Under the pieces are notes generated by a model that made no database searches, was not told where the DNA came from, and worked only from the letters and a program-made list of their open reading frames with translations. Position numbers and translations under genes: made by a program. Source: an uncultured Carboxylicivirga sp. (GTDB lineage Bacteria > Bacteroidota > Bacteroidia > Bacteroidales > Marinilabiliaceae). From it: a DNA stretch of 64,000 bases. The stretch covers positions 372,001 through 436,000 of the forward strand of contig CANNEA010000001.1 of assembly GCA_947503525.1 (NCBI GenBank), in the 5' to 3' direction. This document shows positions 1-64,000 of the stretch, in pieces (position 1 is the first letter of the stretch; each line of letters starts with the position of its first letter).

Positions 1-585
1 CTATCTACTACTGACCTAATGACATTTAAATCAGTGAGTGATGTGCCGGTTGTATTTAAGGCTTACAATGTTATGGCAGAAGATGGTTATGATGTTGGCT
101 TTGAGAATTCAACCATAGAAAACTGGCCTTATGACTGGTGGGGTGGTAACTGGGGTATGTACTCTAGCGATATTTCTACTGCTCAGGCAAAAACAGGTAA
201 GCAAAGTTTATTGCTGGATATGCATGCCGAAGGTGGAGCTGTATTTACTCATGCTGTTGATGGTACAAAGATAACCTTCCCTGTGGAAGAAGGCGTTACT
301 TATGAAGTTGGTATATGGGTATATGTTGATCAATTGGGTAATACAGATACCGGTGATGGTTGGAGTCCTGATTTGCGTTTCTATCCAGATGATTGGAGTT
401 CTGAAATAGCTTATTTCTTCAATGCTGAATTTAAGGTAGGACAATGGGTATATATGAAGGCTGAATGGAAAGCTGGAGCTACAAGAGATGCATTCTTCTT
501 TATTAGAGGATATAACACCAGTAGTACAATCAATCATACCATGTATATTGATGATCTTGTAATATTCGAGAAGGAACTACGATAA
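1..585 (+). CDS. C-terminal part of a carbohydrate-binding surface protein (5' end outside window)
   Basis: The reading frame is open to the left edge, so the true start is outside the window; an internal ATG at 19 is not convincing as a start. The visible 194 residues form one beta-rich, aromatic-rich domain. It runs from a 'GFENSTIENWP' opening, through many Trp/Tyr residues (WWGGNWGMY), to a closing 'MYIDDLVIF' strand. This is the usual pattern of CBM4/9/22-like jelly-roll modules that bind polysaccharide. There is no T9SS sorting domain, so the whole protein may be a surface lipoprotein (SusE/F or SGBP type) rather than a secreted enzyme; that part is inference. It lies directly before the GH86 gene and a strong terminator separates them, so it probably ends the upstream operon of the same polysaccharide locus. 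Confidence 0.7.
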   Translation, partial: LSTTDLMTFKSVSDVPVVFKAYNVMAEDGYDVGFENSTIENWPYDWWGGNWGMYSSDISTAQAKTGKQSLLLDMHAEGGAVFTHAVDGTKITFPVEEGVTYEVGIWVYVDQLGNTDTGDGWSPDLRFYPDDWSSEIAYFFNAEFKVGQWVYMKAEWKAGATRDAFFFIRGYNTSSTINHTMYIDDLVIFEKELR

Positions 586-597
586 TAAACTGAAAGG

Positions 598-637
598 CAG
601 GGTTGGATTATTTAAAGGTGAATCCAACCCTGTTTTT
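598..637 (+). terminator. Rho-independent terminator after the carbohydrate-binding gene
   Basis: A perfect 12-bp inverted repeat (CAGGGTTGGATT at 598-609, AATCCAACCCTG at 621-632) with an 11-nt loop is followed by five T. It starts 13 nt after the upstream stop codon. Confidence 0.9.
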
Positions 638-657
638 ACTAATTAGAGAGGTTGATA

Positions 658-2862
658 ATGAAAAGTCTGGCAACAATAATTGGGATGCTCATTGGTGGAT
701 TAGCAATTCTGGCTAATACTAACAACGATACAGTATATGTTGATGTTAATATTGATCTGAAGCGTTCGTTGGGTGGAGTTGAAGAATTTGAACGGGATAA
801 ATACATTACCATTCATGCCGATGTAAGTGAACGAGAGTGGGATGGAGATAATGAAGTTGCTGATTTACGTGATCATTTCTTAAATGGCTATGATGTTTAC
901 ATGGGGCGCAACACAGGAGGTATTCAGTGGTATATGAATAACTTAACGCCTGAAGATGAAAATCGCTCTGGTTATGCCGATACCATTAGTATTGCTCAGA
1001 ATGGTACAAACATCAAAACAAATTATTCGTCCAATGCCAATTGGCACGCTTACGAAAACAGAAATGCACAAATTCTGTGTGCACAATTGCATCCTTTCTA
1101 TCCTGATGGACAGGAGACTCAAAAAGGATGGGCTTTTTCAACGGCCGATACAAATGATGAGCCATTTGGAACCGCGAGTGGAGAGTATATGGCTCATTTT
1201 ATTAAAGAAACTTATGGAACAGGAGGAAACACAGGTCAGCCTCGCCCAAACCTGATTGAAGTAGTTAATGAGCCTTTGTGGCACCTGGTGGATTATGGCG
1301 ATGAAGAGCCGGAAAAAATATTTCGCTTTCATAATGCAGTGGCTGATCAGATTAAAAAACATAACGACAATATTGATGTTGGCGGATTTTGCACCGCTTT
1401 TCCTGATTTAGAGAAGAATAATTTTACGCAATGGGAGGAGCGTTGGAAATTATTTATGGATGTAGCAGGTGAGAAAATGGACTTCTGGACTATTCATTTA
1501 TATGACTTTCCATCCATTAATAATGGAAAACAATTGTACAGAAAGGGTGCTCAGATGGAGGGGACCTTTGATATGATGGAGCAATACAGCTTTATGAAGT
1601 TTGGTAAAGTCAAACCCTTTATGATTTCTGAATATGGTGCTCAAATGCATGACTATATGAATCAATGGTCACCTTACCGCGACTGGTTACATGTAAAATC
1701 GTGTAATGCCATGGTGATGCAATTTATGGAGCGGACGAATATCATTAATAAAACCATAAACTTCTTGCCCGTAAAAGCAGAATGGGGTTATAGCGAAGGC
1801 AAAACATACAATCACCGCTTAATGCGTAAAGCTAATGAACCTGATAGTTACACAGGGAAATGGGTGTATTCCGATATGGTTCAGTTCTATCAACTATGGT
1901 CAGATGTAAAAGGGATAAGGGTCGATTCAAAAGCATCAGATGTAGATGTGATGGTGGATGCATATGTAAATGGCGATAAGCTTTATCTGATAATAACTAA
2001 TCTGTTATTTGAAGATATTGAAATACAAACTAATAGGTTAGGTGTTGCTGAAGATTATTCTCAATTGAGAGTTAAGCACTTATTCTTGAATGGGAATGAG
2101 CCTGAATTAACTGAAAATACCTATGGCGATCATCCAAAGTCATTTAAGTTAGGTGCTGAAGGGTCGATGATTCTGGAATACACCTATCCGAATAATATTG
2201 AGCTTGGTGAACAGGCGCAAGAGCAGAAATACTATGCTGAAGAATACTACAAGGCTATAAAAGCTAATACCGCTGAAGTTTTTCATATTAACAGTGTAGA
2301 GCTGGGCACTTATGGTGAAGCAACCTTACGAATAGGAATCGGACGTAATCATGGGAAAAATTTAAAGCCAGAGGTAACAATAAACGGCACGGCATTATCA
2401 GTACCTTCCAATTACAGAGGTGATGATCAGAAGGATCGACCTACCTTTTTTGGCGTGCTTGAAATTCCTGTTCCGTATGACTTGCTTGACGAAGATAATA
2501 CCATTGAAGTGACTTTTAATGATGATGGAGGCCACATTTCAAGTCTTACCATGCGAGCCATTATTTTCTCACGAGAAGTAAAACGCTTTGAGAGTGCACC
2601 GGATGTAGGTATTAAGAAGCTAAGTCTGGATAAGATAAAAATAGCACCTAATCCGGCTCAGTCAAATATTGAGGTGTCGTCAAAAGGAACCGAACTTCTC
2701 ACAGGAATTAAGATATATACATTAAGCGGTAACATTGTTTTAAATCAAGCTATTCATAACAATACAACTAATGTTCAAGTGGCGCATTTACCACGAGGTA
2801 TTTATCTGTTCTTAGTTAATACAAACAATGGAGAGTATAGCCATAAGCTTGTACTAAATTGA
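658..2862 (+). CDS. GH86 beta-agarase/beta-porphyranase with T9SS sorting domain
   Basis: Secreted endo-acting glycoside hydrolase of family GH86, predicted to cut beta-1,4 bonds in agarose or porphyran; the sequence alone does not separate these two activities. An N-terminal hydrophobic signal segment covers about residues 1-20. The clan GH-A TIM barrel carries the probable acid/base Glu205 in VVNEPLW and the nucleophile Glu325 in ISEYGA. Beta-sandwich domains follow at roughly 400-650. The last ~75 residues are a type A T9SS sorting domain beginning near 'IAPNPAQSNIEV' and ending 'YSHKLVLN'. I chose ATG 658, preceded by AGAGAGG, over an in-frame TTG six bases earlier; this gives 734 residues. 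The downstream anhydrogalactose and galactose genes fit its products. Confidence 0.88.
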   Translation: MKSLATIIGMLIGGLAILANTNNDTVYVDVNIDLKRSLGGVEEFERDKYITIHADVSEREWDGDNEVADLRDHFLNGYDVYMGRNTGGIQWYMNNLTPEDENRSGYADTISIAQNGTNIKTNYSSNANWHAYENRNAQILCAQLHPFYPDGQETQKGWAFSTADTNDEPFGTASGEYMAHFIKETYGTGGNTGQPRPNLIEVVNEPLWHLVDYGDEEPEKIFRFHNAVADQIKKHNDNIDVGGFCTAFPDLEKNNFTQWEERWKLFMDVAGEKMDFWTIHLYDFPSINNGKQLYRKGAQMEGTFDMMEQYSFMKFGKVKPFMISEYGAQMHDYMNQWSPYRDWLHVKSCNAMVMQFMERTNIINKTINFLPVKAEWGYSEGKTYNHRLMRKANEPDSYTGKWVYSDMVQFYQLWSDVKGIRVDSKASDVDVMVDAYVNGDKLYLIITNLLFEDIEIQTNRLGVAEDYSQLRVKHLFLNGNEPELTENTYGDHPKSFKLGAEGSMILEYTYPNNIELGEQAQEQKYYAEEYYKAIKANTAEVFHINSVELGTYGEATLRIGIGRNHGKNLKPEVTINGTALSVPSNYRGDDQKDRPTFFGVLEIPVPYDLLDEDNTIEVTFNDDGGHISSLTMRAIIFSREVKRFESAPDVGIKKLSLDKIKIAPNPAQSNIEVSSKGTELLTGIKIYTLSGNIVLNQAIHNNTTNVQVAHLPRGIYLFLVNTNNGEYSHKLVLN

Positions 2863-2892
2863 TATTTCAAATTGTTCATTAGAGGGGAAATA

Positions 2893-3684
2893 ATGAGTCA
2901 ATATACCATAATACTAGTGTTTGTTTTACTGTCGCTAGGCTGTTCATTCGATTCGGCAGACAGTAGGACGAGTGATTTTTCAAAGGACTGGCAGGTTGTT
3001 CAATATGAGGATTCAGAACTATCGGGGTTATCTGATTTGACATGGATCGATGTTAATTCAAACTGGTACAATAGTGCTTCTTCAATCGATCAAAAAACAA
3101 ATCTTAGGGTGCTTTATAAAAAGAACTTTAGGGTAAATAGTAATCATTCCAACTATTGTTATTTGAAAATTGGTGAGCTTGACGCATCAACAACTGTATG
3201 GTGCAATGATAAAAAAGCAGTACTTAATCCACTTGGGAATAACGATTATGTGGTTGACTTATCTGAACATTTATATATGGGAGATAAGGAGAATAGCATT
3301 ATGGTAAAAACCATTAAACGCAATTTAAATCATCCTGTTGAAACAATTAAATTGGTTGAGCTTCCTGATCTGCATATTCCTGTTAATGGAGTAACAAGTT
3401 ATGTCAAAGAAAAAGGTAAGCGTAAATTTTTAGCGCTTAAAGTCAAGGTTAAAAATGCCTCCATCAAAGAACAGCAATGCATATTAAGAATAGTGTTTGA
3501 AAATGGAAGTAAACAAAGCATAAATGAAACGCCTTTGTTTTTAGAGGCAAAAACAGAGAACACTTACGAACAATGTTTTACACTATCGGAAGAATCAAAT
3601 CCTGATGATGTTATAATTACAAGTGCAATAATTCGCTCAGGGAATATTATTGATAAACATATAGCTATGTTAAGCCAGAATTAG
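2893..3684 (+). CDS. Lipoprotein with GH2-type sugar-binding fold, no catalytic domain
   Basis: The 263-residue product opens with a lipoprotein signal (lipobox LSLGC, Cys at about residue 17). Residues ~30-145 resemble the galactose-binding jelly-roll at the N-terminus of GH2 enzymes: 'DWQVVQ', an acceptor strand 'LYKKNFRV', then 'YCYLKIGELDASTTVWCND' and 'NSIMVKT'. Residues ~160-263 look like the following immunoglobulin-like beta-sandwich. The (beta/alpha)8 catalytic barrel of GH2 is absent, and the gene has a normal stop. The start at ATG 2893 has AGAGGGG eight bases upstream. It begins 30 nt after the GH86 stop, so the two are probably co-transcribed. It could be a glycan-binding surface protein or a decayed GH2 gene. 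No known function is assigned. Confidence 0.6.
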   Translation: MSQYTIILVFVLLSLGCSFDSADSRTSDFSKDWQVVQYEDSELSGLSDLTWIDVNSNWYNSASSIDQKTNLRVLYKKNFRVNSNHSNYCYLKIGELDASTTVWCNDKKAVLNPLGNNDYVVDLSEHLYMGDKENSIMVKTIKRNLNHPVETIKLVELPDLHIPVNGVTSYVKEKGKRKFLALKVKVKNASIKEQQCILRIVFENGSKQSINETPLFLEAKTENTYEQCFTLSEESNPDDVIITSAIIRSGNIIDKHIAMLSQN

Positions 3685-3734
3685 CATGCATCAAAAGGAC
3701 TTTTAATATACCACCCCTATAGCGATTATTTTAC

Positions 3735-3809
3735 CTACCCTAATATCAAACACAACCTGTTTATGTATTTTTTAGCTAGGGTTACGAAGCTTGATATCAG
3801 GTAGATTTG
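3735..3809 (+). promoter_or_regulatory. Interrupted inverted repeat and -7 promoter motif before the anhydrogalactose operon
   Basis: The arms CTACCCTAATATCAA (3735-3749) and TTGATATCAGGTAG (3791-3804) are near-complementary and 41 nt apart. The right arm runs into TAGATTTG (3802-3809), a match to the Bacteroidota -7 motif TANNTTTG, about 70 nt before the dehydrogenase start. I see no good -33 element. This could be an operator for a sugar-responsive regulator, but that is inference. Confidence 0.4.
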
Positions 3810-3878
3810 TGTAAGGTTTTAATTCTGTGCAACCAACAATTGATAGCTTAATAAAAGAATAAATAGATATAAAATAAA

Positions 3879-4892
3879 ATGAAAGCAACAGTATACGAAG
3901 GAAATAAAATCTTCTCAGTAGTTAAGAAAGAAGTGGAAGTGCCGGCCAAAGGAGAAGTGCGAATTAAAGTAGCTTATTGCGGTGTGTGTGGAACGGATGT
4001 TCACATCTATCATGGTATGATGGATCAACGCGTTGATATACCTCAAATTATTGGACATGAAATGTCTGGGGTTGTAGATGCGATTGGAGAGGGTGTTACT
4101 GGAGTTGAAGTTGGAGAAAAAATAACGGTACGTCCATTGGATAATCGTGCGGAGAAAGCATCCGATAAAGGTTTTGGTCATATTGCGAAGGAGTTAAAAT
4201 TTATTGGAATTGATAGTCCGGGAGCTATGCAACAATATTGGAATGTGCCTGCCTTTACTATCCATAAATTAAATGCGGATACGGACTTGAAGTTAGCAGC
4301 TTTAGTTGAACCATTAGCTGTAGCTTGTCATGACGTTCGTCGTGGACGCTTGCAAAAAGGCGAAACAGCGGTTGTTCTCGGAGGAGGTCCAATCGGTTTA
4401 TTAGTGGCCATGGTTGCAAAAAGTGTGGGTGCTAAAGTGGTAATTTCTGAAGTGAATGATATTCGTATCAAAATGGCAGAAGAAATGGGTTTTGATGTGG
4501 TAAACCCTGTTAAAACTAACCTGGTTGAATATGTTGAAAAACTGACGGATGGAGGTTTAGCCGATGTGGTATTCGAGGTAGCTGGAGTTCAGCCTTCTTT
4601 GGATGTAATGACTGAAGTAGCCGGTATCAGAGGTCGCATTGTTATGGTTGCTATTCATGGTGAGAAGAAGCCCGTTGATTTATTTAAGTTCTTCTGGAAA
4701 GAGTTGGAATTGATTGGCGCTCGTGTTTACGAAGGTGAAGATTACGAAATGTCAATTGACCTGATTACCAAAAACGAACTGCCATTTGAAACGCTGATTA
4801 CGGCTGTTGAACCTTTAGATAATATTCAGCAACTATTCGAGCAAATTGATACTAACCCTAATGGGATGAAGTATTTAGTGGATTGTCAATAA
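3879..4892 (+). CDS. Zn-dependent sugar-acid dehydrogenase (MDR family), probable 2-keto-3-deoxy-L-galactonate 5-dehydrogenase
   Basis: Cytoplasmic 337-residue medium-chain dehydrogenase of the threonine/sorbitol dehydrogenase type. Catalytic zinc ligands are visible: Cys37 in CGVCGTD, His60-Glu61 in IIGHE, and Glu144 in ALVEP. The NAD(P) loop is GGGPIG at 168-173. The four-cysteine structural-zinc lobe expected near residues 88-105 is missing and is replaced by a cysteine-free segment (PLDNRAEKASDKGFGH). It heads a tight operon with the SDR (22 nt) and the aldehyde dehydrogenase (25 nt). In the known L-anhydrogalactose pathway an L-KDGal 5-dehydrogenase makes 2,5-diketo-3-deoxy-L-galactonate. 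The E. coli L-galactonate 5-dehydrogenase LgoD belongs to this family, so that role fits best. The substrate is inferred from context. Confidence 0.7.
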   Translation: MKATVYEGNKIFSVVKKEVEVPAKGEVRIKVAYCGVCGTDVHIYHGMMDQRVDIPQIIGHEMSGVVDAIGEGVTGVEVGEKITVRPLDNRAEKASDKGFGHIAKELKFIGIDSPGAMQQYWNVPAFTIHKLNADTDLKLAALVEPLAVACHDVRRGRLQKGETAVVLGGGPIGLLVAMVAKSVGAKVVISEVNDIRIKMAEEMGFDVVNPVKTNLVEYVEKLTDGGLADVVFEVAGVQPSLDVMTEVAGIRGRIVMVAIHGEKKPVDLFKFFWKELELIGARVYEGEDYEMSIDLITKNELPFETLITAVEPLDNIQQLFEQIDTNPNGMKYLVDCQ

Positions 4893-4914
4893 CAAAATAT
4901 TAAATAAGAATAAA

Positions 4915-5721
4915 ATGATGAACGTAAACGAATTGTTTGATCTATCTGGTAAGGTAGCTCTTGTAACAGGAGGAACTCATGGTATTGGAATGGCTTGTGG
5001 TAAAGCTCTTGCAGCTGCAGGTGCCAAGCTATGTGTTAACGACATTGATGATGAGAAGTTAGCTGAAGCGAAAGCTGAATATGCCAAAGATGGAATAGAC
5101 GTTTATACATTAAATTTTAATGTGACCAGCGAAGAAGGTGTTGACAAGGGAATATCTCAAATTGAAAAAGAGGTGGGCCCGGTAGATGTACTGGTTAATA
5201 ATGCCGGTATCATTAAACGTATACCAATTATGGATATGCCGCTTAGCGACTTTCAACAGGTTATTGATGTTGACTTGGTGGCTCCATTGATTGTTGCTAA
5301 AAGAGTGGCAAAAGGAATGATAGAACGTCGTCAGGGTAAGATCATCAATATGTGTTCAATGATGAGTGTTTATGGTCGTCAGAATGTATCGGCTTATGCT
5401 GCAGCAAAAGGCGGATTGAAACTTTTAACATCAAACATGACATGCGAGTGGGCTAAGTATAACGTTCAAATTAATGGAATTGGTCCTGGGTATATTGCAA
5501 CTGCACAAACGGCACCAATTCGAGTAGGCGGACATCCTTTTAACAACCTTGTAATGACTCGAACACCTGCCAACCGTTGGGGTGAGCCCGAAGATGTAGG
5601 TAATGCAGCTTTATTCTTAGCATCTAAAGCCGCTGACTTTGTAAATGGCCATGTGCTATACGTTGATGGCGGAATCCTGGCCAACTTTGGTTACGTGGAA
5701 GGTGAAAATGTAGCTGACTAG
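4915..5721 (+). CDS. SDR oxidoreductase, gluconate 5-dehydrogenase-like; probable 2,5-diketo-3-deoxy-L-galactonate 5-reductase
   Basis: Classical short-chain dehydrogenase of 268 residues. It has the cofactor motif TGGTHGIG (18-25), NNAG near 95-98, and the catalytic Ser148, Tyr161 and Lys165 (YAAAK). It is close in style to IdnO/KduD-type enzymes that interconvert a 5-keto and a 5-hydroxy sugar acid. In anhydrogalactose catabolism the second 5-position step reduces L-DDGal to 2-keto-3-deoxy-D-gluconate, reversing the stereochemistry set by the preceding dehydrogenase; a gluconate 5-dehydrogenase homologue next to a Zn-dehydrogenase suits that pair. It sits between the dehydrogenase and the aldehyde dehydrogenase. 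Two consecutive ATG codons (4915 and 4918) can start it. The family is certain; the substrate is inferred from the locus. Confidence 0.75.
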   Translation: MMNVNELFDLSGKVALVTGGTHGIGMACGKALAAAGAKLCVNDIDDEKLAEAKAEYAKDGIDVYTLNFNVTSEEGVDKGISQIEKEVGPVDVLVNNAGIIKRIPIMDMPLSDFQQVIDVDLVAPLIVAKRVAKGMIERRQGKIINMCSMMSVYGRQNVSAYAAAKGGLKLLTSNMTCEWAKYNVQINGIGPGYIATAQTAPIRVGGHPFNNLVMTRTPANRWGEPEDVGNAALFLASKAADFVNGHVLYVDGGILANFGYVEGENVAD

Positions 5722-5746
5722 TCAATTAACTAAAAAACAAACGAAC

Positions 5747-7204
5747 ATGAGTGCAGAAATTCTAAAATTCGATCATTATATAAACGGACAATGGCTAAAG
5801 CCAGATAATGGAGAAACTGTTGAGGTTTTAAATCCTTCAAACGATGAGGTAGTTGGCTTAATTGCCAATGGAAATGAGAAGGATGCCCAGTTGGCGTTGA
5901 ACGCTGCTGAAGCTGCTCAAAAAGGATGGGCTAAGATTCCGGCTCGTAAACGTGCCGAGCTACTTTATGCTTTTGTAGGTGAGATAAAGGCTAATCGCGA
6001 AGAGTTGGCAACAGTATTAACTAAGGAGCAGGGTAAACTTTTTAAAGTTGCGCAGTTCGAAGTTGATGTTTGTTGCTCGTTTATCGAGTATGCTTGTGAA
6101 TGGGCTCGTCGTATTGAAGGCGATATTATACCTTCAGACAATGAAGATGAACAAATTTGGATTCAGAAAATTCCACGTGGAGTTGTTGTAGCAATTACTG
6201 CCTGGAACTTTCCTTTGGCCCTTGCCGGACGTAAGTTAGGACCTGCTTTGGTTGCAGGTAATTCAATGGTGATAAAAGCTACCGACGAAACTCCGATGTC
6301 GACCTTGATGTTAGGCGAATTGGCTAAAAAAGCCGGTATTCCGGATGGTGTTTTGAATATTGTAACCGGAGCTGGTCGTGTAATTGGAAGTGCTTTGGTG
6401 AGCAATCCAATTACTAAAATGATTACCATGACCGGAAGTACACCAACCGGTCAAGCTATTTTTAAAGCTGCAGCTGAGAATCTGGCTCATGTTCAGTTGG
6501 AGTTGGGGGGCAAGGCACCATTTATTGCTTTTGAAGATTGTGATATTGATGATGCTGTTGCTGGAGCACTTCACTCTCGTTTCGATAATTGTGGACAGGT
6601 TTGTACTTGTAATGAGCGCATGTATGTTCATGAAGATATCTATGAGGCCTTTATGGCTAAATTCATGGAAAAGGTAAAAGCCATTAAAGTGGGTGATCCT
6701 TTCGATGCTGCTTCTGATATGGGCGCCAAAGTTAATAAGGCGGAATTGCATCACATGCAAGAATTGGTTGATATAAGTGTGAAAGAGGGAGCTACATTAG
6801 CCTATGGAGGGAAAACACCTGAAGGATCTGAATTCGAAAAAGGAAACTGGTTTATGCCTACCATCCTAACTGATGTGAAGCAGAAAATGACTATTGTTCA
6901 CGAAGAGGCTTTCGGACCAATTTTGCCGGTTATCAAGTTTAAGGATTTTGATCAGGTTGTAGAGTGGGCCAACGATTGTGAGTTTGGATTGGCTGCCATG
7001 GTTTATACCAACGATATGAATCGTGTGATGCGATTAAATAGTGAACTTGATTTTGGTGAGATCTATATCAATCGTGGTCATGGTGAATTGCATCAAGGCT
7101 TCCACAATGGATATAAAATGAGTGGAACGGGAGGTGAAGATGGAAAGTACGGTTTTGAACAGTACCTTGAGAAAAAGACATTTTACGTAAGATTCAAATC
7201 ATAA
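5747..7204 (+). CDS. NAD(P)-dependent aldehyde dehydrogenase, probable 3,6-anhydro-L-galactose dehydrogenase
   Basis: Full-length (485 residues) aldehyde dehydrogenase resembling lactaldehyde dehydrogenase AldA. Key residues are Asn154 in WNFP, Glu252 in LELGGK and the catalytic Cys286 in CGQVC; the residue two before Gly is Cys282, where Ala is more usual. Oxidation of 3,6-anhydro-L-galactose to 3,6-anhydro-L-galactonate is the entry step of the pathway and is carried out by this family in agar degraders. The gene is third in the dehydrogenase operon and is followed at once by a strong terminator. The neighbouring agarases and cycloisomerase support this substrate, but other sugar aldehydes remain possible. 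Confidence 0.78.
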   Translation: MSAEILKFDHYINGQWLKPDNGETVEVLNPSNDEVVGLIANGNEKDAQLALNAAEAAQKGWAKIPARKRAELLYAFVGEIKANREELATVLTKEQGKLFKVAQFEVDVCCSFIEYACEWARRIEGDIIPSDNEDEQIWIQKIPRGVVVAITAWNFPLALAGRKLGPALVAGNSMVIKATDETPMSTLMLGELAKKAGIPDGVLNIVTGAGRVIGSALVSNPITKMITMTGSTPTGQAIFKAAAENLAHVQLELGGKAPFIAFEDCDIDDAVAGALHSRFDNCGQVCTCNERMYVHEDIYEAFMAKFMEKVKAIKVGDPFDAASDMGAKVNKAELHHMQELVDISVKEGATLAYGGKTPEGSEFEKGNWFMPTILTDVKQKMTIVHEEAFGPILPVIKFKDFDQVVEWANDCEFGLAAMVYTNDMNRVMRLNSELDFGEIYINRGHGELHQGFHNGYKMSGTGGEDGKYGFEQYLEKKTFYVRFKS

Positions 7205-7214
7205 GTTTGTTTGT

Positions 7215-7257
7215 GCCACTCTCAGATAACAAAAGTGTTTGACGGAGTGGCTTTTTT
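7215..7257 (+). terminator. Terminator splitting the catabolic locus
   Basis: GCCACTC (7215-7221) pairs with GAGTGGC (7245-7251), followed by six T. It lies 11 nt after the aldehyde dehydrogenase stop and ends the three-gene dehydrogenase unit. Confidence 0.8.
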
Positions 7258-7264
7258 ATGTTTG
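7257..7264 (+). promoter_or_regulatory. Probable -7 promoter element for the cycloisomerase operon
   Basis: TATGTTTG matches TANNTTTG and lies 21 nt before the ATG at 7285, immediately after the terminator. A TTTG at 7238-7241 could serve as the -33 element, but its 15-nt spacing is short. Confidence 0.4.
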
Positions 7265-7284
7265 AATAGACTTAGAAAGATAAT

Positions 7285-8379
7285 ATGGATAATACTATTA
7301 AGAATATATCATGTCGCTTGTTCAAAGTGCCTCTGCCCGAGGTGCTATCAGATGCTAAACATGGCGATCACTTCTATTTTGAATTGGTAATAACAACCAT
7401 TGAATTAAATGATGGATCAATTGGCACTGGTTATACCTACACAGGCGGAAAAGGCGGACATGCCATCAAGGCTATGGTTGAATATGATCTGGCTCCTGCC
7501 TTAATCGGAAAGGATGCTTCTGATATTGATGGCCTTTATGATTTTATGGAGTGGCATATTCATTACGTGGGTAGGGGAGGCATTGCTTCCTTCGCCATCT
7601 CTACTATTGATATTGCCCTTTGGGATATAAAATGTAAAGCAGCCAATCAGCCTTTATGGAAGATGGCTGGGGGAGTTGATAATACCTGCAAAGCCTACTG
7701 CGGCGGTATTGACCTTTTGTTTCCTCTTCCCAAACTTTTAGATAATATCAGAGGCTATTTATCTGCCGGTTATAATGCAGTTAAAATTAAAATTGGTCGT
7801 GATAATTTGGATGAAGATATTGAGCGTATAAAGGCGGTTCGCGAATTAATAGGGCCCGATGTTACTTTCATGGTGGATGCCAATTATTCGATGAGTATTG
7901 AAAAGTCCATTGAGGCTGCCAATCGTTTTAAGGAGTACGATATTTATTGGTTTGAAGAGCCAACTATACCAGATGATTATAAGGGCTTTGGAAGAATAGC
8001 TGAGGCAACAGGAATGCCATTGGCCATGGGAGAGAATCTACATACCATACATGAATTTGAATATGCCTTTGATCAGGCTAAACTATCATTTGTGCAACCC
8101 GATGCTTCAAATTGTGGAGGTGTTACGGGGTGGCTAAAAGCTGCTCGATTAGCAAATGAGAACAGCATTCCGGCTTGTTCACACGGAATGCAGGAATTGC
8201 ATGTTAGCCTGGTATCTGCACAGCCAAATGCAGGTTGGCTCGAGGTACATAGCTTTCCAATTGATGAGTATACAACACGTCCTTTGGTAGTTGAAAATCA
8301 TAGAGCTGTAGCCCCTGATACACCGGGTGTAGGTGTGGAATTTGATTGGAAGAAACTCCAATCATTCGAAGTGAAATAG
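7285..8379 (+). CDS. Enolase-superfamily (MR/MLE) enzyme, probable 3,6-anhydro-L-galactonate cycloisomerase
   Basis: A 364-residue mandelate racemase/muconate-lactonizing enzyme homologue. The barrel shows the general-base pair Lys167-x-Lys169 (VKIKIG), metal ligands Asp198 (VDANY), Glu224 (FEEP) and Glu250 (MGEN), and a candidate acid/base His300 in CSHGMQE. Family members either dehydrate sugar acids or open anhydro/lactone rings. In agar pathways this family converts 3,6-anhydro-L-galactonate to 2-keto-3-deoxy-L-galactonate, the exact step that joins the aldehyde dehydrogenase to the two 5-position dehydrogenases here. It begins a second unit with an aldose epimerase 24 nt downstream. A galactonate dehydratase role is the main alternative. 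Confidence 0.75.
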
Positions 8380-8403
8380 TGACAAAACTAAAAATCCAGT
8401 TTT

Positions 8404-9444
8404 ATGAAAATATCTAAAACTCCCTTTGGATTACTTAATGGGTATTCAATTGAGCTTTACACCTTAATTAACGACAATGGTGTAGAATTAAGTATAATGA
8501 ATTACGGGGCTACAATCACATCCTTGAAAATCCCAAATCAAGATGGTGGTAAAACAAATATTGTATGTGGATTTGATCGTTTTGATGATTATTTTTCTGA
8601 AACATATAAAAACAACGCTCCTTATTTTGGATGTACAGTTGGTCGTTATTGTTCTCAAATCAAAGATTCTAAATTTACTTTGAACGGCGAGGAGTTTCAA
8701 CTGGCAGCTAATTGTGGGCCAAATAATCTTCACGGTGGAGTTGTTGGTTTTGATAAACAAATATGGAAGGTAAAAGAGACTCAAAAAGATAATAGTGTAG
8801 AGCTAGAGATGAGTTTATCCAGCAAAGATGGTGATGAAGGTTATCCCGGTAATGTTGAAGCTAAGGTTACCATTGCCCTGAATAATGACGATGAAATAGG
8901 GGTTAACTATCATGCTAATACTGATAAGGCAACACCCTTGTCAATGACAAATCATAGTTATTTTAATCTTTCAGGATTTAATGAAAGCATTGAAGATCAT
9001 GTGGTAAAGGTAACTACAAATAAGCGTTTGCAACTGGATGAAACCGGAGCAGCCACAGGTGAAATTGTCGATATAAGCAACAAAGCGGATGATTTAAGAA
9101 CAAAGAAGACCATAAAAGATGTGCATGGCCTAATGGGTGATGGTTTTGAGCACTTTTATGTTTTCGATTCAATGGAGATGAATAAGAAGGCAGTGGTGAG
9201 TCATGCCGCTACTGGCAGGTCGTTGGAAGTGTATTCTAGCGAACCGTGTATGTTGTTTTATACAGCTAAATATACCTCAGACGAATTACAACGTAATGCC
9301 GAGGAAAAGTATGGTAAGTACCGTGCTTTTTGTTGCGAAACACATCGATATCCTAATGGTCCTAATATTCCGGGATCACCTGGAAGCATTACCAAAGCCA
9401 AGGAAGAGTTTAAGAGTACAACAATATTTAAGTTAAAATATTAA
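8404..9444 (+). CDS. galM: Aldose 1-epimerase (galactose mutarotase)
   Basis: A cytoplasmic 346-residue protein of the GalM family. Recognisable blocks are the N-terminal 'LSIMNYGATITSLKIP', the substrate-binding region 'NLHGGVVGFDK', the catalytic-His block 'MTNHSYFNLSG', and the C-terminal Glu block 'CCETHRYPNGPN' carrying the general base (about residue 310). It equilibrates beta- and alpha-D-galactose, the other monosaccharide released from agarose or porphyran, and so feeds the Leloir pathway. No secretion signal is seen. It lies 24 nt after the cycloisomerase and about 100 nt before the permease. The first half of that gap has a weak imperfect hairpin (ACGCAC...GTGTCGT) and no clear promoter. 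Confidence 0.9.
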   Translation: MKISKTPFGLLNGYSIELYTLINDNGVELSIMNYGATITSLKIPNQDGGKTNIVCGFDRFDDYFSETYKNNAPYFGCTVGRYCSQIKDSKFTLNGEEFQLAANCGPNNLHGGVVGFDKQIWKVKETQKDNSVELEMSLSSKDGDEGYPGNVEAKVTIALNNDDEIGVNYHANTDKATPLSMTNHSYFNLSGFNESIEDHVVKVTTNKRLQLDETGAATGEIVDISNKADDLRTKKTIKDVHGLMGDGFEHFYVFDSMEMNKKAVVSHAATGRSLEVYSSEPCMLFYTAKYTSDELQRNAEEKYGKYRAFCCETHRYPNGPNIPGSPGSITKAKEEFKSTTIFKLKY

Positions 9445-9548
9445 GGAAATATTTTTCTATGAGACGCACATCTTAAGTGTCGTATTGAAAACTAAAATCA
9501 GTATAAAATACAGTTGGTTAATTGACTAACTACTTAAAAATCTAAGAT

Positions 9549-10550
9549 ATGGTTGGAATTTTGTTTGCAGTTTTTGCAGGAGTTATGCTTGGCTTTTACG
9601 CCATGCCAGAAAAATTCGTAAAAAACTACAGTTTTGAAAATACATGGGGACTTTGTTTCCTTTTTATGCTTTGGATAGTACCAGGCATTTTAGCCTTTTC
9701 GCTAATTGATGGTTTCTCTCAAGTCTTGAGTGATGTAGGTACTCCAATTTTATTAAAAATGCTTATCCCAAGTTTTTTATGGGGTGTTGGTATGTTACTT
9801 TGGGGTAAAGCAATCAATCATATAGGTCTATCATTGGGCTTCTCAATATTTATCGGAACAATTGTGTTTATTGGTTCTGTTTTACCATTTTTTATTCATG
9901 GTTTACCTTCAACAAATGTATTGGTAACCGTTCTATTGGGTATTTCAGTTATCCTCCTTGGAATTATTATGAACGGACGTGCAGGTATTTTGCGCGAAAG
10001 CAGTAATAAAGAAAATAAGGCAGGTGGTTCATCAATGGCAACAGGTATTATTATCGCCGTTGTAGGAGGCCTACTATGTACCGGTTTTAATGTGGCCAAC
10101 GAGTTTGGAAAAGATGCCATAGCTGCTGCTGTTCAAAACAATGGTAACGATAGTTGGCTAACCTCTGTAGCTTCAATGTTTATAGTATATGTGTCAGGTG
10201 GCTTATTTGTGATTCCTTATTTCGTGGTACAAGTATCTCGTAAAAAAATGTGGGGTTCGTTCAAAGTTGTGGGAGTTGGTAAAAATGTATCATTAACAGC
10301 TTTAATGGCCATATTGAATTTTACTGCATCAATCTTATTTGCTTACTCTGCATTTGTATTAGGAAATAAAGGAGGAACGATAGGTTATGCCATTTTTAAT
10401 ACAATGTCAGTTGTTGTTGCAGTGCTTGGTGGTATTTTCACAAAGGAATGGCTAACAGCATCTTCAAAGGCTAAGTCTTCGTTATACATTGGTCTTGTGG
10501 CAATGATTGTTGGAGTGGTTATTATTGCCATAGGCAACGGAATGGCTTAA
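9549..10550 (+). CDS. rhaT: RhaT-type sugar/H+ symporter
   Basis: A 333-residue integral membrane protein with about ten hydrophobic helices and the DMT/RhaT layout: 'MLGFYAMPEKFVKNYSFENTW' is cut by conserved polar residues in helix 1, and a cytoplasmic Lys-rich loop lies near residues 148-160. RhaT homologues import L-rhamnose and related deoxy or anhydro sugars with a proton. Within an agar locus the cargo is more likely 3,6-anhydro-L-galactose or galactose, but that is inferred. It lies between the epimerase and the GH16 agarase; 32 nt separate it from the agarase start, so the two are probably co-transcribed. Confidence 0.8.
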   Translation: MVGILFAVFAGVMLGFYAMPEKFVKNYSFENTWGLCFLFMLWIVPGILAFSLIDGFSQVLSDVGTPILLKMLIPSFLWGVGMLLWGKAINHIGLSLGFSIFIGTIVFIGSVLPFFIHGLPSTNVLVTVLLGISVILLGIIMNGRAGILRESSNKENKAGGSSMATGIIIAVVGGLLCTGFNVANEFGKDAIAAAVQNNGNDSWLTSVASMFIVYVSGGLFVIPYFVVQVSRKKMWGSFKVVGVGKNVSLTALMAILNFTASILFAYSAFVLGNKGGTIGYAIFNTMSVVVAVLGGIFTKEWLTASSKAKSSLYIGLVAMIVGVVIIAIGNGMA

Positions 10551-10582
10551 TCGCCGGAAGTTTGAATAGTAAGGGAGGAAAA

Positions 10583-11791
10583 ATGAGAAAATTATTTAGC
10601 ATTTTATTATTTCTGATTGCTAGTGTTAGCGCCTATGCTCAGGATTGGGAGGGAATTTCTATTCCTGCGGATCCTGGTGTTGGCTATGTGTGGGAATTAC
10701 AGGAAGATGTCTCTGATGACTTTAATTATGATTTTGAAGCCACTTCTTCAGAGGTAACAATTGGAAATAAATGGACCAATTTCTATCATAATGGATGGAG
10801 TGGACCTAAACCAACTGTTTGGAAACGTGATCATGTTTTTGTAAAGGATGGGTTTGCCCAGGTAATTACTTCAAGAACGGCTAATGAAACTGTAGTAGTT
10901 GATGGCCAGATCTTAGCAACAACTAACCTTGGTTGTATGACTTCAACAAAGCGCGTTCAGTATCCGGTATACATTGAAACTAAGGTGAAAATAATGAAGG
11001 CAGTATTGGCTTCGGATGTTTGGTTATTAAGTCCGGATGATACTCAAGAAATTGATATCTGCGAGGCCTATGGTAGTGATAGGTATACCAATGAATGGTT
11101 TAGTAACAAACGTGTGCATTTAAGTCATCATGTATTTATTCGTGATCCATTTACCGATTGGCAACCCAGCGATGAAGGTAGTTTTTATACGGATGGTTCA
11201 ACTGTTTGGAGCGATGATTATCATCGTATTGGTGTGTATTGGCGCGATCCATGGCATTTAGAATATTATGTAGATGGCCAATTAGTAAGAACGCGTTCAG
11301 GAAAAGACCAGATTGATCCTGAATATCATACCAACTCAGAAAATCCGGGTGATAAAACAAAGGATACACGCACTGGATTGAGTAAGGCTATGGACATCAT
11401 TATCAATACAGAAGATCAAACCTGGCGGGCCAAACAAGGATTAACACCTACAGATGCGGAAATAGCAGATGCAGATAAGCATTCCTTTAAAGTGGATTGG
11501 GTGAGGGTATATAAACCGGTTTATGATACATCTGTTGATAATGTGAAAGGGGCTGCAACATCAATCCGACCAAATCCTTTTGTTGATCTTATCGAGGTAA
11601 GATCAGATTATAAGATAAAGGAGATTAGTTTATTGCATTTAAATGGAACTGCTTTAATACGGAAGAAGATCAATGGGTTTTCAGAAACTCTACAAACCGG
11701 ACACTTATTAGCTGGAATGTACCTTATTAACATTAAATATGAAGCGGGGGGCGCTTTTACCAATAAGTTGGTAAAGGTGAATAATTATTAG
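10583..11791 (+). CDS. GH16 beta-agarase with T9SS sorting domain
   Basis: A secreted 402-residue endo-beta-agarase of family GH16 (subfamily 16 type, like AgaB). The signal peptide is residues 1-20 (cut after AYA or AQ). The catalytic motif is EIDICE: nucleophile Glu156, Asp158, acid/base Glu161, with the agarase-typical 'AYGSDR' after it. The '...DPWHLEYYVDG' and 'VDWVRVYKP' strands close the jelly-roll. A T9SS sorting domain of about 75 residues starts near 'IRPNPFVDLIEV' and ends 'NKLVKVNNY'. I chose ATG 10583 because GGGAGGA lies just upstream, rather than the in-frame TTG at 10562. It would depolymerise agarose outside the cell and so complement the GH86 enzyme at the left of the locus. 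Confidence 0.9.
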   Translation: MRKLFSILLFLIASVSAYAQDWEGISIPADPGVGYVWELQEDVSDDFNYDFEATSSEVTIGNKWTNFYHNGWSGPKPTVWKRDHVFVKDGFAQVITSRTANETVVVDGQILATTNLGCMTSTKRVQYPVYIETKVKIMKAVLASDVWLLSPDDTQEIDICEAYGSDRYTNEWFSNKRVHLSHHVFIRDPFTDWQPSDEGSFYTDGSTVWSDDYHRIGVYWRDPWHLEYYVDGQLVRTRSGKDQIDPEYHTNSENPGDKTKDTRTGLSKAMDIIINTEDQTWRAKQGLTPTDAEIADADKHSFKVDWVRVYKPVYDTSVDNVKGAATSIRPNPFVDLIEVRSDYKIKEISLLHLNGTALIRKKINGFSETLQTGHLLAGMYLINIKYEAGGAFTNKLVKVNNY

Positions 11792-11815
11792 TTCAGTTAA
11801 TTAGCATTTTTGGGG

Positions 11816-11852
11816 AAACTGCCTTAGCCTTTTACCTTAAGGCAGTTTTTTT
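11816..11852 (+). terminator. Terminator of the agarase operon, overlapping the convergent gene
   Basis: AAACTGCCTTA (11816-11826) pairs perfectly with TAAGGCAGTTT (11838-11848), followed by T to 11852. The stop codon of the convergent methyltransferase (11832) lies inside the loop, so the structure probably serves both strands. Confidence 0.85.
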
Positions 11853-12638
11853 GATACTTAGTACCGCATGACCATATTCCTTATTACTAATATAGTCAAC
11901 GTTTAAATTCGAAAAGAAAGCCTCTTCTAAGATCTCAGCTTTTGTATAATATTTAGCCCAAGAAGTACTTATAAAAGATTCTCCTCTTTCAATTTTTCGT
12001 TTACTTACCTTATTTGCAATGTTTTTAATTAGAAGAGTTCGTGCTTCGGTACGGGATTCAGCCCAAAACGAGATAATAATTTTACCATTTGTATTTAAAG
12101 TTTTACTTGCCTCTGTTAGCTGACTAACCCGTGATTTACGATCAATGATATGAGAGTATACACCCCATCCAAACCAAAAAATATCACATTTATTGATAGG
12201 TATGGTATTAATGGGTAAGTGATTAAAGATTATGTCTGTGTTTTGGTTTTTAAAAAAGGATCTCGCAAATTTCATCATCTTGAGGTCCTGCTCATAAGCC
12301 ATTATTTTGTGTCCATCCTTTGCTAAAGCCAGAGCTTCACGTCCTCCTCCCGCAGCAATTATAGTTATTGTTGATGAGCTAGGAACATACTTATCTAATA
12401 TAAATTGCTCCCAATTTTTAAAACCACTTAAATTAAAGTTGGTGACTGAGTATTTCTGAAGCTGATTATAACTAATTTTTATGATCTTTTCATGCTGATT
12501 TTTCGAAAGTAAGCCAAGGCATAAAGCTTCGAAGTAGGAATTTAAAATAATTAATAGGCGGTTATTGTGCTGAAATAATCGATAACTATAATTAAATAGT
12601 GACTGAACAAATTTTAAAATACGATATAGTAGCTCCAT
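11832..12638 (-). CDS. SAM-dependent methyltransferase-like protein
   Basis: About 268 residues. A SAM-binding Rossmann core runs from residue ~95: 'TIIAAGGGREALALAKDG' is motif I (AAGGGREA) and 'IMAYEQD' ends strand 2 with the acidic ribose ligand. 'CDIFWFGWGVYSHI' and 'GKIIISFWAES' follow as motifs II and III. The N-terminal ~60 residues are hydrophobic/aromatic and resemble nothing I know. The substrate cannot be told. Two starts are possible: ATG 12638, which I used, or TTG 12653, which has GGAG six bases upstream. It follows the LysE-type exporter on the same strand by under 40 nt, so they may be one transcript. Confidence 0.6.
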   Translation of the reverse strand: MELLYRILKFVQSLFNYSYRLFQHNNRLLIILNSYFEALCLGLLSKNQHEKIIKISYNQLQKYSVTNFNLSGFKNWEQFILDKYVPSSSTITIIAAGGGREALALAKDGHKIMAYEQDLKMMKFARSFFKNQNTDIIFNHLPINTIPINKCDIFWFGWGVYSHIIDRKSRVSQLTEASKTLNTNGKIIISFWAESRTEARTLLIKNIANKVSKRKIERGESFISTSWAKYYTKAEILEEAFFSNLNVDYISNKEYGHAVLSIKKTALR

Positions 12639-12675
12639 GATAGTAAAGGACAATGATAACTCCTTAATCCTATAT

Positions 12676-13275
12676 TTACACCATCAATACTTTGTATGCA
12701 GCATAAATAAGGCCAAGAGCCATTATTACAGCAAATACTGTTTTGATTCGATCGTTCTTCAGGTATTGACGAATGACAGAGCCAAATAAGCCCCATATAG
12801 AAACATTGGTAAAGGTTAATAGTCCGATACCTAAGGCTGAGATGGCCAACCAAAACTGTTCATCAACTAGAAAAGCAAAGAAGGTTGAATATATGGTCAT
12901 GCCATAAAAAATGGCTTTTGGATTAACCAACTGTAAAAGCAGCCCATCAATATAACGTGCTTTTGTTTTGCTGTTATCTTTGGTTTCAATATTTATCTTA
13001 AGCGTTTTGTATGCTAAAAACAAGATGTAAGCTGCGCCTACAAACTTCAGATACCCCGTTATTTGAGGAGCTATGGCGGATAAGCCAAAAGCTAGTAAAG
13101 CACAAACCAACATCATCAAGGTAGTTCCGCTAGCTACACCAATAATGTAGGGTAATGTATTTCGATACCCCAACTTCATACTAAACGACATGGCTGAAAT
13201 GTTATTGGGGCCCGGCGTAATGGAAGTGATAATAGCGAATGTGAGGAAAGGTATCAGTTCAAATGAATTGTTCAT
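12676..13275 (-). CDS. LysE/RhtB-family amino-acid exporter
   Basis: A 199-residue inner-membrane protein of about six helices. The diagnostic N-terminal LysE motif is 'ITSITPGPNNISAMSFSMKLG' (residues ~14-34), followed by 'IGVASGTTLMMLVCALLAFG' and a central 'PKAIFYGMTIYSTF' block (residues ~130). Members export amino acids, homoserine lactone or similar small molecules; the cargo cannot be predicted. I chose ATG 13275 (MNNSFEL) because the conserved helix starts there and the longer reading has a non-homologous 13-residue extension. It lies upstream of the methyltransferase and downstream of the terminator of the sugar operon. Confidence 0.85.
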   Translation of the reverse strand: MNNSFELIPFLTFAIITSITPGPNNISAMSFSMKLGYRNTLPYIIGVASGTTLMMLVCALLAFGLSAIAPQITGYLKFVGAAYILFLAYKTLKINIETKDNSKTKARYIDGLLLQLVNPKAIFYGMTIYSTFFAFLVDEQFWLAISALGIGLLTFTNVSIWGLFGSVIRQYLKNDRIKTVFAVIMALGLIYAAYKVLMV

Positions 13276-13304
13276 GCCTAGCAATTTACAGAAGTGCAAA
13301 AATA

Positions 13305-13333
13305 TAAAAACCACCCTACCAAGGCAGGGTGGT
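13305..13333 (-). terminator. Terminator of the FucU/FucP sugar operon
   Basis: On the minus strand ACCACCCT (13333-13326) pairs with AGGGTGGT (13317-13310), followed by T residues. It lies 29 nt after the aldo/keto reductase stop. Confidence 0.8.
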
Positions 13334-13361
13334 TCGTGTTAAAAAGTGTATTTGCCTTATT

Positions 13362-14387
13362 TTATTGTGCTATTTTACCATCTTCATCCCAAAGGTCTTT
13401 CCAGTGCTTAGCACCTTCCCAAAGGAATACCTGGCCTTTTACCAAACGAGAACCGCATTCGCAATTTTTTATTGTAGCAAATTCTTCATCCGTTAAAGGA
13501 TCAGAAAAAGAGGACTGTAAATTACTAAGGTATTCAGCAGGATGAACTGAGAAAGGAATAGTTACCTGACCGTTCTTAATAGCCCACTTAATACAAATTA
13601 CAGCCGGGTGAACACCACGAGCTTTAGCTATTGCTTGAATTTCCGGTGTTTCAATATCTACAGCATCACCTTCAGCTATATCCCGTTCAGGACGTGTAGG
13701 TGAACCAATAGGCATAAAACCAATTGGTTGAATTTGATTTTTCATGCAGTAGTCGAACAATTCTTGTTGCTGGAAACATGGGTGCATTTCCATTTCGTTT
13801 ACTGCTGGTAAAATCTTCATTTTAGGCAAAGTTAATTCGAACTTGGCAACGGTCATGTTTGACGTACCAATGTTACGTACTTTACCTGAATTTACTAATG
13901 ATTCCATTTGTTTCCAGGTATCCATAAACTCTTCCACAGAGAAAGGTTTTGAATCCGGGTTACGTGCATCACCATCACAACCTGGTGCGTGGTAGTTAGG
14001 GAATGGCCAATGTACAAGGTACATATCAAGATAATCCAATTGAAGATCATCTAACGATTCCTGGCAAGCTTTAATTGTTTCGCGATGACGGTCGTTCCAT
14101 ACTTTTCCTGTAATGAAAAGCTCTTCACGCTTACATACTCCTTCAGCAATCACATCTTTGATAGCTTGACCAATTTCTTTTTCGTTGCCATAAACTGCAG
14201 CACAGTCAATGTGACGATATCCTAAGCGGATAGCATCCTTTACAGCATTTGCTACTTCCTCATGCGTAAAGCGATCGGAACCAAAGGTTCCAAGGCCAAC
14301 AGTAGGAAGCTTATCGCCCGAACGAAGTACCTTTGCAGGCACATCAGCCGGGTTAATAGCTGAAAATTGTTTTGTTATATCTGACAT
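13362..14387 (-). CDS. Aldo/keto reductase
   Basis: A cytoplasmic 341-residue NAD(P)H-dependent aldo/keto reductase. The catalytic tetrad is visible: Asp and Tyr in 'HIDCAAVYGNEKEIG', Lys in 'FITGKVWND', and His in 'YLVHWPFPN'. The cofactor region 'GFMPIGSP...' and the 'CIKWAIKNGQVTIPFS' block are in place. A 20-residue insert (around 'PGCDGDARNPDSKPF') follows the His motif, as in several bacterial members. It is the last gene of the seven-gene sugar operon, so it probably reduces or oxidises the aldose carried by that operon; L-galactose dehydrogenases are in this superfamily. Start ATG 14387 is preferred over an in-frame upstream start that adds eight hydrophobic residues. Confidence 0.82.
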   Translation of the reverse strand: MSDITKQFSAINPADVPAKVLRSGDKLPTVGLGTFGSDRFTHEEVANAVKDAIRLGYRHIDCAAVYGNEKEIGQAIKDVIAEGVCKREELFITGKVWNDRHRETIKACQESLDDLQLDYLDMYLVHWPFPNYHAPGCDGDARNPDSKPFSVEEFMDTWKQMESLVNSGKVRNIGTSNMTVAKFELTLPKMKILPAVNEMEMHPCFQQQELFDYCMKNQIQPIGFMPIGSPTRPERDIAEGDAVDIETPEIQAIAKARGVHPAVICIKWAIKNGQVTIPFSVHPAEYLSNLQSSFSDPLTDEEFATIKNCECGSRLVKGQVFLWEGAKHWKDLWDEDGKIAQ

Positions 14388-14403
14388 CTTAATTAAGATT
14401 AAA

Positions 14404-14464
14404 AGTATCAAGTATAAAGTATCAGGGTGTTAATCTTGATACTTATATCTTGTGTCTTGATACT
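14404..14464. repeat. Intergenic TATCAAG-type repeat, copy A
   Basis: AGTATCAAG (14404-14412) is complementary to CTTGATACT at 14435-14443 and again at 14456-14464, so the 60-nt spacer can form alternative hairpins. It shares its core words with copy B at 14979-15035. Confidence 0.6.
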
Positions 14465-14470
14465 CAAATT

Positions 14471-14971
14471 TTACATTTCTATTTTAATAAAATCTTCTTC
14501 CTTAAGCTCTTTAACTATGCAGTCGTTAGCATAAGTGCGCTCAGGCAAGTTGATCAGGATATTGGCAGGATTATCATTTGGTGTAAATGGTCCCCAGTGC
14601 CAAACGCCTGGTTTGATAGTGATGGCGGTTCCTTTAGGAACAAAAAATACACGCATCTTATCCAAAGGAATATCGTTTTCATTGGCCGTAGCAGGTCCAA
14701 CTTGTAACAATATATCATTATCTAAAGGCAGTACTACCTCTCCACACGAAGTGTGATATTCTAACACGTCAATAACGTTATCACGCTTCTCTACACGACA
14801 GCAAGAATAGCTAAACGATACATCGCCTCTCACATCCAGCTGCAACTGATCGCGGAAAAACTCAACTGGTGGTGCACCCAATTTCTCATCACTTGGATTG
14901 ATAAGATTGGCATACGTACCAAATGGCTTATACGCTTCCAACGATAGTTGTTCTACTTTTACTGTTCTCAT
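14471..14971 (-). CDS. Ureidoglycolate-lyase-like (AllA-type) cupin
   Basis: A 166-residue cytoplasmic cupin-fold protein. The alignment by eye to AllA is good: 'QLSLEAYKPFGTYANLI' at the N-terminus, 'VLEYHTSCGEVVLPLD' for the first cupin motif, 'MRVFFVPKGTAITIKPGVWHW' for the second, and a C-terminal 'ANDCIVKEL'. Candidate metal or substrate residues are His in EYHTS and the His in VWHWG. True ureidoglycolate lyase belongs to purine degradation, for which there is no other gene here. The gene is instead embedded in a sugar operon, so a reaction on a sugar-derived hydroxy or keto acid is more likely. It is flanked on both sides by the TATCAAG repeats. The exact function is unknown. Confidence 0.65.
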   Translation of the reverse strand: MRTVKVEQLSLEAYKPFGTYANLINPSDEKLGAPPVEFFRDQLQLDVRGDVSFSYSCCRVEKRDNVIDVLEYHTSCGEVVLPLDNDILLQVGPATANENDIPLDKMRVFFVPKGTAITIKPGVWHWGPFTPNDNPANILINLPERTYANDCIVKELKEEDFIKIEM

Positions 14972-14978
14972 TTTTTTC

Positions 14979-15035
14979 AGTATCAAGTACCAAGTACCAA
15001 GTATCAAGATGTTAATGATCTTCCATCTTGATACT
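14979..15035. repeat. Intergenic TATCAAG-type repeat, copy B
   Basis: AGTATCAAG, AAGTACCAAGTACCAAG and AGTATCAAGATG occur in tandem. AGTATCAAGATG (15000-15011) forms a perfect 12-bp inverted repeat with CATCTTGATACT (15024-15035). It is related to copy A (14404-14464). Confidence 0.7.
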
Positions 15036-15051
15036 TATGTCTTGTTACTAA

Positions 15052-16113
15052 TTATTTAATTTCTTCGTCGTATACAACGGCTACTTTACCGCACTTACCG
15101 CCATCCATTAAATCATAGGCTTTGTCAGCATCTTTCAATTCAAAACGGTGCTGTACCAAATCTTCAGGATGAAGATTCCAACGAACCAATAATTCAACTA
15201 ATTCTTCCATTCTTGAAGAAGAAGTCACCCATGAACCGTGAATAGTAATTTGATCGTGGATGATATCCGGAGAAGGATTAAACTCAACAGTTCCACCTTC
15301 ACCAATCATGACCATATCTCCCCACTTGCGAGTAGCACGAATAGCCAACTGACGACCATGTGTATTACCTGAACAATCAATTGCTCTTTCGAAACCTTCA
15401 CCTGAGTGAGTTTCAGCCAATACCTTCTCCAAGGTATCAGGACCTGCTAAATATACAGAGTCAGCCAATCCAAGATCTTTTGCAATGTCACAACGTTCCT
15501 GAACAGTATCAACACCTACTAACTTGTTAGCACCTAAAGCTTTTGCTAGCATTAATGTAGCTAAACCAACTGGGCCTAAACCAACTACAAGTACAGCATC
15601 TTTACCTGAGATACCACACTTCTCAATGCCTTCGTAAACTGTACCAAATCCACAAGCTACCTGAGCTCCATCAACATATGATAGTTCATCTGGCAACAAT
15701 ACACAGTCTTTTTCGTCCGCTAAGATATATTCAGCCATACCTCCATCGCGTTGCCATCCATAGGCAGCGCGTTGTTCTGAAGTACAAGAGATCATATAAC
15801 CACGACGACAGTCGTTACAAACACCACAACCTGATATGTGATAAAGAATTACACGATCTCCTTCTTTGAAACGTTTCATATCAGAACCACACTCAACAAT
15901 TTGACCACATGGCTCGTGTCCTGCTACTTTGTTCTGGTAGGCTTCAGGACCTTTACCCAAATGCTCGCGGTAGATAGCGCGAATATCAGATCCACAAATA
16001 GTAGAAGCCTTAGTTTTAACCAATACCTGACCTGGACCCGGAGTTGGAACTGGTACTTCTTTCATCTCTACTGTACTGTTACCTGGTAGGTAAGCTGCTA
16101 ACATTGTTTTCAT
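15052..16113 (-). CDS. Zn-dependent alcohol/polyol dehydrogenase (MDR family)
   Basis: A 353-residue zinc dehydrogenase of the sorbitol/threonine dehydrogenase type. Catalytic zinc ligands are Cys40 (TICGSD) and His66-Glu67 (AGHEP). The structural zinc lobe is intact (Cys96, Cys99, Cys102, Cys110), unlike the dehydrogenase at 3879. The NAD loop is '[12 protein letters not shown]'. It probably oxidises a sugar or sugar acid imported by the neighbouring transporters. ATG 16113 (MKTMLAAY) is preferred to the upstream in-frame start because the family begins there and AGAAAG lies just before it; the 60-nt gap to the symporter is then non-coding. The substrate is unknown. Confidence 0.82.
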
Positions 16114-16173
16114 CTTTCTAAAGTTTAGAAAATAAGATAATAATTTTATTAATTGTTTTTTATTGTATATCAA

Positions 16174-17883
16174 TTAGGCAATGAATTCCAGTATAGTCCA
16201 AATTATAATCAGACTCACTATAATACCAATACCTATTAATCTAAAGTCTTTAATGCCATTGAATTTCTCTGGCCAGTATTCACGTAGGTTGATACAAGTA
16301 TTAACTTGTTCAGCTGATGGTTTTGGTGTATATAAACTAACACCAACCATTATGAATGAGCATAATACAAACTTCCACCATGCCTGCATCATAAATCCGA
16401 TACCCATAACACCCGTAACCGTTTTTGTGCCAGGTAATAAATCTACATTGGCTATTGAAGCAATTAGTTCAGCCAAGCCTTCCAGACCAGGAAGCAGGTT
16501 CGAGTATGGGAAGTCAAGTAAGAAGAATAATAGTCCAATAACTAAGCCAATGGCAAAAGTGATATTGGCAGCCTTTGCCGTTCCTCGTTTCCAAAACATC
16601 CCAAATAAAAATACAGCAACAATCGGAGGTGCTATCATGGCACCTAATGAATTAACGGTGTGTATAATTGTATCACCAAACTTATCAGCTTGAGTAGACC
16701 ATGCTATTGCCAAAATCATGATAACAATAGCGGCATAACGCCCGATTAATACCAGCTTTTTGTCTTCTGTCTCCGGTTTGATTCGCTTTATAATATCAAT
16801 GGAGAAAAGGGTAGATGCACTATTGATAGCTGCCGCAACCGAACTCATCAATGCTGCCAACAATGCCGCAATAATCAATCCTTTTAAACCAATTGGCACC
16901 AAGCGGTCAATCATAAATGGTAAGGTGTTTTTGGTATCTTCACCAATATCAGTTTTAAAGATCACAAAGGCCAATACACCTGGTAGTAAAAAGAACAACA
17001 CAGGTAGCACCTTAAGTAGTGCTGTAAACATTGGTCCCACTTTGGCATCGTATTCTGTTTTAGCACCCAAAGCACGCTGTACAATAGTTTGATCTGAAAA
17101 CCAATACCAGGCACCTAAAACAAAGTAGCCCAATAGAGCTGCATACCATGATATTCCGCCTTCAGGTGGATTAGCCGGACTATTCTGAGGACGTAAAATA
17201 CTTAATGTATCCGGTACCAACTTAGCTTTAAATTCAGCAAAAGTGTGAACTCCGGCTTCAGGCAAAGCAGCAACACCAAAGGCCGTTAATAATATGGCTC
17301 CACCAATTAGTAGTACTGTTTGCACTGTTTCTGTTACAGCTACAGCTTTTAATCCCCCAACAACAGTATAAATACCTGTTAGTACAGCGATGAATATAAC
17401 ACCATATATTTCATCGAGCCCAAAGAATTGTTTTGCCAATTCAGCCCCTGCATACAGGCTAATTCCAATGTGAATCAATAAGGCCGTTAGAATTGCAAAA
17501 ATAACCATCCATGTTCTTGATGCCCCATTAAATCTCCGCTCGTACCATTCAGGAATAGTGGAAATTCTTGTCCTGAAAAAGTAAGGCGCAATGAAGAACC
17601 CCAGAAAAACAAGAAATGGTATGGCTAGCCATTCAAACAAACCATCTACCAAACCATGTTTAAAACCTGATTCAGCAAATCCAATTAAATGAATGGTAGA
17701 TATATTGGCGGCAAATAGGGCAGCACCAATAACCGGCCATTTTAATGAACGACTTGCTAAAAAGTAATCATCAGAAGATTGATCAGACATTTTCTTTTTG
17801 ATGGCGAAAACCCCTAATAAAACAATGCCAACCAGGTAAGCAATGATGATGATGATATCAATAGTTCCGATATTAAAGTCCAT
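16174..17883 (-). CDS. Sodium/sugar symporter (SSS/SGLT family)
   Basis: A 569-residue inner-membrane protein with about 14 helices and the LeuT-type SSS layout. It opens with an N-out helix 'IDIIIIIAYLVGIVLLGV', then 'SDDYFLASRSLKWPVIGAALFAANIST' (Na+-site helix 1) and 'GFAESGFKHG'. The 'AVTETVQTVLLIGGA' helix and the Trp-rich 'WYWFSDQTIVQRALGAK' loop are typical of vSGLT-like sugar carriers. It starts 7 nt after the FucP-type permease, so translation is probably coupled. Two different symporters side by side suggest that more than one sugar, or one sugar at different concentrations, is taken up. Confidence 0.88.
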   Translation of the reverse strand: MDFNIGTIDIIIIIAYLVGIVLLGVFAIKKKMSDQSSDDYFLASRSLKWPVIGAALFAANISTIHLIGFAESGFKHGLVDGLFEWLAIPFLVFLGFFIAPYFFRTRISTIPEWYERRFNGASRTWMVIFAILTALLIHIGISLYAGAELAKQFFGLDEIYGVIFIAVLTGIYTVVGGLKAVAVTETVQTVLLIGGAILLTAFGVAALPEAGVHTFAEFKAKLVPDTLSILRPQNSPANPPEGGISWYAALLGYFVLGAWYWFSDQTIVQRALGAKTEYDAKVGPMFTALLKVLPVLFFLLPGVLAFVIFKTDIGEDTKNTLPFMIDRLVPIGLKGLIIAALLAALMSSVAAAINSASTLFSIDIIKRIKPETEDKKLVLIGRYAAIVIMILAIAWSTQADKFGDTIIHTVNSLGAMIAPPIVAVFLFGMFWKRGTAKAANITFAIGLVIGLLFFLLDFPYSNLLPGLEGLAELIASIANVDLLPGTKTVTGVMGIGFMMQAWWKFVLCSFIMVGVSLYTPKPSAEQVNTCINLREYWPEKFNGIKDFRLIGIGIIVSLIIIWTILEFIA

Positions 17884-17890
17884 GCAATAA

Positions 17891-19219
17891 TTACTTTAAG
17901 TGAATTTTGTATGAACGATAGCTATAGCGTGCTACCATAACCAGGCAAAGCAATGGTACTATGAATGAGAAGTTAACTTCCGGGATATAGCCAAACAGAT
18001 TAACATCATCAAATGCTTCGCCACCAATGTCAAGTATTCTGGCTTGTAATAAAGGAAGCACAGCTCCACCAACAATAGCCATTACTAAACCGGCTGAACC
18101 AAGCTTCGCTTCATCACCCATATCTTTAAGCGCAATACCATAAATGGTTGGGAACATTAATGACATGGCAAGAGAAATTAATATGAGACTAATTAAACCA
18201 GCAATACCAGGCAAGAAAATAGCTCCTACGGTGAAAATGATTCCGGCTATTGCATAGTTAAACATGAGCTTCCCTGGATTCATAAACTTAAGTAAATAGG
18301 TCGCACCTGCTCTACCAATTAAAAATGACCCCATGGCAGCCATATTAAACCAAACGGCTACTAATTGTGCATCTTCTCCTCGGGTAAGATTTAATCTGTC
18401 AACGTATTGATAGATAAATGTCCAACACATTATTTGTGCACCCACGTAAAATATTTGTGTCATTACTCCCTCTAGGTACCTTTTATTCTTGAATAAGGTT
18501 TTAAAGGTTTCGCCTACAGAAAGCGTATTGTCAGTATCTGTCTTCTTAGGCATTTTTACTATTGCAATCAATATGAGCATAAAGACTACGAACAAGCCTA
18601 ATGCAATATAAGGCCAGCTAATTAGTGCTAGGTCTGCAGTTCTAATTGAAGCTTGTTCGGCTGCAGGTAATAGGTCATATTCCTCCTTTGTATATTCAGA
18701 TGATTGCAGAGCTCTGATGACCAAGAATTGAGCCATCATCATTCCGGTTAAAGATCCTAAAGGATTAAAGGTTTGAGCCAGGTTTAAGCGACGAGTAGCT
18801 GTTTCTTTTGCTCCCATTGATAATACATATGGATTCGAGGTCGTCTCTAAAAAAGCTAAACCAAAGGTTAAGATGTATAATGATAATAGGTAAAATGTAA
18901 ATTCTTCGAAAGCAGCGGCAGGGTAAAAAAGTAAAGCGCCTATCGCATATAACAAAAGACCTACAAGAATACCTGATTTATAAGAGAATTTTCGAATAAA
19001 CAGTGCGGCTGGAATAGCCATTGTAGCATAGCCTCCATAAAAAGCAGCTTGAACCAAAGTGCTCTGAACATTTGTTAATTCGGGCATTACCTTTTTAAAG
19101 GCCAATACCATGGGGTTGGTTAAATCATTGGCTATGCCCCAAAGAAAAAATAAGCTGGTTAGTAGTATGAAAGGCACGATGTACTTCTTATCGACTACTT
19201 TTGCTGTTATGTTATTCAT
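17891..19219 (-). CDS. fucP: FucP-type sugar/H+ symporter (MFS)
   Basis: A 442-residue MFS permease with 12 helices. Helix 1 'FILLTSLFFLWGIANDLTNPMV' is the family hallmark, including the WGxxxDLTN stretch, and the 'LETTSNPYV' block in helix 5 is shared by FucP and the glucose/galactose carrier GluP. It is expected to import L-fucose, L-galactose, D-arabinose or galactose with a proton. It lies between the FucU mutarotase (28 nt) and the SSS symporter (7 nt). A ~50-residue extracytoplasmic stretch (residues ~165-195) is slightly longer than in E. coli FucP. Confidence 0.85.
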   Translation of the reverse strand: MNNITAKVVDKKYIVPFILLTSLFFLWGIANDLTNPMVLAFKKVMPELTNVQSTLVQAAFYGGYATMAIPAALFIRKFSYKSGILVGLLLYAIGALLFYPAAAFEEFTFYLLSLYILTFGLAFLETTSNPYVLSMGAKETATRRLNLAQTFNPLGSLTGMMMAQFLVIRALQSSEYTKEEYDLLPAAEQASIRTADLALISWPYIALGLFVVFMLILIAIVKMPKKTDTDNTLSVGETFKTLFKNKRYLEGVMTQIFYVGAQIMCWTFIYQYVDRLNLTRGEDAQLVAVWFNMAAMGSFLIGRAGATYLLKFMNPGKLMFNYAIAGIIFTVGAIFLPGIAGLISLILISLAMSLMFPTIYGIALKDMGDEAKLGSAGLVMAIVGGAVLPLLQARILDIGGEAFDDVNLFGYIPEVNFSFIVPLLCLVMVARYSYRSYKIHLK

Positions 19220-19247
19220 ATTATTGGATTTACTGATTTAGGATTTT

Positions 19248-19682
19248 TTAAACTAAAGGTGTTACCCCTTTTTTAAGTAGGATATTCCCATACTTAGCTG
19301 TCTCACCGGTCATTACAACAGTAAATGCATTTCGTGCTTTGTCATAAAAATCAAAACGATCGATACGCTCTATCGGGGCCACATCAGGATTAGTTTTATG
19401 AATAGCAGCTAGGTATGCTTCTTCAACTGTAGGATCTAATTCATCGCCTTCAACTGCTGCCATCATGCTTAATGGGGCCGGTACGTATGAATCCAATTCG
19501 AATAGCGGTAGTATGGCTTCCAGTAAATCCGGAATGCGCAATCCGTCAGCTCGTAAAACTCTAGGGTTAAATGATTCTCCGGGAAAGTGAGCATCAGCAA
19601 GAATAATTTCATCGCCATGTCCCATGCGGGCTAAAACTTCTAATAGTTCGGGGCTGATCAACGGTGATATTCCTTTTAGCAT
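19248..19682 (-). CDS. fucU: L-fucose mutarotase FucU (RbsD/FucU family)
   Basis: A 144-residue cytoplasmic protein that converts the anomers of L-fucose-type sugars. Family blocks are '[21 protein letters not shown]' (proton-transfer His22, Asp30, His32), '[11 protein letters not shown]', '[13 protein letters not shown]'-like '[13 protein letters not shown]' near residue 110, and the closing '[16 protein letters not shown]'. Mutarotation before import or oxidation fits a non-phosphorylating sugar route in this operon. It is the second gene after the ROK regulator, 53 nt downstream of it. FucU is the clearest clue that the operon's substrate has the L-fucose/L-galactose configuration. Confidence 0.9.
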
Positions 19683-19735
19683 AATTTTGTTCTTAGTACC
19701 TTCTTAATGTTAAGAAAATAAGTTTGTAAAATTTT

Positions 19736-20950
19736 TTATACTCTGAAATTCAGTACTTCATGTAATATTAATGAGATGGCGCCTTTTACGGCAGCCTCCT
19801 CCGCCAGTTTACTTTGAACTAATTTTATTCTTCTTCTCGGCTGTTGTATAACCTCGCGTTCAAAAACACTTCTAATGCGCTCAGTAAAGAATGGTCCTGC
19901 CTTCATTACTTTGCCGCCTAATACAATTTTAGCCGGATTAAATAAATTGGCCATTGATGCGATGGCTAAGCCCAGGTAATCAGCAGCTTGATTAAATAGG
20001 AGCAGAGCTAATTCATCGCCTTTTCGAGCCAAACCTGCCAGTGTCTCACTGCTGATTCTATCTAATTCACTAACGACTGAATTAGGATAGAAGGATTTTT
20101 GTTGTTTCGCTAGTTCAGCAATACCATGTCCTGATGAATAGCACTCCAGGCAGTCCATTTTGCCGCAAGAACATTGGCGTCCACCCGCAATAGCGCCGAT
20201 TACTTTATTGTGACCAATTTCACCAGCCATACCATCGAAGCCTAAAAAAGGCTGTCCATTCATTATTACACCCGAACCAATACCATATCCAACGTTAATG
20301 AAAATGAAATCTTTACAACTTTCACCTATACCATACATTAGTTCCCCTTGCGCCATTACACGAGAAACGTTATCTACAATTACGGGAACTTTAAAGTGTT
20401 TGCTTAATGGACCTTTTATATCTGCATTACTCCAATTAAAGTTAGGAGAGTATTCAATTATCTCATTTTTCTTATTAATGAATCCGGCAGCAGCTACACC
20501 TATTCCATGCAGTTTGCTTAATTCAATACCAGAACGTTGAATTAATTTCTCAATAAGATAGATAACTTGTTTGAGGTCAGATTCAAAACTATCACTGGCT
20601 TCTGTTCTTACATCCAGTTCAATAAGGCTCTCACCATTTAGGTTAGAGATTACTCCAAATATGTGTGTACGGCCCCAATCTAATCCTATTACATAACTAT
20701 CTTCACCATTGAATTTTACAATAACAGGAGGACGGCCACCACTTGATTCACCAACACCTACCTGAACAGCTAATTTCTCCACATTAATCAAACTGTCTAC
20801 TATTCGTGTGATAGTTGGAGCACTTAATCCAGTTTTCTTAACTATTTCAGCACGAGAAATTTCACCACTCTCCCTGATAAGATTAAGGACTTTAATCTTA
20901 TTCAGGCGATTGATGAATTCTGCGCTTCCTTTTGGATGAGTAGGTGTCAT
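19736..20950 (-). CDS. ROK-family transcriptional regulator
   Basis: A 404-residue regulator. An N-terminal winged helix-turn-helix (residues ~8-70, 'GEISRAEIVKKTGLSAPTITRIV') precedes a ROK sugar-kinase-like domain. The latter has 'VIGLDWGRTHIFGVI', 'GIGVAAAGFI', and the zinc motif 'CSCGKMDCLECYSSG' at about residue 260. ROK regulators such as XylR/NagC repress sugar genes and release DNA on ligand binding; the ATP loop 'DWGRTH' departs from the usual D-x-G-G-T, so kinase activity is unlikely. As first gene of the operon it probably autoregulates. A -7 motif lies 55 nt before the start. Confidence 0.85.
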   Translation of the reverse strand: MTPTHPKGSAEFINRLNKIKVLNLIRESGEISRAEIVKKTGLSAPTITRIVDSLINVEKLAVQVGVGESSGGRPPVIVKFNGEDSYVIGLDWGRTHIFGVISNLNGESLIELDVRTEASDSFESDLKQVIYLIEKLIQRSGIELSKLHGIGVAAAGFINKKNEIIEYSPNFNWSNADIKGPLSKHFKVPVIVDNVSRVMAQGELMYGIGESCKDFIFINVGYGIGSGVIMNGQPFLGFDGMAGEIGHNKVIGAIAGGRQCSCGKMDCLECYSSGHGIAELAKQQKSFYPNSVVSELDRISSETLAGLARKGDELALLLFNQAADYLGLAIASMANLFNPAKIVLGGKVMKAGPFFTERIRSVFEREVIQQPRRRIKLVQSKLAEEAAVKGAISLILHEVLNFRV

Positions 20951-21004
20951 AAATTAACTTTGTAACATTGCGAAACTAAGTATTATTTTTCACGACTCCA
21001 AATC

Positions 21005-21012
21005 CAAAAGTA
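21005..21012 (-). promoter_or_regulatory. Probable -7 promoter element for the ROK/sugar operon
   Basis: On the minus strand TACTTTTG matches TANNTTTG, about 55 nt upstream of the ROK start. No clear -33 element or palindromic operator was found beside it. Confidence 0.4.
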
Positions 21013-21043
21013 ATTATTGAGAAATTTCTTTAATTATTTAGAA

Positions 21044-21505
21044 TTATTCCAGTTTTTTAATGGCAAAACCTGTAATAAGTAATCCAGGCTGTTTCATTTT
21101 CTTATTGCCTTCTTTTACCATTCTAGAGGTATTAACGATTTTGACATTTACCAGACCATCAGCACCTTTTGACCTAGCTTCGTTAACAATTTCGTCAAGC
21201 AATTCTTCAACTCTACATGTCCGGAATTCTTTTTTGAACTTGCTCGATGATGAATAGTACAGATCATCATTAAACATGTCTTTGGGTTTACTTACTTCAG
21301 TTTTTTGTACGCCACTATAACATGAAACGCTTAGCAATCCTTTGGGCATATAGCTATGGTTATAATCGTCAATGCTAAGGAAAAAACCTACCTGAGAGTA
21401 TTTTTCAAAATCAATGTAGGTATCGAAGGTTTCGTATTTAGGATACGAAGCACAACTGCTAAAGAGCAGCATTAAAACCAGTGTTAAGGTGATTGATGTC
21501 TTCAT
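21044..21505 (-). CDS. Small lipoprotein of unknown function
   Basis: A 153-residue lipoprotein: MKTSITLTLVLMLLFSSCAS, with the lipidated Cys at about residue 18. The mature part has an alpha/beta pattern ending in 'ELLDEIVNEARSKGADGLVNVKIV' and 'PGLLITGFAIKK'. The ARSKGADGLVNVK helix-strand resembles the YbjQ/DUF74 and similar small envelope proteins, but I do not place it in a family with confidence. ATG 21505 is chosen because the signal peptide starts there. It is a single gene, running toward the ROK promoter, with ROK on the same strand downstream. Confidence 0.6.
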   Translation of the reverse strand: MKTSITLTLVLMLLFSSCASYPKYETFDTYIDFEKYSQVGFFLSIDDYNHSYMPKGLLSVSCYSGVQKTEVSKPKDMFNDDLYYSSSSKFKKEFRTCRVEELLDEIVNEARSKGADGLVNVKIVNTSRMVKEGNKKMKQPGLLITGFAIKKLE

Positions 21506-21660
21506 TTCTAATAAGGTTAAAGTTGTTGTTAATTTAGGTTTTAAAAGGTAAATAATCAAGAGAAATCTATAATTAAAACAAGGAAATGACTTTAAAGTTT
21601 ATACCAGAAATACATGAATATTATTTGCTTGGTAATGGTGCATTGCAATTATTTGTTTCG

Positions 21661-21668
21661 TAATTTTG
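21661..21668 (+). promoter_or_regulatory. Probable -7 promoter element
   Basis: TAATTTTG matches TANNTTTG, 54 nt before the start at 21723. TTG at 21643-21645 is close to where a -33 element is expected, but its spacing is short. Confidence 0.4.
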
Positions 21669-21722
21669 AAGATATAGCATACTTTTTGCTGTTGCATAAA
21701 GACTAACGTTTAACCAGCGGCT

Positions 21723-23585
21723 ATGAAAAACCTACTACTCCTAATGTTACTGTGTGTCATCTATGTTCCTTCCGAAGCAAGGGCGAAGGAAAACCAGCCT
21801 TCATGGGTGGAAGAAAGTTATCGAAGGCTGAACTTTCCGCAAAATCAATATTATACAGAATTTCGAATCATTGAGGGTGTCCGGCGTTCCATGCGAAGCG
21901 ATGCTGAAGAGGATTTAAACAATCAATTAAAAAAGGCTTTGGCACAATATATATATTCCAATATTAAATCCGAGGAAAATCTTTGGCAAAGTGAATTGGT
22001 ATTTCTGGAACAGATAAGCTTGGTCGAACGATTTATCAGCGATGTTACTATCGAGAGTGACATTGAGTTGCTTAATAGCAGGAGTCAGTTGTATTATAAT
22101 AAGAAGTCGAAGCAATTATTTGGATTTATATATATCGAGAAGCGACAATTGGCTCAGCATTATAATAATTTAATGCAAAAAGATCTGACTTTACTTAAGG
22201 CTCAATTGCTCGCAAATGATGTTGATTACGCATCCAATAGTCAACTGCAAAGAACCATAAAAGCCTACGAAGAGCGATTCGACAAAATTAATGGTTATAG
22301 CACGGTGATGATTTCATGTGGCCAAATGCTGGAGGATAATCAAATAAATGAAATAGCGAAAGTAAGGACAAGGATAGATGAATTGTATCAATATCTCGAT
22401 ATGGCTGAATTCGACGAAAAGCTGCGCATAGCGCAGGAATCAATACTTTATAAAAACTATGAGCGGGCTTATCAACAATTTTTACAGTTGTCCTTAACAC
22501 AACCAGATAACGCAAAAGTGCGAGCTGGGTTGAGAGAAGCAAAAACTGGTTTGGAGACCTTTTATATGACACAAATTGCGAGCAAAATACAGCGTAAAGA
22601 ATATCACCAGGCAATTGTATATTATAATAGCTTATTTACCCTCTTGCCTCTTATGCGAGAAAATCATAGGGAAATATACAAAGAGATTGAAATTAAGGCT
22701 TTTGATCAGAATGCAAAGCAATTAAAAGATGCCATCCGATCGGATAATATTATGGAAATGCGAAGGTTAATTGTTGTTTTAGATAATTACAGACATGTAA
22801 ATGAAACCAATTATCAGCGATTAAAAACGCAAGTGGAACGAGGAGAGGCCTTTGAATTGTATCAATCAGCCAGACTTGATTATTATGACTCTCGATATGC
22901 TAGTTCTATTGGGAAGCTTAAGCGTGCTTTAGTGTTGGACGAAGGTGATTATACGTACAAGAATTTGTTGAATAAAGCTCAAAATAAAATATATGAGCAA
23001 AAGCTTCACAATTTAAAAATGACGAGACCAAATACATATTGTTTTCAGATTGGAGCAGGGGCGCAAAACAACTTTAATGCCTTTGATAAATACTTAAATA
23101 CTGAAAATTTCACTTCGTCATTGATGGGTGTTTATTCAGCAGGGATATATCGGAAATTTCAGATCAAGGATAGGGTTAGAGGGAACGGCAGGGATCGGTC
23201 CAGATCTCGTATAGTTGGTTTTAGATATAGCTATATCAATCGACGAAATGTGCAGAATATTGATATCGGAACTAATTTAGTGGATGGTTTACAAGAGTTA
23301 GAGTTTGTATACGGCATTCGAAGTGGTATTAACCTTGCTCTAGGTGTTGTATCTGAGGATTTGCATTATCAGGTATTCGATCGATCTCGATTTTATACTG
23401 CCACAATATCAAAACGCATATATCTACTTCCAATAGAATTGAGCCTTGACCTTAAGGGGTATATAACAGAGGATAACCTTTATCCTGTATTAAAGCTGAG
23501 TGGATTAATAAATATGAACTTCAATCGACAGATAAGTCATAAGGATCGTAAAAAGTTGAGGCAGGAAGTTGAAAGTGAATATTAG
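21723..23585 (+). CDS. Exported helical-repeat protein with possible outer-membrane barrel end
   Basis: A 620-residue protein with a signal peptide (residues 1-21, ending SEARA). Residues ~27-150 look like an LPP20-type domain: 'PSWVEESYRR' opening and 'SQLYYNKKSKQLFGFIYIEKRQL'. Residues ~165-430 are helical, TPR-like repeats ('YERAYQQFLQLSLTQPDNAKVRAGLREAK', 'EYHQAIVYYNSLFTLLP'). From ~440 amphipathic beta strands alternate ('YCFQIGAGAQNNF', 'RIVGFRYSYINRRNVQ', 'SLDLKGYITEDNLYPVLKLSG'), like a small outer-membrane barrel. The last 15 residues are charged and not the usual terminal aromatic. No function is assigned; an envelope scaffold is the simplest reading. Confidence 0.6.
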   Translation: MKNLLLLMLLCVIYVPSEARAKENQPSWVEESYRRLNFPQNQYYTEFRIIEGVRRSMRSDAEEDLNNQLKKALAQYIYSNIKSEENLWQSELVFLEQISLVERFISDVTIESDIELLNSRSQLYYNKKSKQLFGFIYIEKRQLAQHYNNLMQKDLTLLKAQLLANDVDYASNSQLQRTIKAYEERFDKINGYSTVMISCGQMLEDNQINEIAKVRTRIDELYQYLDMAEFDEKLRIAQESILYKNYERAYQQFLQLSLTQPDNAKVRAGLREAKTGLETFYMTQIASKIQRKEYHQAIVYYNSLFTLLPLMRENHREIYKEIEIKAFDQNAKQLKDAIRSDNIMEMRRLIVVLDNYRHVNETNYQRLKTQVERGEAFELYQSARLDYYDSRYASSIGKLKRALVLDEGDYTYKNLLNKAQNKIYEQKLHNLKMTRPNTYCFQIGAGAQNNFNAFDKYLNTENFTSSLMGVYSAGIYRKFQIKDRVRGNGRDRSRSRIVGFRYSYINRRNVQNIDIGTNLVDGLQELEFVYGIRSGINLALGVVSEDLHYQVFDRSRFYTATISKRIYLLPIELSLDLKGYITEDNLYPVLKLSGLINMNFNRQISHKDRKKLRQEVESEY

Positions 23586-23708
23586 TTGGTGTTTGTTAAT
23601 TAACTCTAAATCCTTGGTTTAGCTGAAACTTTTAGTTTGGGTGTGCCGTTTATTATTTTGAAACTGATTATTAGTTGAATAAGAATTAAGAATAATAAAC
23701 TTAATACG

Positions 23709-23834
23709 ATGCTTACAATACTAATTATTACTGCGATTTTTGTGAAGTTGGGATGGCTTAACACTCCAGAATTTAGAAAGTATTATTTGACCAAACGCTA
23801 TTTTGTTGCGTACCCTATTTTAATTCAAAAGTAG
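23709..23834 (+). CDS. Possible 41-residue single-span membrane peptide
   Basis: The frame starts at ATG 23709 with a hydrophobic stretch (LTILIITAIFVKLG) followed by a basic, Tyr-rich tail (KYYLTKRYFVAYP) and a TAG stop. It fills part of the 386-bp gap between its neighbours and is followed 22 nt later by a good terminator, which supports transcription. There is no clear ribosome-binding site and no homologue I recognise. Confidence 0.3.
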   Translation: MLTILIITAIFVKLGWLNTPEFRKYYLTKRYFVAYPILIQK

Positions 23835-23855
23835 ATTATATTCATAACTAATAAG

Positions 23856-23892
23856 AAAATGAGCATGTTACAATCATATGCTCATTTTTTTT
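23856..23892 (+). terminator. Rho-independent terminator
   Basis: AAAATGAGCAT (23856-23866) pairs perfectly with ATGCTCATTTT (23878-23888), and the T run continues to 23892. Confidence 0.8.
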
Positions 23893-23971
23893 GTTCTATA
23901 AAGTAGGGTAATTGAGGTTTTGTTCGGTGTGTATGTAAAAGGAAAGAAATAATAAGCTAAAACAACACAAG

Positions 23972-24283
23972 ATGAAACTAAGAACCCTTTTACTAGCAAT
24001 TGCAATATCAGGATTGACCATTGCTTCCGCCAGCACTCCAATAGTAAAACAACAACAGATAAAACAACAAAAAAGGATTATAAATGGTGTGGCGAATGGC
24101 GAGCTCACCAAACGTGAAGTACAACAGTTGGAAGCGCAGCAAATCCACATAAATCGGACAAAGCAGAAAGCCAAGAGCGATGGCGTAGTAACTAAAAAGG
24201 AAAAAGCGGTAATTCATGCCAAACAACAAAATGCCAGCCGAAATATTTATCGTAAAAAGCATAATGCCAGAAACAGATATTAA
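23972..24283 (+). CDS. Small exported basic protein with a duplicated helical motif
   Basis: A 103-residue protein with a signal peptide (MKLRTLLLAIAISGLTIASAS). The mature part is Gln/Lys-rich and helical with no cysteine. A motif of the form (N/D)GxxTKxE occurs twice: 'NGELTKREVQQLEAQQ' and 'DGVVTKKEKAVIHAKQQ', about 30 residues apart, each followed by a helix. Similar short periplasmic proteins are common in Bacteroidota but have no assigned role. The twin acidic/Gly turns look somewhat EF-hand-like but lack the full Asp set. It is a single gene between two terminators. Confidence 0.6.
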   Translation: MKLRTLLLAIAISGLTIASASTPIVKQQQIKQQKRIINGVANGELTKREVQQLEAQQIHINRTKQKAKSDGVVTKKEKAVIHAKQQNASRNIYRKKHNARNRY

Positions 24284-24306
24284 TACTTCCCAATAACTCT
24301 AGTTTT

Positions 24307-24341
24307 AAAGGTCGAAATAACGCACATTTCGGCCTTTTTTT
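24307..24341 (+). terminator. Rho-independent terminator
   Basis: AAAGGTCGAAAT (24307-24318) pairs with ATTTCGGCCTTT (24326-24337) with one G-T pair, followed by T to 24341. Confidence 0.85.
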
Positions 24342-24472
24342 ATTCATAAGTGATTATTTAACTTTTTTCAACTTTTGTAGCTAAACTAATGGGCTAGCGC
24401 ATTGTTTCTAATCTAGACTGTTTTATTGAGAATTAAAGCAAGCATAGATTTTTACATTGATTACTAATTCAG

Positions 24473-24480
24473 TATTTTTG
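24473..24480 (+). promoter_or_regulatory. Probable -7 promoter element of gpmI
   Basis: TATTTTTG matches TANNTTTG, 56 nt before the gpmI start. The TTG at 24457-24459 lies too close to be a standard -33 element. Confidence 0.45.
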
Positions 24481-24536
24481 CGCGACTTTAATGTTAGATT
24501 AATAGCGAAAGAAAAAGAAAAATTAAATATTATAAG

Positions 24537-26045
24537 ATGAATAAAAAGACAATTCTTGTCATTTTAGACGGATGGGGATTTGGAGATAAGTCCAAATCAG
24601 ATGTAATCTCTCAGGTTGAAACACCTTATTGGGATTCATTATTAGCAAAGTATCCATATTCGGAACTTCAAGCTTCAGGCGAAGATGTTGGGTTGCCTGA
24701 CGGTCAGATGGGAAACTCTGAGGTTGGTCACCTTAATATTGGTGCCGGTCGTGTGGTTTATCAGGATTTAGTGAAAATCAACCGTGCTTGTGCTGATGGT
24801 TCAATTGCTCAAAACAAAGCCTTATCCGAAGCATATACCTATGCCAAAGAAAATGGTAAGAAAGTTCATTTATTAGGTTTGATGAGTCAAGGTGGTGTTC
24901 ACAGTAGCCAGCAACATATTCATACATTATTGGATGTGGCCAACGAATATGGTTTAAAAGACGTATTTGTACATGCCTTTATGGATGGTCGTGATACTGA
25001 TCCACGCAGTGGTAAAGGTTTTATGACTGAATTAGTAGATCACATGGGCAAATCAACAGGTAGTGTTGCTTCTGTTACAGGTCGTTATTATGCGATGGAC
25101 CGTGATAACCGTTGGGAGCGTGTTAAAGAAGCTTACGATGTAATGGTATCTGGCGTTGGTTCAGAGACCACAGATGTTGTTGCTGCTGTTCAAGCTTCGT
25201 ATGATGCTGAAGTGACTGACGAATTTATCAAGCCAATTGTTAATACATCTGTAGATGGTAAAATTGCTGAAGGCGATGTTGTTGTATTTTTCAATTTCCG
25301 TAACGACCGTGCAAAAGAATTAACAATTGCCTTAACTCAAAAAGATATGCCGGAGCATGGAATGAAAACTATTCCATTACACTACTGCACCATGACTCCT
25401 TACGATGCTAAATTTGAAGGTTTACACATTTTGTTTGATAAAGAAAATGTAAAACAAACCATTGGTGAGGTTGTATCAGATGCTGGTTTAAAGCAATTGC
25501 GTATTGCAGAAACAGAAAAGTATGCTCACGTTACTTTCTTCTTTTCAGGAGGTCGCGAAGAGGTGTTCCCTGGAGAGGATCGTATTTTAGTAAACTCTCC
25601 AAAGGTGGCCACATATGACTTGCAACCAGAGATGAGTGCATTTGAAGTAAAAGATAAAGTTGTTGCAGAGTTAAATAATAAAAAGTATGATTTTATTTGT
25701 TTAAACTTTGCCAACGGAGATATGGTAGGTCACACGGGAGTATATAGTGCCATTCAGAAAGCTATTAAGGCTGTTGATGACTGTGTGAAAGGTGTAATTG
25801 AGGCTGCAAAAGCTAACGATTATGAAGCCATTATTATTGCTGACCATGGTAACGCAGATAATGCGGTTAATGCTGATGGTTCTCCAAATACAGCTCACTC
25901 GTTAAATCCTGTACCCTTTGTATGGGTGACTGAGCAAAAAGGAGAAACTGAAAATGGAGTATTAGCTGATGTTGCTCCGTCAATTCTTCAATTAATGGGC
26001 GTTGAACAGCCTGAAGCAATGACTGGAAAGTCGCTGATTAAGTAA
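24537..26045 (+). CDS. gpmI: 2,3-bisphosphoglycerate-independent phosphoglycerate mutase
   Basis: Full-length (502 residues) cofactor-independent phosphoglycerate mutase of glycolysis; it interconverts 3- and 2-phosphoglycerate in the cytoplasm using two metal ions. The nucleophile Ser61 is in [11 protein letters not shown] and the first metal Asp11 is in LDGWG. Further active-site blocks are '[14 protein letters not shown]', '[17 protein letters not shown]', '[12 protein letters not shown]', '[12 protein letters not shown]' and '[10 protein letters not shown]'. It is a single gene with its own promoter motif and terminator. It would also handle the 3-phosphoglycerate made downstream of the keto-deoxygluconate route. 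Confidence 0.97.
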
Positions 26046-26065
26046 TAATCATTACGAGATAAAGC

Positions 26066-26097
26066 AAAACGGCAACTCATTTGAGTTGCCGTTTTTT
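26066..26097. terminator. Bidirectional terminator between gpmI and the convergent gene
   Basis: AAAACGGCAACTCA pairs with TGAGTTGCCGTTTT around a tiny loop (26080-26081), with T on the right and A on the left, so it can stop both convergent transcripts. Confidence 0.85.
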
Positions 26098-26157
26098 ATT
26101 CGAATAAGAATCTAATTCCACTTTCAATCGGGATTGGGCGTCAGATCTATTCAAGGT

Positions 26158-27867
26158 TTAGAACATATACTTGTATGTACTAGTTACATTTAATCCTTTT
26201 GATTCAATTTTAGCCGCATTACCTTTGTTATCAACTTCAACAGTTAAAGGCATAGTGAAAGTATTATCCGCTAGATTAACTGCTGTCATTTCTATAATGT
26301 TACCATATTGGTCGTACTTTAATTCTTTGTTTAAGTATGGTGATATGTAAACTGATGTAACATTGTAATTTTCATCATATTTTACCCAATTTATCCTTCT
26401 ACTTTCCTGTACCTTTTCTCCATCAGCAACAACCAATCGAATTTCCGTTTTTCCCGTTTCTGCTTCAGAGAATTTGTAGGTAACACTTCTGTTGTTTGAA
26501 TAATGGTGTTTAATCTCAGAAATAAGTCCGTTGGCATATTTAATGCTAAATAAGCGTAAGTTACCGTTTAGAACGACTTCAGATACATGACCTTTGTTGT
26601 ATTTAAAGGAGTAGCGACGTGTTTTGTCATCATTCATTCCGCCCTCAACCGTATAAATCATACTTTCGATTTTACCATAGGCTGTATAGTTCTGAGTGAT
26701 GGTTTCTTTTGTGCCTTCGTCGTATGCTTTTACAGTTTTACTCGAACTTAAGTATTGACGTTGGGCAGGGAAGTATTCACTAATTACTCCAAGGTTTCCA
26801 TGTTTTTCTGTCAGATAGAAGTTAAGTAAAGTTTTAAGTAAAATCATATCATTATATTGCTGCTCTTTACTTGTCAGGTTAATGGGTTCACGAGGTTTAT
26901 CTTTCTTTGCCAGATATTGTTCGTGGTTTTCAATCATTTGAGGTAAATAATACTTGGCATAGCCTTCTGCTGTCATATTACCTTTTATTTCAAGGCACTT
27001 ATTCCAATGGTCTTTTAGTTTCTCACCCTTACCCATTGCCAAATATCCCATTGCCAAATTAAAATTAATCTCATCCATATTAACATCACAGACCTTTGTT
27101 TTCTTTCCAGGTTGATATTCGGATGCATATTTCTCCCAAACAGCAATTGATTCTTTAATTATAATTTGTGAGGCTTCAGAATTTACATTCTCACTGCTTG
27201 TAGCTTCAATAAATGAACTGATGGCTGCGTTGAAATCATCATAGTTGAATTTCTTTGCTTTAATTGAGAAAACGCGCATGGTACTTTTACGGGCAAAGAT
27301 CCCATAGCGACTGTCCAATTCTGCTTGATAAGCTTTTATTAAAGCACGAACATATTTAGTGCGTACACTATTAGATTCGCGTTTTTTTCTTGACTCTAAA
27401 TCCTTTTTAGCCTCATCGTAACTACCCTTACTAAATCCTTTAGTATTTACCCACTTCATATTTGGAGTAGCGGTAATGGCCTCAATCGGTAAGCCATGTT
27501 CATTTAAAATAAGAACCCGCGATTCAGATTTTGCTGTGATTAAAGAATAATAGGAAGTTACACTTTGATCATTTACTTTTTTAGTTTCTTTTTCAACGCT
27601 GGCTTTGATGGTAGGCTCAGAAGAATAAAAAACAATTGATAAGCCTTTACCTTCCTCGAATCCTTTAAGGCTTAAACTCAAAGTATCTTTTTCAAGTATA
27701 TTTGATACAAATTCAGGGGAGTTCTGCGAGAATTGATAGCCAATATCGCTTAATTGATATATGGGAATATTCGGATAGTAACCGTCGTATTTATTCTTAT
27801 CAGGTTTTTGAGCATATAAGGAAATGCTTAGAGCGCTTGCCATAAGCAAACAATAGAATTTGTTCAT
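26158..27867 (-). CDS. Exported protein of unknown function with RHS/YD-like C-terminal strands
   Basis: A 569-residue protein with a signal peptide (MNKFYCLLMASALSISLYAQ). Residues ~130-330 are mainly helical and TPR-like ('EINFNLAMGYLAMGKGEKLKDHWNKCLEI'). Residues ~370-569 are repeated beta strands ('SFKYNKGHVSEVVLNGNLRLFSIKYANGLISEIKH', 'KYDQYGNIIEM', 'EVDNKGNAAKIE') resembling YD/RHS-type strands, in which each unit ends with Asn-Gly or Asp-Gly. I know no characterised homologue. It has no T9SS sorting domain, so it is periplasmic or outer-membrane-attached. The gene stands alone. Confidence 0.6.
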   Translation of the reverse strand: MNKFYCLLMASALSISLYAQKPDKNKYDGYYPNIPIYQLSDIGYQFSQNSPEFVSNILEKDTLSLSLKGFEEGKGLSIVFYSSEPTIKASVEKETKKVNDQSVTSYYSLITAKSESRVLILNEHGLPIEAITATPNMKWVNTKGFSKGSYDEAKKDLESRKKRESNSVRTKYVRALIKAYQAELDSRYGIFARKSTMRVFSIKAKKFNYDDFNAAISSFIEATSSENVNSEASQIIIKESIAVWEKYASEYQPGKKTKVCDVNMDEINFNLAMGYLAMGKGEKLKDHWNKCLEIKGNMTAEGYAKYYLPQMIENHEQYLAKKDKPREPINLTSKEQQYNDMILLKTLLNFYLTEKHGNLGVISEYFPAQRQYLSSSKTVKAYDEGTKETITQNYTAYGKIESMIYTVEGGMNDDKTRRYSFKYNKGHVSEVVLNGNLRLFSIKYANGLISEIKHHYSNNRSVTYKFSEAETGKTEIRLVVADGEKVQESRRINWVKYDENYNVTSVYISPYLNKELKYDQYGNIIEMTAVNLADNTFTMPLTVEVDNKGNAAKIESKGLNVTSTYKYMF

Positions 27868-28013
27868 AATGTGTGAGTTTTGTTTAGTATCGATAACTTT
27901 TACCTAAACATCCTTAAAAAGGTTACAGCATGAGTAAATATTGAAGCATTGAAGAAAAATGTACGCTGTAAGGATTTTGAATTCTGTACGTCAAAACTAC
28001 TAAACTGGAAATT

Positions 28014-28430
28014 ATGAATGTAAAACGAATCTTGCCACTAGTAGCAATAGCTTTAATTACTTTTGGAATAAATGCGCAGACACAAGTCAAATATTTTAAA
28101 GGCAGTTTTGAAGAAGCAATAGTTGAGGCTCAAAAGCAAAATAAACCATTGTTTGTTAAAACCTATACGGACTGGTGCTACTATTGCAAAAAGTTGGATA
28201 AGGAAGTTTTGACTGATGAAAATGTGGCCAGTCAATTAAATTCTGATTTTGTAGCTATTAAGATTAACATGGAAGAGGGAGAGAATGAAGCAATTGGAAA
28301 GAAGTATAAAGTTAGAGGGTATCCAACACTTCTTATATTAGATGGCGAAGGTAATTTGCTTAATCGCTTAGTTGGATTTCGGGATGCAGAAACACTGAAA
28401 CCTGAATTACAAATGGCGCTTAAAGATTAA
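28014..28430 (+). CDS. Exported thioredoxin-family protein
   Basis: A 138-residue protein with a signal peptide (ending GINAQ) and one thioredoxin domain. The active site is WCYYCK (Cys56 and Cys59 or thereabouts), preceded by 'PLFVKTYTD', and the cis-proline is in 'RGYPTLLIL'. The Trp-Cys-x-x-Cys-Lys form is typical of DsbD-gamma/thioredoxin_7-like periplasmic reductants rather than of DsbA. It probably supplies or receives electrons for disulfide handling in the envelope. It has its own transcript, and a hairpin lies at 28441-28469 before the convergent DUF3109 gene. Confidence 0.85.
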   Translation: MNVKRILPLVAIALITFGINAQTQVKYFKGSFEEAIVEAQKQNKPLFVKTYTDWCYYCKKLDKEVLTDENVASQLNSDFVAIKINMEEGENEAIGKKYKVRGYPTLLILDGEGNLLNRLVGFRDAETLKPELQMALKD

Positions 28431-28440
28431 TAAACTGGCG

Positions 28441-28470
28441 AGAGGAAAGCTAAAGTGTAGCTATCCTCTT
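28441..28470. terminator. Hairpin between convergent genes
   Basis: AGAGGAAAGCT (28441-28451) pairs with AGCTATCCTCT (28459-28469) with a single mismatch. The T run is weak, so this is a probable rather than certain terminator. Confidence 0.5.
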
Positions 28471-29051
28471 CATATCATACCCTGATCTATTAAAGTTTTT
28501 TCAACGTCTTCCATTTCATCATAAAATGCCTGACCGTATCTTCTGATGATAGGCTCTTTGAGGAATTTATATACCGGAACTCCCAACTGTCCACCTAACT
28601 CCCGAGCCGGTGCACAAATGGGCCATGTGTGATAATTGAGTGCTTCAAAATCGGGATATTTAGAAATGCGAATAGGATAGAGATGGCAGGAAACGGGTTT
28701 TTTAAAATCAATTTTACCTTCTTGATGCGCTTTGTCTATGGCGCATTTGCATATGCCATCTTCATCAAAGTAGGTATACACACACTCTTTACCATTGATG
28801 ATTGGAGTAACTTTATCACCATCTGAGTCAATTACCCATGTACCTTGTTTTTCAATTTCAGCAATGGCTTTATCTGCCAGGTAAGGCTTAACAATTGGAT
28901 AGATGTCTTCGATAATCTTTGTTTCGTCATCCTCCAATGGAGCCCCTGATTCACCTTCTACACAACAATCGCCTTTACACACCGCAAGATTACAAACAAA
29001 GCGTTTTGAAAAAATATCGGCACTCACTATTTTATCATCAATCTGAATCAT
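28470..29051 (-). CDS. DUF3109 family cysteine-rich protein
   Basis: A 193-residue cytoplasmic protein of the DUF3109 family, conserved in Bacteroidota. Cysteines cluster as metal ligands: 'FVCNLAVCKGDCCVEG' near the N-terminus, 'KECVYTYFDEDGICKCAIDKA' mid-protein, then 'PVSCHLYPIRI' and 'WPICAPA'. The pattern resembles the YkgJ/UPF0153 Cys-x8-Cys-type zinc or Fe-S proteins. Function is unknown; a cofactor or RNA-modification role is guessed for the wider group. A TATCTTTG -7 motif lies at 29080-29087 before it. Confidence 0.85.
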   Translation of the reverse strand: MIQIDDKIVSADIFSKRFVCNLAVCKGDCCVEGESGAPLEDDETKIIEDIYPIVKPYLADKAIAEIEKQGTWVIDSDGDKVTPIINGKECVYTYFDEDGICKCAIDKAHQEGKIDFKKPVSCHLYPIRISKYPDFEALNYHTWPICAPARELGGQLGVPVYKFLKEPIIRRYGQAFYDEMEDVEKTLIDQGMI

Positions 29052-29079
29052 CTTTTTACCTCACTAAAATTTGAAGTTG

Positions 29080-29087
29080 CAAAGATA
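29080..29087 (-). promoter_or_regulatory. Probable -7 promoter element of the DUF3109 gene
   Basis: On the minus strand TATCTTTG matches TANNTTTG, about 29 nt before the start codon. Confidence 0.5.
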
Positions 29088-29115
29088 AAATAATTTGCGA
29101 GCTGCTGTAAAAACT

Positions 29116-29220
29116 AAAAAAGGCCAACTGTACGTTAACAGTGGCCTTTTTTTAACCTAAACCCAAATCTATGAAAAAAAATCTACGCTAGGGATATTGC
29201 AATAGCTGTGCCACAAAAGG
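29116..29220 (+). repeat. Dispersed ~105-bp hairpin repeat, copy 1
   Basis: A stem GGCCAACTG/CAGTGGCC (one bulged A) around a GTTAAC-containing loop is followed by a T run. Next comes an invariant block AACCTAAACCCAAATCT and then ATGAAAAAAAATCTACGCTA, which reads as a micro-frame M-K-K-N-L-R with a stop. An ATTGCAAT palindrome follows. Two further copies lie at 29815 and 34692, all in the same orientation. Confidence 0.85.
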
Positions 29221-29261
29221 AATAACTATGGTTAATGCGTGTTAAGAAATGCTTGATATAG

Positions 29262-29723
29262 TTAATCGTTTTTTGTCTTCCTGGTTAAATATCTAAGTGA
29301 GACAAGTGCGATAAAAGCAAATAGAAAGGCTGGAATATAAAAAAATGAATAATGATGTTTTCCTATTTGAATTAAAAGGCTATTGTCAATTTCGTATTCT
29401 GTAATAAAATCCGAATTCATTAGACGAAATGCTACTATTGAGTCAGAAACCATATGGTCATCGAAGTTACCTTTTGAAACTTTTAGGTTAGCGGTGTCTT
29501 GAGAACTTAGATGAGTGCATTTTAGATAAAAAGTTGGTGGAGAAAGCAGATTATTAAATTCTGATTTTTCAATAATTAATAGCTGATCAGGAGTATTGTT
29601 AGTGATAGATTTATAGCGGTTTGTAACCAAAACTGCATCTATGAAACCAAATATTGAGACAATAACTGAAACTATAAAAAGAAGAATGATTTTAGTGTTA
29701 AAACGTTCTATAATTGAAATCAT
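29262..29723 (-). CDS. Two-span membrane protein of unknown function
   Basis: A 153-residue protein. It has an N-terminal transmembrane helix (residues ~12-34, 'IILLFIVSVIVSIFGFIDAVLV'), a ~90-residue extracytoplasmic beta-rich loop, a second helix (~128-146, 'FFYIPAFLFAFIALVSL'), and a short basic tail. I recognise no family. It is bracketed by two copies of the dispersed hairpin repeat (29116 and 29815) in direct orientation, so the gene plus one repeat could have been gained or duplicated as a cassette; that is inference. Base use does not look different from its neighbours. Confidence 0.55.
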   Translation of the reverse strand: MISIIERFNTKIILLFIVSVIVSIFGFIDAVLVTNRYKSITNNTPDQLLIIEKSEFNNLLSPPTFYLKCTHLSSQDTANLKVSKGNFDDHMVSDSIVAFRLMNSDFITEYEIDNSLLIQIGKHHYSFFYIPAFLFAFIALVSLRYLTRKTKND

Positions 29724-29814
29724 TGAAAAGCCACTTACATTGAAACTATTCTATTAATTACAAGTGCAAATATAATATGATTCAAAGCTAAGTTACCACC
29801 CTAATTGTAAAATA

Positions 29815-29920
29815 CAAAAAAGGCCAACTGTACGTTAACAGTGGCCTTTTTATAACCTAAACCCAAATCTATGAAAAAAAATCTACGCTAAGGTTATTGC
29901 AATAGATATGCCAACAAAAG
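29815..29920 (+). repeat. Dispersed ~105-bp hairpin repeat, copy 2
   Basis: Nearly identical to copy 1 from the poly-A left edge through the ATG-containing block. The micro-frame stop is TAA here and TAG in the other copies. The remaining gap up to 30086 (about 165 bp) holds only AT-rich DNA that presumably carries the promoter of the next gene; I see no exact -7 match. Confidence 0.85.
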
Positions 29921-30086
29921 GCTTGCTAGGTTAAAAAGTTCTAACAAATATCAAAATAAATATTGGAGAGCTAAAGACTGATAATAAGTGTTTTTGATTA
30001 TAAATAGGAAGCACATTTTAAATGAATATTGTATCCATTTGTTAATTGCAGCGTAAAGGTGACCATATTAAAATAAACATAACATT

Positions 30087-30476
30087 ATGAAGAAAGTATT
30101 TTTATTTGTTGCCTTAATCGGTATGGTATTCGTGTCTTGTTCAAAAGATGAAGAGGATCCAATCTTTGATATTGAAAAGGCTTATGGTGTTTGGGAAGTT
30201 GTTGGAGGAGACGATTTTACTGCTTGTCCTGATGGTGACAACAAAATAGTAGAAATAACAGCCACTCAAATAAAAGAAGGGCAAACTACAGACGAAGGTT
30301 GCGATAATGGTATGACTGTTTCTTTGGACTATGAGTACATTAATGGTAATACTTTTGATGCAGGAATTGGTACTTACAAGATAACTAAATTAACAGATAC
30401 AGAATTAACTTTTGTAATGGAAAGTCCGCTGGCTCCAGGTGTTTCAATGTCAATGAACATGGAAAAGGTACAATAA
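30087..30476 (+). CDS. Small lipocalin-like lipoprotein
   Basis: A 129-residue lipoprotein: MKKVFLFVALIGMVFVSCSKD, with the lipidated Cys at about residue 18 followed by an acidic KDEED stretch of the kind that favours surface export in Bacteroidota. The mature part is short antiparallel strands starting 'AYGVWEVVGGDDFTACPDGDN' and ending 'TYKITKLTDTELTFVMES', the usual pattern of lipocalin-like DUF4923/DUF5004-type proteins. The two cysteines near residues ~52 and ~72 could form a disulfide. No function is known. Confidence 0.65.
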   Translation: MKKVFLFVALIGMVFVSCSKDEEDPIFDIEKAYGVWEVVGGDDFTACPDGDNKIVEITATQIKEGQTTDEGCDNGMTVSLDYEYINGNTFDAGIGTYKITKLTDTELTFVMESPLAPGVSMSMNMEKVQ

Positions 30477-30492
30477 TAATTATTAATAGTTA

Positions 30493-30520
30493 GGGCTGTC
30501 TGAATACGTCCAGACAGCCC
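30493..30520. terminator. Hairpin between convergent genes
   Basis: GGGCTGTCTG (30493-30502) and CAGACAGCCC (30511-30520) form a perfect 10-bp stem with an 8-nt loop between two convergent genes. There is no T run on the right. Confidence 0.6.
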
Positions 30521-30562
30521 ACCATGAAACTGACTCACTTCAAAGAAGTCATCAGCATAAGT

Positions 30563-33500
30563 TTAGTTCTTGATTAGCTTTTTAGTTAAGGTTCCTCTGT
30601 TGGTTGTGATATCAATTAAATAAATTCCGGCTTTAACATGATTTAATAGAATGGTGTTACTGCTTTGATCATTGAAATCAGCTTTTTCAATCACTCTTCC
30701 ACTTAAATCGTGTATTTGATAAGCTATTAAATGAATACCACTGGCACCGGTAATGTTGACATCACCATAACTAGGATTAGGGTATACTAATATTTGCTCA
30801 TCCCTGATATCATTGATCGAGGTTGCTTCTCGCTCAACTCTTATGGTGGCTTCAGCTACTAAAGGCTTTTTCTCAACATGTCCAACATTATCGTTGGCGG
30901 TAATAATAAAGCTATACGTTTCACCGTAATTGGCCACAATTTTAATTTCTTCGAATTCGTAATCATCGAAAAATAAAGCGTATGGTTCATCATCCTTTTT
31001 GATGTATACATTATAACTATGCACGCCAGAGCCCAAATCTGAGCCATTGAACTGTACATGAATGATACTATCGTGCTGCACCTCTTTTACAAAAGGAATG
31101 ATACTGCTAACCGGAGCTTCTTCATCTATAATGTTTATGGTTTGGCCAGTAAGTATTGGTTCGTTGCGATCGAACACAATTTTGGCTTGATTTGCAATTA
31201 CGGTTCCATGCTCTAAATCGGGTTGCTGACCTACGGTAAAATTAAAGAATCCTTCTCCCTCGGGTTGATTAATGTTTGGCAATAAAAATCCATCGTAGAG
31301 ATTATCGGTTAAAGCCATGGTAGCTGTATCGAGCGATGTAAACACAGCAGATAGGATGCCGTTCTCATCTACTTTACCTTCGAATTCTAATATAATGTTA
31401 CCACCCCATTCACGTGTATCCACAAGTTTATTCACATAGGTGCCTTTTTGATCTAAACTAATGTGGTAATCACTCCATCCAAATGATGTCCAAACGAAGT
31501 GTGTGGTATCAATAACGCTCAGGTCAAGTGTGTCATATACGAAGACCTCACTTGCCGGTGCAGTTGCTGTGTCGACATTTTCAAAGGTGATATGATAGTT
31601 TAGGTTGGTATTCTGACGAATGTGGTTTTCATCACCATAACCACTTGCGGTATATTTTTCATTCGGATCTTTCGATTCTTTGATTGTAAATTGGAATTCT
31701 GCCTCACAACATTGTCGCCACCTTGCCAATTTGGCCAGTGCTTTTTCCCATTGGTCTAAAAAATCAGCGTACCCTACATCTTTAATGAGGTCTTCTTCTT
31801 TAATTAGTTTCGAAACAATTGGTAGTTTGCATCCATCCGGATTAACATCATCACACTCTTCCTGAATAACGATAATTTTTAGATCGCAATTACCGACACA
31901 TAATATATCTGTTGGATATTCTATCTCTGCAGGTTCATAATCGCCAGATGGTTCGGTACCACTGTCATTTGTGCTGCCTGGAAAAGTTTCCACATACTTT
32001 TCGTAATTGGCTATCACATTTTCATCGGGCATATCAGGATTAGCATCTGAGATAGATTCCAGTATGATGGGTGCTAAATGCCAAGGTTGAAAACCTGGTT
32101 GCGGTAGGGGCATGTTTCCGGTGAAAGTACCCGTTGGCCAGCCACCGCCCCATGGTGTTCCACCAAAACCACCACCACCGCCAATTCCAGCACTCTGTTC
32201 TATGAGCCAACTATATAGCACACAACCCAGATTGGGGATGTTATTTCCTGGTTCCAATTCGTCAACATTAAATAAATCTTGCATAAAGCTAATCGCTCTG
32301 CTATCGGGGCAAACAATCGAGTCGCCTTGCACCGCTTCAATGGCTTCGGGGTCAAAAAAGAAATTGCTACCGTAATACATTGGCCGATCAAATACTGCTT
32401 TTATAATAGAATTGCCTTGTGATACTACCGCACTAAATTTAATTTTATAAGTTGAATTGCCAGGGAGACTAGGGAATAGAAACGTGGCCACTTCGGCCGG
32501 CCCATAGCCTTGATTGTAGGTGAATTTAAATGCACCTCCCATTTTATCTATCCAGGCCTGATGTTCAGGTGTAGTTTGGAGGCGTGTGCCAAGTTTTGGT
32601 TCTGATCCGGAAGGTGCCGCCAATGTTACAGGTACACCATAAGCTGTTTCGTTACCTTTATTTTCAATGATCATTGTAAAATAATAGCGTCGCGAATCAA
32701 GTACTTCTTTCGGGCCGGTTACTTCTACGTGAATCTCTGGCCTTTCAGATTCAATTATACTGAGTGCATTTCTTAAGGTGTCTTTATCTGATCCATTTTC
32801 CATATATAGATCATAGGTGTGAAGTGGATTATCTTCAAATTCAATCATTATATTATAAGTATTGCTATCCACGTATTGATAATTTCGTATTTCCTTTTCA
32901 ATACCATCGGAGGTACGTAAATTAAACGTAGCACCTTCACGAAAATCCACCCCTTTTATTTGTCCGATGTAAAGATTGTGGCTTGGGGATTCATTCGGAT
33001 ACATTTCACCAATACCTTTAATGTCCACTTGTCGTTCAACTACTGTTTCGCCACATTTGTTACCCGCATGTAGCTTAACCTGGATGGAGCCTTTACGAGC
33101 ATATTGATGATTTGGATTAATGCCAGCTGAATCTAACGGGCTACCATCACCATAATCCCAATAGTGGTAGTCCTTATTTCGTAAGCTGGAAAAGAATCGG
33201 ACATTACCTTTTTCTCTTCTTGCAAAGTAAAAACTGGCACGAGGTGTTTCATCCGGATCAGCATCAATCAAACGAAATACCATATGTCCTTTGGCTTCAT
33301 ATATATCACAGCCAAGTTTAGCTTCTTCACCTAGCACTCTTCCTCCAATAATTATATTATCGCGGTTTGATGGACCAACAACTAAAGTAGCTGTATGGAA
33401 TGCGGAACCATTACGAACTACTGAACCAGCTGCCGTACCGAATTCCTCATTCAAATTGGCGTCGAGCTTAAATAAGTACCCAAATGAATCGGGATTGTAT

Positions 33501-34585
33501 GATAAGGTATCGCCAAAATTATAATTAACACCTGCATAGGTGGTTTGGCCGATAATGTAAACGGATTTGCTATTAGAGACGATTTCGTTGATCAATTGAC
33601 CACCACTTCCGGTTGGGCTCACTACATTACAGACTTCAACATCGCCTTGTAGCTTGAGTCGTGCAACAAAACCATGTGCACCATCAAATTTTGTGAGACC
33701 TAATTCAAAACCACCTATAGCCATATCATCGGTATAGTTTCCGGCTAAATAAAAACGATCAGATCCCCTTGGATAAGATAAAATTGGCTTATGATAGATT
33801 CTGCCATAACTATACATCCAATGCAAATCGCCATCGGTATTAACACTTGCCAAGAAGGCCGTATAGCCAGGGCCGCTTAATGTATCAGTAATAGTGGAGC
33901 CTTGATAAGTAATATTAGAACCAAAGGTACCGGTTATAATTGCGGCAGTATCATTTACTGACACGATATCTTGAACTTTAATAAAACTCTGCCCTGTAAA
34001 AGAAAGGCCACCCCGACGTTGTAAATCGAGATTGTAATAATCAATTTGACCACTATGTGAAGCATAAATCAATGTGTCAACCACTTCAAGTGACTCATAA
34101 CGAAAATTGCGATTGTGTTCACGGTGAGCGATGTAATTGCCGTCGGTATCAAATTTTATGATGATCCCGGATTGAGATTTAGAAAAGGCACCATTGGAAT
34201 GATAAACACTATCGCCTTGTAAGAAAGTACTGGCATAGATATGACCATCAGCATAAACAATTCGTTCGGCGTAATCATAACTTTTACTTCCAAAAGGATG
34301 AATCCATTCGGTTTCACCGCTCAAATTTTTCTTGAGAATGTAGCAAGAGTATCTTCCATGCGAATGTAATTCAATGGTGTCGCCGTCAATTTTAAATGGT
34401 TCGCTATACACACCAAGGGTGTAAGTGTTTCCTGCTTCATCAATAACCATATCTTCCACTTCCTGGAACATGGTTGAACCGGTTGAACTTAAAAAGGTGG
34501 CCCAATCATAATCTTGGGCTGTAGTGATGAGAGAGCTTGTTAAAAGCAATAGCATCATGCTAGAAGTAAATTGTAGTCGTTTCAT
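30563..34585 (-). CDS. Giant secreted T9SS protein with propeller, PKD and repeat domains
   Basis: A 1340-residue protein with a signal peptide (residues ~1-23). Residues ~25-430 contain SBBP/beta-propeller-like repeats ('IIKFDTDGNYI', 'FLASVNTDGDLHWMYSYG'). A PKD domain lies near 455-530 ('YHYWDYGDGSPLDSAG...HQYARKG'). Next come beta-sandwich regions, a glycine-rich linker ('GIGGGGGFGGTPWGGGW', near 800), and a DUF11/DUF7619-like block beginning 'SKDPNEKYTASG' near 970. A T9SS sorting domain follows from ~1255 ('ILVYPNPSYGDVNITG'). It probably reaches the cell surface as an adhesin or matrix protein; no enzyme motif was found. The gene stands alone. Confidence 0.8.
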   Translation of the reverse strand: MKRLQFTSSMMLLLLTSSLITTAQDYDWATFLSSTGSTMFQEVEDMVIDEAGNTYTLGVYSEPFKIDGDTIELHSHGRYSCYILKKNLSGETEWIHPFGSKSYDYAERIVYADGHIYASTFLQGDSVYHSNGAFSKSQSGIIIKFDTDGNYIAHREHNRNFRYESLEVVDTLIYASHSGQIDYYNLDLQRRGGLSFTGQSFIKVQDIVSVNDTAAIITGTFGSNITYQGSTITDTLSGPGYTAFLASVNTDGDLHWMYSYGRIYHKPILSYPRGSDRFYLAGNYTDDMAIGGFELGLTKFDGAHGFVARLKLQGDVEVCNVVSPTGSGGQLINEIVSNSKSVYIIGQTTYAGVNYNFGDTLSYNPDSFGYLFKLDANLNEEFGTAAGSVVRNGSAFHTATLVVGPSNRDNIIIGGRVLGEEAKLGCDIYEAKGHMVFRLIDADPDETPRASFYFARREKGNVRFFSSLRNKDYHYWDYGDGSPLDSAGINPNHQYARKGSIQVKLHAGNKCGETVVERQVDIKGIGEMYPNESPSHNLYIGQIKGVDFREGATFNLRTSDGIEKEIRNYQYVDSNTYNIMIEFEDNPLHTYDLYMENGSDKDTLRNALSIIESERPEIHVEVTGPKEVLDSRRYYFTMIIENKGNETAYGVPVTLAAPSGSEPKLGTRLQTTPEHQAWIDKMGGAFKFTYNQGYGPAEVATFLFPSLPGNSTYKIKFSAVVSQGNSIIKAVFDRPMYYGSNFFFDPEAIEAVQGDSIVCPDSRAISFMQDLFNVDELEPGNNIPNLGCVLYSWLIEQSAGIGGGGGFGGTPWGGGWPTGTFTGNMPLPQPGFQPWHLAPIILESISDANPDMPDENVIANYEKYVETFPGSTNDSGTEPSGDYEPAEIEYPTDILCVGNCDLKIIVIQEECDDVNPDGCKLPIVSKLIKEEDLIKDVGYADFLDQWEKALAKLARWRQCCEAEFQFTIKESKDPNEKYTASGYGDENHIRQNTNLNYHITFENVDTATAPASEVFVYDTLDLSVIDTTHFVWTSFGWSDYHISLDQKGTYVNKLVDTREWGGNIILEFEGKVDENGILSAVFTSLDTATMALTDNLYDGFLLPNINQPEGEGFFNFTVGQQPDLEHGTVIANQAKIVFDRNEPILTGQTINIIDEEAPVSSIIPFVKEVQHDSIIHVQFNGSDLGSGVHSYNVYIKKDDEPYALFFDDYEFEEIKIVANYGETYSFIITANDNVGHVEKKPLVAEATIRVEREATSINDIRDEQILVYPNPSYGDVNITGASGIHLIAYQIHDLSGRVIEKADFNDQSSNTILLNHVKAGIYLIDITTNRGTLTKKLIKN

Positions 34586-34691
34586 GGTATCGAGTTTTCG
34601 TGCAAATTACGATAGCCATGAGGGGGGTGCATCGGGATAAAGATGTAATTATTCTCTAGGGGTTTACCCTGAGAAAATTATTTCTAAAATT

Positions 34692-34797
34692 AAAAAGGCC
34701 AACTGTTCGTTAACAGTGGCCTCTTTATAACCTAAACCCAAATCTATGAAAAAAAATCTACGCTAGAATTATTGCAAGAGCTGTACCACAAATGTGC
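34692..34797 (+). repeat. Dispersed ~105-bp hairpin repeat, copy 3
   Basis: Same elements and order as copies 1 and 2. The loop base differs (TTCG rather than TACG), which lengthens the stem to ACTGTT/AACAGT, and the T run is broken by a C. It lies in the 339-bp gap between the giant T9SS gene and the response regulator; the rest of that gap is AT-rich with nothing else recognised. Confidence 0.85.
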
Positions 34798-34924
34798 TAA
34801 AAGTGTTAATGTGTACTAATAAAGGTGAAGGAGTACTTAATTAAAAAAACATTAGAAATGTGTGCCAAATCAATGAGGTTGTACTAATCTCACTTCTCAT
34901 TTTAGTTTGATAAACAAATCTGTA

Positions 34925-35557
34925 TTATACTAATCTGAATTTCAGGGCAAGCTTAACTAATCCTGCGGTGTTCTTTACATTCAATTTGTGCAGTAAGTTG
35001 ATGCGATGGGTTTCGACTGTCTTGGGACTTAAAAATAGTTTGTCTGCAATTTCACTGGTGGTCATTTCATCACAGATGTACTCCAGAATTTCCTTTTCGC
35101 GTCGGGTTAATTTGGGAATTTCCCCAACGGTTTTCTTTAAGTTTAATGATTCGTTGATCAACTTATCCTGAAGCTCTCTTTGAATAAACTGACTGCCGTT
35201 GTGGACGGTTCTTATGGCATCTAATAATATTTCATCCTTAACTGTTTTGGTTACGTAGCCGGTTGCACCTGCAGCCATAGCTCTTTTTAAAACTCCTGTA
35301 TCATCAAAAGAGCTTAGTAACAATACTTGAATAGAGGGCTTAGTGCTTTTTATTACCTTGCAAATTTGATCGCCGTCTAAATCGGGTAGGTTGTAATCCA
35401 ACAGAAATACATTAATGTCAAGAGTACCAATAGATGAGATGCAATCTTTACCATTTGTAAATTCAGCGACCAATTGCATATCGTCTTCCCTGTCGATTAA
35501 TTCTTTTATTCCTTTAATAATTAAAGGATGGTCATCTGTGATTGCTACTTTTATCAT
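34925..35557 (-). CDS. NarL/FixJ-family response regulator
   Basis: A 210-residue regulator. The receiver domain (residues 1-120) has the acidic pocket Asp8-Asp9, phosphoacceptor Asp54 (FLLDYNLPD), a Ser/Thr near 82 (LLLSSFDD) and Lys near 104 (VTKTVK). A LuxR-type helix-turn-helix lies at ~145-210 ('LTRREKEILEYICDEMTTSEIADKLFLSPKTVETHRINLLHKL'). Its ATG overlaps the TAA of the histidine kinase by one base (TAATG), so the two are co-translated and form a pair. The regulated genes are unknown. Confidence 0.93.
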   Translation of the reverse strand: MIKVAITDDHPLIIKGIKELIDREDDMQLVAEFTNGKDCISSIGTLDINVFLLDYNLPDLDGDQICKVIKSTKPSIQVLLLSSFDDTGVLKRAMAAGATGYVTKTVKDEILLDAIRTVHNGSQFIQRELQDKLINESLNLKKTVGEIPKLTRREKEILEYICDEMTTSEIADKLFLSPKTVETHRINLLHKLNVKNTAGLVKLALKFRLV

Positions 35558-37455
35558 TATACTTCTATTGGTATCTCAATATTAATTGATGTTCCTTCGT
35601 TTGGTTTACTTTGATAATCCATTGTCCCATTTAAAAACTCTAATCTGCCATTGATGTTTTTCATACCAATCCCATTACCATTAAGTTTGGTATCCATACC
35701 TACTCCATTGTCTTCGCAACATATGTTAAATGCAGTATCATGCACCGATACTTGGAGAAGGCATTCTGTAGCTTTGGAGTGCTTTAATACGTTCTGAAGA
35801 AGTTCTTGAATAATACGGTAACTATAAAACTTGGTAGCATCCGGAATATCATCGATGGCGCCAATATATTGCACATCAAACTCAAGGTTCTCGCTTTGAT
35901 TAAGTCGATTAACTAAATCATTGATACTTTGGTTTAAGCCTCCTTTAGCTAAGGTTCCCGGCATTAGGTTATGAGACATCTCGCGTACCTCCTGACTGAG
36001 ATTTAATAACAACTCATCAATCTGAATAAGAGAATCTTTTGCAGATCCATTTTTATGATTGGAGGCTAAAAGTTTTATGGCTGCCAAGCCTCCGTTTACC
36101 CCATCATGTAGTTCTCGGGCCAGTCGTATTCGTTCTTGCTCCTGTCCATCTACCAAGGCTTTAATGGCTGTATTTTTTTGTTCCACCTTAAGCCGCTTAA
36201 CTTGTTCTGAATGTAATTTAGAAACTTGTTTATTGTATCTTTTTAAATAATAGATAACAATACCCAAAAGAATAAGTATAATTCCAATGGCAATAAACAG
36301 CATTCTATTGCGCGAAAGCAGTTGTTCCTTTGTTGCTAACTCCGCTTTCTGACTTTGAATGGTTTGCTCTTTTTTAGTATTCTCAAATTTTTGTTCGAGC
36401 AAGTGAATGTACTTTAAGGTTTCAACCCGATTAATTGAATCTTTCAGTTGGGCGTATAAGGCCATGTCCGCGCTGGCTTGTTGATGATTGTTTGCAGCCT
36501 TATTAACCAGATAGGATTGGTGAGCAATATTTAATCGGAGTTTATCAAGCTTATAGGTGTTTGCTAATTCATTTGCTTTTTCAAGATTAACAAGAGCAGG
36601 CATGAATCGATCTTGCTTGTAGGCTAATTTCCCAGCCGTAAGTAAGGACTCGGATTTATTATAAGGGTTATTGTATTGGTCAGCCAGTTCTATCGTTTTC
36701 TTAGTAAATATTGCCGCCGAGTCTAAGCTATTGCTTTGAATAAAATGGTTGGCTAGGTTATTTGAAGCAAGGAGTTGGTTGTATAAATTACTGGTGCTTT
36801 GTGAAACCCAATAAGCTTGATTTGAATAATTGCGGAAGGCTATAGAATCTTTATTCATTAAACTGGCATTTGCCAGGTTAATATAGCTGTCAGCCAATCC
36901 AATTGAATCATTTATTTGAGCGCTCCGTTGTTTAGCTTTTAATGCGTACTCCAAAGATTTTTGACCTTGTTGATTATTGAGGAATAATGAACTCATGTTA
37001 TTGTAGGTCCACATTAAACGTTGATGGTCATCAAGTTTTTCGTATATCTCAATACCTTCAATATAATAATCCATACTTGCATCGTAGTTTCCAAGGTAAA
37101 GTTCAATGTTGCCCAGATTTATGAGGCATGCAGCAACTCCTAGCTGGTAATTTATCGAACGAAACAAAGGAATTGCTTTCAGATTAAGGCTTTTGGCATT
37201 CAGGTATTCTCCTTGCTCAAAGTTAACAATGGCCATATAGTTGTAGCTTCTGCCTTCGCCAATTGTGTAATTAATGGAATGACTGATAATAGCTGCCGAA
37301 TCATAAATCACCAGAGCTTGTCGAGGATGGCTAAGCTCCAAGGAATAGGCCTTGTTATGAAGTTTCATCACGTTCGTACTATCCAAATTAACACCATGTA
37401 AAATACTGGAGCAAATGAAAAATACACATGCGATAGTGATCAATTTCTTGGGCAT
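35557..37455 (-). CDS. TPR-containing HisKA_3 sensor histidine kinase
   Basis: A 632-residue sensor. A signal/first hydrophobic segment (1-22) and periplasmic TPR repeats (~30-340, e.g. 'AACLINLGNIELYLGNYDASMDYYIEGIEIYEKL') are followed by a coiled coil, one transmembrane helix (383-404) and a HisKA_3 dimerisation domain. The phosphoacceptor is His450 in ARELHDGVNGG. The ATPase domain carries 'VLKHSKATECLLQ' (N box) and 'EDNGVGMD', 'GIGMKNINGR' (G boxes). It is the partner of the NarL-type regulator immediately downstream. The signal is unknown; TPR kinases of this type are common in Bacteroidota. Confidence 0.92.
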   Translation of the reverse strand: MPKKLITIACVFFICSSILHGVNLDSTNVMKLHNKAYSLELSHPRQALVIYDSAAIISHSINYTIGEGRSYNYMAIVNFEQGEYLNAKSLNLKAIPLFRSINYQLGVAACLINLGNIELYLGNYDASMDYYIEGIEIYEKLDDHQRLMWTYNNMSSLFLNNQQGQKSLEYALKAKQRSAQINDSIGLADSYINLANASLMNKDSIAFRNYSNQAYWVSQSTSNLYNQLLASNNLANHFIQSNSLDSAAIFTKKTIELADQYNNPYNKSESLLTAGKLAYKQDRFMPALVNLEKANELANTYKLDKLRLNIAHQSYLVNKAANNHQQASADMALYAQLKDSINRVETLKYIHLLEQKFENTKKEQTIQSQKAELATKEQLLSRNRMLFIAIGIILILLGIVIYYLKRYNKQVSKLHSEQVKRLKVEQKNTAIKALVDGQEQERIRLARELHDGVNGGLAAIKLLASNHKNGSAKDSLIQIDELLLNLSQEVREMSHNLMPGTLAKGGLNQSINDLVNRLNQSENLEFDVQYIGAIDDIPDATKFYSYRIIQELLQNVLKHSKATECLLQVSVHDTAFNICCEDNGVGMDTKLNGNGIGMKNINGRLEFLNGTMDYQSKPNEGTSINIEIPIEV

Positions 37456-37675
37456 CTATTTAATTATAATAATGATAATCTCAATATAAAAGACTTATAG
37501 GTCTTTTTCAAGGTCTCTTAGGTGTAAGTGCCTTTATTGTTGATAAGTGTATTTAAGCAGAGGATAAGAAAATAATTATTTACTCCTAAAGCCTTTCTTA
37601 ACTTAAGTCAATGAGATGAAGGGAAGCTTGATGGTATTTTTGTGGAGAAATCTAATATTAATCTTAAAGCCAAAA

Positions 37676-38653
37676 ATGATGAAAGCTATTTATTTATCAA
37701 AATACGGACGACCAGAAGTGTTAACAGTTAGAGAAATGTCTAAGCCTGAACCACGTATTGATGAGGTATTGATACGGGTTAAGGCCGCAAGCATTACTGC
37801 AGCGGATAGCATCATGAGAAGCGGTACACCTTGGATTGCCAGATTAGCCGTCGGATTATTCAAACCAAAAAATCCAATTACAGGTACGGGATTTTCAGGT
37901 GTAGTAGAACAGCTGGGAGAAGATGTGAGTTCCTTTAAAATTGGTGATAAGGTGTTTGGTGAAACTACGCTTGGTTTTGGAGCACAAGCTGAATATGTTT
38001 GCGTAAAAGCAGATGGTTTGGTATTGCATATGCCTGAGAATATTTCTTTTGAAGATACAGCCTCATTGTGTGATGGTGCACTAACATCGTACAATTTTAT
38101 ACATCGCCAGGCTAAATTAAAAAAGCAGCAAAGCATCCTAATACTTGGAGCAGCCGGAAGTCTTGGAACGGCAGCGGTTCAGATAGCACATAAAATAGGT
38201 GCTCATGTTACGGCCGTTTGCAGTTCTTCAAATACTGCCTTGGTTCAATCATTAGGAGCTGATGAATTCATTGATTACAATAAAAATGATTTCACAAAGT
38301 CGAACCAGCAATACGATGTTGTTTTTGATACTATTGGAAAATACAGCATGCGTCAATGTTGTCATATTCTGATTGATGATGGTTTATTTATGTCTCCTGT
38401 TATCAGCTTTGGATTATTCTTTGAAATGATGGTGAGCAAGTTATTTGGTGCAAAAAAAGCCATGTTCTGTGCAACAGGTCTGTTAAAACCTGAAGTTTTA
38501 AAACCAATGCTAAACGAAATAAGGCACAGTATCTCTGTTGGAACTTTTAATCCAGTTGTGACAAGGCAGTATTCAATGGATCAGATTGTTGATGCCCATC
38601 GCTACATAGAAACCGGACATAAGCAAGGAAATATTGTTTTGCAAATGGTGTAG
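37676..38653 (+). CDS. NAD(P)-dependent quinone-oxidoreductase-like MDR protein
   Basis: A 325-residue zinc-free medium-chain reductase of the zeta-crystallin/quinone reductase type. It has 'PRIDEVLIRVKAASITAADSIMRSG' (no zinc cysteines), 'FSGVVEQLGEDVSSFKIGDKVFG', the NADPH loop 'GAAGSLGTAAVQIA' near residue 150, and 'VFDTIGK'. Start ATG 37676 (or 37679, the second of two) is chosen because the family starts at MKAIYL; the in-frame upstream start would add an unrelated hydrophobic 20 residues. It probably reduces an alkenal or quinone. It is monocistronic and convergent with the Crp/Fnr gene. Confidence 0.82.
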   Translation: MMKAIYLSKYGRPEVLTVREMSKPEPRIDEVLIRVKAASITAADSIMRSGTPWIARLAVGLFKPKNPITGTGFSGVVEQLGEDVSSFKIGDKVFGETTLGFGAQAEYVCVKADGLVLHMPENISFEDTASLCDGALTSYNFIHRQAKLKKQQSILILGAAGSLGTAAVQIAHKIGAHVTAVCSSSNTALVQSLGADEFIDYNKNDFTKSNQQYDVVFDTIGKYSMRQCCHILIDDGLFMSPVISFGLFFEMMVSKLFGAKKAMFCATGLLKPEVLKPMLNEIRHSISVGTFNPVVTRQYSMDQIVDAHRYIETGHKQGNIVLQMV

Positions 38654-38711
38654 AAGGCAGACGGAATTTGCCAGAATATTAAGGATGTTAATAGATAGGC
38701 GTATGTCTGGG

Positions 38712-39299
38712 CTAGTTAATCGTTTTACTTGAAAAGATGCGTTTTCGTATCCTGCTTAAAGACTCAGGTGTAATGCCAAGATATGAAGCAATTTGGTGTT
38801 GTGGGATGCGTTGAAAGAGTTCAGATCGTGATTCGATAAGTCGTAAATATCTTTGCTCGGGAGTTGAGGTTTTAAAAAAAGCGAATTCATCCTGGGCTTT
38901 ACCGGTTTCCTTTTCAACTTCTGTTCTGATGATATTTTCTAGCCTTGGAATTCGGCGGCACATTTCTTCTTCAAGTTGCTCTGTTCCTATGGTCAGCACA
39001 CAGTCTTCGGCACAGACTAAATAGTGTTTTGAAGGAGCATTTTGGGTACTACTTGTAAAGGAGTTGACGGCTTGACCTTCGGTAAAAATTGCCGTTGTCT
39101 TTTCTTCACCGTCAACAATATAAAATTCACGCACACAACCTTTAAGTACCGAGTAACATTCTTTGGCCACTTGCCCTTCTTTCAAGAGCATGGTACCTCT
39201 TTTAAATTGTTGGACATTGGAATTGTCCAATATAATTTGAATGTCTTCTTCAGTGAGTAGCTTATAGCTTTCCAGTAATTGTCGCAATAACTTCTTCAT
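38712..39299 (-). CDS. Crp/Fnr-family transcriptional regulator
   Basis: A 195-residue regulator. The cyclic-nucleotide-binding beta-roll (residues ~15-120) shows 'RGTMLLKEGQVAKECYSVLKGCVREF' and 'CAEDCVLTIGTEQLEE'. A long dimer helix and a C-terminal Crp-type helix-turn-helix follow ('RIPQHQIASYLGITPESLSRIRKR', ~165-190). There is no N-terminal cysteine set, so it is not an FNR-type oxygen sensor; the phosphate-binding signature for cAMP is not clear either. Such short Bacteroidota members often sit beside an oxidoreductase they control. Here the MDR oxidoreductase is the convergent neighbour, so that link is only a guess. Confidence 0.88.
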   Translation of the reverse strand: MKKLLRQLLESYKLLTEEDIQIILDNSNVQQFKRGTMLLKEGQVAKECYSVLKGCVREFYIVDGEEKTTAIFTEGQAVNSFTSSTQNAPSKHYLVCAEDCVLTIGTEQLEEEMCRRIPRLENIIRTEVEKETGKAQDEFAFFKTSTPEQRYLRLIESRSELFQRIPQHQIASYLGITPESLSRIRKRIFSSKTIN

Positions 39300-39362
39300 A
39301 ATTAATGTGGTTATTGAAATTAGAGTATTAGACGATTACGGGGAGTTCTCTCATTATATTAA

Positions 39363-40439
39363 TTAAAATCCTAATCGATACTGAATCCCCATTAATACAA
39401 AATCGTTACCATGGCCTTTCCCAAATTCTCCACGGGCAGTTAGATTTTGATTGATCTCAAGGTTGAATCCAAACTGAACGCTCCAATGATTAACAATATC
39501 TTTCTTAATACCGTAATTAACATCAGATGAAACGAGGCCTTCAAAAGCCGTATTGATATTACCCAATATTTCGTTTTTTTGTTCCAACACTTTTATTTTT
39601 TCATTCTCCAATGGTTTGTTAGGATCTAGTTCCGCAATAGCATCGTTGTTAGCCTGTATACGGCGGTCAATTTCAGGAAAAATTCGACTGCCTATTTCAG
39701 GCAAAGCTGTTTGGATGCCAATGGCACCAAAGTTGCCATCATTATCTAAAAATCCACGATACATGCCTCCAACATAAAGTGCTATCATAGATTTTTTACC
39801 AAGTTTAATACGATCACCAATCCTAGCTGAAACGACTCCAAATTTGGCAGGTTTATTTAAAAGCTCAGAATGCGACCATGTTAAATTAGCATCAATGGAA
39901 AAGAAGTAGTCTTTATATAATTTGCCAACAACAGTCGTTCCAAGTCCATAGGTGTTGGCCGAAAAGCTAACATCACTTGTGATTTGCGGTAATGATAATA
40001 CCAGGTTACCCTGATCGTCGAACCATTGCGGTTGAAGTGCTACATGCGTAGAACCCGTACTGTTTGAATAGATTCCGTAAAAATTCAGGAAGGGTAACAC
40101 CCAAACATCCGCTCGAAGGTTCATGCCGCTGGTTTTGGCAATGGTGTTTGTGAAATTTAAAGTTTCGGTAGTTACATATTCACTAATTAATTGATTAAGG
40201 TTTGAGTTTGGATCATCGCCTATGGTCATCCCAAAAGATGTTATTGCTAAATCCATTCGATTGTAAACGTAGTTGACATTCAAACCATAAGGAAGCTGAA
40301 TTTTATAACCTCTTTCAGCAGCCTTTTTACCTAAAATGGGCATGCTGTATGGCCACTCATAGCCTATTCTTGTGGTATCAATTTGACCGTAACTTAAGGT
40401 AGAAATACCTACCAATACAATAACTAGTAATGTTTTCAT
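39363..40439 (-). CDS. Outer-membrane beta-barrel protein of unknown function
   Basis: A 358-residue protein with a signal peptide (MKTLLVIVLVGISTLSYGQ). It has alternating amphipathic strands ('GYKIQLPYGLNVNYVYNRMDL', 'TYGLGTTVVGKLYKDYFFSIDANLTWSHSELL', 'SMIALYVGGMYRGFL') and ends in an aromatic strand 'MGIQYRLGF' with terminal Phe, the usual Bam signal. A 50-residue charged helical loop near 250-300 ('ELDPNKPLENEKIKVLEQKNEIL') interrupts the barrel. No family is recognised. It is a single gene. Confidence 0.72.
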   Translation of the reverse strand: MKTLLVIVLVGISTLSYGQIDTTRIGYEWPYSMPILGKKAAERGYKIQLPYGLNVNYVYNRMDLAITSFGMTIGDDPNSNLNQLISEYVTTETLNFTNTIAKTSGMNLRADVWVLPFLNFYGIYSNSTGSTHVALQPQWFDDQGNLVLSLPQITSDVSFSANTYGLGTTVVGKLYKDYFFSIDANLTWSHSELLNKPAKFGVVSARIGDRIKLGKKSMIALYVGGMYRGFLDNDGNFGAIGIQTALPEIGSRIFPEIDRRIQANNDAIAELDPNKPLENEKIKVLEQKNEILGNINTAFEGLVSSDVNYGIKKDIVNHWSVQFGFNLEINQNLTARGEFGKGHGNDFVLMGIQYRLGF

Positions 40440-40766
40440 AATTCGAGTTTAGGTTTTTATAGTATATTTTTTCTTTTTTATCAGAGTACATATCTCTATG
40501 TCGTTGGAAATTTACTTATTTTCAAACTAGTAAACAAAAAGGATGAGTTGCCCAAAGTAAATAGATAAACAAGCAACTTACATTTGGTAGCCAAGCCATT
40601 GTTTGTATTTATGATTCCTTTATTGCTTCTTAGCACCTTTTATTTTTAAACTAAAACGATCTAATTTAAGAATTCGGTAACATTAAAAAAGTAAGGAATA
40701 ACTGAGAAAAAGGTTCGCTCTGCTGCTCTGTTTGCGATTTTAAAAATTAAGTTAAACCTAAACTAT
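40440..40766. other. 327-bp intergenic region without a recognised gene
   Basis: AT-rich DNA between two minus-strand genes. I find no frame with a plausible start, no terminator with a good T run and no TANNTTTG on the minus strand. It presumably holds the promoter of the barrel gene at 39363-40439. Confidence 0.6.
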
Positions 40767-41666
40767 TTAATTATTCGTAAAATCCACTTCAGGATAAAAA
40801 ATTTCAGCAAAAGTCTTTAAAGCCATATGAATTCGAGGCCCATTTAATTGAACTAAATGATGATCAACAGCAAAGACTTTATTGTTTTTTACAGCTCTTA
40901 GTTGATTATAATGTTCATGCTGGCAAAATGCATCCTTCATGCTATGTTGAATTAGGATAATATCCGGATCTTTTTGCACTAATGCCTCTAAATTGTAGGC
41001 CCAACCTTCAATGTCGGCCGCTATATTATGACCACCAGCCATGGTGATTAACTCTGAAATAAAGGTATCTCCTCCTGCCGTGTAATCACCACCTTTTCCA
41101 AAGCCAACTGCATAATATACACTTGGCTTTATTGCATTTTGAGGCACTTTTAGTTTTGTTGCCTTCATGCTATTTTGCATCAAATTCCACAATGAATCTG
41201 CTTTTGCTTTTGCGCCAATTAATGTGCCAATATTTATGATTAAATCACCGGCACCTTCAACCGATTCCTGACTCATTAACCAGGCAAAGGGCATACCCAA
41301 ATCCTCAATTCGATGAGCAGCTTCTCTTTTAAAATGAGTGGATGCCATTACCAGATCAGGTTTTAGTTGCAACATTAACTCCAATGATGGATCCATGAGT
41401 CCGCCTATTTCTCTTATTTCTAAAGCCTCCTTCGGAAAATTACAAAAGTTGGTTCGTCCAACTAATTTGTGCTCTTCATTAAGAGCAAACATTACTTCTG
41501 TAATAGCTGGTGAGCAAGAGATAATTCGTTGAGGTAAGGCATCAAGTTTTAACTCATTTCCTCTAGAATCGGTAAACTGAATTGTTTTCTCGTCTTTTGG
41601 CTTTGAGGTAGAACACGCGAAAGTGAAGATGGACAGAAGGAGTATAGAAAGGTATTTTAATTTCAT
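40767..41666 (-). CDS. btuF: Cobalamin-type ABC substrate-binding lipoprotein
   Basis: A 299-residue lipoprotein (lipobox FTFACS, Cys18) of the class III periplasmic binding fold. Two lobes around a long helix are visible: 'LPQRIISCSPAITEVMFAL' and 'VGRTNFCNFPKEALEIREIGG' in lobe 1, and 'VYYAVGFGKGGDYTAGGDTFISELITMAGG' in lobe 2. It would hand cobalamin or cobinamide to the BtuCD permease. As last gene of a riboswitch-led operon with btuC and btuD, B12 is a better guess than a siderophore, although the fold cannot tell them apart. It lies 12 nt downstream of the adenosyltransferase. Confidence 0.85.
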   Translation of the reverse strand: MKLKYLSILLLSIFTFACSTSKPKDEKTIQFTDSRGNELKLDALPQRIISCSPAITEVMFALNEEHKLVGRTNFCNFPKEALEIREIGGLMDPSLELMLQLKPDLVMASTHFKREAAHRIEDLGMPFAWLMSQESVEGAGDLIINIGTLIGAKAKADSLWNLMQNSMKATKLKVPQNAIKPSVYYAVGFGKGGDYTAGGDTFISELITMAGGHNIAADIEGWAYNLEALVQKDPDIILIQHSMKDAFCQHEHYNQLRAVKNNKVFAVDHHLVQLNGPRIHMALKTFAEIFYPEVDFTNN

Positions 41667-41678
41667 AATTATTGTAAT

Positions 41679-42227
41679 TTAAAATTCAACACAGGCTTGT
41701 GCTTCAATTCCATTTTTATAAGGATGTTTTATATTATTTATTTCAGAAACAAGATCGGCTTCCTCCATAATTTCCGCTAAGGCATACCGTCCGGTTAATA
41801 CCAAATGACGCTGAGGATATTTTTGTCTCATTTGTTTAATTAAGTCAAGAAATACATTGGATGTGACTATTGGATCCTCAAAATTTTCAGGCAATGAAAG
41901 GGCGATGTTTATTTCATCCAGAATGATCATGTCATAATCATCAGTAAGCACTTTTTCCTTAGCTAATTTCCAAGCTGACGCCACAGTGGTTTCTGTAGCT
42001 TCTTTCGAAACGGTCCAGGTACATCCTGCACCGGCCTGATAATTTTCGATTCCAAGCCTATTCATCATTTCGATTTCGCCATAACCAGAATCCTGCGATT
42101 TCATAAACTGAATAACACATACCTTTTTATCATGACCAACAGTGCGCATTAGCATGCCCAGTGCCGAAGTTGTTTTGCCTTTGCCGTCACCAGTAATAAC
42201 AATTACCAGTCCTTTATCTCGATTCAT
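41679..42227 (-). CDS. cobO: Cob(I)yrinic acid a,c-diamide adenosyltransferase (CobA/CobO/BtuR type)
   Basis: A 182-residue cytoplasmic enzyme that adds the 5'-deoxyadenosyl group from ATP to cob(I)alamin or cobinamide. It has a P-loop 'ITGDGKGKTTSALG' (~11-24), 'CVIQFMKSQDSGYGE', 'DYDMIILDEINIALS' (Walker B) and 'HLVLTGRYALAEIMEEADLVSEI'. ATG 42227 is the start; an in-frame TTG nine bases earlier is less likely. It overlaps the end of the upstream ATP-pyrophosphatase gene by 14 nt, which supports one transcript. It converts imported corrinoid to the coenzyme form used by cobQ and later steps. Confidence 0.93.
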   Translation of the reverse strand: MNRDKGLVIVITGDGKGKTTSALGMLMRTVGHDKKVCVIQFMKSQDSGYGEIEMMNRLGIENYQAGAGCTWTVSKEATETTVASAWKLAKEKVLTDDYDMIILDEINIALSLPENFEDPIVTSNVFLDLIKQMRQKYPQRHLVLTGRYALAEIMEEADLVSEINNIKHPYKNGIEAQACVEF

Positions 42228-42885
42228 TGTAGACAATTTTTTCTATATTCATTTTATAACACTCCTCATCCTCAACCTCAGTATACTCTTCAATCTTAAG
42301 AGCCTTTTTAAAAAGTGGCCCGTCAATAACCAGACTATGGTATTCACCATGTTCGGCCATGGGACAAAACTTACCTTTTGCAAAATCACCCAAGTCGGAG
42401 TCTATGATTTTACCAAGCCATCTTTTGTCGAGATATTGTTTATTAATGTTCACAATAATTGCCTTAAATCCTAAAGCCAGATATTCCTTAAATAATTCAT
42501 AAGATTCATCAGGTTGAATCCAGGCCGGAAATAGGGGTGTTAGATCAACTTGTTTGCAAACGGCCTCAAGCCAGATTTTGTGTTCATTTAAATATAAATC
42601 GCCATAAACTACATGAGTTATGCCATGAGACTTTTTTATGGATTGAAGTATACTAATATAGGCTTCTCTGTATTGTTTAGGCTTAAAATACATGAATTCA
42701 ATAGGAGTATCAAGAGCTTCAGACTGCAGCCTCAATACCTCTTCGCGATAGCCATGAGCCATAACGCTATTGCTTTCTTCAGGTACCGAAGTTAATAGAA
42801 GAGTTGGGGAGCCATACAACTGTTGAGCCTTGTGTAATGCCAGGCAACAATCTTTACCACCGCTCCAGGAAACGATATATTTCAT
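42214..42885 (-). CDS. ATP-pyrophosphatase of the diphthine-ammonia ligase family (DUF71/COG2102)
   Basis: A 223-residue cytoplasmic protein with the PP-loop 'VSWSGGKDCCLALHKAQ' (SGGKD at residues ~8-12), followed by 'LLTSVPEESNSVMAHGYREEVLRLQSEAL' and the conserved 'GDLYLNEHKIWLEAVCKQVDLTPLFP'. The block 'FCPMAEHGEYHSLVIDGPLF' is typical of the family. Eukaryotic and archaeal members amidate diphthine, but bacteria lack diphthamide. Bacterial homologues often occur in cobalamin loci, as here between btuD and the adenosyltransferase. An adenylation/amidation step on a corrinoid intermediate, or a different ATP-dependent ligation, is possible. The chemistry is unknown. Confidence 0.8.
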   Translation of the reverse strand: MKYIVSWSGGKDCCLALHKAQQLYGSPTLLLTSVPEESNSVMAHGYREEVLRLQSEALDTPIEFMYFKPKQYREAYISILQSIKKSHGITHVVYGDLYLNEHKIWLEAVCKQVDLTPLFPAWIQPDESYELFKEYLALGFKAIIVNINKQYLDKRWLGKIIDSDLGDFAKGKFCPMAEHGEYHSLVIDGPLFKKALKIEEYTEVEDEECYKMNIEKIVYNESR

Positions 42886-42891
42886 AATAGT

Positions 42892-43695
42892 TTAAGTGTT
42901 TGGGTCTTGGTAATGAAAGATAAGGTGTGGTTTCGTGTCTTTTGAGCATATCCATTCTGAACCAACCTTAAAAACCGATTGAAGAAGATCGGCACTCAGT
43001 ACTTCAAAAGGAGGACCATATGCAACAATTCGTCCTTCATCCATCACCATTACTTCATCGGTAAATTCGGCTACCTGATTAAGGTCGTGCAATACGGTAA
43101 TGATGGTTTTGTTTTGCTGGTCGGCAATTTGTCTTAATAATTTAAGCACCTCAATTTGATGAAAGACATCTAATTGCGAAACTGGTTCATCAAGAAACAT
43201 AATGGGGGTATCCTGTGCCAGAGCACGTGCAATTATGGTTCGCTGCTTTTCTCCGCCACTTAAAGTGGTTACCGAACGATTTCTAAAATCAAACATATCG
43301 GTCATCTTCAGTGCTTCCCAGACTTTTTGCTTGTCATCGATTGAAGGACCTGTAATGCCAGAATAATATGGGTATCGGCCCATCATCACAACTTCTTCCA
43401 CTGTGAAATCAAACTCCAGTTGCGTATTTTGAGGGACGTAACTTAAATAGTGTGCAGAGTTCGGGTAATAATCCGGTAGATAAATATTTCCTGAACTGGC
43501 TTTTTTTATCTGTAGCAATGTTTGTAATAAAGTGGTTTTTCCCGATCCATTACAACCGGCAATACTATAGAAACCTCCTTTTTTCAGTTCGTGAGAAACT
43601 GCATTCACTATAGTTTTTTGGCCTGCTTTAAAACTCAGATCTTCAAATGCCATAACCACTGATCTGTCAGTTAATTCTGTTTTCACTTTAAACAT
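42892..43695 (-). CDS. btuD: ABC transporter ATP-binding protein, B12 (or Fe) uptake
   Basis: A 267-residue ATPase. Walker A is GCNGSGKTT (47-55), the Q-loop lies in 'YVPQNTQLEFDFTVEEVVMMGRYPYYSG', the signature is 'TLSGGEKQR', Walker B is 'TPIMFLDEP', and the switch His is in 'TVLHDLNQVAEF'. The family is the FecE/BtuD/FhuC group. Its first eight bases overlap the permease gene (43688-43695), so the two are translationally linked. It drives corrinoid import with the FecCD-type permease. The closest relatives transport cobalamin or Fe-siderophores; the riboswitch upstream argues for cobalamin. Confidence 0.92.
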   Translation of the reverse strand: MFKVKTELTDRSVVMAFEDLSFKAGQKTIVNAVSHELKKGGFYSIAGCNGSGKTTLLQTLLQIKKASSGNIYLPDYYPNSAHYLSYVPQNTQLEFDFTVEEVVMMGRYPYYSGITGPSIDDKQKVWEALKMTDMFDFRNRSVTTLSGGEKQRTIIARALAQDTPIMFLDEPVSQLDVFHQIEVLKLLRQIADQQNKTIITVLHDLNQVAEFTDEVMVMDEGRIVAYGPPFEVLSADLLQSVFKVGSEWICSKDTKPHLIFHYQDPNT

Positions 43696-44698
43696 GTCTC
43701 TTGCTTTTTTTGATTAAAATGAAAAAGAAATAGGGCGCTCCAAATAATGCGGTGATACTACCCACTGGCAACTCTCCGGGTTGAACTACGGTTCGTGCAA
43801 GAGTGTCAGCAATAATTAAAAATATGCCTCCCCAAAGTGCAGATATTGGAAGTAATTTTCGATTGTCAGCACCAACTGTAAAACGTGCCATATGTGGAAC
43901 AATTAATCCTACAAAACCGATAACCCCGCTATAGGCCACAACTATGGAAACTGAGAGAGCTGATATCAACAGAATAATACCGACTTTTTTCTTGACATTA
44001 ATGCCAAGCGAATGAGCAGTTTCATTTCCCATAGCCAATAGATTCAAATCTTTAGAGTATTTAAAAAGCATGATTAAGGATAATACTACTACCGGGGTAA
44101 CGATCCATATCTGTTGCCAGCTGATGGCATTAAAGCCACCTAGGGTCCAAAAGATAATGCTCTCCATTTGATCACGATGAATAACCAACAACAAGGATAC
44201 GATGGCGCCCAACATAAAACTCATCGCTATTCCTGCCAACAATAGGGTATTTTGTTCTGATTGACGAAGGCTGAATGCTAACCAATACACTACCACCAAA
44301 GAAAGACAGGCACCCAAAAATGCAAAAATAGGAATGCCAAACAAGCCGGCTTGCAGACCTAACACAATTGCTATTGTTGCCCCAACTGAAGCACCGGATG
44401 AAATACCCAATACATAGGGATCGGACATTGGATTTCTAAAAACAGATTGAAATGCACCGCCGGAAGCAGATAAGGCTGTGCCTGCCAATAGAGCCATAAC
44501 AACTCGAGGTAGACGTATCTGAGTAATCACTTGCCAAATTCCTGTGATTTCTTCCTGACTTGAACCAGTTATGATGTATTGCCATAATTCCGATAGGTGA
44601 ACTTTTGTAGGTCCAATAACAAGAGCAAGACAAGAGAATAGCAGCAAAGCTATAAGCGTTACTGTTATAATCCATTTATATTTGGCAGAATTAATCAT
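43688..44698 (-). CDS. btuC: FecCD-type ABC permease, B12 uptake
   Basis: A 336-residue inner-membrane permease of about ten helices with the FecCD signatures. These include 'IRLPRVVMALLAGTALSASGGAFQSVFRNPMSDPYVLGISSGASVGATIAI' (key blocks RLPR, NPMSDPYVLGISSG), 'LLAGIAMSFMLGAI', 'LLAMGNETAHSLG', and the BtuD-docking stretch 'GVIGFVGLIVPHMAR'. As first gene after the cobalamin riboswitch it is expected to carry cobalamin or cobinamide. It begins a five-gene operon with tight or overlapping spacing. Confidence 0.9.
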   Translation of the reverse strand: MINSAKYKWIITVTLIALLLFSCLALVIGPTKVHLSELWQYIITGSSQEEITGIWQVITQIRLPRVVMALLAGTALSASGGAFQSVFRNPMSDPYVLGISSGASVGATIAIVLGLQAGLFGIPIFAFLGACLSLVVVYWLAFSLRQSEQNTLLLAGIAMSFMLGAIVSLLLVIHRDQMESIIFWTLGGFNAISWQQIWIVTPVVVLSLIMLFKYSKDLNLLAMGNETAHSLGINVKKKVGIILLISALSVSIVVAYSGVIGFVGLIVPHMARFTVGADNRKLLPISALWGGIFLIIADTLARTVVQPGELPVGSITALFGAPYFFFILIKKSKRHV

Positions 44699-44957
44699 TT
44701 AAAGAGTTAAGCTTTTTTACAATCTCAATAAAAGGTATTTGGTAATCAGATGAAATATAGGGCTTTTCGGAACACTTTCAAGAGTATTCTTTATCGAAGT
44801 CATTCTATTTATGGTTTTTAACTGCCCCATTAAATCATTTTAATACACAAATTTTAAATATAACAGTAACAGTCGGAAGAATGAGAAGATGGATAAAACG
44901 ATAGGATATATCTGTCTGTCTCTTTGCCTTTACTCCCGAAAGCTACGATACTATTAA

Positions 44958-45128
44958 TTATGGTAGGTCTTCTGACTTTCTCCTGAAAGACGCCTTCCCA
45001 ACCGGATAGTTATTTGGTCAGTGGCATATTTGGCCTTTCATTTTGTTGGAGTACACAGCAGCGGGTACTGTTCAGGATTTTCACCTGATTCCCTTTCAAC
45101 CTGATTTGAACAAGCAGGTTTACCGTAA
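44958..45128 (-). promoter_or_regulatory. Cobalamin (AdoCbl) riboswitch
   Basis: Reading the minus strand, the leader contains the class features in order: GGTAAACC, then AAAGGGAATCAGGTGAAAAT with CCTGAACAGTACCCGCTGCTG (the conserved core), GCCACTG, GGGAAGGC, and a B12-box form AGTCAGAAGACCTACC (44977-44962). It lies about 260 nt upstream of btuC and is oriented to control it. In this class ligand binding usually represses translation or transcription. A -7 motif (TACCTTTG, 45143-45136) lies just upstream, so the transcript starts close to its 5' end. Confidence 0.95.
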
Positions 45129-45135
45129 TCGGATG

Positions 45136-45143
45136 CAAAGGTA
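45136..45143 (-). promoter_or_regulatory. Probable -7 promoter element of the B12 uptake operon
   Basis: TACCTTTG on the minus strand matches TANNTTTG and lies directly before the riboswitch; the upstream AT-rich run replaces a recognisable -33 element. Confidence 0.55.
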
Positions 45144-45332
45144 TCAAAAAAACTAATAACGAAAAGCCTAACAGCTTTAGTCATTATATGCTTCGACTTA
45201 AATTCGCTGATCAATTTTAGACTGTTAGCGCATTTATTTAAATGCATCAATTCTAATTTGTAGGCTTATAGGATTGTTTGGCAAATTAAAGGATGTTTTA
45301 TATTTTCAATCAGTAAACTTGAACCCTGTTAT

Positions 45333-46001
45333 ATGAACGAATTAATTCCCTTTGCTATAATTGCCGCAGTTGCATTAATTTTCGGCATAAGTTTTTTCTT
45401 TACCAAGAAGGCTCGCATTAAGCGCAAACTTAAAAAAGCTCCCTTAAAACGTATCTCATCTTTTTATACTGGAGAAATCGCTAAGATAGTTGGTAGTGTA
45501 GAATTTGTGGATGAAGGATTAAGAGCGCCATTATCTGACAGGCAATGTGCTTACTATCATATTATAGTTGAAAAGAAGGTGTCGTCGGGGAAAAACTCCC
45601 ATTGGAAAACCATAATTGAGGAAGAAGTTTCAAGTAAGTATCTTATTCGGGAAGGCAACAGTTATGCCTATGTGAAAAAGGGAAAGCTTAAAAGCTATAT
45701 TGTCAAAGACCGTAAGTATAGCTCTGGATTTTTGAATGACGCGACAGCCAAATTGGAAAACTACCTTAAAAAACACGGCCATGAAAGTGAAAATCTTCTT
45801 GGCCTGAATAAGACCATTCGCTATAAAGAAGGAATATTAGAAAGAGGGGAGAAGATAGCTGTATATGGCAAAGGTCATTGGGCCACAAATGATCAATTGG
45901 ACTTGCCAGCTGAGTTTGAAAAAATACTGGTTATTACTGCACCGGAAAATGATGACATATACATAAGTGATGATCCTGATACATTGGAGCAATCACTATG
46001 A
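45333..46001 (+). CDS. Membrane-anchored GIDE/MUL1-like domain protein
   Basis: A 222-residue protein. An N-terminal transmembrane helix (residues ~4-24, 'IPFAIIAAVALIFGISFFF') is followed by a basic linker. A beta-rich domain then contains 'PLSDRQCAYYHIIVEKKV' and 'GILERGEKIAVYGKGHW'. This is the arrangement of the GIDE/MUL1-type (PF12483-like) domain, best known from a mitochondrial E3 ligase, without any RING domain here. Bacterial members have no established function. The 'KTIRYKEGILERGEKIAVYGKG' stretch is the most conserved part. It stands alone on the plus strand, back-to-back with the riboswitch-led operon, with a convergent YARHG gene 12 nt away. Confidence 0.65.
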   Translation: MNELIPFAIIAAVALIFGISFFFTKKARIKRKLKKAPLKRISSFYTGEIAKIVGSVEFVDEGLRAPLSDRQCAYYHIIVEKKVSSGKNSHWKTIIEEEVSSKYLIREGNSYAYVKKGKLKSYIVKDRKYSSGFLNDATAKLENYLKKHGHESENLLGLNKTIRYKEGILERGEKIAVYGKGHWATNDQLDLPAEFEKILVITAPENDDIYISDDPDTLEQSL

Positions 46002-46013
46002 TGCCATGTTTTT

Positions 46014-46823
46014 TTATGGAGCGTAAAACGTTATGAACCTCTTCAAAGGTTCATACCAGATTTCTAATTTCCCTCCAGTTTCACTAAAACTATGTAATAC
46101 CAAGTCACCTTTAAAATTATTAATATACAGTTCATATTCTTTTAATTCTACATTTTGTCCATAGTATTTTATTACGTGAAGCCCAATTTCGAGTATGCTT
46201 TGGTCTACCGGTAACTGCCACATTTGCTCGGACTTAGCTTGACAAAAATTTATGGCAATGTATCCAATGAAAAAATGGTTTTCCCACTTATCAAACAATT
46301 CATGGTTGCCAAGCCATAGGTAAGGATTAGAGACACTCTCTTTCCAAACTTCTTTGCCATTTTTTATAAAGGTATAGTCAATACAAAAAGTACCGTATTC
46401 TATTTCGTGAATTCTGGTTATTACGGTGTCTTTTCCTTCGAAGTTATCAATTTTGGCTATGGTTAATAGTGTGGTATCAATGCTGTTGAAAACATTATTT
46501 TTTATGAAGTTGAAGATTTTTACAGTTTGATTTTTATCTTCTTTTGTTAATTCTGTAAATGATTCTTCAATTTGCTTAATGGTTTTAACCGCCAGGTTTT
46601 CCTTTGGGGATAGACATTTACTGTCAAAATTATTAATTGGTTTGTACCAAGACTTAGTATTGAAATATTCCTGTAAATCTGTTGACTTAAATTTTCTTCC
46701 TTTTCGTGCAAAGATTTCATTTCTGAATTTTCTCATTTCGGAAAGGATTTCCTCATCTGCATCTTCTGCTTTGGCAATAGAAAATGTCCCGAGAAAGAAT
46801 ATAAAGAATAGTATATTTTTCAT
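46014..46823 (-). CDS. YARHG-domain exported protein
   Basis: A 269-residue protein with a signal peptide (MKNILFFIFFLGTFSIAKA). Residues ~25-85 are a YARHG domain: 'LRKFRNEIFARKGRKF'-type 'MRKFRNEIFARKGRKFKSTD' then 'EYFNTKSWYKP', the signature Tyr/Phe-Ala-Arg-x-Gly. The rest (residues ~110-269) is a mixed alpha/beta domain I do not recognise. The YARHG domain is thought to bind peptidoglycan or act outside the cytoplasm; evidence is thin. Single gene. Confidence 0.75.
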   Translation of the reverse strand: MKNILFFIFFLGTFSIAKAEDADEEILSEMRKFRNEIFARKGRKFKSTDLQEYFNTKSWYKPINNFDSKCLSPKENLAVKTIKQIEESFTELTKEDKNQTVKIFNFIKNNVFNSIDTTLLTIAKIDNFEGKDTVITRIHEIEYGTFCIDYTFIKNGKEVWKESVSNPYLWLGNHELFDKWENHFFIGYIAINFCQAKSEQMWQLPVDQSILEIGLHVIKYYGQNVELKEYELYINNFKGDLVLHSFSETGGKLEIWYEPLKRFITFYAP

Positions 46824-46889
46824 ATTTCTATAGAGTTAAGACTGGGGTATTGTTTCATGCAAATGATTAATCCAAAAGCATTATCAAAT

Positions 46890-47915
46890 CTACATCCCCA
46901 CAAAGGAAAATACCAGCAGAACAATAAGTCCAACGAGCCATACGAAGCCATACATAAACCAAACCAGAGTTAACTTAAAAAAGGTGGCTACCCATTTTCT
47001 TTTATATAATCGGCGGGCACCGATTACCTGATAGATCGGGACAGCCCAAAATAAATAACCCATCCATGCTGTATTTTGGTTTGGAAAGATCAATGCAATA
47101 GCCACTACAATAGAGGTAATTGTAAAAATGAAAGAGTGGATATTCAAAGAAAAAATTAGGTGCCCAATATAAAGCTTCTTACTTCGCATAAATGAGATCC
47201 ATAAAAAGAAGGCAAACAAGGGCATAAATAAAAACAAAGACCATGAAGTAAACTGAAAGAGTTTATTCATATATAATTCGGGATGCTCTTTAATGAGCTT
47301 GGCAGTAGCTGCATATTTTGAGTCATTTCCTTCCACGGCATCTTCAACGCCCTGCATAAAATCATCAATTTTATCCGGAATAGAATCTACTGGCAAGGTG
47401 CTTTTGTAGGTTGCATATTCAGCCGAGTCTAAATTGTTTTTTAATTCCAAGTCAACAGCATTTAATACCGAATCTCTAATTTCTTTTTCTGAATTCGTAT
47501 CAATTTTAATAGCCGGATTATCAGAATCGTCACCAAGTACATTGAAATTGTTATCCTTAATCGAACTGTTGGTGATTGTTGAAACCAGCAAAAACATCAC
47601 AAAACTCATGAAAACATAAAAACGAAAAGGCGGCATGTACCTTGCTCTTTTCCCATCAAGGAAATCCTGAGTGAGTTTACCTGGTTTCAGGAGTATGGCC
47701 ACAAGAGTTTTAACCAGACGAGTGTCGAAGGACACAACAGTCCCCATAAAATCTACAAACATAAATCGTATAGGACGTTCTATCTCCTTGATATGTTGAC
47801 CGCAGTTTGGACAGTAATGGCCTTCGAATGTGGTAGTACAGTTTTTGCAAACTATTTTAGCATCTTCATTATCACCTTTATTCGGCAGATCGGTGGTTTG
47901 GTTATCTTGTGTCAT
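46890..47915 (-). CDS. DUF3667 family membrane protein
   Basis: A 341-residue protein with the DUF3667 signature. A zinc ribbon ('CKNCTTTFEGHYCPNCGQ', residues ~22-39) is followed by 'FMFVDFMGTVVSFDTRLVKTLVAILLKPGKLTQDFLDGKRARYMPPFRFYVFMSF', and about five C-terminal transmembrane helices (~75-100 and 225-341). A long polar region (~110-215) lies between the first helix and the rest. Function unknown; it is widespread in Bacteroidota. A TATCTTTG -7 motif lies at 47952-47959 on the minus strand, ~40 nt before the start. Confidence 0.85.
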   Translation of the reverse strand: MTQDNQTTDLPNKGDNEDAKIVCKNCTTTFEGHYCPNCGQHIKEIERPIRFMFVDFMGTVVSFDTRLVKTLVAILLKPGKLTQDFLDGKRARYMPPFRFYVFMSFVMFLLVSTITNSSIKDNNFNVLGDDSDNPAIKIDTNSEKEIRDSVLNAVDLELKNNLDSAEYATYKSTLPVDSIPDKIDDFMQGVEDAVEGNDSKYAATAKLIKEHPELYMNKLFQFTSWSLFLFMPLFAFFLWISFMRSKKLYIGHLIFSLNIHSFIFTITSIVVAIALIFPNQNTAWMGYLFWAVPIYQVIGARRLYKRKWVATFFKLTLVWFMYGFVWLVGLIVLLVFSFVGM

Positions 47916-47951
47916 TTATAATAGATTTTGTCTCATAGGGATATGGAAATT

Positions 47952-47959
47952 CAAAGATA
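47952..47959 (-). promoter_or_regulatory. Probable -7 promoter element of the DUF3667 gene
   Basis: TATCTTTG on the minus strand matches TANNTTTG, about 37 nt before the start. Confidence 0.5.
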
Positions 47960-48036
47960 AAAGATTTTAAGAAAATCAATAATGTGATGTTTTGTTGAAA
48001 AGTTGGATATGTGTGTTTAACAAAAAGCTATTTGTC

Positions 48037-48044
48037 TATCTTTG
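48037..48044 (+). promoter_or_regulatory. Probable -7 promoter element of the cobQ operon
   Basis: TATCTTTG matches TANNTTTG and lies 21 nt before the cobQ ATG, which leaves a leader of ~14 nt, too short for a riboswitch. No B12 box was found here. Confidence 0.5.
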
Positions 48045-48064
48045 CGCAAATTTTAGTCTCGACC

Positions 48065-49543
48065 ATGGAACAACTGCGACCAATAATGATTGTTGGAACT
48101 TGCTCTGATGCAGGTAAAAGTGTAATAAATGCGGGGATATGTAGAATACTTAAGCAAGATGGTTTTGCACCAGCGCCTTACAAGGCTCAGAATATGTCGC
48201 TAAATAGTTATGCTACGCCTGAAGGATTGGAAATTGGAAGGGCACAGGCTACTCAAGCAGAAGCTTGCAGTGTTCCATGTCATACCGATATGAATCCGGT
48301 ATTGCTAAAGCCAACAGGAGAGATGGTAGCTCAGGTAATTGTGAATGGAAAACCAGTTGGTAATCGATCGGCGTATGAATACTTTAGATCGGATGATAAT
48401 AAACCCTTATTTGATGCTGCATACGAGGCATTTGAACGTTTAAATGACAGGTATAATCCAATCGTTCTGGAAGGAGCTGGTTCTATTTCGGAACTCAACC
48501 TAAAGAAACGTGACATCGTAAATATGCCCATGGCCATCCGCACAGGTGCAGCGGTTTACTTAGTAGCCGATATAGATAGAGGGGGTGTGATCGGTAGTGT
48601 TTATGGTACAGTTATGTTATTGGATGAAGAGGAAAGAAAACACCTGAAAGGAATAATCATAAACAAGTTTAGAGGAGATATTTCCTTGTTTGATGAAGGA
48701 AAAAAAATCATTGAAGACTTATGTGGTATACCGGTAGTTGGAGTCATCCCTTATTTTCGTGATATATATATTGAGGAGGAAGATTCAGTGGTGTTGAATC
48801 AAAAGAACAGAACGGCTGTTGAGGATAAAGTGAATGTAGCCGTTGTATTGTTGAATCAAATGTCAAACTTCACCGATTTCAATGCCTTACAGCATGATGC
48901 GCGTGTGAACCTATACTATTCAGATCAGATCTCTGAAATAAAAAAGGCAGATATTGTTATTCTTCCGGGATCAAAGAGTACCATTAAGGATCTTGCGATT
49001 GTTAAAGAAAAAGGCATTGACCAATTAATTATTGAGATGCGACAATTAGGTAAATCTGTAATTGGTATTTGTGGGGGCTATCAAATGCTTGGTGAAACGA
49101 TATCCGACCCTGATGTCATCGAAGGAAGTACCAAGGAAATAGATGGACTTGGATTGGTTCCACTTGAAACCTTAATTACGGAAGAGAAACGAACAGTGCA
49201 AACTCAATTTACTTTTCTTAAGCAACAGCAGACTTGCGAAGGATATGAAATACATATGGGGGAAAGCAAGGCAACTAATGATGTAACCCCGCTTGTTACG
49301 CTTAAGGATGGAACTGACGAAGGTATCTATGTTGATGCTAAGTGCTGGGGGACATATATGCATGGAGTACTGGATAATCAAGTGGTAATTGATCATTTGT
49401 TAGCTCCTTATACCGATAGAAAGGTAGATGCAATCAACTATAAAGAATTTAAGAACAAAGAATACGATCGTCTGGCAGATCATTTGAGAGCAAATTTAGA
49501 TATTGATTATATGTATCAGGTAATGAAAGGAGAGCTGCAATAA
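48065..49543 (+). CDS. cobQ: Cobyric acid synthase
   Basis: A 492-residue glutamine-dependent amidase that converts adenosylcobyrinic acid a,c-diamide to adenosylcobyric acid. The N-terminal P-loop-like domain has 'VGTCSDAGKSVINAGICRIL', 'PYKAQNMSLNSY' and 'IVLEGAGSISELNL'. The C-terminal class I glutaminase has nucleophile Cys336 in GICGGYQML and a His in 'TYMHGVLDN'. I chose ATG 48065 (MEQLRP) because the homologous part begins there; an upstream in-frame start adds 18 residues. Its stop overlaps the next ATG by one base (TAATG). Confidence 0.95.
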   Translation: MEQLRPIMIVGTCSDAGKSVINAGICRILKQDGFAPAPYKAQNMSLNSYATPEGLEIGRAQATQAEACSVPCHTDMNPVLLKPTGEMVAQVIVNGKPVGNRSAYEYFRSDDNKPLFDAAYEAFERLNDRYNPIVLEGAGSISELNLKKRDIVNMPMAIRTGAAVYLVADIDRGGVIGSVYGTVMLLDEEERKHLKGIIINKFRGDISLFDEGKKIIEDLCGIPVVGVIPYFRDIYIEEEDSVVLNQKNRTAVEDKVNVAVVLLNQMSNFTDFNALQHDARVNLYYSDQISEIKKADIVILPGSKSTIKDLAIVKEKGIDQLIIEMRQLGKSVIGICGGYQMLGETISDPDVIEGSTKEIDGLGLVPLETLITEEKRTVQTQFTFLKQQQTCEGYEIHMGESKATNDVTPLVTLKDGTDEGIYVDAKCWGTYMHGVLDNQVVIDHLLAPYTDRKVDAINYKEFKNKEYDRLADHLRANLDIDYMYQVMKGELQ

Positions 49544-50586
49544 TGGAGGCACGCTTCGAACATGGTGATGACGGCTACAAGTATCAGAAAGCTATTGTGG
49601 CGGATTTTAGTACGAATGCCTGGTACCACGGACCTGACCCGGTCCTAATTGAATCATTACAGAAAGCATTGCCACTCATTGGAAGCTATCCTGAATTGTA
49701 TGCTGAATCCTTAGTTGAGAAGCTTATTGCCAAGCATAAACTTAAGGAAGATAGTATTCTGGTAGCTAACGGAACTACTGAGGCAATCTTTTTAATCGCT
49801 CAGATATTTAAAGGAGCAAAGAGTCGAATTATTAGCCCAACTTTTTCGGAGTATGAACATGCATGTGAAGTGTTTGGACATTCGATAAGTTATTGTGGAG
49901 CTGCATTTGTGGATGAGAGCATGCAAACAGAATTTGACTTGTTTTGGTTGTGTAATCCTAATAATCCAACAGGTCAGGTCTTTAAAAAAGAAATATTACT
50001 CAGTTTAATTCGAAATAATCCACAAACTCATTTTGTGATTGACGAGGCTTATGTGGATTTTTGTTTGGAAGATATTAGTCTGGAAGATTATATCGGTCAG
50101 TTTGAGAATCTGATCATATTGAAATCAATGACTAAAAATAATTGTCTACCCGGATTGCGTTTGGGTTACTTGATGTGTCATCCCCATATGGGGAAACGGT
50201 TGAGAAAGTTTCGCTCTCCATGGTCTGTTAATTCTTTGGCCATTCATGCCGGGCAATTAATATTGGATAAAGCTCGTTTTGAGATAGACGACTTAATAAC
50301 TTTTCATTCCATTGCGAGGCAATTAAGGTCTGATTTAAAAAATACAGGATGCGAAGTGTTTGATTCTCATACAGGATATTTTTTGCTTAAAACACCAATT
50401 GAATCCGCAAAACTAAAGAAATGGCTAATTGAACAACATGGCTTGCTTGTACGTGATGCCTCAAATTTTAGAAGTTTAAGTCCATATCACATTCGTATAG
50501 CTTGCTTGAGCCCCGAAAAGAATGAGCTCTTGGTTAAGGCGATCTCAGAATGTTTAGCGCATCATCAACAATCATCTGTTTGTTAA
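49543..50586 (+). CDS. cobD: L-threonine-O-3-phosphate decarboxylase-like aminotransferase (CobD/CobC)
   Basis: A 347-residue PLP enzyme of aminotransferase class I/II. Active-site blocks are 'LVANGTTEAIFLIAQ' (phosphate), 'CNPNNPTGQV', Asp168 in VIDEAYVDF and the PLP-binding Lys198 in LKSMTK, with the Arg in 'LRLGYL'. It is similar to histidinol-phosphate aminotransferase, but its position between cobQ and cbiB marks it as the enzyme that makes (R)-1-amino-2-propanol phosphate for the nucleotide loop. It overlaps both neighbours by one base. The N-terminus (MEARFEHGDDGYKY) also fits CobD-type enzymes. Confidence 0.88.
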   Translation: MEARFEHGDDGYKYQKAIVADFSTNAWYHGPDPVLIESLQKALPLIGSYPELYAESLVEKLIAKHKLKEDSILVANGTTEAIFLIAQIFKGAKSRIISPTFSEYEHACEVFGHSISYCGAAFVDESMQTEFDLFWLCNPNNPTGQVFKKEILLSLIRNNPQTHFVIDEAYVDFCLEDISLEDYIGQFENLIILKSMTKNNCLPGLRLGYLMCHPHMGKRLRKFRSPWSVNSLAIHAGQLILDKARFEIDDLITFHSIARQLRSDLKNTGCEVFDSHTGYFLLKTPIESAKLKKWLIEQHGLLVRDASNFRSLSPYHIRIACLSPEKNELLVKAISECLAHHQQSSVC

Positions 50587-51521
50587 TGGAAGACTCGATT
50601 GTAATATCAGCTGTGTTTATGGCTTACCTGCTTGATCTATTGCTAGGAGATCCCTCTTATTTGCCACATCCAATTGTATATTTTGGTAAGATGATTGCTA
50701 AAGGAGAGAATGTGCTAAATAATGGTAAGCATCGTATTCTAAAAGGAGTTGTGTTGGTTATGACCCTACTATTATTGGTCTTCGCATCATTTTATGGGCT
50801 TCAAAAACTAGTTCAATCTCAAGGTCCTTATGCCTCTGGTTTATTTGTCATGGTGTTCTTCTTTTTTGGTTTGGCTAACCGAACCTTGGTTAAGGAAGGC
50901 AGAATGGTATTTGACGCACTTGAGCAAAAAGGATTGGAGGCTGGCCGTCAGCAACTCTCTCGAATTGTAGGGCGTGATACTTCAGAATTAAATGAACAAC
51001 AGATTAGAACGGCTGTATTAGAAACCATGGCGGAGAACCTTAGTGATGGCGTAGTTGCCCCTATGTTTTGGTATGCCTTACTGGGTATTCCGGGTATGAT
51101 GGCATATAAGCTGATTAATACATTTGATTCAATGATTGCTTATAAAAATGAACGTTATATCCAGTTTGGTCGCTTTGCTGCAATACTAGATGATGCTGTT
51201 AATTTTATTCCTGCACGAATAACCGGGCTGTTAATGGTCTTGGTATCCTTTTCTTTACGCGCATTTAGGTATATGTTTTTATTTGGTAATAAACATAGCA
51301 GTCCAAATGCGGGTTATCCGGAGTCGGCTTTAGCTGGTATATTGGATGTTCGCTTTGGTGGGCCAAATATATACCATGGCAAATTGATTGAAAAGCCATT
51401 TATAGGATATAACAACAGGCCTTTATTATATAAGGATTTTAAAATATCAGCGCGAATAAATCATGCAGTTTGCTTGCTATCCGTCATAGTGTTGATTGTT
51501 ATACAGATTTACCTTAACTAA
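50586..51521 (+). CDS. cbiB: Adenosylcobinamide-phosphate synthase (CbiB)
   Basis: A 311-residue inner-membrane enzyme with about five to seven helices that attaches aminopropanol (phosphate) to cobyric acid. Family blocks are 'YLLDLLLGDPSYLPHPIVYFGKMI', 'RDTSELNEQQIRTAVLETMAENLSDGVVAPMFW' and 'LINTFDSMIAYKNERYIQFGRFAA'. The closing 'PNAGYPESALAGILDVRFGGPNIYHG' is also a hallmark. ATG 50586 overlaps the preceding stop by one base (TAATG); a longer start at 50550 would lie inside the upstream gene and lacks homology. Confidence 0.95.
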   Translation: MEDSIVISAVFMAYLLDLLLGDPSYLPHPIVYFGKMIAKGENVLNNGKHRILKGVVLVMTLLLLVFASFYGLQKLVQSQGPYASGLFVMVFFFFGLANRTLVKEGRMVFDALEQKGLEAGRQQLSRIVGRDTSELNEQQIRTAVLETMAENLSDGVVAPMFWYALLGIPGMMAYKLINTFDSMIAYKNERYIQFGRFAAILDDAVNFIPARITGLLMVLVSFSLRAFRYMFLFGNKHSSPNAGYPESALAGILDVRFGGPNIYHGKLIEKPFIGYNNRPLLYKDFKISARINHAVCLLSVIVLIVIQIYLN

Positions 51522-51542
51522 TTAGTCTATCATATCATATTT

Positions 51543-52607
51543 ATGCCATTTCACATTGCAATACCGGAGCTTAATAATCAGCTAAAAGAAGCCATACAAT
51601 ACAAGATTGATCAAAAGGCCAAACCTATTGGTTCCTTAGGGCAAATGGAAGATATCGCCATGCAATTAGCTTTGATACAAGGTACATTGACTCCGGAGTT
51701 AAATAATCCGGTGATGCTCACAATAGCTTCAGATCATGAAATATGTGAAGAAGGGGTTAGTCCTTGCCCGATAGAAATTACCTGGCAACAATGCCTGAAT
51801 TTTCTTGATGGCGGTGGTGGTATTGGATTATTTAGTCAGCAATATGGTTTGGATTTATATGTGGTTGATGCAGGAGTTAAATATGATTTTAAGCCTCATC
51901 CAAAGCTAATTGACGCAAAGGTAAGAAGGGGATCACGTAATTTTCTTCGCGAACCGGCGATGACTATTACAGAATGTCAATTGGCCATTAATAACGGGCG
52001 CAGAATAGTTGCTGATTTTCATGCTAAAGGAACTAATGTAATTGGTTTTGGTGAAATGGGAATTGGAAATACTAGTCCTGCATCGGTATTGTTATCTGTG
52101 TATACAGGGCTGGATATTCATACCTGTGTTGGACCGGGATCGGGATTAAGCAAAGAAGGTGTATCTCATAAGGCAGCAGTTTTAGCTCAATCCATTCAGA
52201 AACATGGTATATCGGAAGATCCTTTGGTGAATTTAGCCAGATATGGCGGATTAGAAATTGCTACTATTGCAGGTGGAATGTTAGAGGCTGCATCGCGACA
52301 GATGTTAATCATTACGGATGGCTTTATTACAACATCGGCCTTGCTAGCCGCTCATGCGATAAACTCAAGAGTTGTTGATTATGTTTGTTTCTCTCATCAA
52401 TCACAAGAGCAAGGCCATCGAAAAATGGTGGATTATTTGGGTGGTCAACCTGTGTTAGATCTCGGATTTAGACTTGGTGAAGGAACCGGGGCAGCTGTTG
52501 CCTATTCTATTGTTGAAGGATCACTTGCCTTAATCAATAAGATGACATCCTTTGATGAAGCTGCTGTGTACAATACTGCTAATGATGACATTCGAATTGA
52601 AGATTAA
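51543..52607 (+). CDS. cobT: Nicotinate-nucleotide--dimethylbenzimidazole phosphoribosyltransferase
   Basis: A 354-residue cytoplasmic enzyme that activates the lower ligand base as alpha-ribazole phosphate. Blocks visible are 'DQKAKPIGSLGQMEDIA', 'LTIASDHEICEEGVSPCP', 'WQQCLNFLDGGGGIG', 'GFGEMGIGNTSPASVLL', and the catalytic Glu313 in 'RLGEGTGAAVAY'. It follows cbiB by 21 nt. CobU (cobinamide kinase/guanylyltransferase) and CobS, normally adjacent, are absent from the window, so the assembly steps must lie elsewhere. Confidence 0.96.
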   Translation: MPFHIAIPELNNQLKEAIQYKIDQKAKPIGSLGQMEDIAMQLALIQGTLTPELNNPVMLTIASDHEICEEGVSPCPIEITWQQCLNFLDGGGGIGLFSQQYGLDLYVVDAGVKYDFKPHPKLIDAKVRRGSRNFLREPAMTITECQLAINNGRRIVADFHAKGTNVIGFGEMGIGNTSPASVLLSVYTGLDIHTCVGPGSGLSKEGVSHKAAVLAQSIQKHGISEDPLVNLARYGGLEIATIAGGMLEAASRQMLIITDGFITTSALLAAHAINSRVVDYVCFSHQSQEQGHRKMVDYLGGQPVLDLGFRLGEGTGAAVAYSIVEGSLALINKMTSFDEAAVYNTANDDIRIED

Positions 52608-52720
52608 GTTATTGCTTTTTGATTAAAAGTAGCTTTGAAATAAGGGTACATAATAAGGAAGCAATTTTATCGTTTTTTATATTTGAAATGAAATCAATAC
52701 ATTAGAGGTAAAATTATGAA

Positions 52721-55700
52721 ATGTTAATATTGAGACGGACCTTATTATTTTTCGTTTTATTATTCCATATAAATAGTCACGCTTACGATTTCGAAGAGTT
52801 AAATATTGAACAAGGCGTTGATTTAATTAAAGATATTTGTAGGGATCAAAATGGTTATTTGTGGTTAACAAATGGTTTTCAAGGAATCATCTGTCACAAT
52901 TCCAATAAATCAGTTTCTTTCATGCATGAACAGGGCGATACGACAAGCCTTAGTCACAATGAAGCTTTCTGCTTACATGTTGATCCGTTTAATAATTTAT
53001 GGGTTGGAACCGCCAATGGTTTAAATCGCTATGATAGAAAAACCAAATCATTTAAACGTTACTTAAATAAGGAAGATTGGAAACAGAAGCAGTTCAATGG
53101 CATCTTTCAAGTTTATACAGATTCTGAATCAAACCTATGGGCTATAAAAGCAAATGCCGTCTGTAAGTATGATTACGAGACGGATACATTTACAGAATAT
53201 GAAGAGCCGACCCATATGCAAGGTCTTCAATTGCGAGGTATTGTTCAGGATTTAAATGGGAAATACTGGATTGCTACCAATGAGGAATTTATTTTTGAAT
53301 TTGACTTACAACATGCGATTCTAAAAAAAGTAGTTGATCCATTGGCTAAATCTGAAGGATTGATACAAAAGAGTATCTATATCGATCAGGATGGTGAAAT
53401 TTGGATAAGTACTAAAGGTGAGGGGTTAGTGAAGTTTGATCCTACATATAAATCATTTAAACATTACCCGGTTTCCAATGATGGAACTGGTACCAATGGT
53501 GCACATATTTTTGATATTTTACCTTGGGGGGCCGATGAGATATTGCTTGCAGTTGACCAGGGCGGAATAAATATCTTCAATAAAAAAGAAGAAACATTTA
53601 AATACATTACGGCTGCTAATTCGGATTTACCTGGTGATGGTGTCTTCTGTTTATATCAGGATGATTCGAACAATTTATGGATTGGGACTTCGAGATATGG
53701 AGTTCTGTATGATAATCCTTATAGAATGCCTTTCAAAACGTATAGGTTTGAAGAACGTGGTGAGCATAAATTGGATAATGTTATTGGTTGTTTTTATGAA
53801 GATAATAACAAGGATATATGGATAGGAAGTGATGGGGGAGGAATAAAAGTACTAAACGATGCGGGCGATAAAAAACTGACTTATCGAAAGGAAAAAAACA
53901 GTTGGTTAAAAAGTGACGTGATACGGAATATAATTAAGTATGGGAAGAACGGAGTTCTGGTTACGGATTGGAATGGAAGCTTAAGTTTTGCAAATGGAAA
54001 AAGTACTGGCAAGCTAAGCAGGCAGTTAAGTGAAATATATCCGGCTGGAAATATTTGGAATACAATTGTTGATTTAAATAATAGAATTTGGTTTGGGCTG
54101 CCTGATGGCACTTTAGCAGTATTTGATGAAGATCAAAGTTTCATTGGACATTATTTGCCTCCAATGCAGAATCTGTTTAACGATTCACCATTTATGATAG
54201 AAGATGCCGATGGAGGATTCTACTTATCGAATTATATGGGGATATTTAAATTGGATGCATTAGATGATGAACCCATACTGATTATTCCTGAAGATAGAGT
54301 GGCCACATTTAAGATAAAAGATAATTTATTAATAGTAGGGGGTGTTGATTTTGGCATCCGGATTTATGATAAATCAGGTAATTATGTGACTGAATTTACC
54401 AAGGAAAAAGGCCTGTCCAGTAATATTATAAAATCTATTGAAATTGATGATTCAGGAGGTATTTGGGTATCTACAACCAATGGACTCAACCTAATTAATG
54501 CAGAACAAAACCATATCCAGAGATTCTATGATGTGGATGGTTTAGCCGATAATCAATTTTTTATGCAGGCTTCGTATAAAACAAAAGATGGTCAACTGTA
54601 TTTTGGAAGCTATAATGGAATGACACGGATTGATCCATTAAAGATTACCCACAATACAAATCCTCCTAAATTGAATGTTGAGAACATTACAATTTACATG
54701 GATGCTCAAGGTGAGAATATTGTTAGAGAGCTTGTGCCCAATGATACCCCAATAGTACTATCTCATAATGAAAATATGTTTGTTGTTGATTATTCAGCCA
54801 TTTGGTTTAGTAATCAAAGACAAATCGAATATGAATATATTTTAGATGGTTTTAATGATAATTGGATTTCTGTACCTGCTAATAATAACTCAATAACTTA
54901 TACCAACCTCGATCCTGGCGAATACAAATTACGTATAAAAGTAAGTAGCTCGGCAAAGCTCTGGAGTGATCAGGAGATTTCAGTTCAAATAAATATTGAG
55001 CCTCCATACTGGAAAACATGGTGGTGGTATTTACTATTGGTTCTATTAAGTGTATCTGTTTTTATTTTGATACTTCGTTTTCGTGTCTATCGTTTAAAGA
55101 GGGATAAAAGTATATTAGAAAATAAGGTTAAAGAACGAACATCTATTATAGCGGATCAGAATGAAGAATTACATGCTCAAACGGAGGAATTAGAAAAGCA
55201 CCGAAACAAATTAGAGGAGCTGGTAAGTGAACGTACAACTGAATTACTTAAGGCCAAAAAAAATGCGGAGGATGCAGATGCGCTTAAATTAAGGTTTCTT
55301 GCCAATATGAGTCATGAGATTAGAACACCGATGCATGCCATTGTTGGTTTTACCAGTATTATGCAATATTCAGATCTATCACCGGAAGAGCGACAATCTT
55401 ATTTCGAATTGATTAATCACAATGCCGATAACCTAATGGCATTAATTGAAGATATAATTGATATTTCCCGAATTGAGGCCAATCAACTGACAATTAAAAC
55501 TGAAGCTGTTAATGTCACCGAATTGCTATCCAGTCAATATGAATACTTCAAATTAAAAGTGCAAAACAATCCTTTGCAAACGATAAAACTTAATATTTCA
55601 GAATCAGCAAGAAATTTGGTTATTAATACTGATGCACTCAGAGTAACTCAAATTATAACTAATCTTGCTGGTAACGCTTTAAAATATTGTGAAGTGGGTT

Positions 55701-55960
55701 TAATCGAAATCGGCTTATTAACCGATGAGGATTATTGTGAAATCTATGTTAATGATAATGGTCCAGGAATTGCGAAAGAACATCAGAAAGTAATATTTGA
55801 TACTTTTGCTACTCTTGAAAAAACAGATAAACAAGCCAAGCGTGGTGTTGGACTGGGCTTGTCTATTTCGAAACAGTTGGCGCAGCTTTTAAAAGGAGAA
55901 TTACTTTGTGACTCTAAACCAGGTCATGGCACCAAAATGAGTCTTCGCTTACCTTTATAA
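52721..55960 (+). CDS. Periplasmic-propeller sensor histidine kinase (Reg_prop/Y_Y_Y) without receiver or AraC domain
   Basis: A 1079-residue sensor. After a signal peptide (1-21), two-component regulator propeller repeats fill residues ~25-640 ('DPFNNLWVGTANGLNRYDRKTKSF', 'DSNNLWIGTSRYGV', 'DNNKDIWIGSDGGGI'). A Y_Y_Y domain (~690-760) and one transmembrane helix (~767-787) follow, then a coiled coil and HisKA with His865 in 'NMSHEIRTPMHAIVG'. The HATPase_c domain runs to the end ('VNDNGPGIA', 'GVGLGLSISKQLAQLLKG'). Hybrid sensors of this type normally carry a receiver and an AraC helix-turn-helix; both are absent, so a separate regulator is needed. The next genes are on the other strand. Confidence 0.92.
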   Translation: MLILRRTLLFFVLLFHINSHAYDFEELNIEQGVDLIKDICRDQNGYLWLTNGFQGIICHNSNKSVSFMHEQGDTTSLSHNEAFCLHVDPFNNLWVGTANGLNRYDRKTKSFKRYLNKEDWKQKQFNGIFQVYTDSESNLWAIKANAVCKYDYETDTFTEYEEPTHMQGLQLRGIVQDLNGKYWIATNEEFIFEFDLQHAILKKVVDPLAKSEGLIQKSIYIDQDGEIWISTKGEGLVKFDPTYKSFKHYPVSNDGTGTNGAHIFDILPWGADEILLAVDQGGINIFNKKEETFKYITAANSDLPGDGVFCLYQDDSNNLWIGTSRYGVLYDNPYRMPFKTYRFEERGEHKLDNVIGCFYEDNNKDIWIGSDGGGIKVLNDAGDKKLTYRKEKNSWLKSDVIRNIIKYGKNGVLVTDWNGSLSFANGKSTGKLSRQLSEIYPAGNIWNTIVDLNNRIWFGLPDGTLAVFDEDQSFIGHYLPPMQNLFNDSPFMIEDADGGFYLSNYMGIFKLDALDDEPILIIPEDRVATFKIKDNLLIVGGVDFGIRIYDKSGNYVTEFTKEKGLSSNIIKSIEIDDSGGIWVSTTNGLNLINAEQNHIQRFYDVDGLADNQFFMQASYKTKDGQLYFGSYNGMTRIDPLKITHNTNPPKLNVENITIYMDAQGENIVRELVPNDTPIVLSHNENMFVVDYSAIWFSNQRQIEYEYILDGFNDNWISVPANNNSITYTNLDPGEYKLRIKVSSSAKLWSDQEISVQINIEPPYWKTWWWYLLLVLLSVSVFILILRFRVYRLKRDKSILENKVKERTSIIADQNEELHAQTEELEKHRNKLEELVSERTTELLKAKKNAEDADALKLRFLANMSHEIRTPMHAIVGFTSIMQYSDLSPEERQSYFELINHNADNLMALIEDIIDISRIEANQLTIKTEAVNVTELLSSQYEYFKLKVQNNPLQTIKLNISESARNLVINTDALRVTQIITNLAGNALKYCEVGLIEIGLLTDEDYCEIYVNDNGPGIAKEHQKVIFDTFATLEKTDKQAKRGVGLGLSISKQLAQLLKGELLCDSKPGHGTKMSLRLPL

Positions 55961-56035
55961 AGGTATTGCCAATAACCGAAAGGAAATCCGACCAAGGTAT
56001 TTAAGTGATGATCAGATAATCAGCCTTGAGTTCTT

Positions 56036-56686
56036 CTAATCGTCGTCGTCGTCGGATGTAACATCCATTGAAACATTACTCACTTCATTGGTATAATAAT
56101 AGACGACTATCTGAGCCGTATCGCGAAGAAAATTGACTTTACCTATGTCAACGCGATGGATGGGAAGGTCGGTTCGCTCTTTAAGATCTTCCATAAGTTC
56201 TTTACGTCGACCCGATTTGATTAGTTCTATTTTTTCATATATCACCAACTTACTAGATTCGTGTTTTAATAGCCATACGCGTTCAAGCGCAAAAGTGATT
56301 GCAATAACCATAAAGTTGGTGAGAGCTAATTCTGCATAACTAACATGTTTACTGCTTAAAGCATTGATAACCGAGACGCCTATAATCAGAAAAAGGTAGG
56401 TCATCTCCTTAATGGGTATTTGAGTGGTTCGATAGCGAATAATACCAAAGATGGCAAATAAGCCAAGTGCAAACCCCAATTGAAGTTTCACACTTTCCAA
56501 AAGAAAACAAAGCAAGAATACAATTGTGCTTATCAATAGAAATGTGAAGAGATAATCTTTGCGTTTAGCGGTTTGATAATATAGAACACGAACTAATATT
56601 AAGGAAACAATAAGATTGAATGAGAATCGAAGAAAGAGTTGTAATAATTCGCTCCAATTAACGATAGCGGTGTCTTGAATATTCAT
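56036..56686 (-). CDS. DUF4956 membrane protein with acidic tail
   Basis: A 216-residue protein with four or five transmembrane helices in residues ~12-145: 'LFLRFSFNLIVSLILVRVLYY', 'FTFLLISTIVFLLCFLLE', 'LGFALGLFAIFGIIRYRT', 'MTYLFLIIGVSVINAL'. A soluble C-terminal domain (~150-210, 'LIKSGRRKELMEDLKERTDLPIHRVDIGKVNFLRDTAQI') follows. It belongs to DUF4956. The last residues are SDDDDD, coded by a GTC-type triplet run. Family members sit beside VTC-type and CotH-type genes in many bacteria; here it is 23 nt downstream of the VTC gene. It may be the membrane partner of the polyphosphate polymerase domain, but no direct evidence for that is visible. Confidence 0.8.
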   Translation of the reverse strand: MNIQDTAIVNWSELLQLFLRFSFNLIVSLILVRVLYYQTAKRKDYLFTFLLISTIVFLLCFLLESVKLQLGFALGLFAIFGIIRYRTTQIPIKEMTYLFLIIGVSVINALSSKHVSYAELALTNFMVIAITFALERVWLLKHESSKLVIYEKIELIKSGRRKELMEDLKERTDLPIHRVDIGKVNFLRDTAQIVVYYYTNEVSNVSMDVTSDDDDD

Positions 56687-56709
56687 AATCTGGTTTTATG
56701 GTATTGTGT

Positions 56710-57477
56710 TTATTTCTTTAATTTTGAGAGTAGTCCAAATTTTTGTTTGAGTCTGTTTGCTTTGATGTGTCCGTTTAAGGATGCCGCTCCGAGGCAATAT
56801 TTACTGCATGATTCTGGTCTAACCTTGTATTTTTTGAGTATTTGCATCCCTCGAGAAGTGATATTGAATTTCTCTTGTTTGAATTCAATTATAACTGCTT
56901 CGGGATATAATATTTCCTTTCCATCAATGCCTTTAAAACCTAGGTTGAAATCTATTGTTAGCCTTTCTTTAGTGCCAACTAATGTGATGCGATTAAAATG
57001 GTTGGATAGTTTAAGTTCAAGATCATTCATCTTGAATGGCGAGTTTTGTTCAACAAAGCTGGATTCAAAATTGGATTGATCAGGTGACTCAATGCGTTCA
57101 ATTCTTTTCTTGATGGTTCTTCGCTTATTGTTCTTAAACTTTACTTCCAGAAAATGTTTCTTTGAGGCTACATATTCCCGCTTTCTAACCTTAAAGCGAT
57201 TTAGCTTACCGTTTTGATGTGCCTCATACATATCAAAATCTTTGGTGTCATAATATTTAGTTTTGTACTGAAATAACCTTTCCGATTCAATCTCTAAAAT
57301 TCTATAATCAGGTATAAGCTCATTAATAACATCCAACAATAAGTCAGAGGGTAAAATGAATTTAGTGTCGATGCGATTCATCAGACTCACATGATTCATT
57401 TCGTCTAAGGAGATGGCTTTATATCTATAAAGGGTCTCCTTAAGTGTATGACTAATATTGTTGTTAATCGATTCCAT
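56710..57477 (-). CDS. VTC-domain polyphosphate polymerase-like protein
   Basis: A 255-residue protein of the VTC4/triphosphate-tunnel family, which makes inorganic polyphosphate from ATP in yeast vacuoles. Tunnel-lining blocks are visible: 'SLMNRIDTKFILPSDLLL' (Arg/Lys-rich first strand), 'YKTKYYDTKDFDMYEAHQNGK', 'NRFKVRKREYV', 'HFLEVKFKNNKRRTIKKRI' and 'EILYPEAVIIEFKQEKF'. There is no transmembrane helix or signal peptide, so it is cytoplasmic or bound to the DUF4956 protein. Its catalytic acidic Glu is plausibly in 'VIIEFKQ'. It is 9 nt from the DUF2490 gene and 23 nt from DUF4956. Confidence 0.85.
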   Translation of the reverse strand: MESINNNISHTLKETLYRYKAISLDEMNHVSLMNRIDTKFILPSDLLLDVINELIPDYRILEIESERLFQYKTKYYDTKDFDMYEAHQNGKLNRFKVRKREYVASKKHFLEVKFKNNKRRTIKKRIERIESPDQSNFESSFVEQNSPFKMNDLELKLSNHFNRITLVGTKERLTIDFNLGFKGIDGKEILYPEAVIIEFKQEKFNITSRGMQILKKYKVRPESCSKYCLGAASLNGHIKANRLKQKFGLLSKLKK

Positions 57478-57485
57478 TAAAAAAC

Positions 57486-58196
57486 TTACTTTTTTGTTTT
57501 CTTTTTTCTCATCTTGAGAAACTTAGGTTTGTATTCAAAGCCCACAAATAGAATATTGACTAAATCTGGTTTAATGACATCAAATTCATCCTGTCGTTTA
57601 TAGGATAACTTGGCGTTTAAGCGTTTATTTAGTTCACCTTCAAGCGTGAAATAATAGCGGTATTTCCAATCTCCTCGCTCTTCATAGGGACTGATGCTGA
57701 AATAATATTCGATCCCTGCAGACGGATTTACCTTCCATTTCTTTTTCTGATACTTAACACTCAATTTGTGTCGATGACCCAGATAATTGATTGTGCCCTT
57801 TTCTGAACTGTTCCAATTAACATATTCATTTTGCAGCTGAGCACGATAGCGCCAGCGCAATCTATTTGTTTTTACTTCATATTTTAGATAGGCGGCAAAT
57901 CGATGTATACGCCTATTATAATTTGGCTTTTCGAAATTTACCGCAAATCTATATATTCCACCAATGTCCAGTCGTTTCAGAGCCTCGTACCCCAGGTTAA
58001 ATTCAGTCTGCCAGGTACTCAGCTGACTCGCATTTTCAAACAACCTTATTTCAGGCTCAATAGTGTATGAAACTTTCTTAGATAATTCACCTTTAAGCGT
58101 GAAATTAATCCATGTTTCAAAGTCCTCGTATTGGGCGTTCGCTGTTTGAGCAAACAAAAAAATAAGCACTATAATTCTTACTACTCTTGTCATCAA
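57486..58196 (-). CDS. DUF2490 outer-membrane protein
   Basis: A 236-residue protein with a signal peptide (MMTRVVRIIVLIFLFAQTANAQ). Amphipathic beta strands run throughout ('TWINFTLKGELSKKVSYTIEPEIRLF', 'WQTEFNLGYEALKRLDIGGIYRFAVN', 'YLKYEVKTNRLRWRYRAQLQNEYV'). This is the pattern of DUF2490 outer-membrane barrels of Bacteroidota. The C-terminus ends in a lysine-rich tail (LKMRKKKTKK) after the last strand instead of the usual aromatic. It lies in the middle of the CotH/VTC cluster, 3 nt from the lipoprotein, so an envelope role in the same pathway is likely. Confidence 0.8.
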   Translation of the reverse strand: MMTRVVRIIVLIFLFAQTANAQYEDFETWINFTLKGELSKKVSYTIEPEIRLFENASQLSTWQTEFNLGYEALKRLDIGGIYRFAVNFEKPNYNRRIHRFAAYLKYEVKTNRLRWRYRAQLQNEYVNWNSSEKGTINYLGHRHKLSVKYQKKKWKVNPSAGIEYYFSISPYEERGDWKYRYYFTLEGELNKRLNAKLSYKRQDEFDVIKPDLVNILFVGFEYKPKFLKMRKKKTKK

Positions 58197-58199
58197 ACC

Positions 58200-58598
58200 T
58201 TACTTAACAACATACAAATCTTCAATAATAAGATCTTGCTTCTTAGATATAATACTCACTTTCTTTTCAACCGTTATTAGCTTAGAAGTCATATTGTAAT
58301 CTAATGTTTTGTCCTTTGAATAAACAAATACAGTGTAGTCCCCTTCTCTTAAATATGGAAATTCGAAATACCCATCATAGCTTGTTTTAACCTTATCGCC
58401 ATAATAAGGCTCATCACCATAAATAATATATACGTCGTAATCTTGTGCAGGGTAGGTGTCTCTCAAAATGCTAAAATCAAAATTGTAATCTTGAATAATA
58501 ATTTTGCCACCAATTTTTGCCATTCCGCCTTCACCCGGTCCTTTTTCACAAGCAGAGAATAAGGTAATGAGTATGGTTAATATTAATATGTTTTTCAT
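58200..58598 (-). CDS. Small carboxypeptidase-regulatory-like lipoprotein
   Basis: A 132-residue lipoprotein (lipobox LFSAC, followed by EKGPGEGG, which favours surface export). The mature part has an immunoglobulin-like, CarboxypepD_reg-type strand set: 'GGKIIIQDYNFDF', 'VKTSYDGYFEFPYLREGDYTVFVYSKD', the form of an extracellular scaffold domain. ATG 58598 is chosen because the signal peptide starts there; an in-frame upstream start would overlap CotH. It sits between CotH and DUF2490 and probably belongs to the same surface machinery. Confidence 0.7.
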   Translation of the reverse strand: MKNILILTILITLFSACEKGPGEGGMAKIGGKIIIQDYNFDFSILRDTYPAQDYDVYIIYGDEPYYGDKVKTSYDGYFEFPYLREGDYTVFVYSKDKTLDYNMTSKLITVEKKVSIISKKQDLIIEDLYVVK

Positions 58599-58612
58599 CA
58601 AATATGTTTTAG

Positions 58613-61600
58613 TTATGGCAGCTTGCATACTTTAATGCTTTGTGAGCCAGTCTTACTACTCAACCTAAGAATGTATACTCCAGAATGAAGGTTCTTCTCT
58701 ACATTCCATGTTAAATTATTAGAGCCCGCGAAGTAAAATGTATTCTTATCGCTTTGAACAATAGAACCATTGATGTTTAGTAGTTCTATGCTATAGTAGC
58801 CTTCTTGTTCAATGCTGAAAGTGATTTCAAATTTATTTCTAAACGGATTAGGATAACAATTCAAATTCGCATTAAAGTTAAACGATGGATTAAAAATGCC
58901 AACATCAGTATAGTTTGTATTAGGTCCACCTGGAGTTCCACCACCCCAGGAAGCTTCCCAGTTTTCACCTAAGCCGTTTTCGCTTGAAGGATGTTTAAGT
59001 TCAATTGAAGCGCCTTGACCATTGGCTTCTGATGGCCAATTGCCGCTTGGATAATAGTCAACAGCATCTACAAGCTGATCTTCATTATCATATAATCGTA
59101 AATAATCTCCGTTGCTACTTAGGCCAAATTCAAATTCACCACTTATATTATTTACCATTGGATAAGTGGTTTTAAACTTAACTTTGTCCTTACAGATGAC
59201 GTGATAGGCACCAGGAGACAACAATAAGTTATCATTAAAAATAAAAGCGGAGTCATCCTGAGTGTCGCTAAACATCCAGTCTTTTAAATTAACACTTGTA
59301 CTTCCGGCATTAAATAGCTCAATCCAATCTCCGGGTTTTATACTTTCAGATGATTTATAGAAGACCTCATTGATAACCACATTTCTATCACTGGCATCGG
59401 CCTTTGCAAAAATGGCTTTGTGAGTTGCTTCGGATGTTGGCGTGTAGTCCAATTTCGAGGAAATAGTTTCTAAATCGCCTTCCCATCCTACAAATTTGTA
59501 TCCCGGTTCTGGAATGGCTTCAATAACAATGGGTACATCAGCATACTCATAAGAACTAGTGGGGTAGTAGGATAAAGCTCGACCATTGACTTGAACTTTC
59601 CCATGGTTTTTATCTGATATATCAATATTAATTCTTATTTCCTCATCAACACCAAATAGGCTCATAAGATCGTCCTCAAAATAATCCGGTCTGTACTGGG
59701 CGAAAGTTTTTAAAGAGGATATATTATAACTCCAATTGTTATAGCTTAAATTCCATCTTGTACAATGCGCCTGCATCTCATTGGAGTAGAGCTGGGAAAT
59801 TGAATCAACCTTAGCTTTTATACGGGATGGTTGCCATGTAGTATTTAAATGTATTTTGGCTCGTTTTACAAATTCATGTTTAAAATCAGAATTCGCTTTA
59901 AGCTTGCGAAACAACAATGTTGACCAAGGCGGATTTGGCCAACCAGACCCATTACTGGCCAATGCATCGGATAAAGAATTGTATTTGAAATTTTCGTTCC
60001 CATATAGGCCAAAGCCAAAATCGGTATCATATAATATCCATCTGTACCTACTCTTTGTACTCGTGGTATTCCAAAACTTAATGTTATTGCCAGGCCAATC
60101 ACGATTGTCAATATAGGTCTGGATTAATAAATAATCGATGTAGTTTTCAATGTCTATGATGGATTTTACTTTTTCGTAATTGTCTTGATCGGATAAATTG
60201 TTAGATTCTACAAACTGTAGTAATTCCTTGTATTTATCATTGTTACCACTCACAACATAACCATCGCGTTCAAGAATATTTACACTGTCTGCTCTAATAT
60301 AGGTATGATCTGATATAAAATGTTCATTGATTTTCTCACGCATATTAAGTATTCCCCAGTATGCGCCATTTAAATAAACTACCGTTGGTTGATAGCCTTG
60401 TGATTCTACATCAATCGGTTCCATGATGTCGCCGATTAGAGCATCACGAAAATGAGTCGTGTAGAAGTCATTGCCCGAATTTCGCAGTACCAAGGCTTCA
60501 TATTTATTATTGTCTCTGTTTTTAAAAAACTTATAGCTTAATGAACCATCACCATATTCCTTTCGGGCAAATAGGGACATAGACTTAAGAGGGTGAGCTC
60601 TTGACCAGGCGCCAAAAATTTTCACCCCTACACCTTGATCGATTTGCTTTACACCATTTTGATCGAAATACTCAAAGTGCATTGGTTTTTCCCAGTCTTG
60701 CCAAAAGTTAGCTCCAAAGTGAGGATTGTCATTTTCAGCATTTGGACCCATGACATATATGCCAGTTTGATAATCCCAAAGATTATCAGGATCTGTGGAT
60801 AAGCTAACAACCGGAAGTGTGTGATTTTTGCCAATAACATAAGTGTGCGTCGTGACAGGACCAGCTAATTTATCATTTTCATATATACGTGCCCGAATTA
60901 CAGAGTCAGAATTAATTTCAAGGGGAGCCGTGTATAATAAGCTATTCTTATTTGGAATTGATCCATCTGTTGTAAAATGGATTTCTCCATTAGAAGTTTC
61001 AGGAAGGCTTAAAGTCAGTCTTAAAGAATTAGCATGCATGCCGCCATATTCAGAAAACATAACAGAATCAGTGTTCAGTACATTGGCTGTTGTTCCGGTA
61101 TTGGCCTGGCCGGGAGTTGGAGTTTCAAAATAAGCCCAATCCATGTCGCCATCGGTTTTTCTTCCAAATGATACATCGCTATAAACTTGTGTGGCTTCAA
61201 CCGAATCAATTAATTCCTTTTGACGAAAAAGATAAAGTGATTCACCATCCGCTTTTATTTTAAAATTGGTATGCAGATACGATTGCGGTAAATTAATATG
61301 TTCAGATGCTATTTTGCCTGAAACTTCATTTAGTCCAAGAGACAAAAAAGGCACACAACTAAGATCGGATGAGGTTATGGAATAGTTGTGAACCTGAATG
61401 GCTAATACGTTGTCTCCATTCTGTAATATTTCTTTCCATTGTAATATTTCATATGCTTCCGGCGGAATGCCTTGATACATGAATGCTTCGTGATCCCAGT
61501 CATCAGCAGCCTGATTATATGCAACGAAATTTCCAGACGTACCAATGTTTGAGCGTGCTATTTCCTTTCCATTGATATAAGCAACAAATCCATCATCATA

Positions 61601-62164
61601 GTCCATATGCAATATGAGCTGTGAGATCATATCCATATCATCAATAGTAAATTTTTTACGAACAAAGAGACTAATTGTTGGATCTATGATGGTTTCATCA
61701 TCATCGTCTCCATAACCAATCCCGGATAAACCAATGCTCCAATCTTCATCATTAAACTCTAATGTTTTCCAGGAAGCATCTAATTCTTGAGTAGGGATTA
61801 AGTATCTTAGTTCATCACCTTTATCTAAAATAGTATGCCATTCGTTTATAAGATTTATTCGGTTTTTACCGGAAGCAAAAACAAATAAATGATCATCAGT
61901 TGAAAGCGTTATGTCCGGCAAAGCCCATTTGAAGGTATCCTGTAAGTTATCTGTAAGAAAGTATTGGTTTAAGCTAACGACATCGTTTGAAGAGTTATAC
62001 AGTTCTAACCAATCCGGATAGTCGCCATCTTCGTCGCTAAGACCTGTGACATTGGAAGAAACAAATTCGTTGATCTTAATTTGTCCCAAGGAGTAAGTAG
62101 GAACAAATAGTATAAATATGGCAAAAGCCAGTAATGGCCTTATGTTTTTAGGATCTTTAAACAT
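58613..62164 (-). CDS. Secreted CotH-like protein kinase with lamin-tail domains and T9SS sorting domain
   Basis: A 1183-residue extracellular protein. After a signal peptide (1-27) come a lamin-tail domain (~30-95, 'DYPDWLELYNSS'), beta domains, and a chitobiase C-terminal-like strand (~395-445, 'GEIHFTTDGSIPNKNSLLYTAP'). The CotH kinase-like domain spans ~455-800. Kinase-type motifs are seen: 'NRDWPGNNIKFW' (Asp at ~687, with a metal Asn like the HRD...N loop) and 'WILYDTDFGFG' (~712, DFG-like). A second lamin-tail domain (~925-1070, 'GDWIELFNAGSTS') and a T9SS sorting domain ('NCYPNPFRNKFEI') end it. Spore-coat CotH is an atypical ATP-dependent kinase. Here it heads the cluster. Confidence 0.88.
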   Translation of the reverse strand: MFKDPKNIRPLLAFAIFILFVPTYSLGQIKINEFVSSNVTGLSDEDGDYPDWLELYNSSNDVVSLNQYFLTDNLQDTFKWALPDITLSTDDHLFVFASGKNRINLINEWHTILDKGDELRYLIPTQELDASWKTLEFNDEDWSIGLSGIGYGDDDDETIIDPTISLFVRKKFTIDDMDMISQLILHMDYDDGFVAYINGKEIARSNIGTSGNFVAYNQAADDWDHEAFMYQGIPPEAYEILQWKEILQNGDNVLAIQVHNYSITSSDLSCVPFLSLGLNEVSGKIASEHINLPQSYLHTNFKIKADGESLYLFRQKELIDSVEATQVYSDVSFGRKTDGDMDWAYFETPTPGQANTGTTANVLNTDSVMFSEYGGMHANSLRLTLSLPETSNGEIHFTTDGSIPNKNSLLYTAPLEINSDSVIRARIYENDKLAGPVTTHTYVIGKNHTLPVVSLSTDPDNLWDYQTGIYVMGPNAENDNPHFGANFWQDWEKPMHFEYFDQNGVKQIDQGVGVKIFGAWSRAHPLKSMSLFARKEYGDGSLSYKFFKNRDNNKYEALVLRNSGNDFYTTHFRDALIGDIMEPIDVESQGYQPTVVYLNGAYWGILNMREKINEHFISDHTYIRADSVNILERDGYVVSGNNDKYKELLQFVESNNLSDQDNYEKVKSIIDIENYIDYLLIQTYIDNRDWPGNNIKFWNTTSTKSRYRWILYDTDFGFGLYGNENFKYNSLSDALASNGSGWPNPPWSTLLFRKLKANSDFKHEFVKRAKIHLNTTWQPSRIKAKVDSISQLYSNEMQAHCTRWNLSYNNWSYNISSLKTFAQYRPDYFEDDLMSLFGVDEEIRINIDISDKNHGKVQVNGRALSYYPTSSYEYADVPIVIEAIPEPGYKFVGWEGDLETISSKLDYTPTSEATHKAIFAKADASDRNVVINEVFYKSSESIKPGDWIELFNAGSTSVNLKDWMFSDTQDDSAFIFNDNLLLSPGAYHVICKDKVKFKTTYPMVNNISGEFEFGLSSNGDYLRLYDNEDQLVDAVDYYPSGNWPSEANGQGASIELKHPSSENGLGENWEASWGGGTPGGPNTNYTDVGIFNPSFNFNANLNCYPNPFRNKFEITFSIEQEGYYSIELLNINGSIVQSDKNTFYFAGSNNLTWNVEKNLHSGVYILRLSSKTGSQSIKVCKLP

Positions 62165-62322
62165 GGATTTTAGCGGATTTGGATGTAATAATACACTTTA
62201 TGAAAGCATTAACAAAGAAAATGACTTCATAAAAAACTCATAATCCAATATTAATTTAGGATAAATGAATTTGTAATGCTATGTATATCAGGGTGTGTTG
62301 GGATTTGGCAATGGGTCTTTGC

Positions 62323-63600
62323 TTAAAAGTTAAAACCTAAACCAAGTTCAATGTAATTACCGGTTGGGATAGCAAATTCAGTAGAAGTATGACTGTTGCG
62401 AAATTGGTAATTGGCCTTCAATACAATGTCCTCTGTGAAATTAAAATTAGTGCCAATGGCCAATATGGTCATGTAATTTTGAACCCTTGGCAATGCAATC
62501 AGTTCTTGTTCCACTTCCTTATGAGTATTTAGATGTTCAAGACGTACAAATATTGGTAATTTCATTTCATGTGTATCAATTAGGCGCTTTTCAATACTCT
62601 TTCGATTCCACCAAAACCAATGTAAAAGGTCTACTCCAAATTCAGAATAGATACCAAAAGCTTTTTTCCCAAGTACCTCGCCATTCCCATTTTTGGCTTT
62701 AGTTAATTGATAAATGCCATTCGTGTCGGACAGCCATCCATAGTTGCCTGAAAGTAAAAAACGAAAATTTTTGGGACTATAACGCAAGTAGCCTGATAGT
62801 AAAGTTAGATTAGAGTTTAAGTCGTAATTTTTATTTTCGAATTGATAGCTGTGGTTCCCATTTGACCCGTAGTAGGCTGATAAGTTTAGGTCAAGCACTC
62901 CGGATGTTGAGTAATTTATCTGACCAACTATGGCCAATGAATTTAAATCAAATGCCTCTCGTCCATTTCGAACCCATGTAGCACTTTTAAAATGTTGGGC
63001 ATCCAAGCCTGAAACAAGACTTGCAAAATAACTGAAGTCATCATTGAACTTTCCATAGGCTGCGGCTCCCAGTTCAATCCATGTTGATGGGAGTATGATT
63101 CGTTCGCTTTCCGGACGATTAACTGAGTAGAACAAAATAGGTTCGTCATTACTGTTGATATAGCCTATTCCAAGTGGATGAAATCCAAGTCTTAAATTAA
63201 AAGCCGGATCATATCGGTAATCCGCAAATAATTCGAAGTTTAATTCAGTATGACCATCGCTATTCGCACTAAGGTATTCAATTTGGATTTCACTATTAAT
63301 TATGAATTTCTGAGTAAAGCGATATCCAAAAAATATGGCTAAACGGTAAAGGTTATTGTAGTAGAGTTCGATGTCATCAAGGGCTTCCCTGTCAGGTGTA
63401 AATCCAGGTGTTGCAACATGGTTTATCTCGCCAAAACCACTTATTGACCAGGGTTTTTCAGAAAAGAAAATGCTTGAAGCCGCTTTCCCTAAACCGGGGT
63501 ATTGTTTTGATTGTACTATTGAATCATTATTTGCACTTTGTGCCAATGAAATTAAGCTTATTGAAAAAAAGACCATCAGTATGATTAATCGTATTCTCAT
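62323..63600 (-). CDS. Outer-membrane porin-like barrel
   Basis: A 425-residue protein with a signal peptide (residues 1-21, ending SLAQSA). Dense amphipathic strands with aromatic ends fill it: 'SISGFGEINHVATPGF', 'LYRLAIFFGYRFTQKFIINSEIQIEYLS', 'FNLRLGFHPLGIGYIN', and a closing 'GNYIELGLGFNF' with terminal Phe. The style resembles phosphate-selective porin (OprO/P)-like proteins of Bacteroidota, but by eye I cannot confirm the anion-binding residues. It lies upstream of CotH with a 158-bp gap and has no obvious -7 motif. Whether it belongs to the CotH cluster is open; a phosphate porin would fit. Confidence 0.7.
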   Translation of the reverse strand: MRIRLIILMVFFSISLISLAQSANNDSIVQSKQYPGLGKAASSIFFSEKPWSISGFGEINHVATPGFTPDREALDDIELYYNNLYRLAIFFGYRFTQKFIINSEIQIEYLSANSDGHTELNFELFADYRYDPAFNLRLGFHPLGIGYINSNDEPILFYSVNRPESERIILPSTWIELGAAAYGKFNDDFSYFASLVSGLDAQHFKSATWVRNGREAFDLNSLAIVGQINYSTSGVLDLNLSAYYGSNGNHSYQFENKNYDLNSNLTLLSGYLRYSPKNFRFLLSGNYGWLSDTNGIYQLTKAKNGNGEVLGKKAFGIYSEFGVDLLHWFWWNRKSIEKRLIDTHEMKLPIFVRLEHLNTHKEVEQELIALPRVQNYMTILAIGTNFNFTEDIVLKANYQFRNSHTSTEFAIPTGNYIELGLGFNF

Positions 63601-63735
63601 ATTTATAGGAATTAGATCAGTTGGATTTCCTGATCTAAATTATAAAAGATTTTTAGTACATGCATGCTTATAGTGGCATTTTAAATAAAGGTTCAGAAGT
63701 AAGATTGTGTATTACTTTTTAAGGGCGAGTTTTAA

Positions 63736-64000
63736 CTAACCAACATTCTTTTCACAAACCCATATTTTTCTGGCAAAATTGGTTTGACCTCTTTTACCGA
63801 CACTACATTGATCTGTTATTGAAAACCCTGTGCTATGAATAAAGTCTGTTATGTCTGAGGTTGATACAATAATAAGTCGATCAGTAAGTTCTGCAGATGA
63901 CTTAATGATGTGCAAGACATCCTCATCGCTTGAACGACTGTATAAATTATATGGAAGATCAAGAATGGCAGCATCATACCTGTGTTTGATGTCTTTTATA
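63736..64000 (-). CDS. C-terminal part of a TRM11-like RNA methyltransferase (5' end outside window)
   Basis: The frame is open to the right edge and ends with TAG at 63736-63738, giving 88 codons. The visible part has 'YDAAILDLPYNLYS', a D-L-P-Y variant of the D-P-P-Y catalytic motif of N2/N6 methyltransferases. Then 'RLIIVSTSDITDFIHSTGFSITDQC' and 'QTNFARKIWVCEK' complete a Rossmann-like end. This is the C-terminal half of a SAM-dependent TRM11/Trm-G10-type tRNA guanosine methyltransferase; Leu for Pro in the motif is a point of interest. Substrate and full domain make-up cannot be seen here. Confidence 0.75.
   Translation of the reverse strand, partial: IKDIKHRYDAAILDLPYNLYSRSSDEDVLHIIKSSAELTDRLIIVSTSDITDFIHSTGFSITDQCSVGKRGQTNFARKIWVCEKNVG

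Follow-up and report, generated by a model that had tools for sequence, protein, structure and literature searches.

A conserved, Pel-independent variant of the CotH, VTC and DUF4956 gene module in Bacteroidota

The eukaryotic VTC complex combines an SPX domain with a membrane part of the DUF202/Vtc1 type, and in yeast the transmembrane part of the complex is thought to take out, or to gate, the polyphosphate chain. The catalytic residues of Vtc4 are R264, R266 and E426 (PMC9911596). PPK1 and PPK2 are named as the polyphosphate synthases of bacteria (PMC10657179, PMC13318637). The spore-coat kinase CotH of Bacillus subtilis uses ATP in vitro and is inactive in D228 and D251 mutants, the source of its ATP being described as an 'unanswered question' (PMC7821199). 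The closest described gene set is a triad of CotH, poly-phosphate polymerase and DUF4956 genes, reported as Pel accessory genes in streptococci, clostridia and bifidobacteria (PMC7112168). In Streptococcus intermedius the deletion of SIR_1592, taken here as the DUF4956 counterpart, increased Pel, the deletion of SIR_1594 (CotH) decreased it, and either deletion reduced aggregation in sputum medium by more than half; the mutant lacking SIR_1593 (VTC) still aggregated, with no change reported for it (PMC12345266). The authors of that study state that they did not find the arrangement outside the Pel locus. VTC and CotH genes are also present in NELoc-2 of Clostridium perfringens (PMC2879425), and a DUF4956-DUF2490 pair of Bacteroides thetaiotaomicron, BT3498-99, appears in an iron-stimulon table (PMC10434189). 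No paper naming CotH, VTC and DUF4956 together was found in the open-licence PMC literature. The statement of the first-pass annotation that such neighbourhoods have no described function is thus nearly right, the exceptions being the known association of the triad with Pel and its partial phenotype.

The locus described here occupies positions 56036..62164 of a 64,000-nucleotide window, the whole stretch of DNA that was analysed, and comprises five adjacent minus-strand genes encoding CotH, a lipoprotein, DUF2490, VTC and DUF4956 proteins (Table 1). The array is tight, as originally described, with gaps of 3, 8 and 23 bases separating the last four genes, and the family names given to the DUF2490, VTC and DUF4956 proteins were borne out by Pfam, the last with a score of 177.3 bits (cut-off 30.6). 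The open reading frame of the putative surface lipoprotein begins within the CotH gene, a later ATG being the better, and probable, start; its lipobox was seen by eye, and the protein matches no Pfam family above the cut-off. The DUF2490 family we take to be an outer-membrane beta-barrel. Collectively, the predicted properties of the five proteins support the proposed distribution of the gene set over cytoplasm, inner membrane, outer membrane and cell surface.

Table 1 Genes of the five-gene locus, with positions in the window
Gene product	Position	Strand	Length	Sequence features
CotH kinase	58613..62164	minus	1183 aa	Pfam CotH 5.8e-45
Small lipoprotein	58200..58598 (ORF from 58628)	minus		Lipobox LFSAC; weak transthyretin-like/fn3_3 matches
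DUF2490 protein, presumed outer-membrane beta-barrel	57486..58196	minus		PF10677 7.3e-15
VTC-type triphosphate-tunnel (polyphosphate polymerase) protein	56710..57477	minus		Pfam VTC 3.7e-22
DUF4956 membrane protein	56036..56686	minus		PF16316 2.9e-52

The CotH protein carries both features of a T9SS cargo, an N-terminal signal peptide (read by eye) and a type A sorting tail (residues 1104-1178; Pfam 1.3e-10, TIGR04183 1.2e-10), together with two LTD stretches, an Fn3_assoc domain, the CotH domain itself (residues 514-828) and an InlB-like repeat. The kinase motifs noted earlier are present (NRD at 687-689 and DTDFG at 713-717), and an alignment of 17 proteins shows no variation at their catalytic aspartates, D689 and D713, nor does a set of 10; the protein thus has both the PF08757 domain and the two catalytic Asp that define a CotH kinase. 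By motif and spacing alone, D689 and D713 would fit as the counterparts of D228 and D251 of the B. subtilis enzyme. In the VTC protein, in which no signal peptide was seen, the fold is that of a triphosphate tunnel whose nearest relative is Vtc4, and is nearer the polymerase than the triphosphatases. R98, R100 and E198, positions assigned by profile alignment, are invariant in 35 proteins and match the catalytic basic residues and Glu of Vtc4. Judged from fold and active site, the VTC protein is likely to synthesize polyphosphate. Both active sites are therefore intact, and VTC-type enzymes of this kind coexist with PPK1 in Bacteroidota.

Eighty related loci were selected by VTC similarity, many of which end early at contig ends. 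DUF4956 lies directly behind VTC in 76 of these, and two of the four exceptions (L058 and L068) end right after VTC. The region within 8 kb of VTC includes DUF2490 in 63 loci, a CotH gene in 45 and a member of the lipoprotein family in 41. The neighbourhood proposed in the first-pass annotation is hence conserved, and far from chance, but its exact gene order is not: the loci display 25 different strings, some merely shortened or containing extra copies, and the window order occurs in only 2 of 80. The acidic tail of DUF4956, although present in the window protein, is missing from the other 19 aligned proteins. It could be supposed that the five genes are chance neighbours with misnamed domains. 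Nothing was found in favour of this barely credible explanation; the Pfam matches and the fold and active site of VTC speak against it, and the conserved neighbourhood rules it out. Indeed, random gene neighbourhoods, loss of the CotH Asp residues and a VTC domain lacking its basic tunnel or Glu were each looked for as evidence against the proposed system, and none was found.

The window genome contains three VTC genes at three loci: that of the window, one with the order VTC-DUF4956-DUF2490-CotH (L118) and one in which VTC-DUF4956 is accompanied by a diverged CotH-like gene (L119). VTC is present in all 14 genomes of the genus. A Pfam CotH match was found in 12 of these, some of the matches covering no more than the model's first quarter, and in the remaining two (G119 and G125) a CotH-like gene is directly behind a VTC gene. 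The complete window order recurs in four congeners, G118 (L159), G120 (L160), G122 (L162) and G123 (L161), and a further G122 locus (L158) has this order minus DUF4956. The two CotH proteins of the window genome sit on well-separated branches of a CotH tree of 91 domains, from which domains of <200 aa and three loci that repeat the window, L005 or L004 (L003, L158 and L160) were left out. VTC linkage requires seven changes on this tree, at least five of the changes, which may be losses or gains, being forced by well-supported branches, compared with 18.4 changes when labels were shuffled; several long branches make placements unsure, and the 71 VTC-linked rows, mostly from loci chosen through VTC, outnumber the 20 others. 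The difference from shuffled labels indicates that VTC linkage is also partly inherited.

To place these loci in a wider context, 118 genomes drawn evenly across the phylum were analysed, in which VTC is present in 23, CotH in 47 and DUF4956 in 36. All 23 VTC genomes carry CotH, somewhere in the genome, and DUF4956. CotH is found in 33 of the 36 DUF4956 genomes, and in a further one, G049, a CotH-like gene adjoins DUF4956. Hypergeometric estimates of co-occurrence take each genome as an independent draw. Outside the window genome there were 26 VTC matches, of which 25 were taken, the other being a fragment of 54 profile positions. DUF4956 is near VTC at 24 of these 25 loci by our own profile and at L095 by Pfam, while CotH lies within 8 kb in six and is absent from that range in 19. 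The six adjacencies correspond to P values of 1.6e-6 to 8e-5, given an assumed chance (our own estimate) of 1.5-3% per locus. Among 14 control genomes, VTC and DUF4956 are present in the same three, two of which have CotH. Co-occurrence is one-way: of the 47 genomes with CotH, 24 contain no VTC, and in 14 of those 24 DUF4956 is missing as well. One CotH region was taken from each of these 14 genomes; our own profile located CotH in 13 (none in L121), most with signal-like starts, more than ten in number, and many with T9SS-like tails, as judged by eye.

It could be argued that the genes form a single surface-matrix regulon with no direct biochemical coupling, in which CotH, the lipoprotein and DUF2490 would build a surface structure and VTC and DUF4956 would provide stress storage. 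The absence of CotH within 8 kb of VTC in 35 of the 80 related loci (15 of them with full flanks), and in the 19 loci mentioned above, is consistent with such an arrangement, as is the occurrence in some loci of a T9SS protein of another kind at the place of CotH. The retention of CotH in all 23 VTC genomes, however, and the linkage of VTC to separate CotH branches and in shuffled orders, argue against it, and we consider an uncoupled regulon unlikely.

The predicted model of the DUF4956 protein has five helices followed by a C-terminal beta-alpha-beta-beta domain (pLDDT 83), and returned no significant match to solved structures. The family is possibly a distant relative of MgtC. A wider profile built from 34 DUF4956 proteins aligned with MgtC at a probability of 97.7 over 196 columns (reversed control 0.3), and that of 80 closer relatives at 4.7 (reversed control 0.5); in Pfam scans three diverged DUF4956 proteins match MgtC (PF02308) below the cut-off (0.034-0.83), and the window protein has no such match. 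The wider comparison agrees with the earlier reading of SIR_1592, in PMC12345266, as an MgtC transmembrane part plus an ACT domain. At 15 of 25 loci from other lineages, VTC and DUF4956 are adjoined by a protein some 354-373 aa long, whose profile retrieves the adaptors EmrA (4.9e-13), MacA and AcrA from the PDB. Of five members scanned, Pfam HlyD scored above the cut-off in L101 and L113, below it in L114 and not at all in L089 and L098. No locus has both DUF2490 and this HlyD-like adaptor within 4 kb of VTC (DUF2490 only in 66 loci, the adaptor only in 15 and neither in 24). Three loci that lack VTC (L104, L106 and L110) encode DUF4956, then a protein of 330-343 aa, then one of 410-416 aa. 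The former has HlyD/biotin-lipoyl-like matches in the two scanned (above the cut-off in L110, below it in L106), and the latter shows a weak outer-membrane efflux match in L104 (0.0019, below the cut-off) and none in L106 and L110. These HlyD-like and weakly TolC-like neighbours of DUF4956 favour export, and it is plausible that the module exports a polymer, the identity of the cargo being presumptive.

The likeness to MgtC may instead point to sensing. VTC would then be a cytoplasmic triphosphate or short-chain polyphosphate enzyme that supplies or senses phosphate and, with an MgtC-like DUF4956, acts as a phosphate or ATP sensor in control of a surface matrix; nothing would be exported, and CotH would serve as output kinase, receiving its ATP outside the cell or during secretion. 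While the wider profile alignment, the action of MgtC on ATP synthase and PhoR (its targets as cited in PMC12345266) and the increase and decrease in Pel on deletion of SIR_1592 and CotH, respectively, are in its favour, the efflux-type neighbours suggest transport, and in its fold VTC is nearer the polymerase than the triphosphatases. We therefore view a sensor without export as possible, if somewhat unlikely.

The best explanation, which we tentatively hold at a probability of about 0.35, is an envelope-spanning phosphate-polymer module consisting of a kinase, a polyphosphate enzyme and membrane parts. Its basis is the observed genes, active sites, linkage and co-occurrence, from which we infer product, export route and direction of coupling. 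Cytoplasmic VTC would transfer the gamma-phosphate of ATP to polyphosphate, and the MgtC-like DUF4956, nearly always encoded behind VTC, may move the chain out or gate it. DUF2490 here, and the HlyD-like adaptor in other lineages, could carry the polymer across periplasm and outer membrane. T9SS-exported CotH, whose active site is in place, is predicted to be an active extracytoplasmic kinase that may phosphorylate surface proteins of its own system, perhaps the co-encoded lipoprotein.

The first-pass annotation had suggested that polyphosphate made by VTC and exported by DUF4956 might serve extracellular CotH as phosphate donor. Gene linkage, one-way co-occurrence and the 'unanswered' question of where B. 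subtilis CotH obtains its ATP (PMC7821199) are in accord with this suggestion, but ATP serves that enzyme in vitro, and many of the CotH proteins inspected in genomes without VTC have secretion-like starts. Furthermore, in S. intermedius CotH deletion has a phenotype and VTC deletion has none reported (PMC12345266). The CotH genomes without VTC and the S. intermedius deletions together indicate that CotH can act without VTC, and the proposed donor role is not supported; we regard it as very doubtful. In the 118 genomes VTC is always accompanied by CotH, whereas CotH is often present where VTC is not; for this reason a role of CotH in preparing or anchoring the exported polymer, or a surface matrix, is more likely than its use of the polymer as donor. 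A broader proposal is that the module corresponds, in bacteria, to the yeast VTC machine: it would make polyphosphate and move it through both membranes, and the exported kinase would use it either as donor or in building a surface that bears polyphosphate. This is distinctly unlikely, but if true would give bacteria a secretion system dedicated to polyphosphate, and an energy source for phosphorylation outside the cell. The module bears on the phosphate supply of extracytoplasmic kinases and on the route of bacterial polyphosphate outward.

Judged by PelG, the module stands without Pel here. Neither the window genome nor any of the 23 genomes with VTC has PelG above the cut-off, the only signal in the latter being sub-threshold (G055, 7.9e-4), and the single genome of the 118 in which it was above the cut-off lacks VTC. 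With no PelG match in the window genome, the locus does not lie with pelDEADAFG; DUF4832 was also absent from Pfam scans of the window proteins and scanned related loci. By this measure the triad is not restricted to Pel. The module has been described before, although its function is unexplained, and the gene set found here is a genuine and conserved form of it that occurs independently of Pel. Like the Gram-positive Pel triad (SIR_1592-1594), it has the three families side by side and a secreted CotH, to which are added here the T9SS tail, LTD domains, the lipoprotein and DUF2490 or HlyD-like partners. With the B. subtilis spore-coat kinase, which acts on a surface layer, it shares the CotH domain and both catalytic Asp; in contrast, the B. 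subtilis control genome has no VTC or DUF4956 match, and the window CotH has the additional T9SS tail and LTD domains. No SPX or Vtc1-type domain was detected among the five window proteins (Pfam scan, up to an E value of 1). The module thus resembles the yeast VTC complex (Vtc4 with Vtc1/Vtc3) in its tunnel polymerase fold, its catalytic residues and its pairing of a cytosolic enzyme with a membrane partner, but differs in that this partner is DUF4956.

Among the proteins encoded next to VTC or DUF4956 is a diverged family of CotH-like proteins of ~340-380 amino acids, one member of which lies in the window's own genome (locus L119). The two members read carry a signal peptide and the motifs N-x-DW and DFDMS, and some members escape Pfam detection. 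It is likely that the family constitutes a new branch of CotH kinases. An unnamed secreted family (~108-198 amino acids), with many repeated YD..G/YN..G units, was present in 34 fetched loci, mostly immediately ahead of VTC; the one member scanned returned no Pfam family above the cut-off. In one genome (G000) three PPK1-type genes occur alongside three VTC genes.

Features and their locations (L, fetched locus; G, genome)
Feature	Location	Content and basis
Diverged CotH-like family	L151, L152, L153, L155, L156, L157, L163, L165; L119:7509-8558; L107:9919-10944	
YD..G/YN..G-repeat family, example	L029:9420-9989	
PPK1-type genes	G000 C5:222240, C5:381926, C3:671709	
Large hybrid regulator	window 52721-55960	Reg_prop propeller, Y_Y_Y, HisKA, HATPase (Pfam)
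425-aa protein	window 62323-63600	signal peptide by eye; outer-membrane-like
DUF4956 rows	L104:9533-12438, L106:9268-12192, L110:6713-9811	DUF4956, HlyD-like, possibly TolC-like; VTC absent

Within the window, the hybrid regulator gene is oriented convergently with the cluster and faces it at the DUF4956 side. The other flanking protein, of 425 residues, matched no family in the Pfam scan and had no relative among the fetched loci.

Outside the Bacteroidota, CotH-VTC-DUF4956 was found in gammaproteobacterial isolates (L056, L063), and one contig bearing the module (L023) is labelled Caldilineaceae (Chloroflexota). The CotH of this contig, however, was placed among Bacteroidota sequences in the CotH tree, and thus the Caldilineaceae assignment may reflect mis-binning. 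The rows that lack VTC could represent a separate tripartite system in its own right, comprising DUF4956, an HlyD-like and possibly a TolC-like protein.

In Clostridium perfringens, the table of PMC2879425 lists CP4_0461 and CP4_0464, proteins of 222-226 amino acids encoded immediately behind VTC genes, as tubulin/FtsZ GTPase. As given in that table, their size and position match DUF4956, and the GTPase name is probably wrong.
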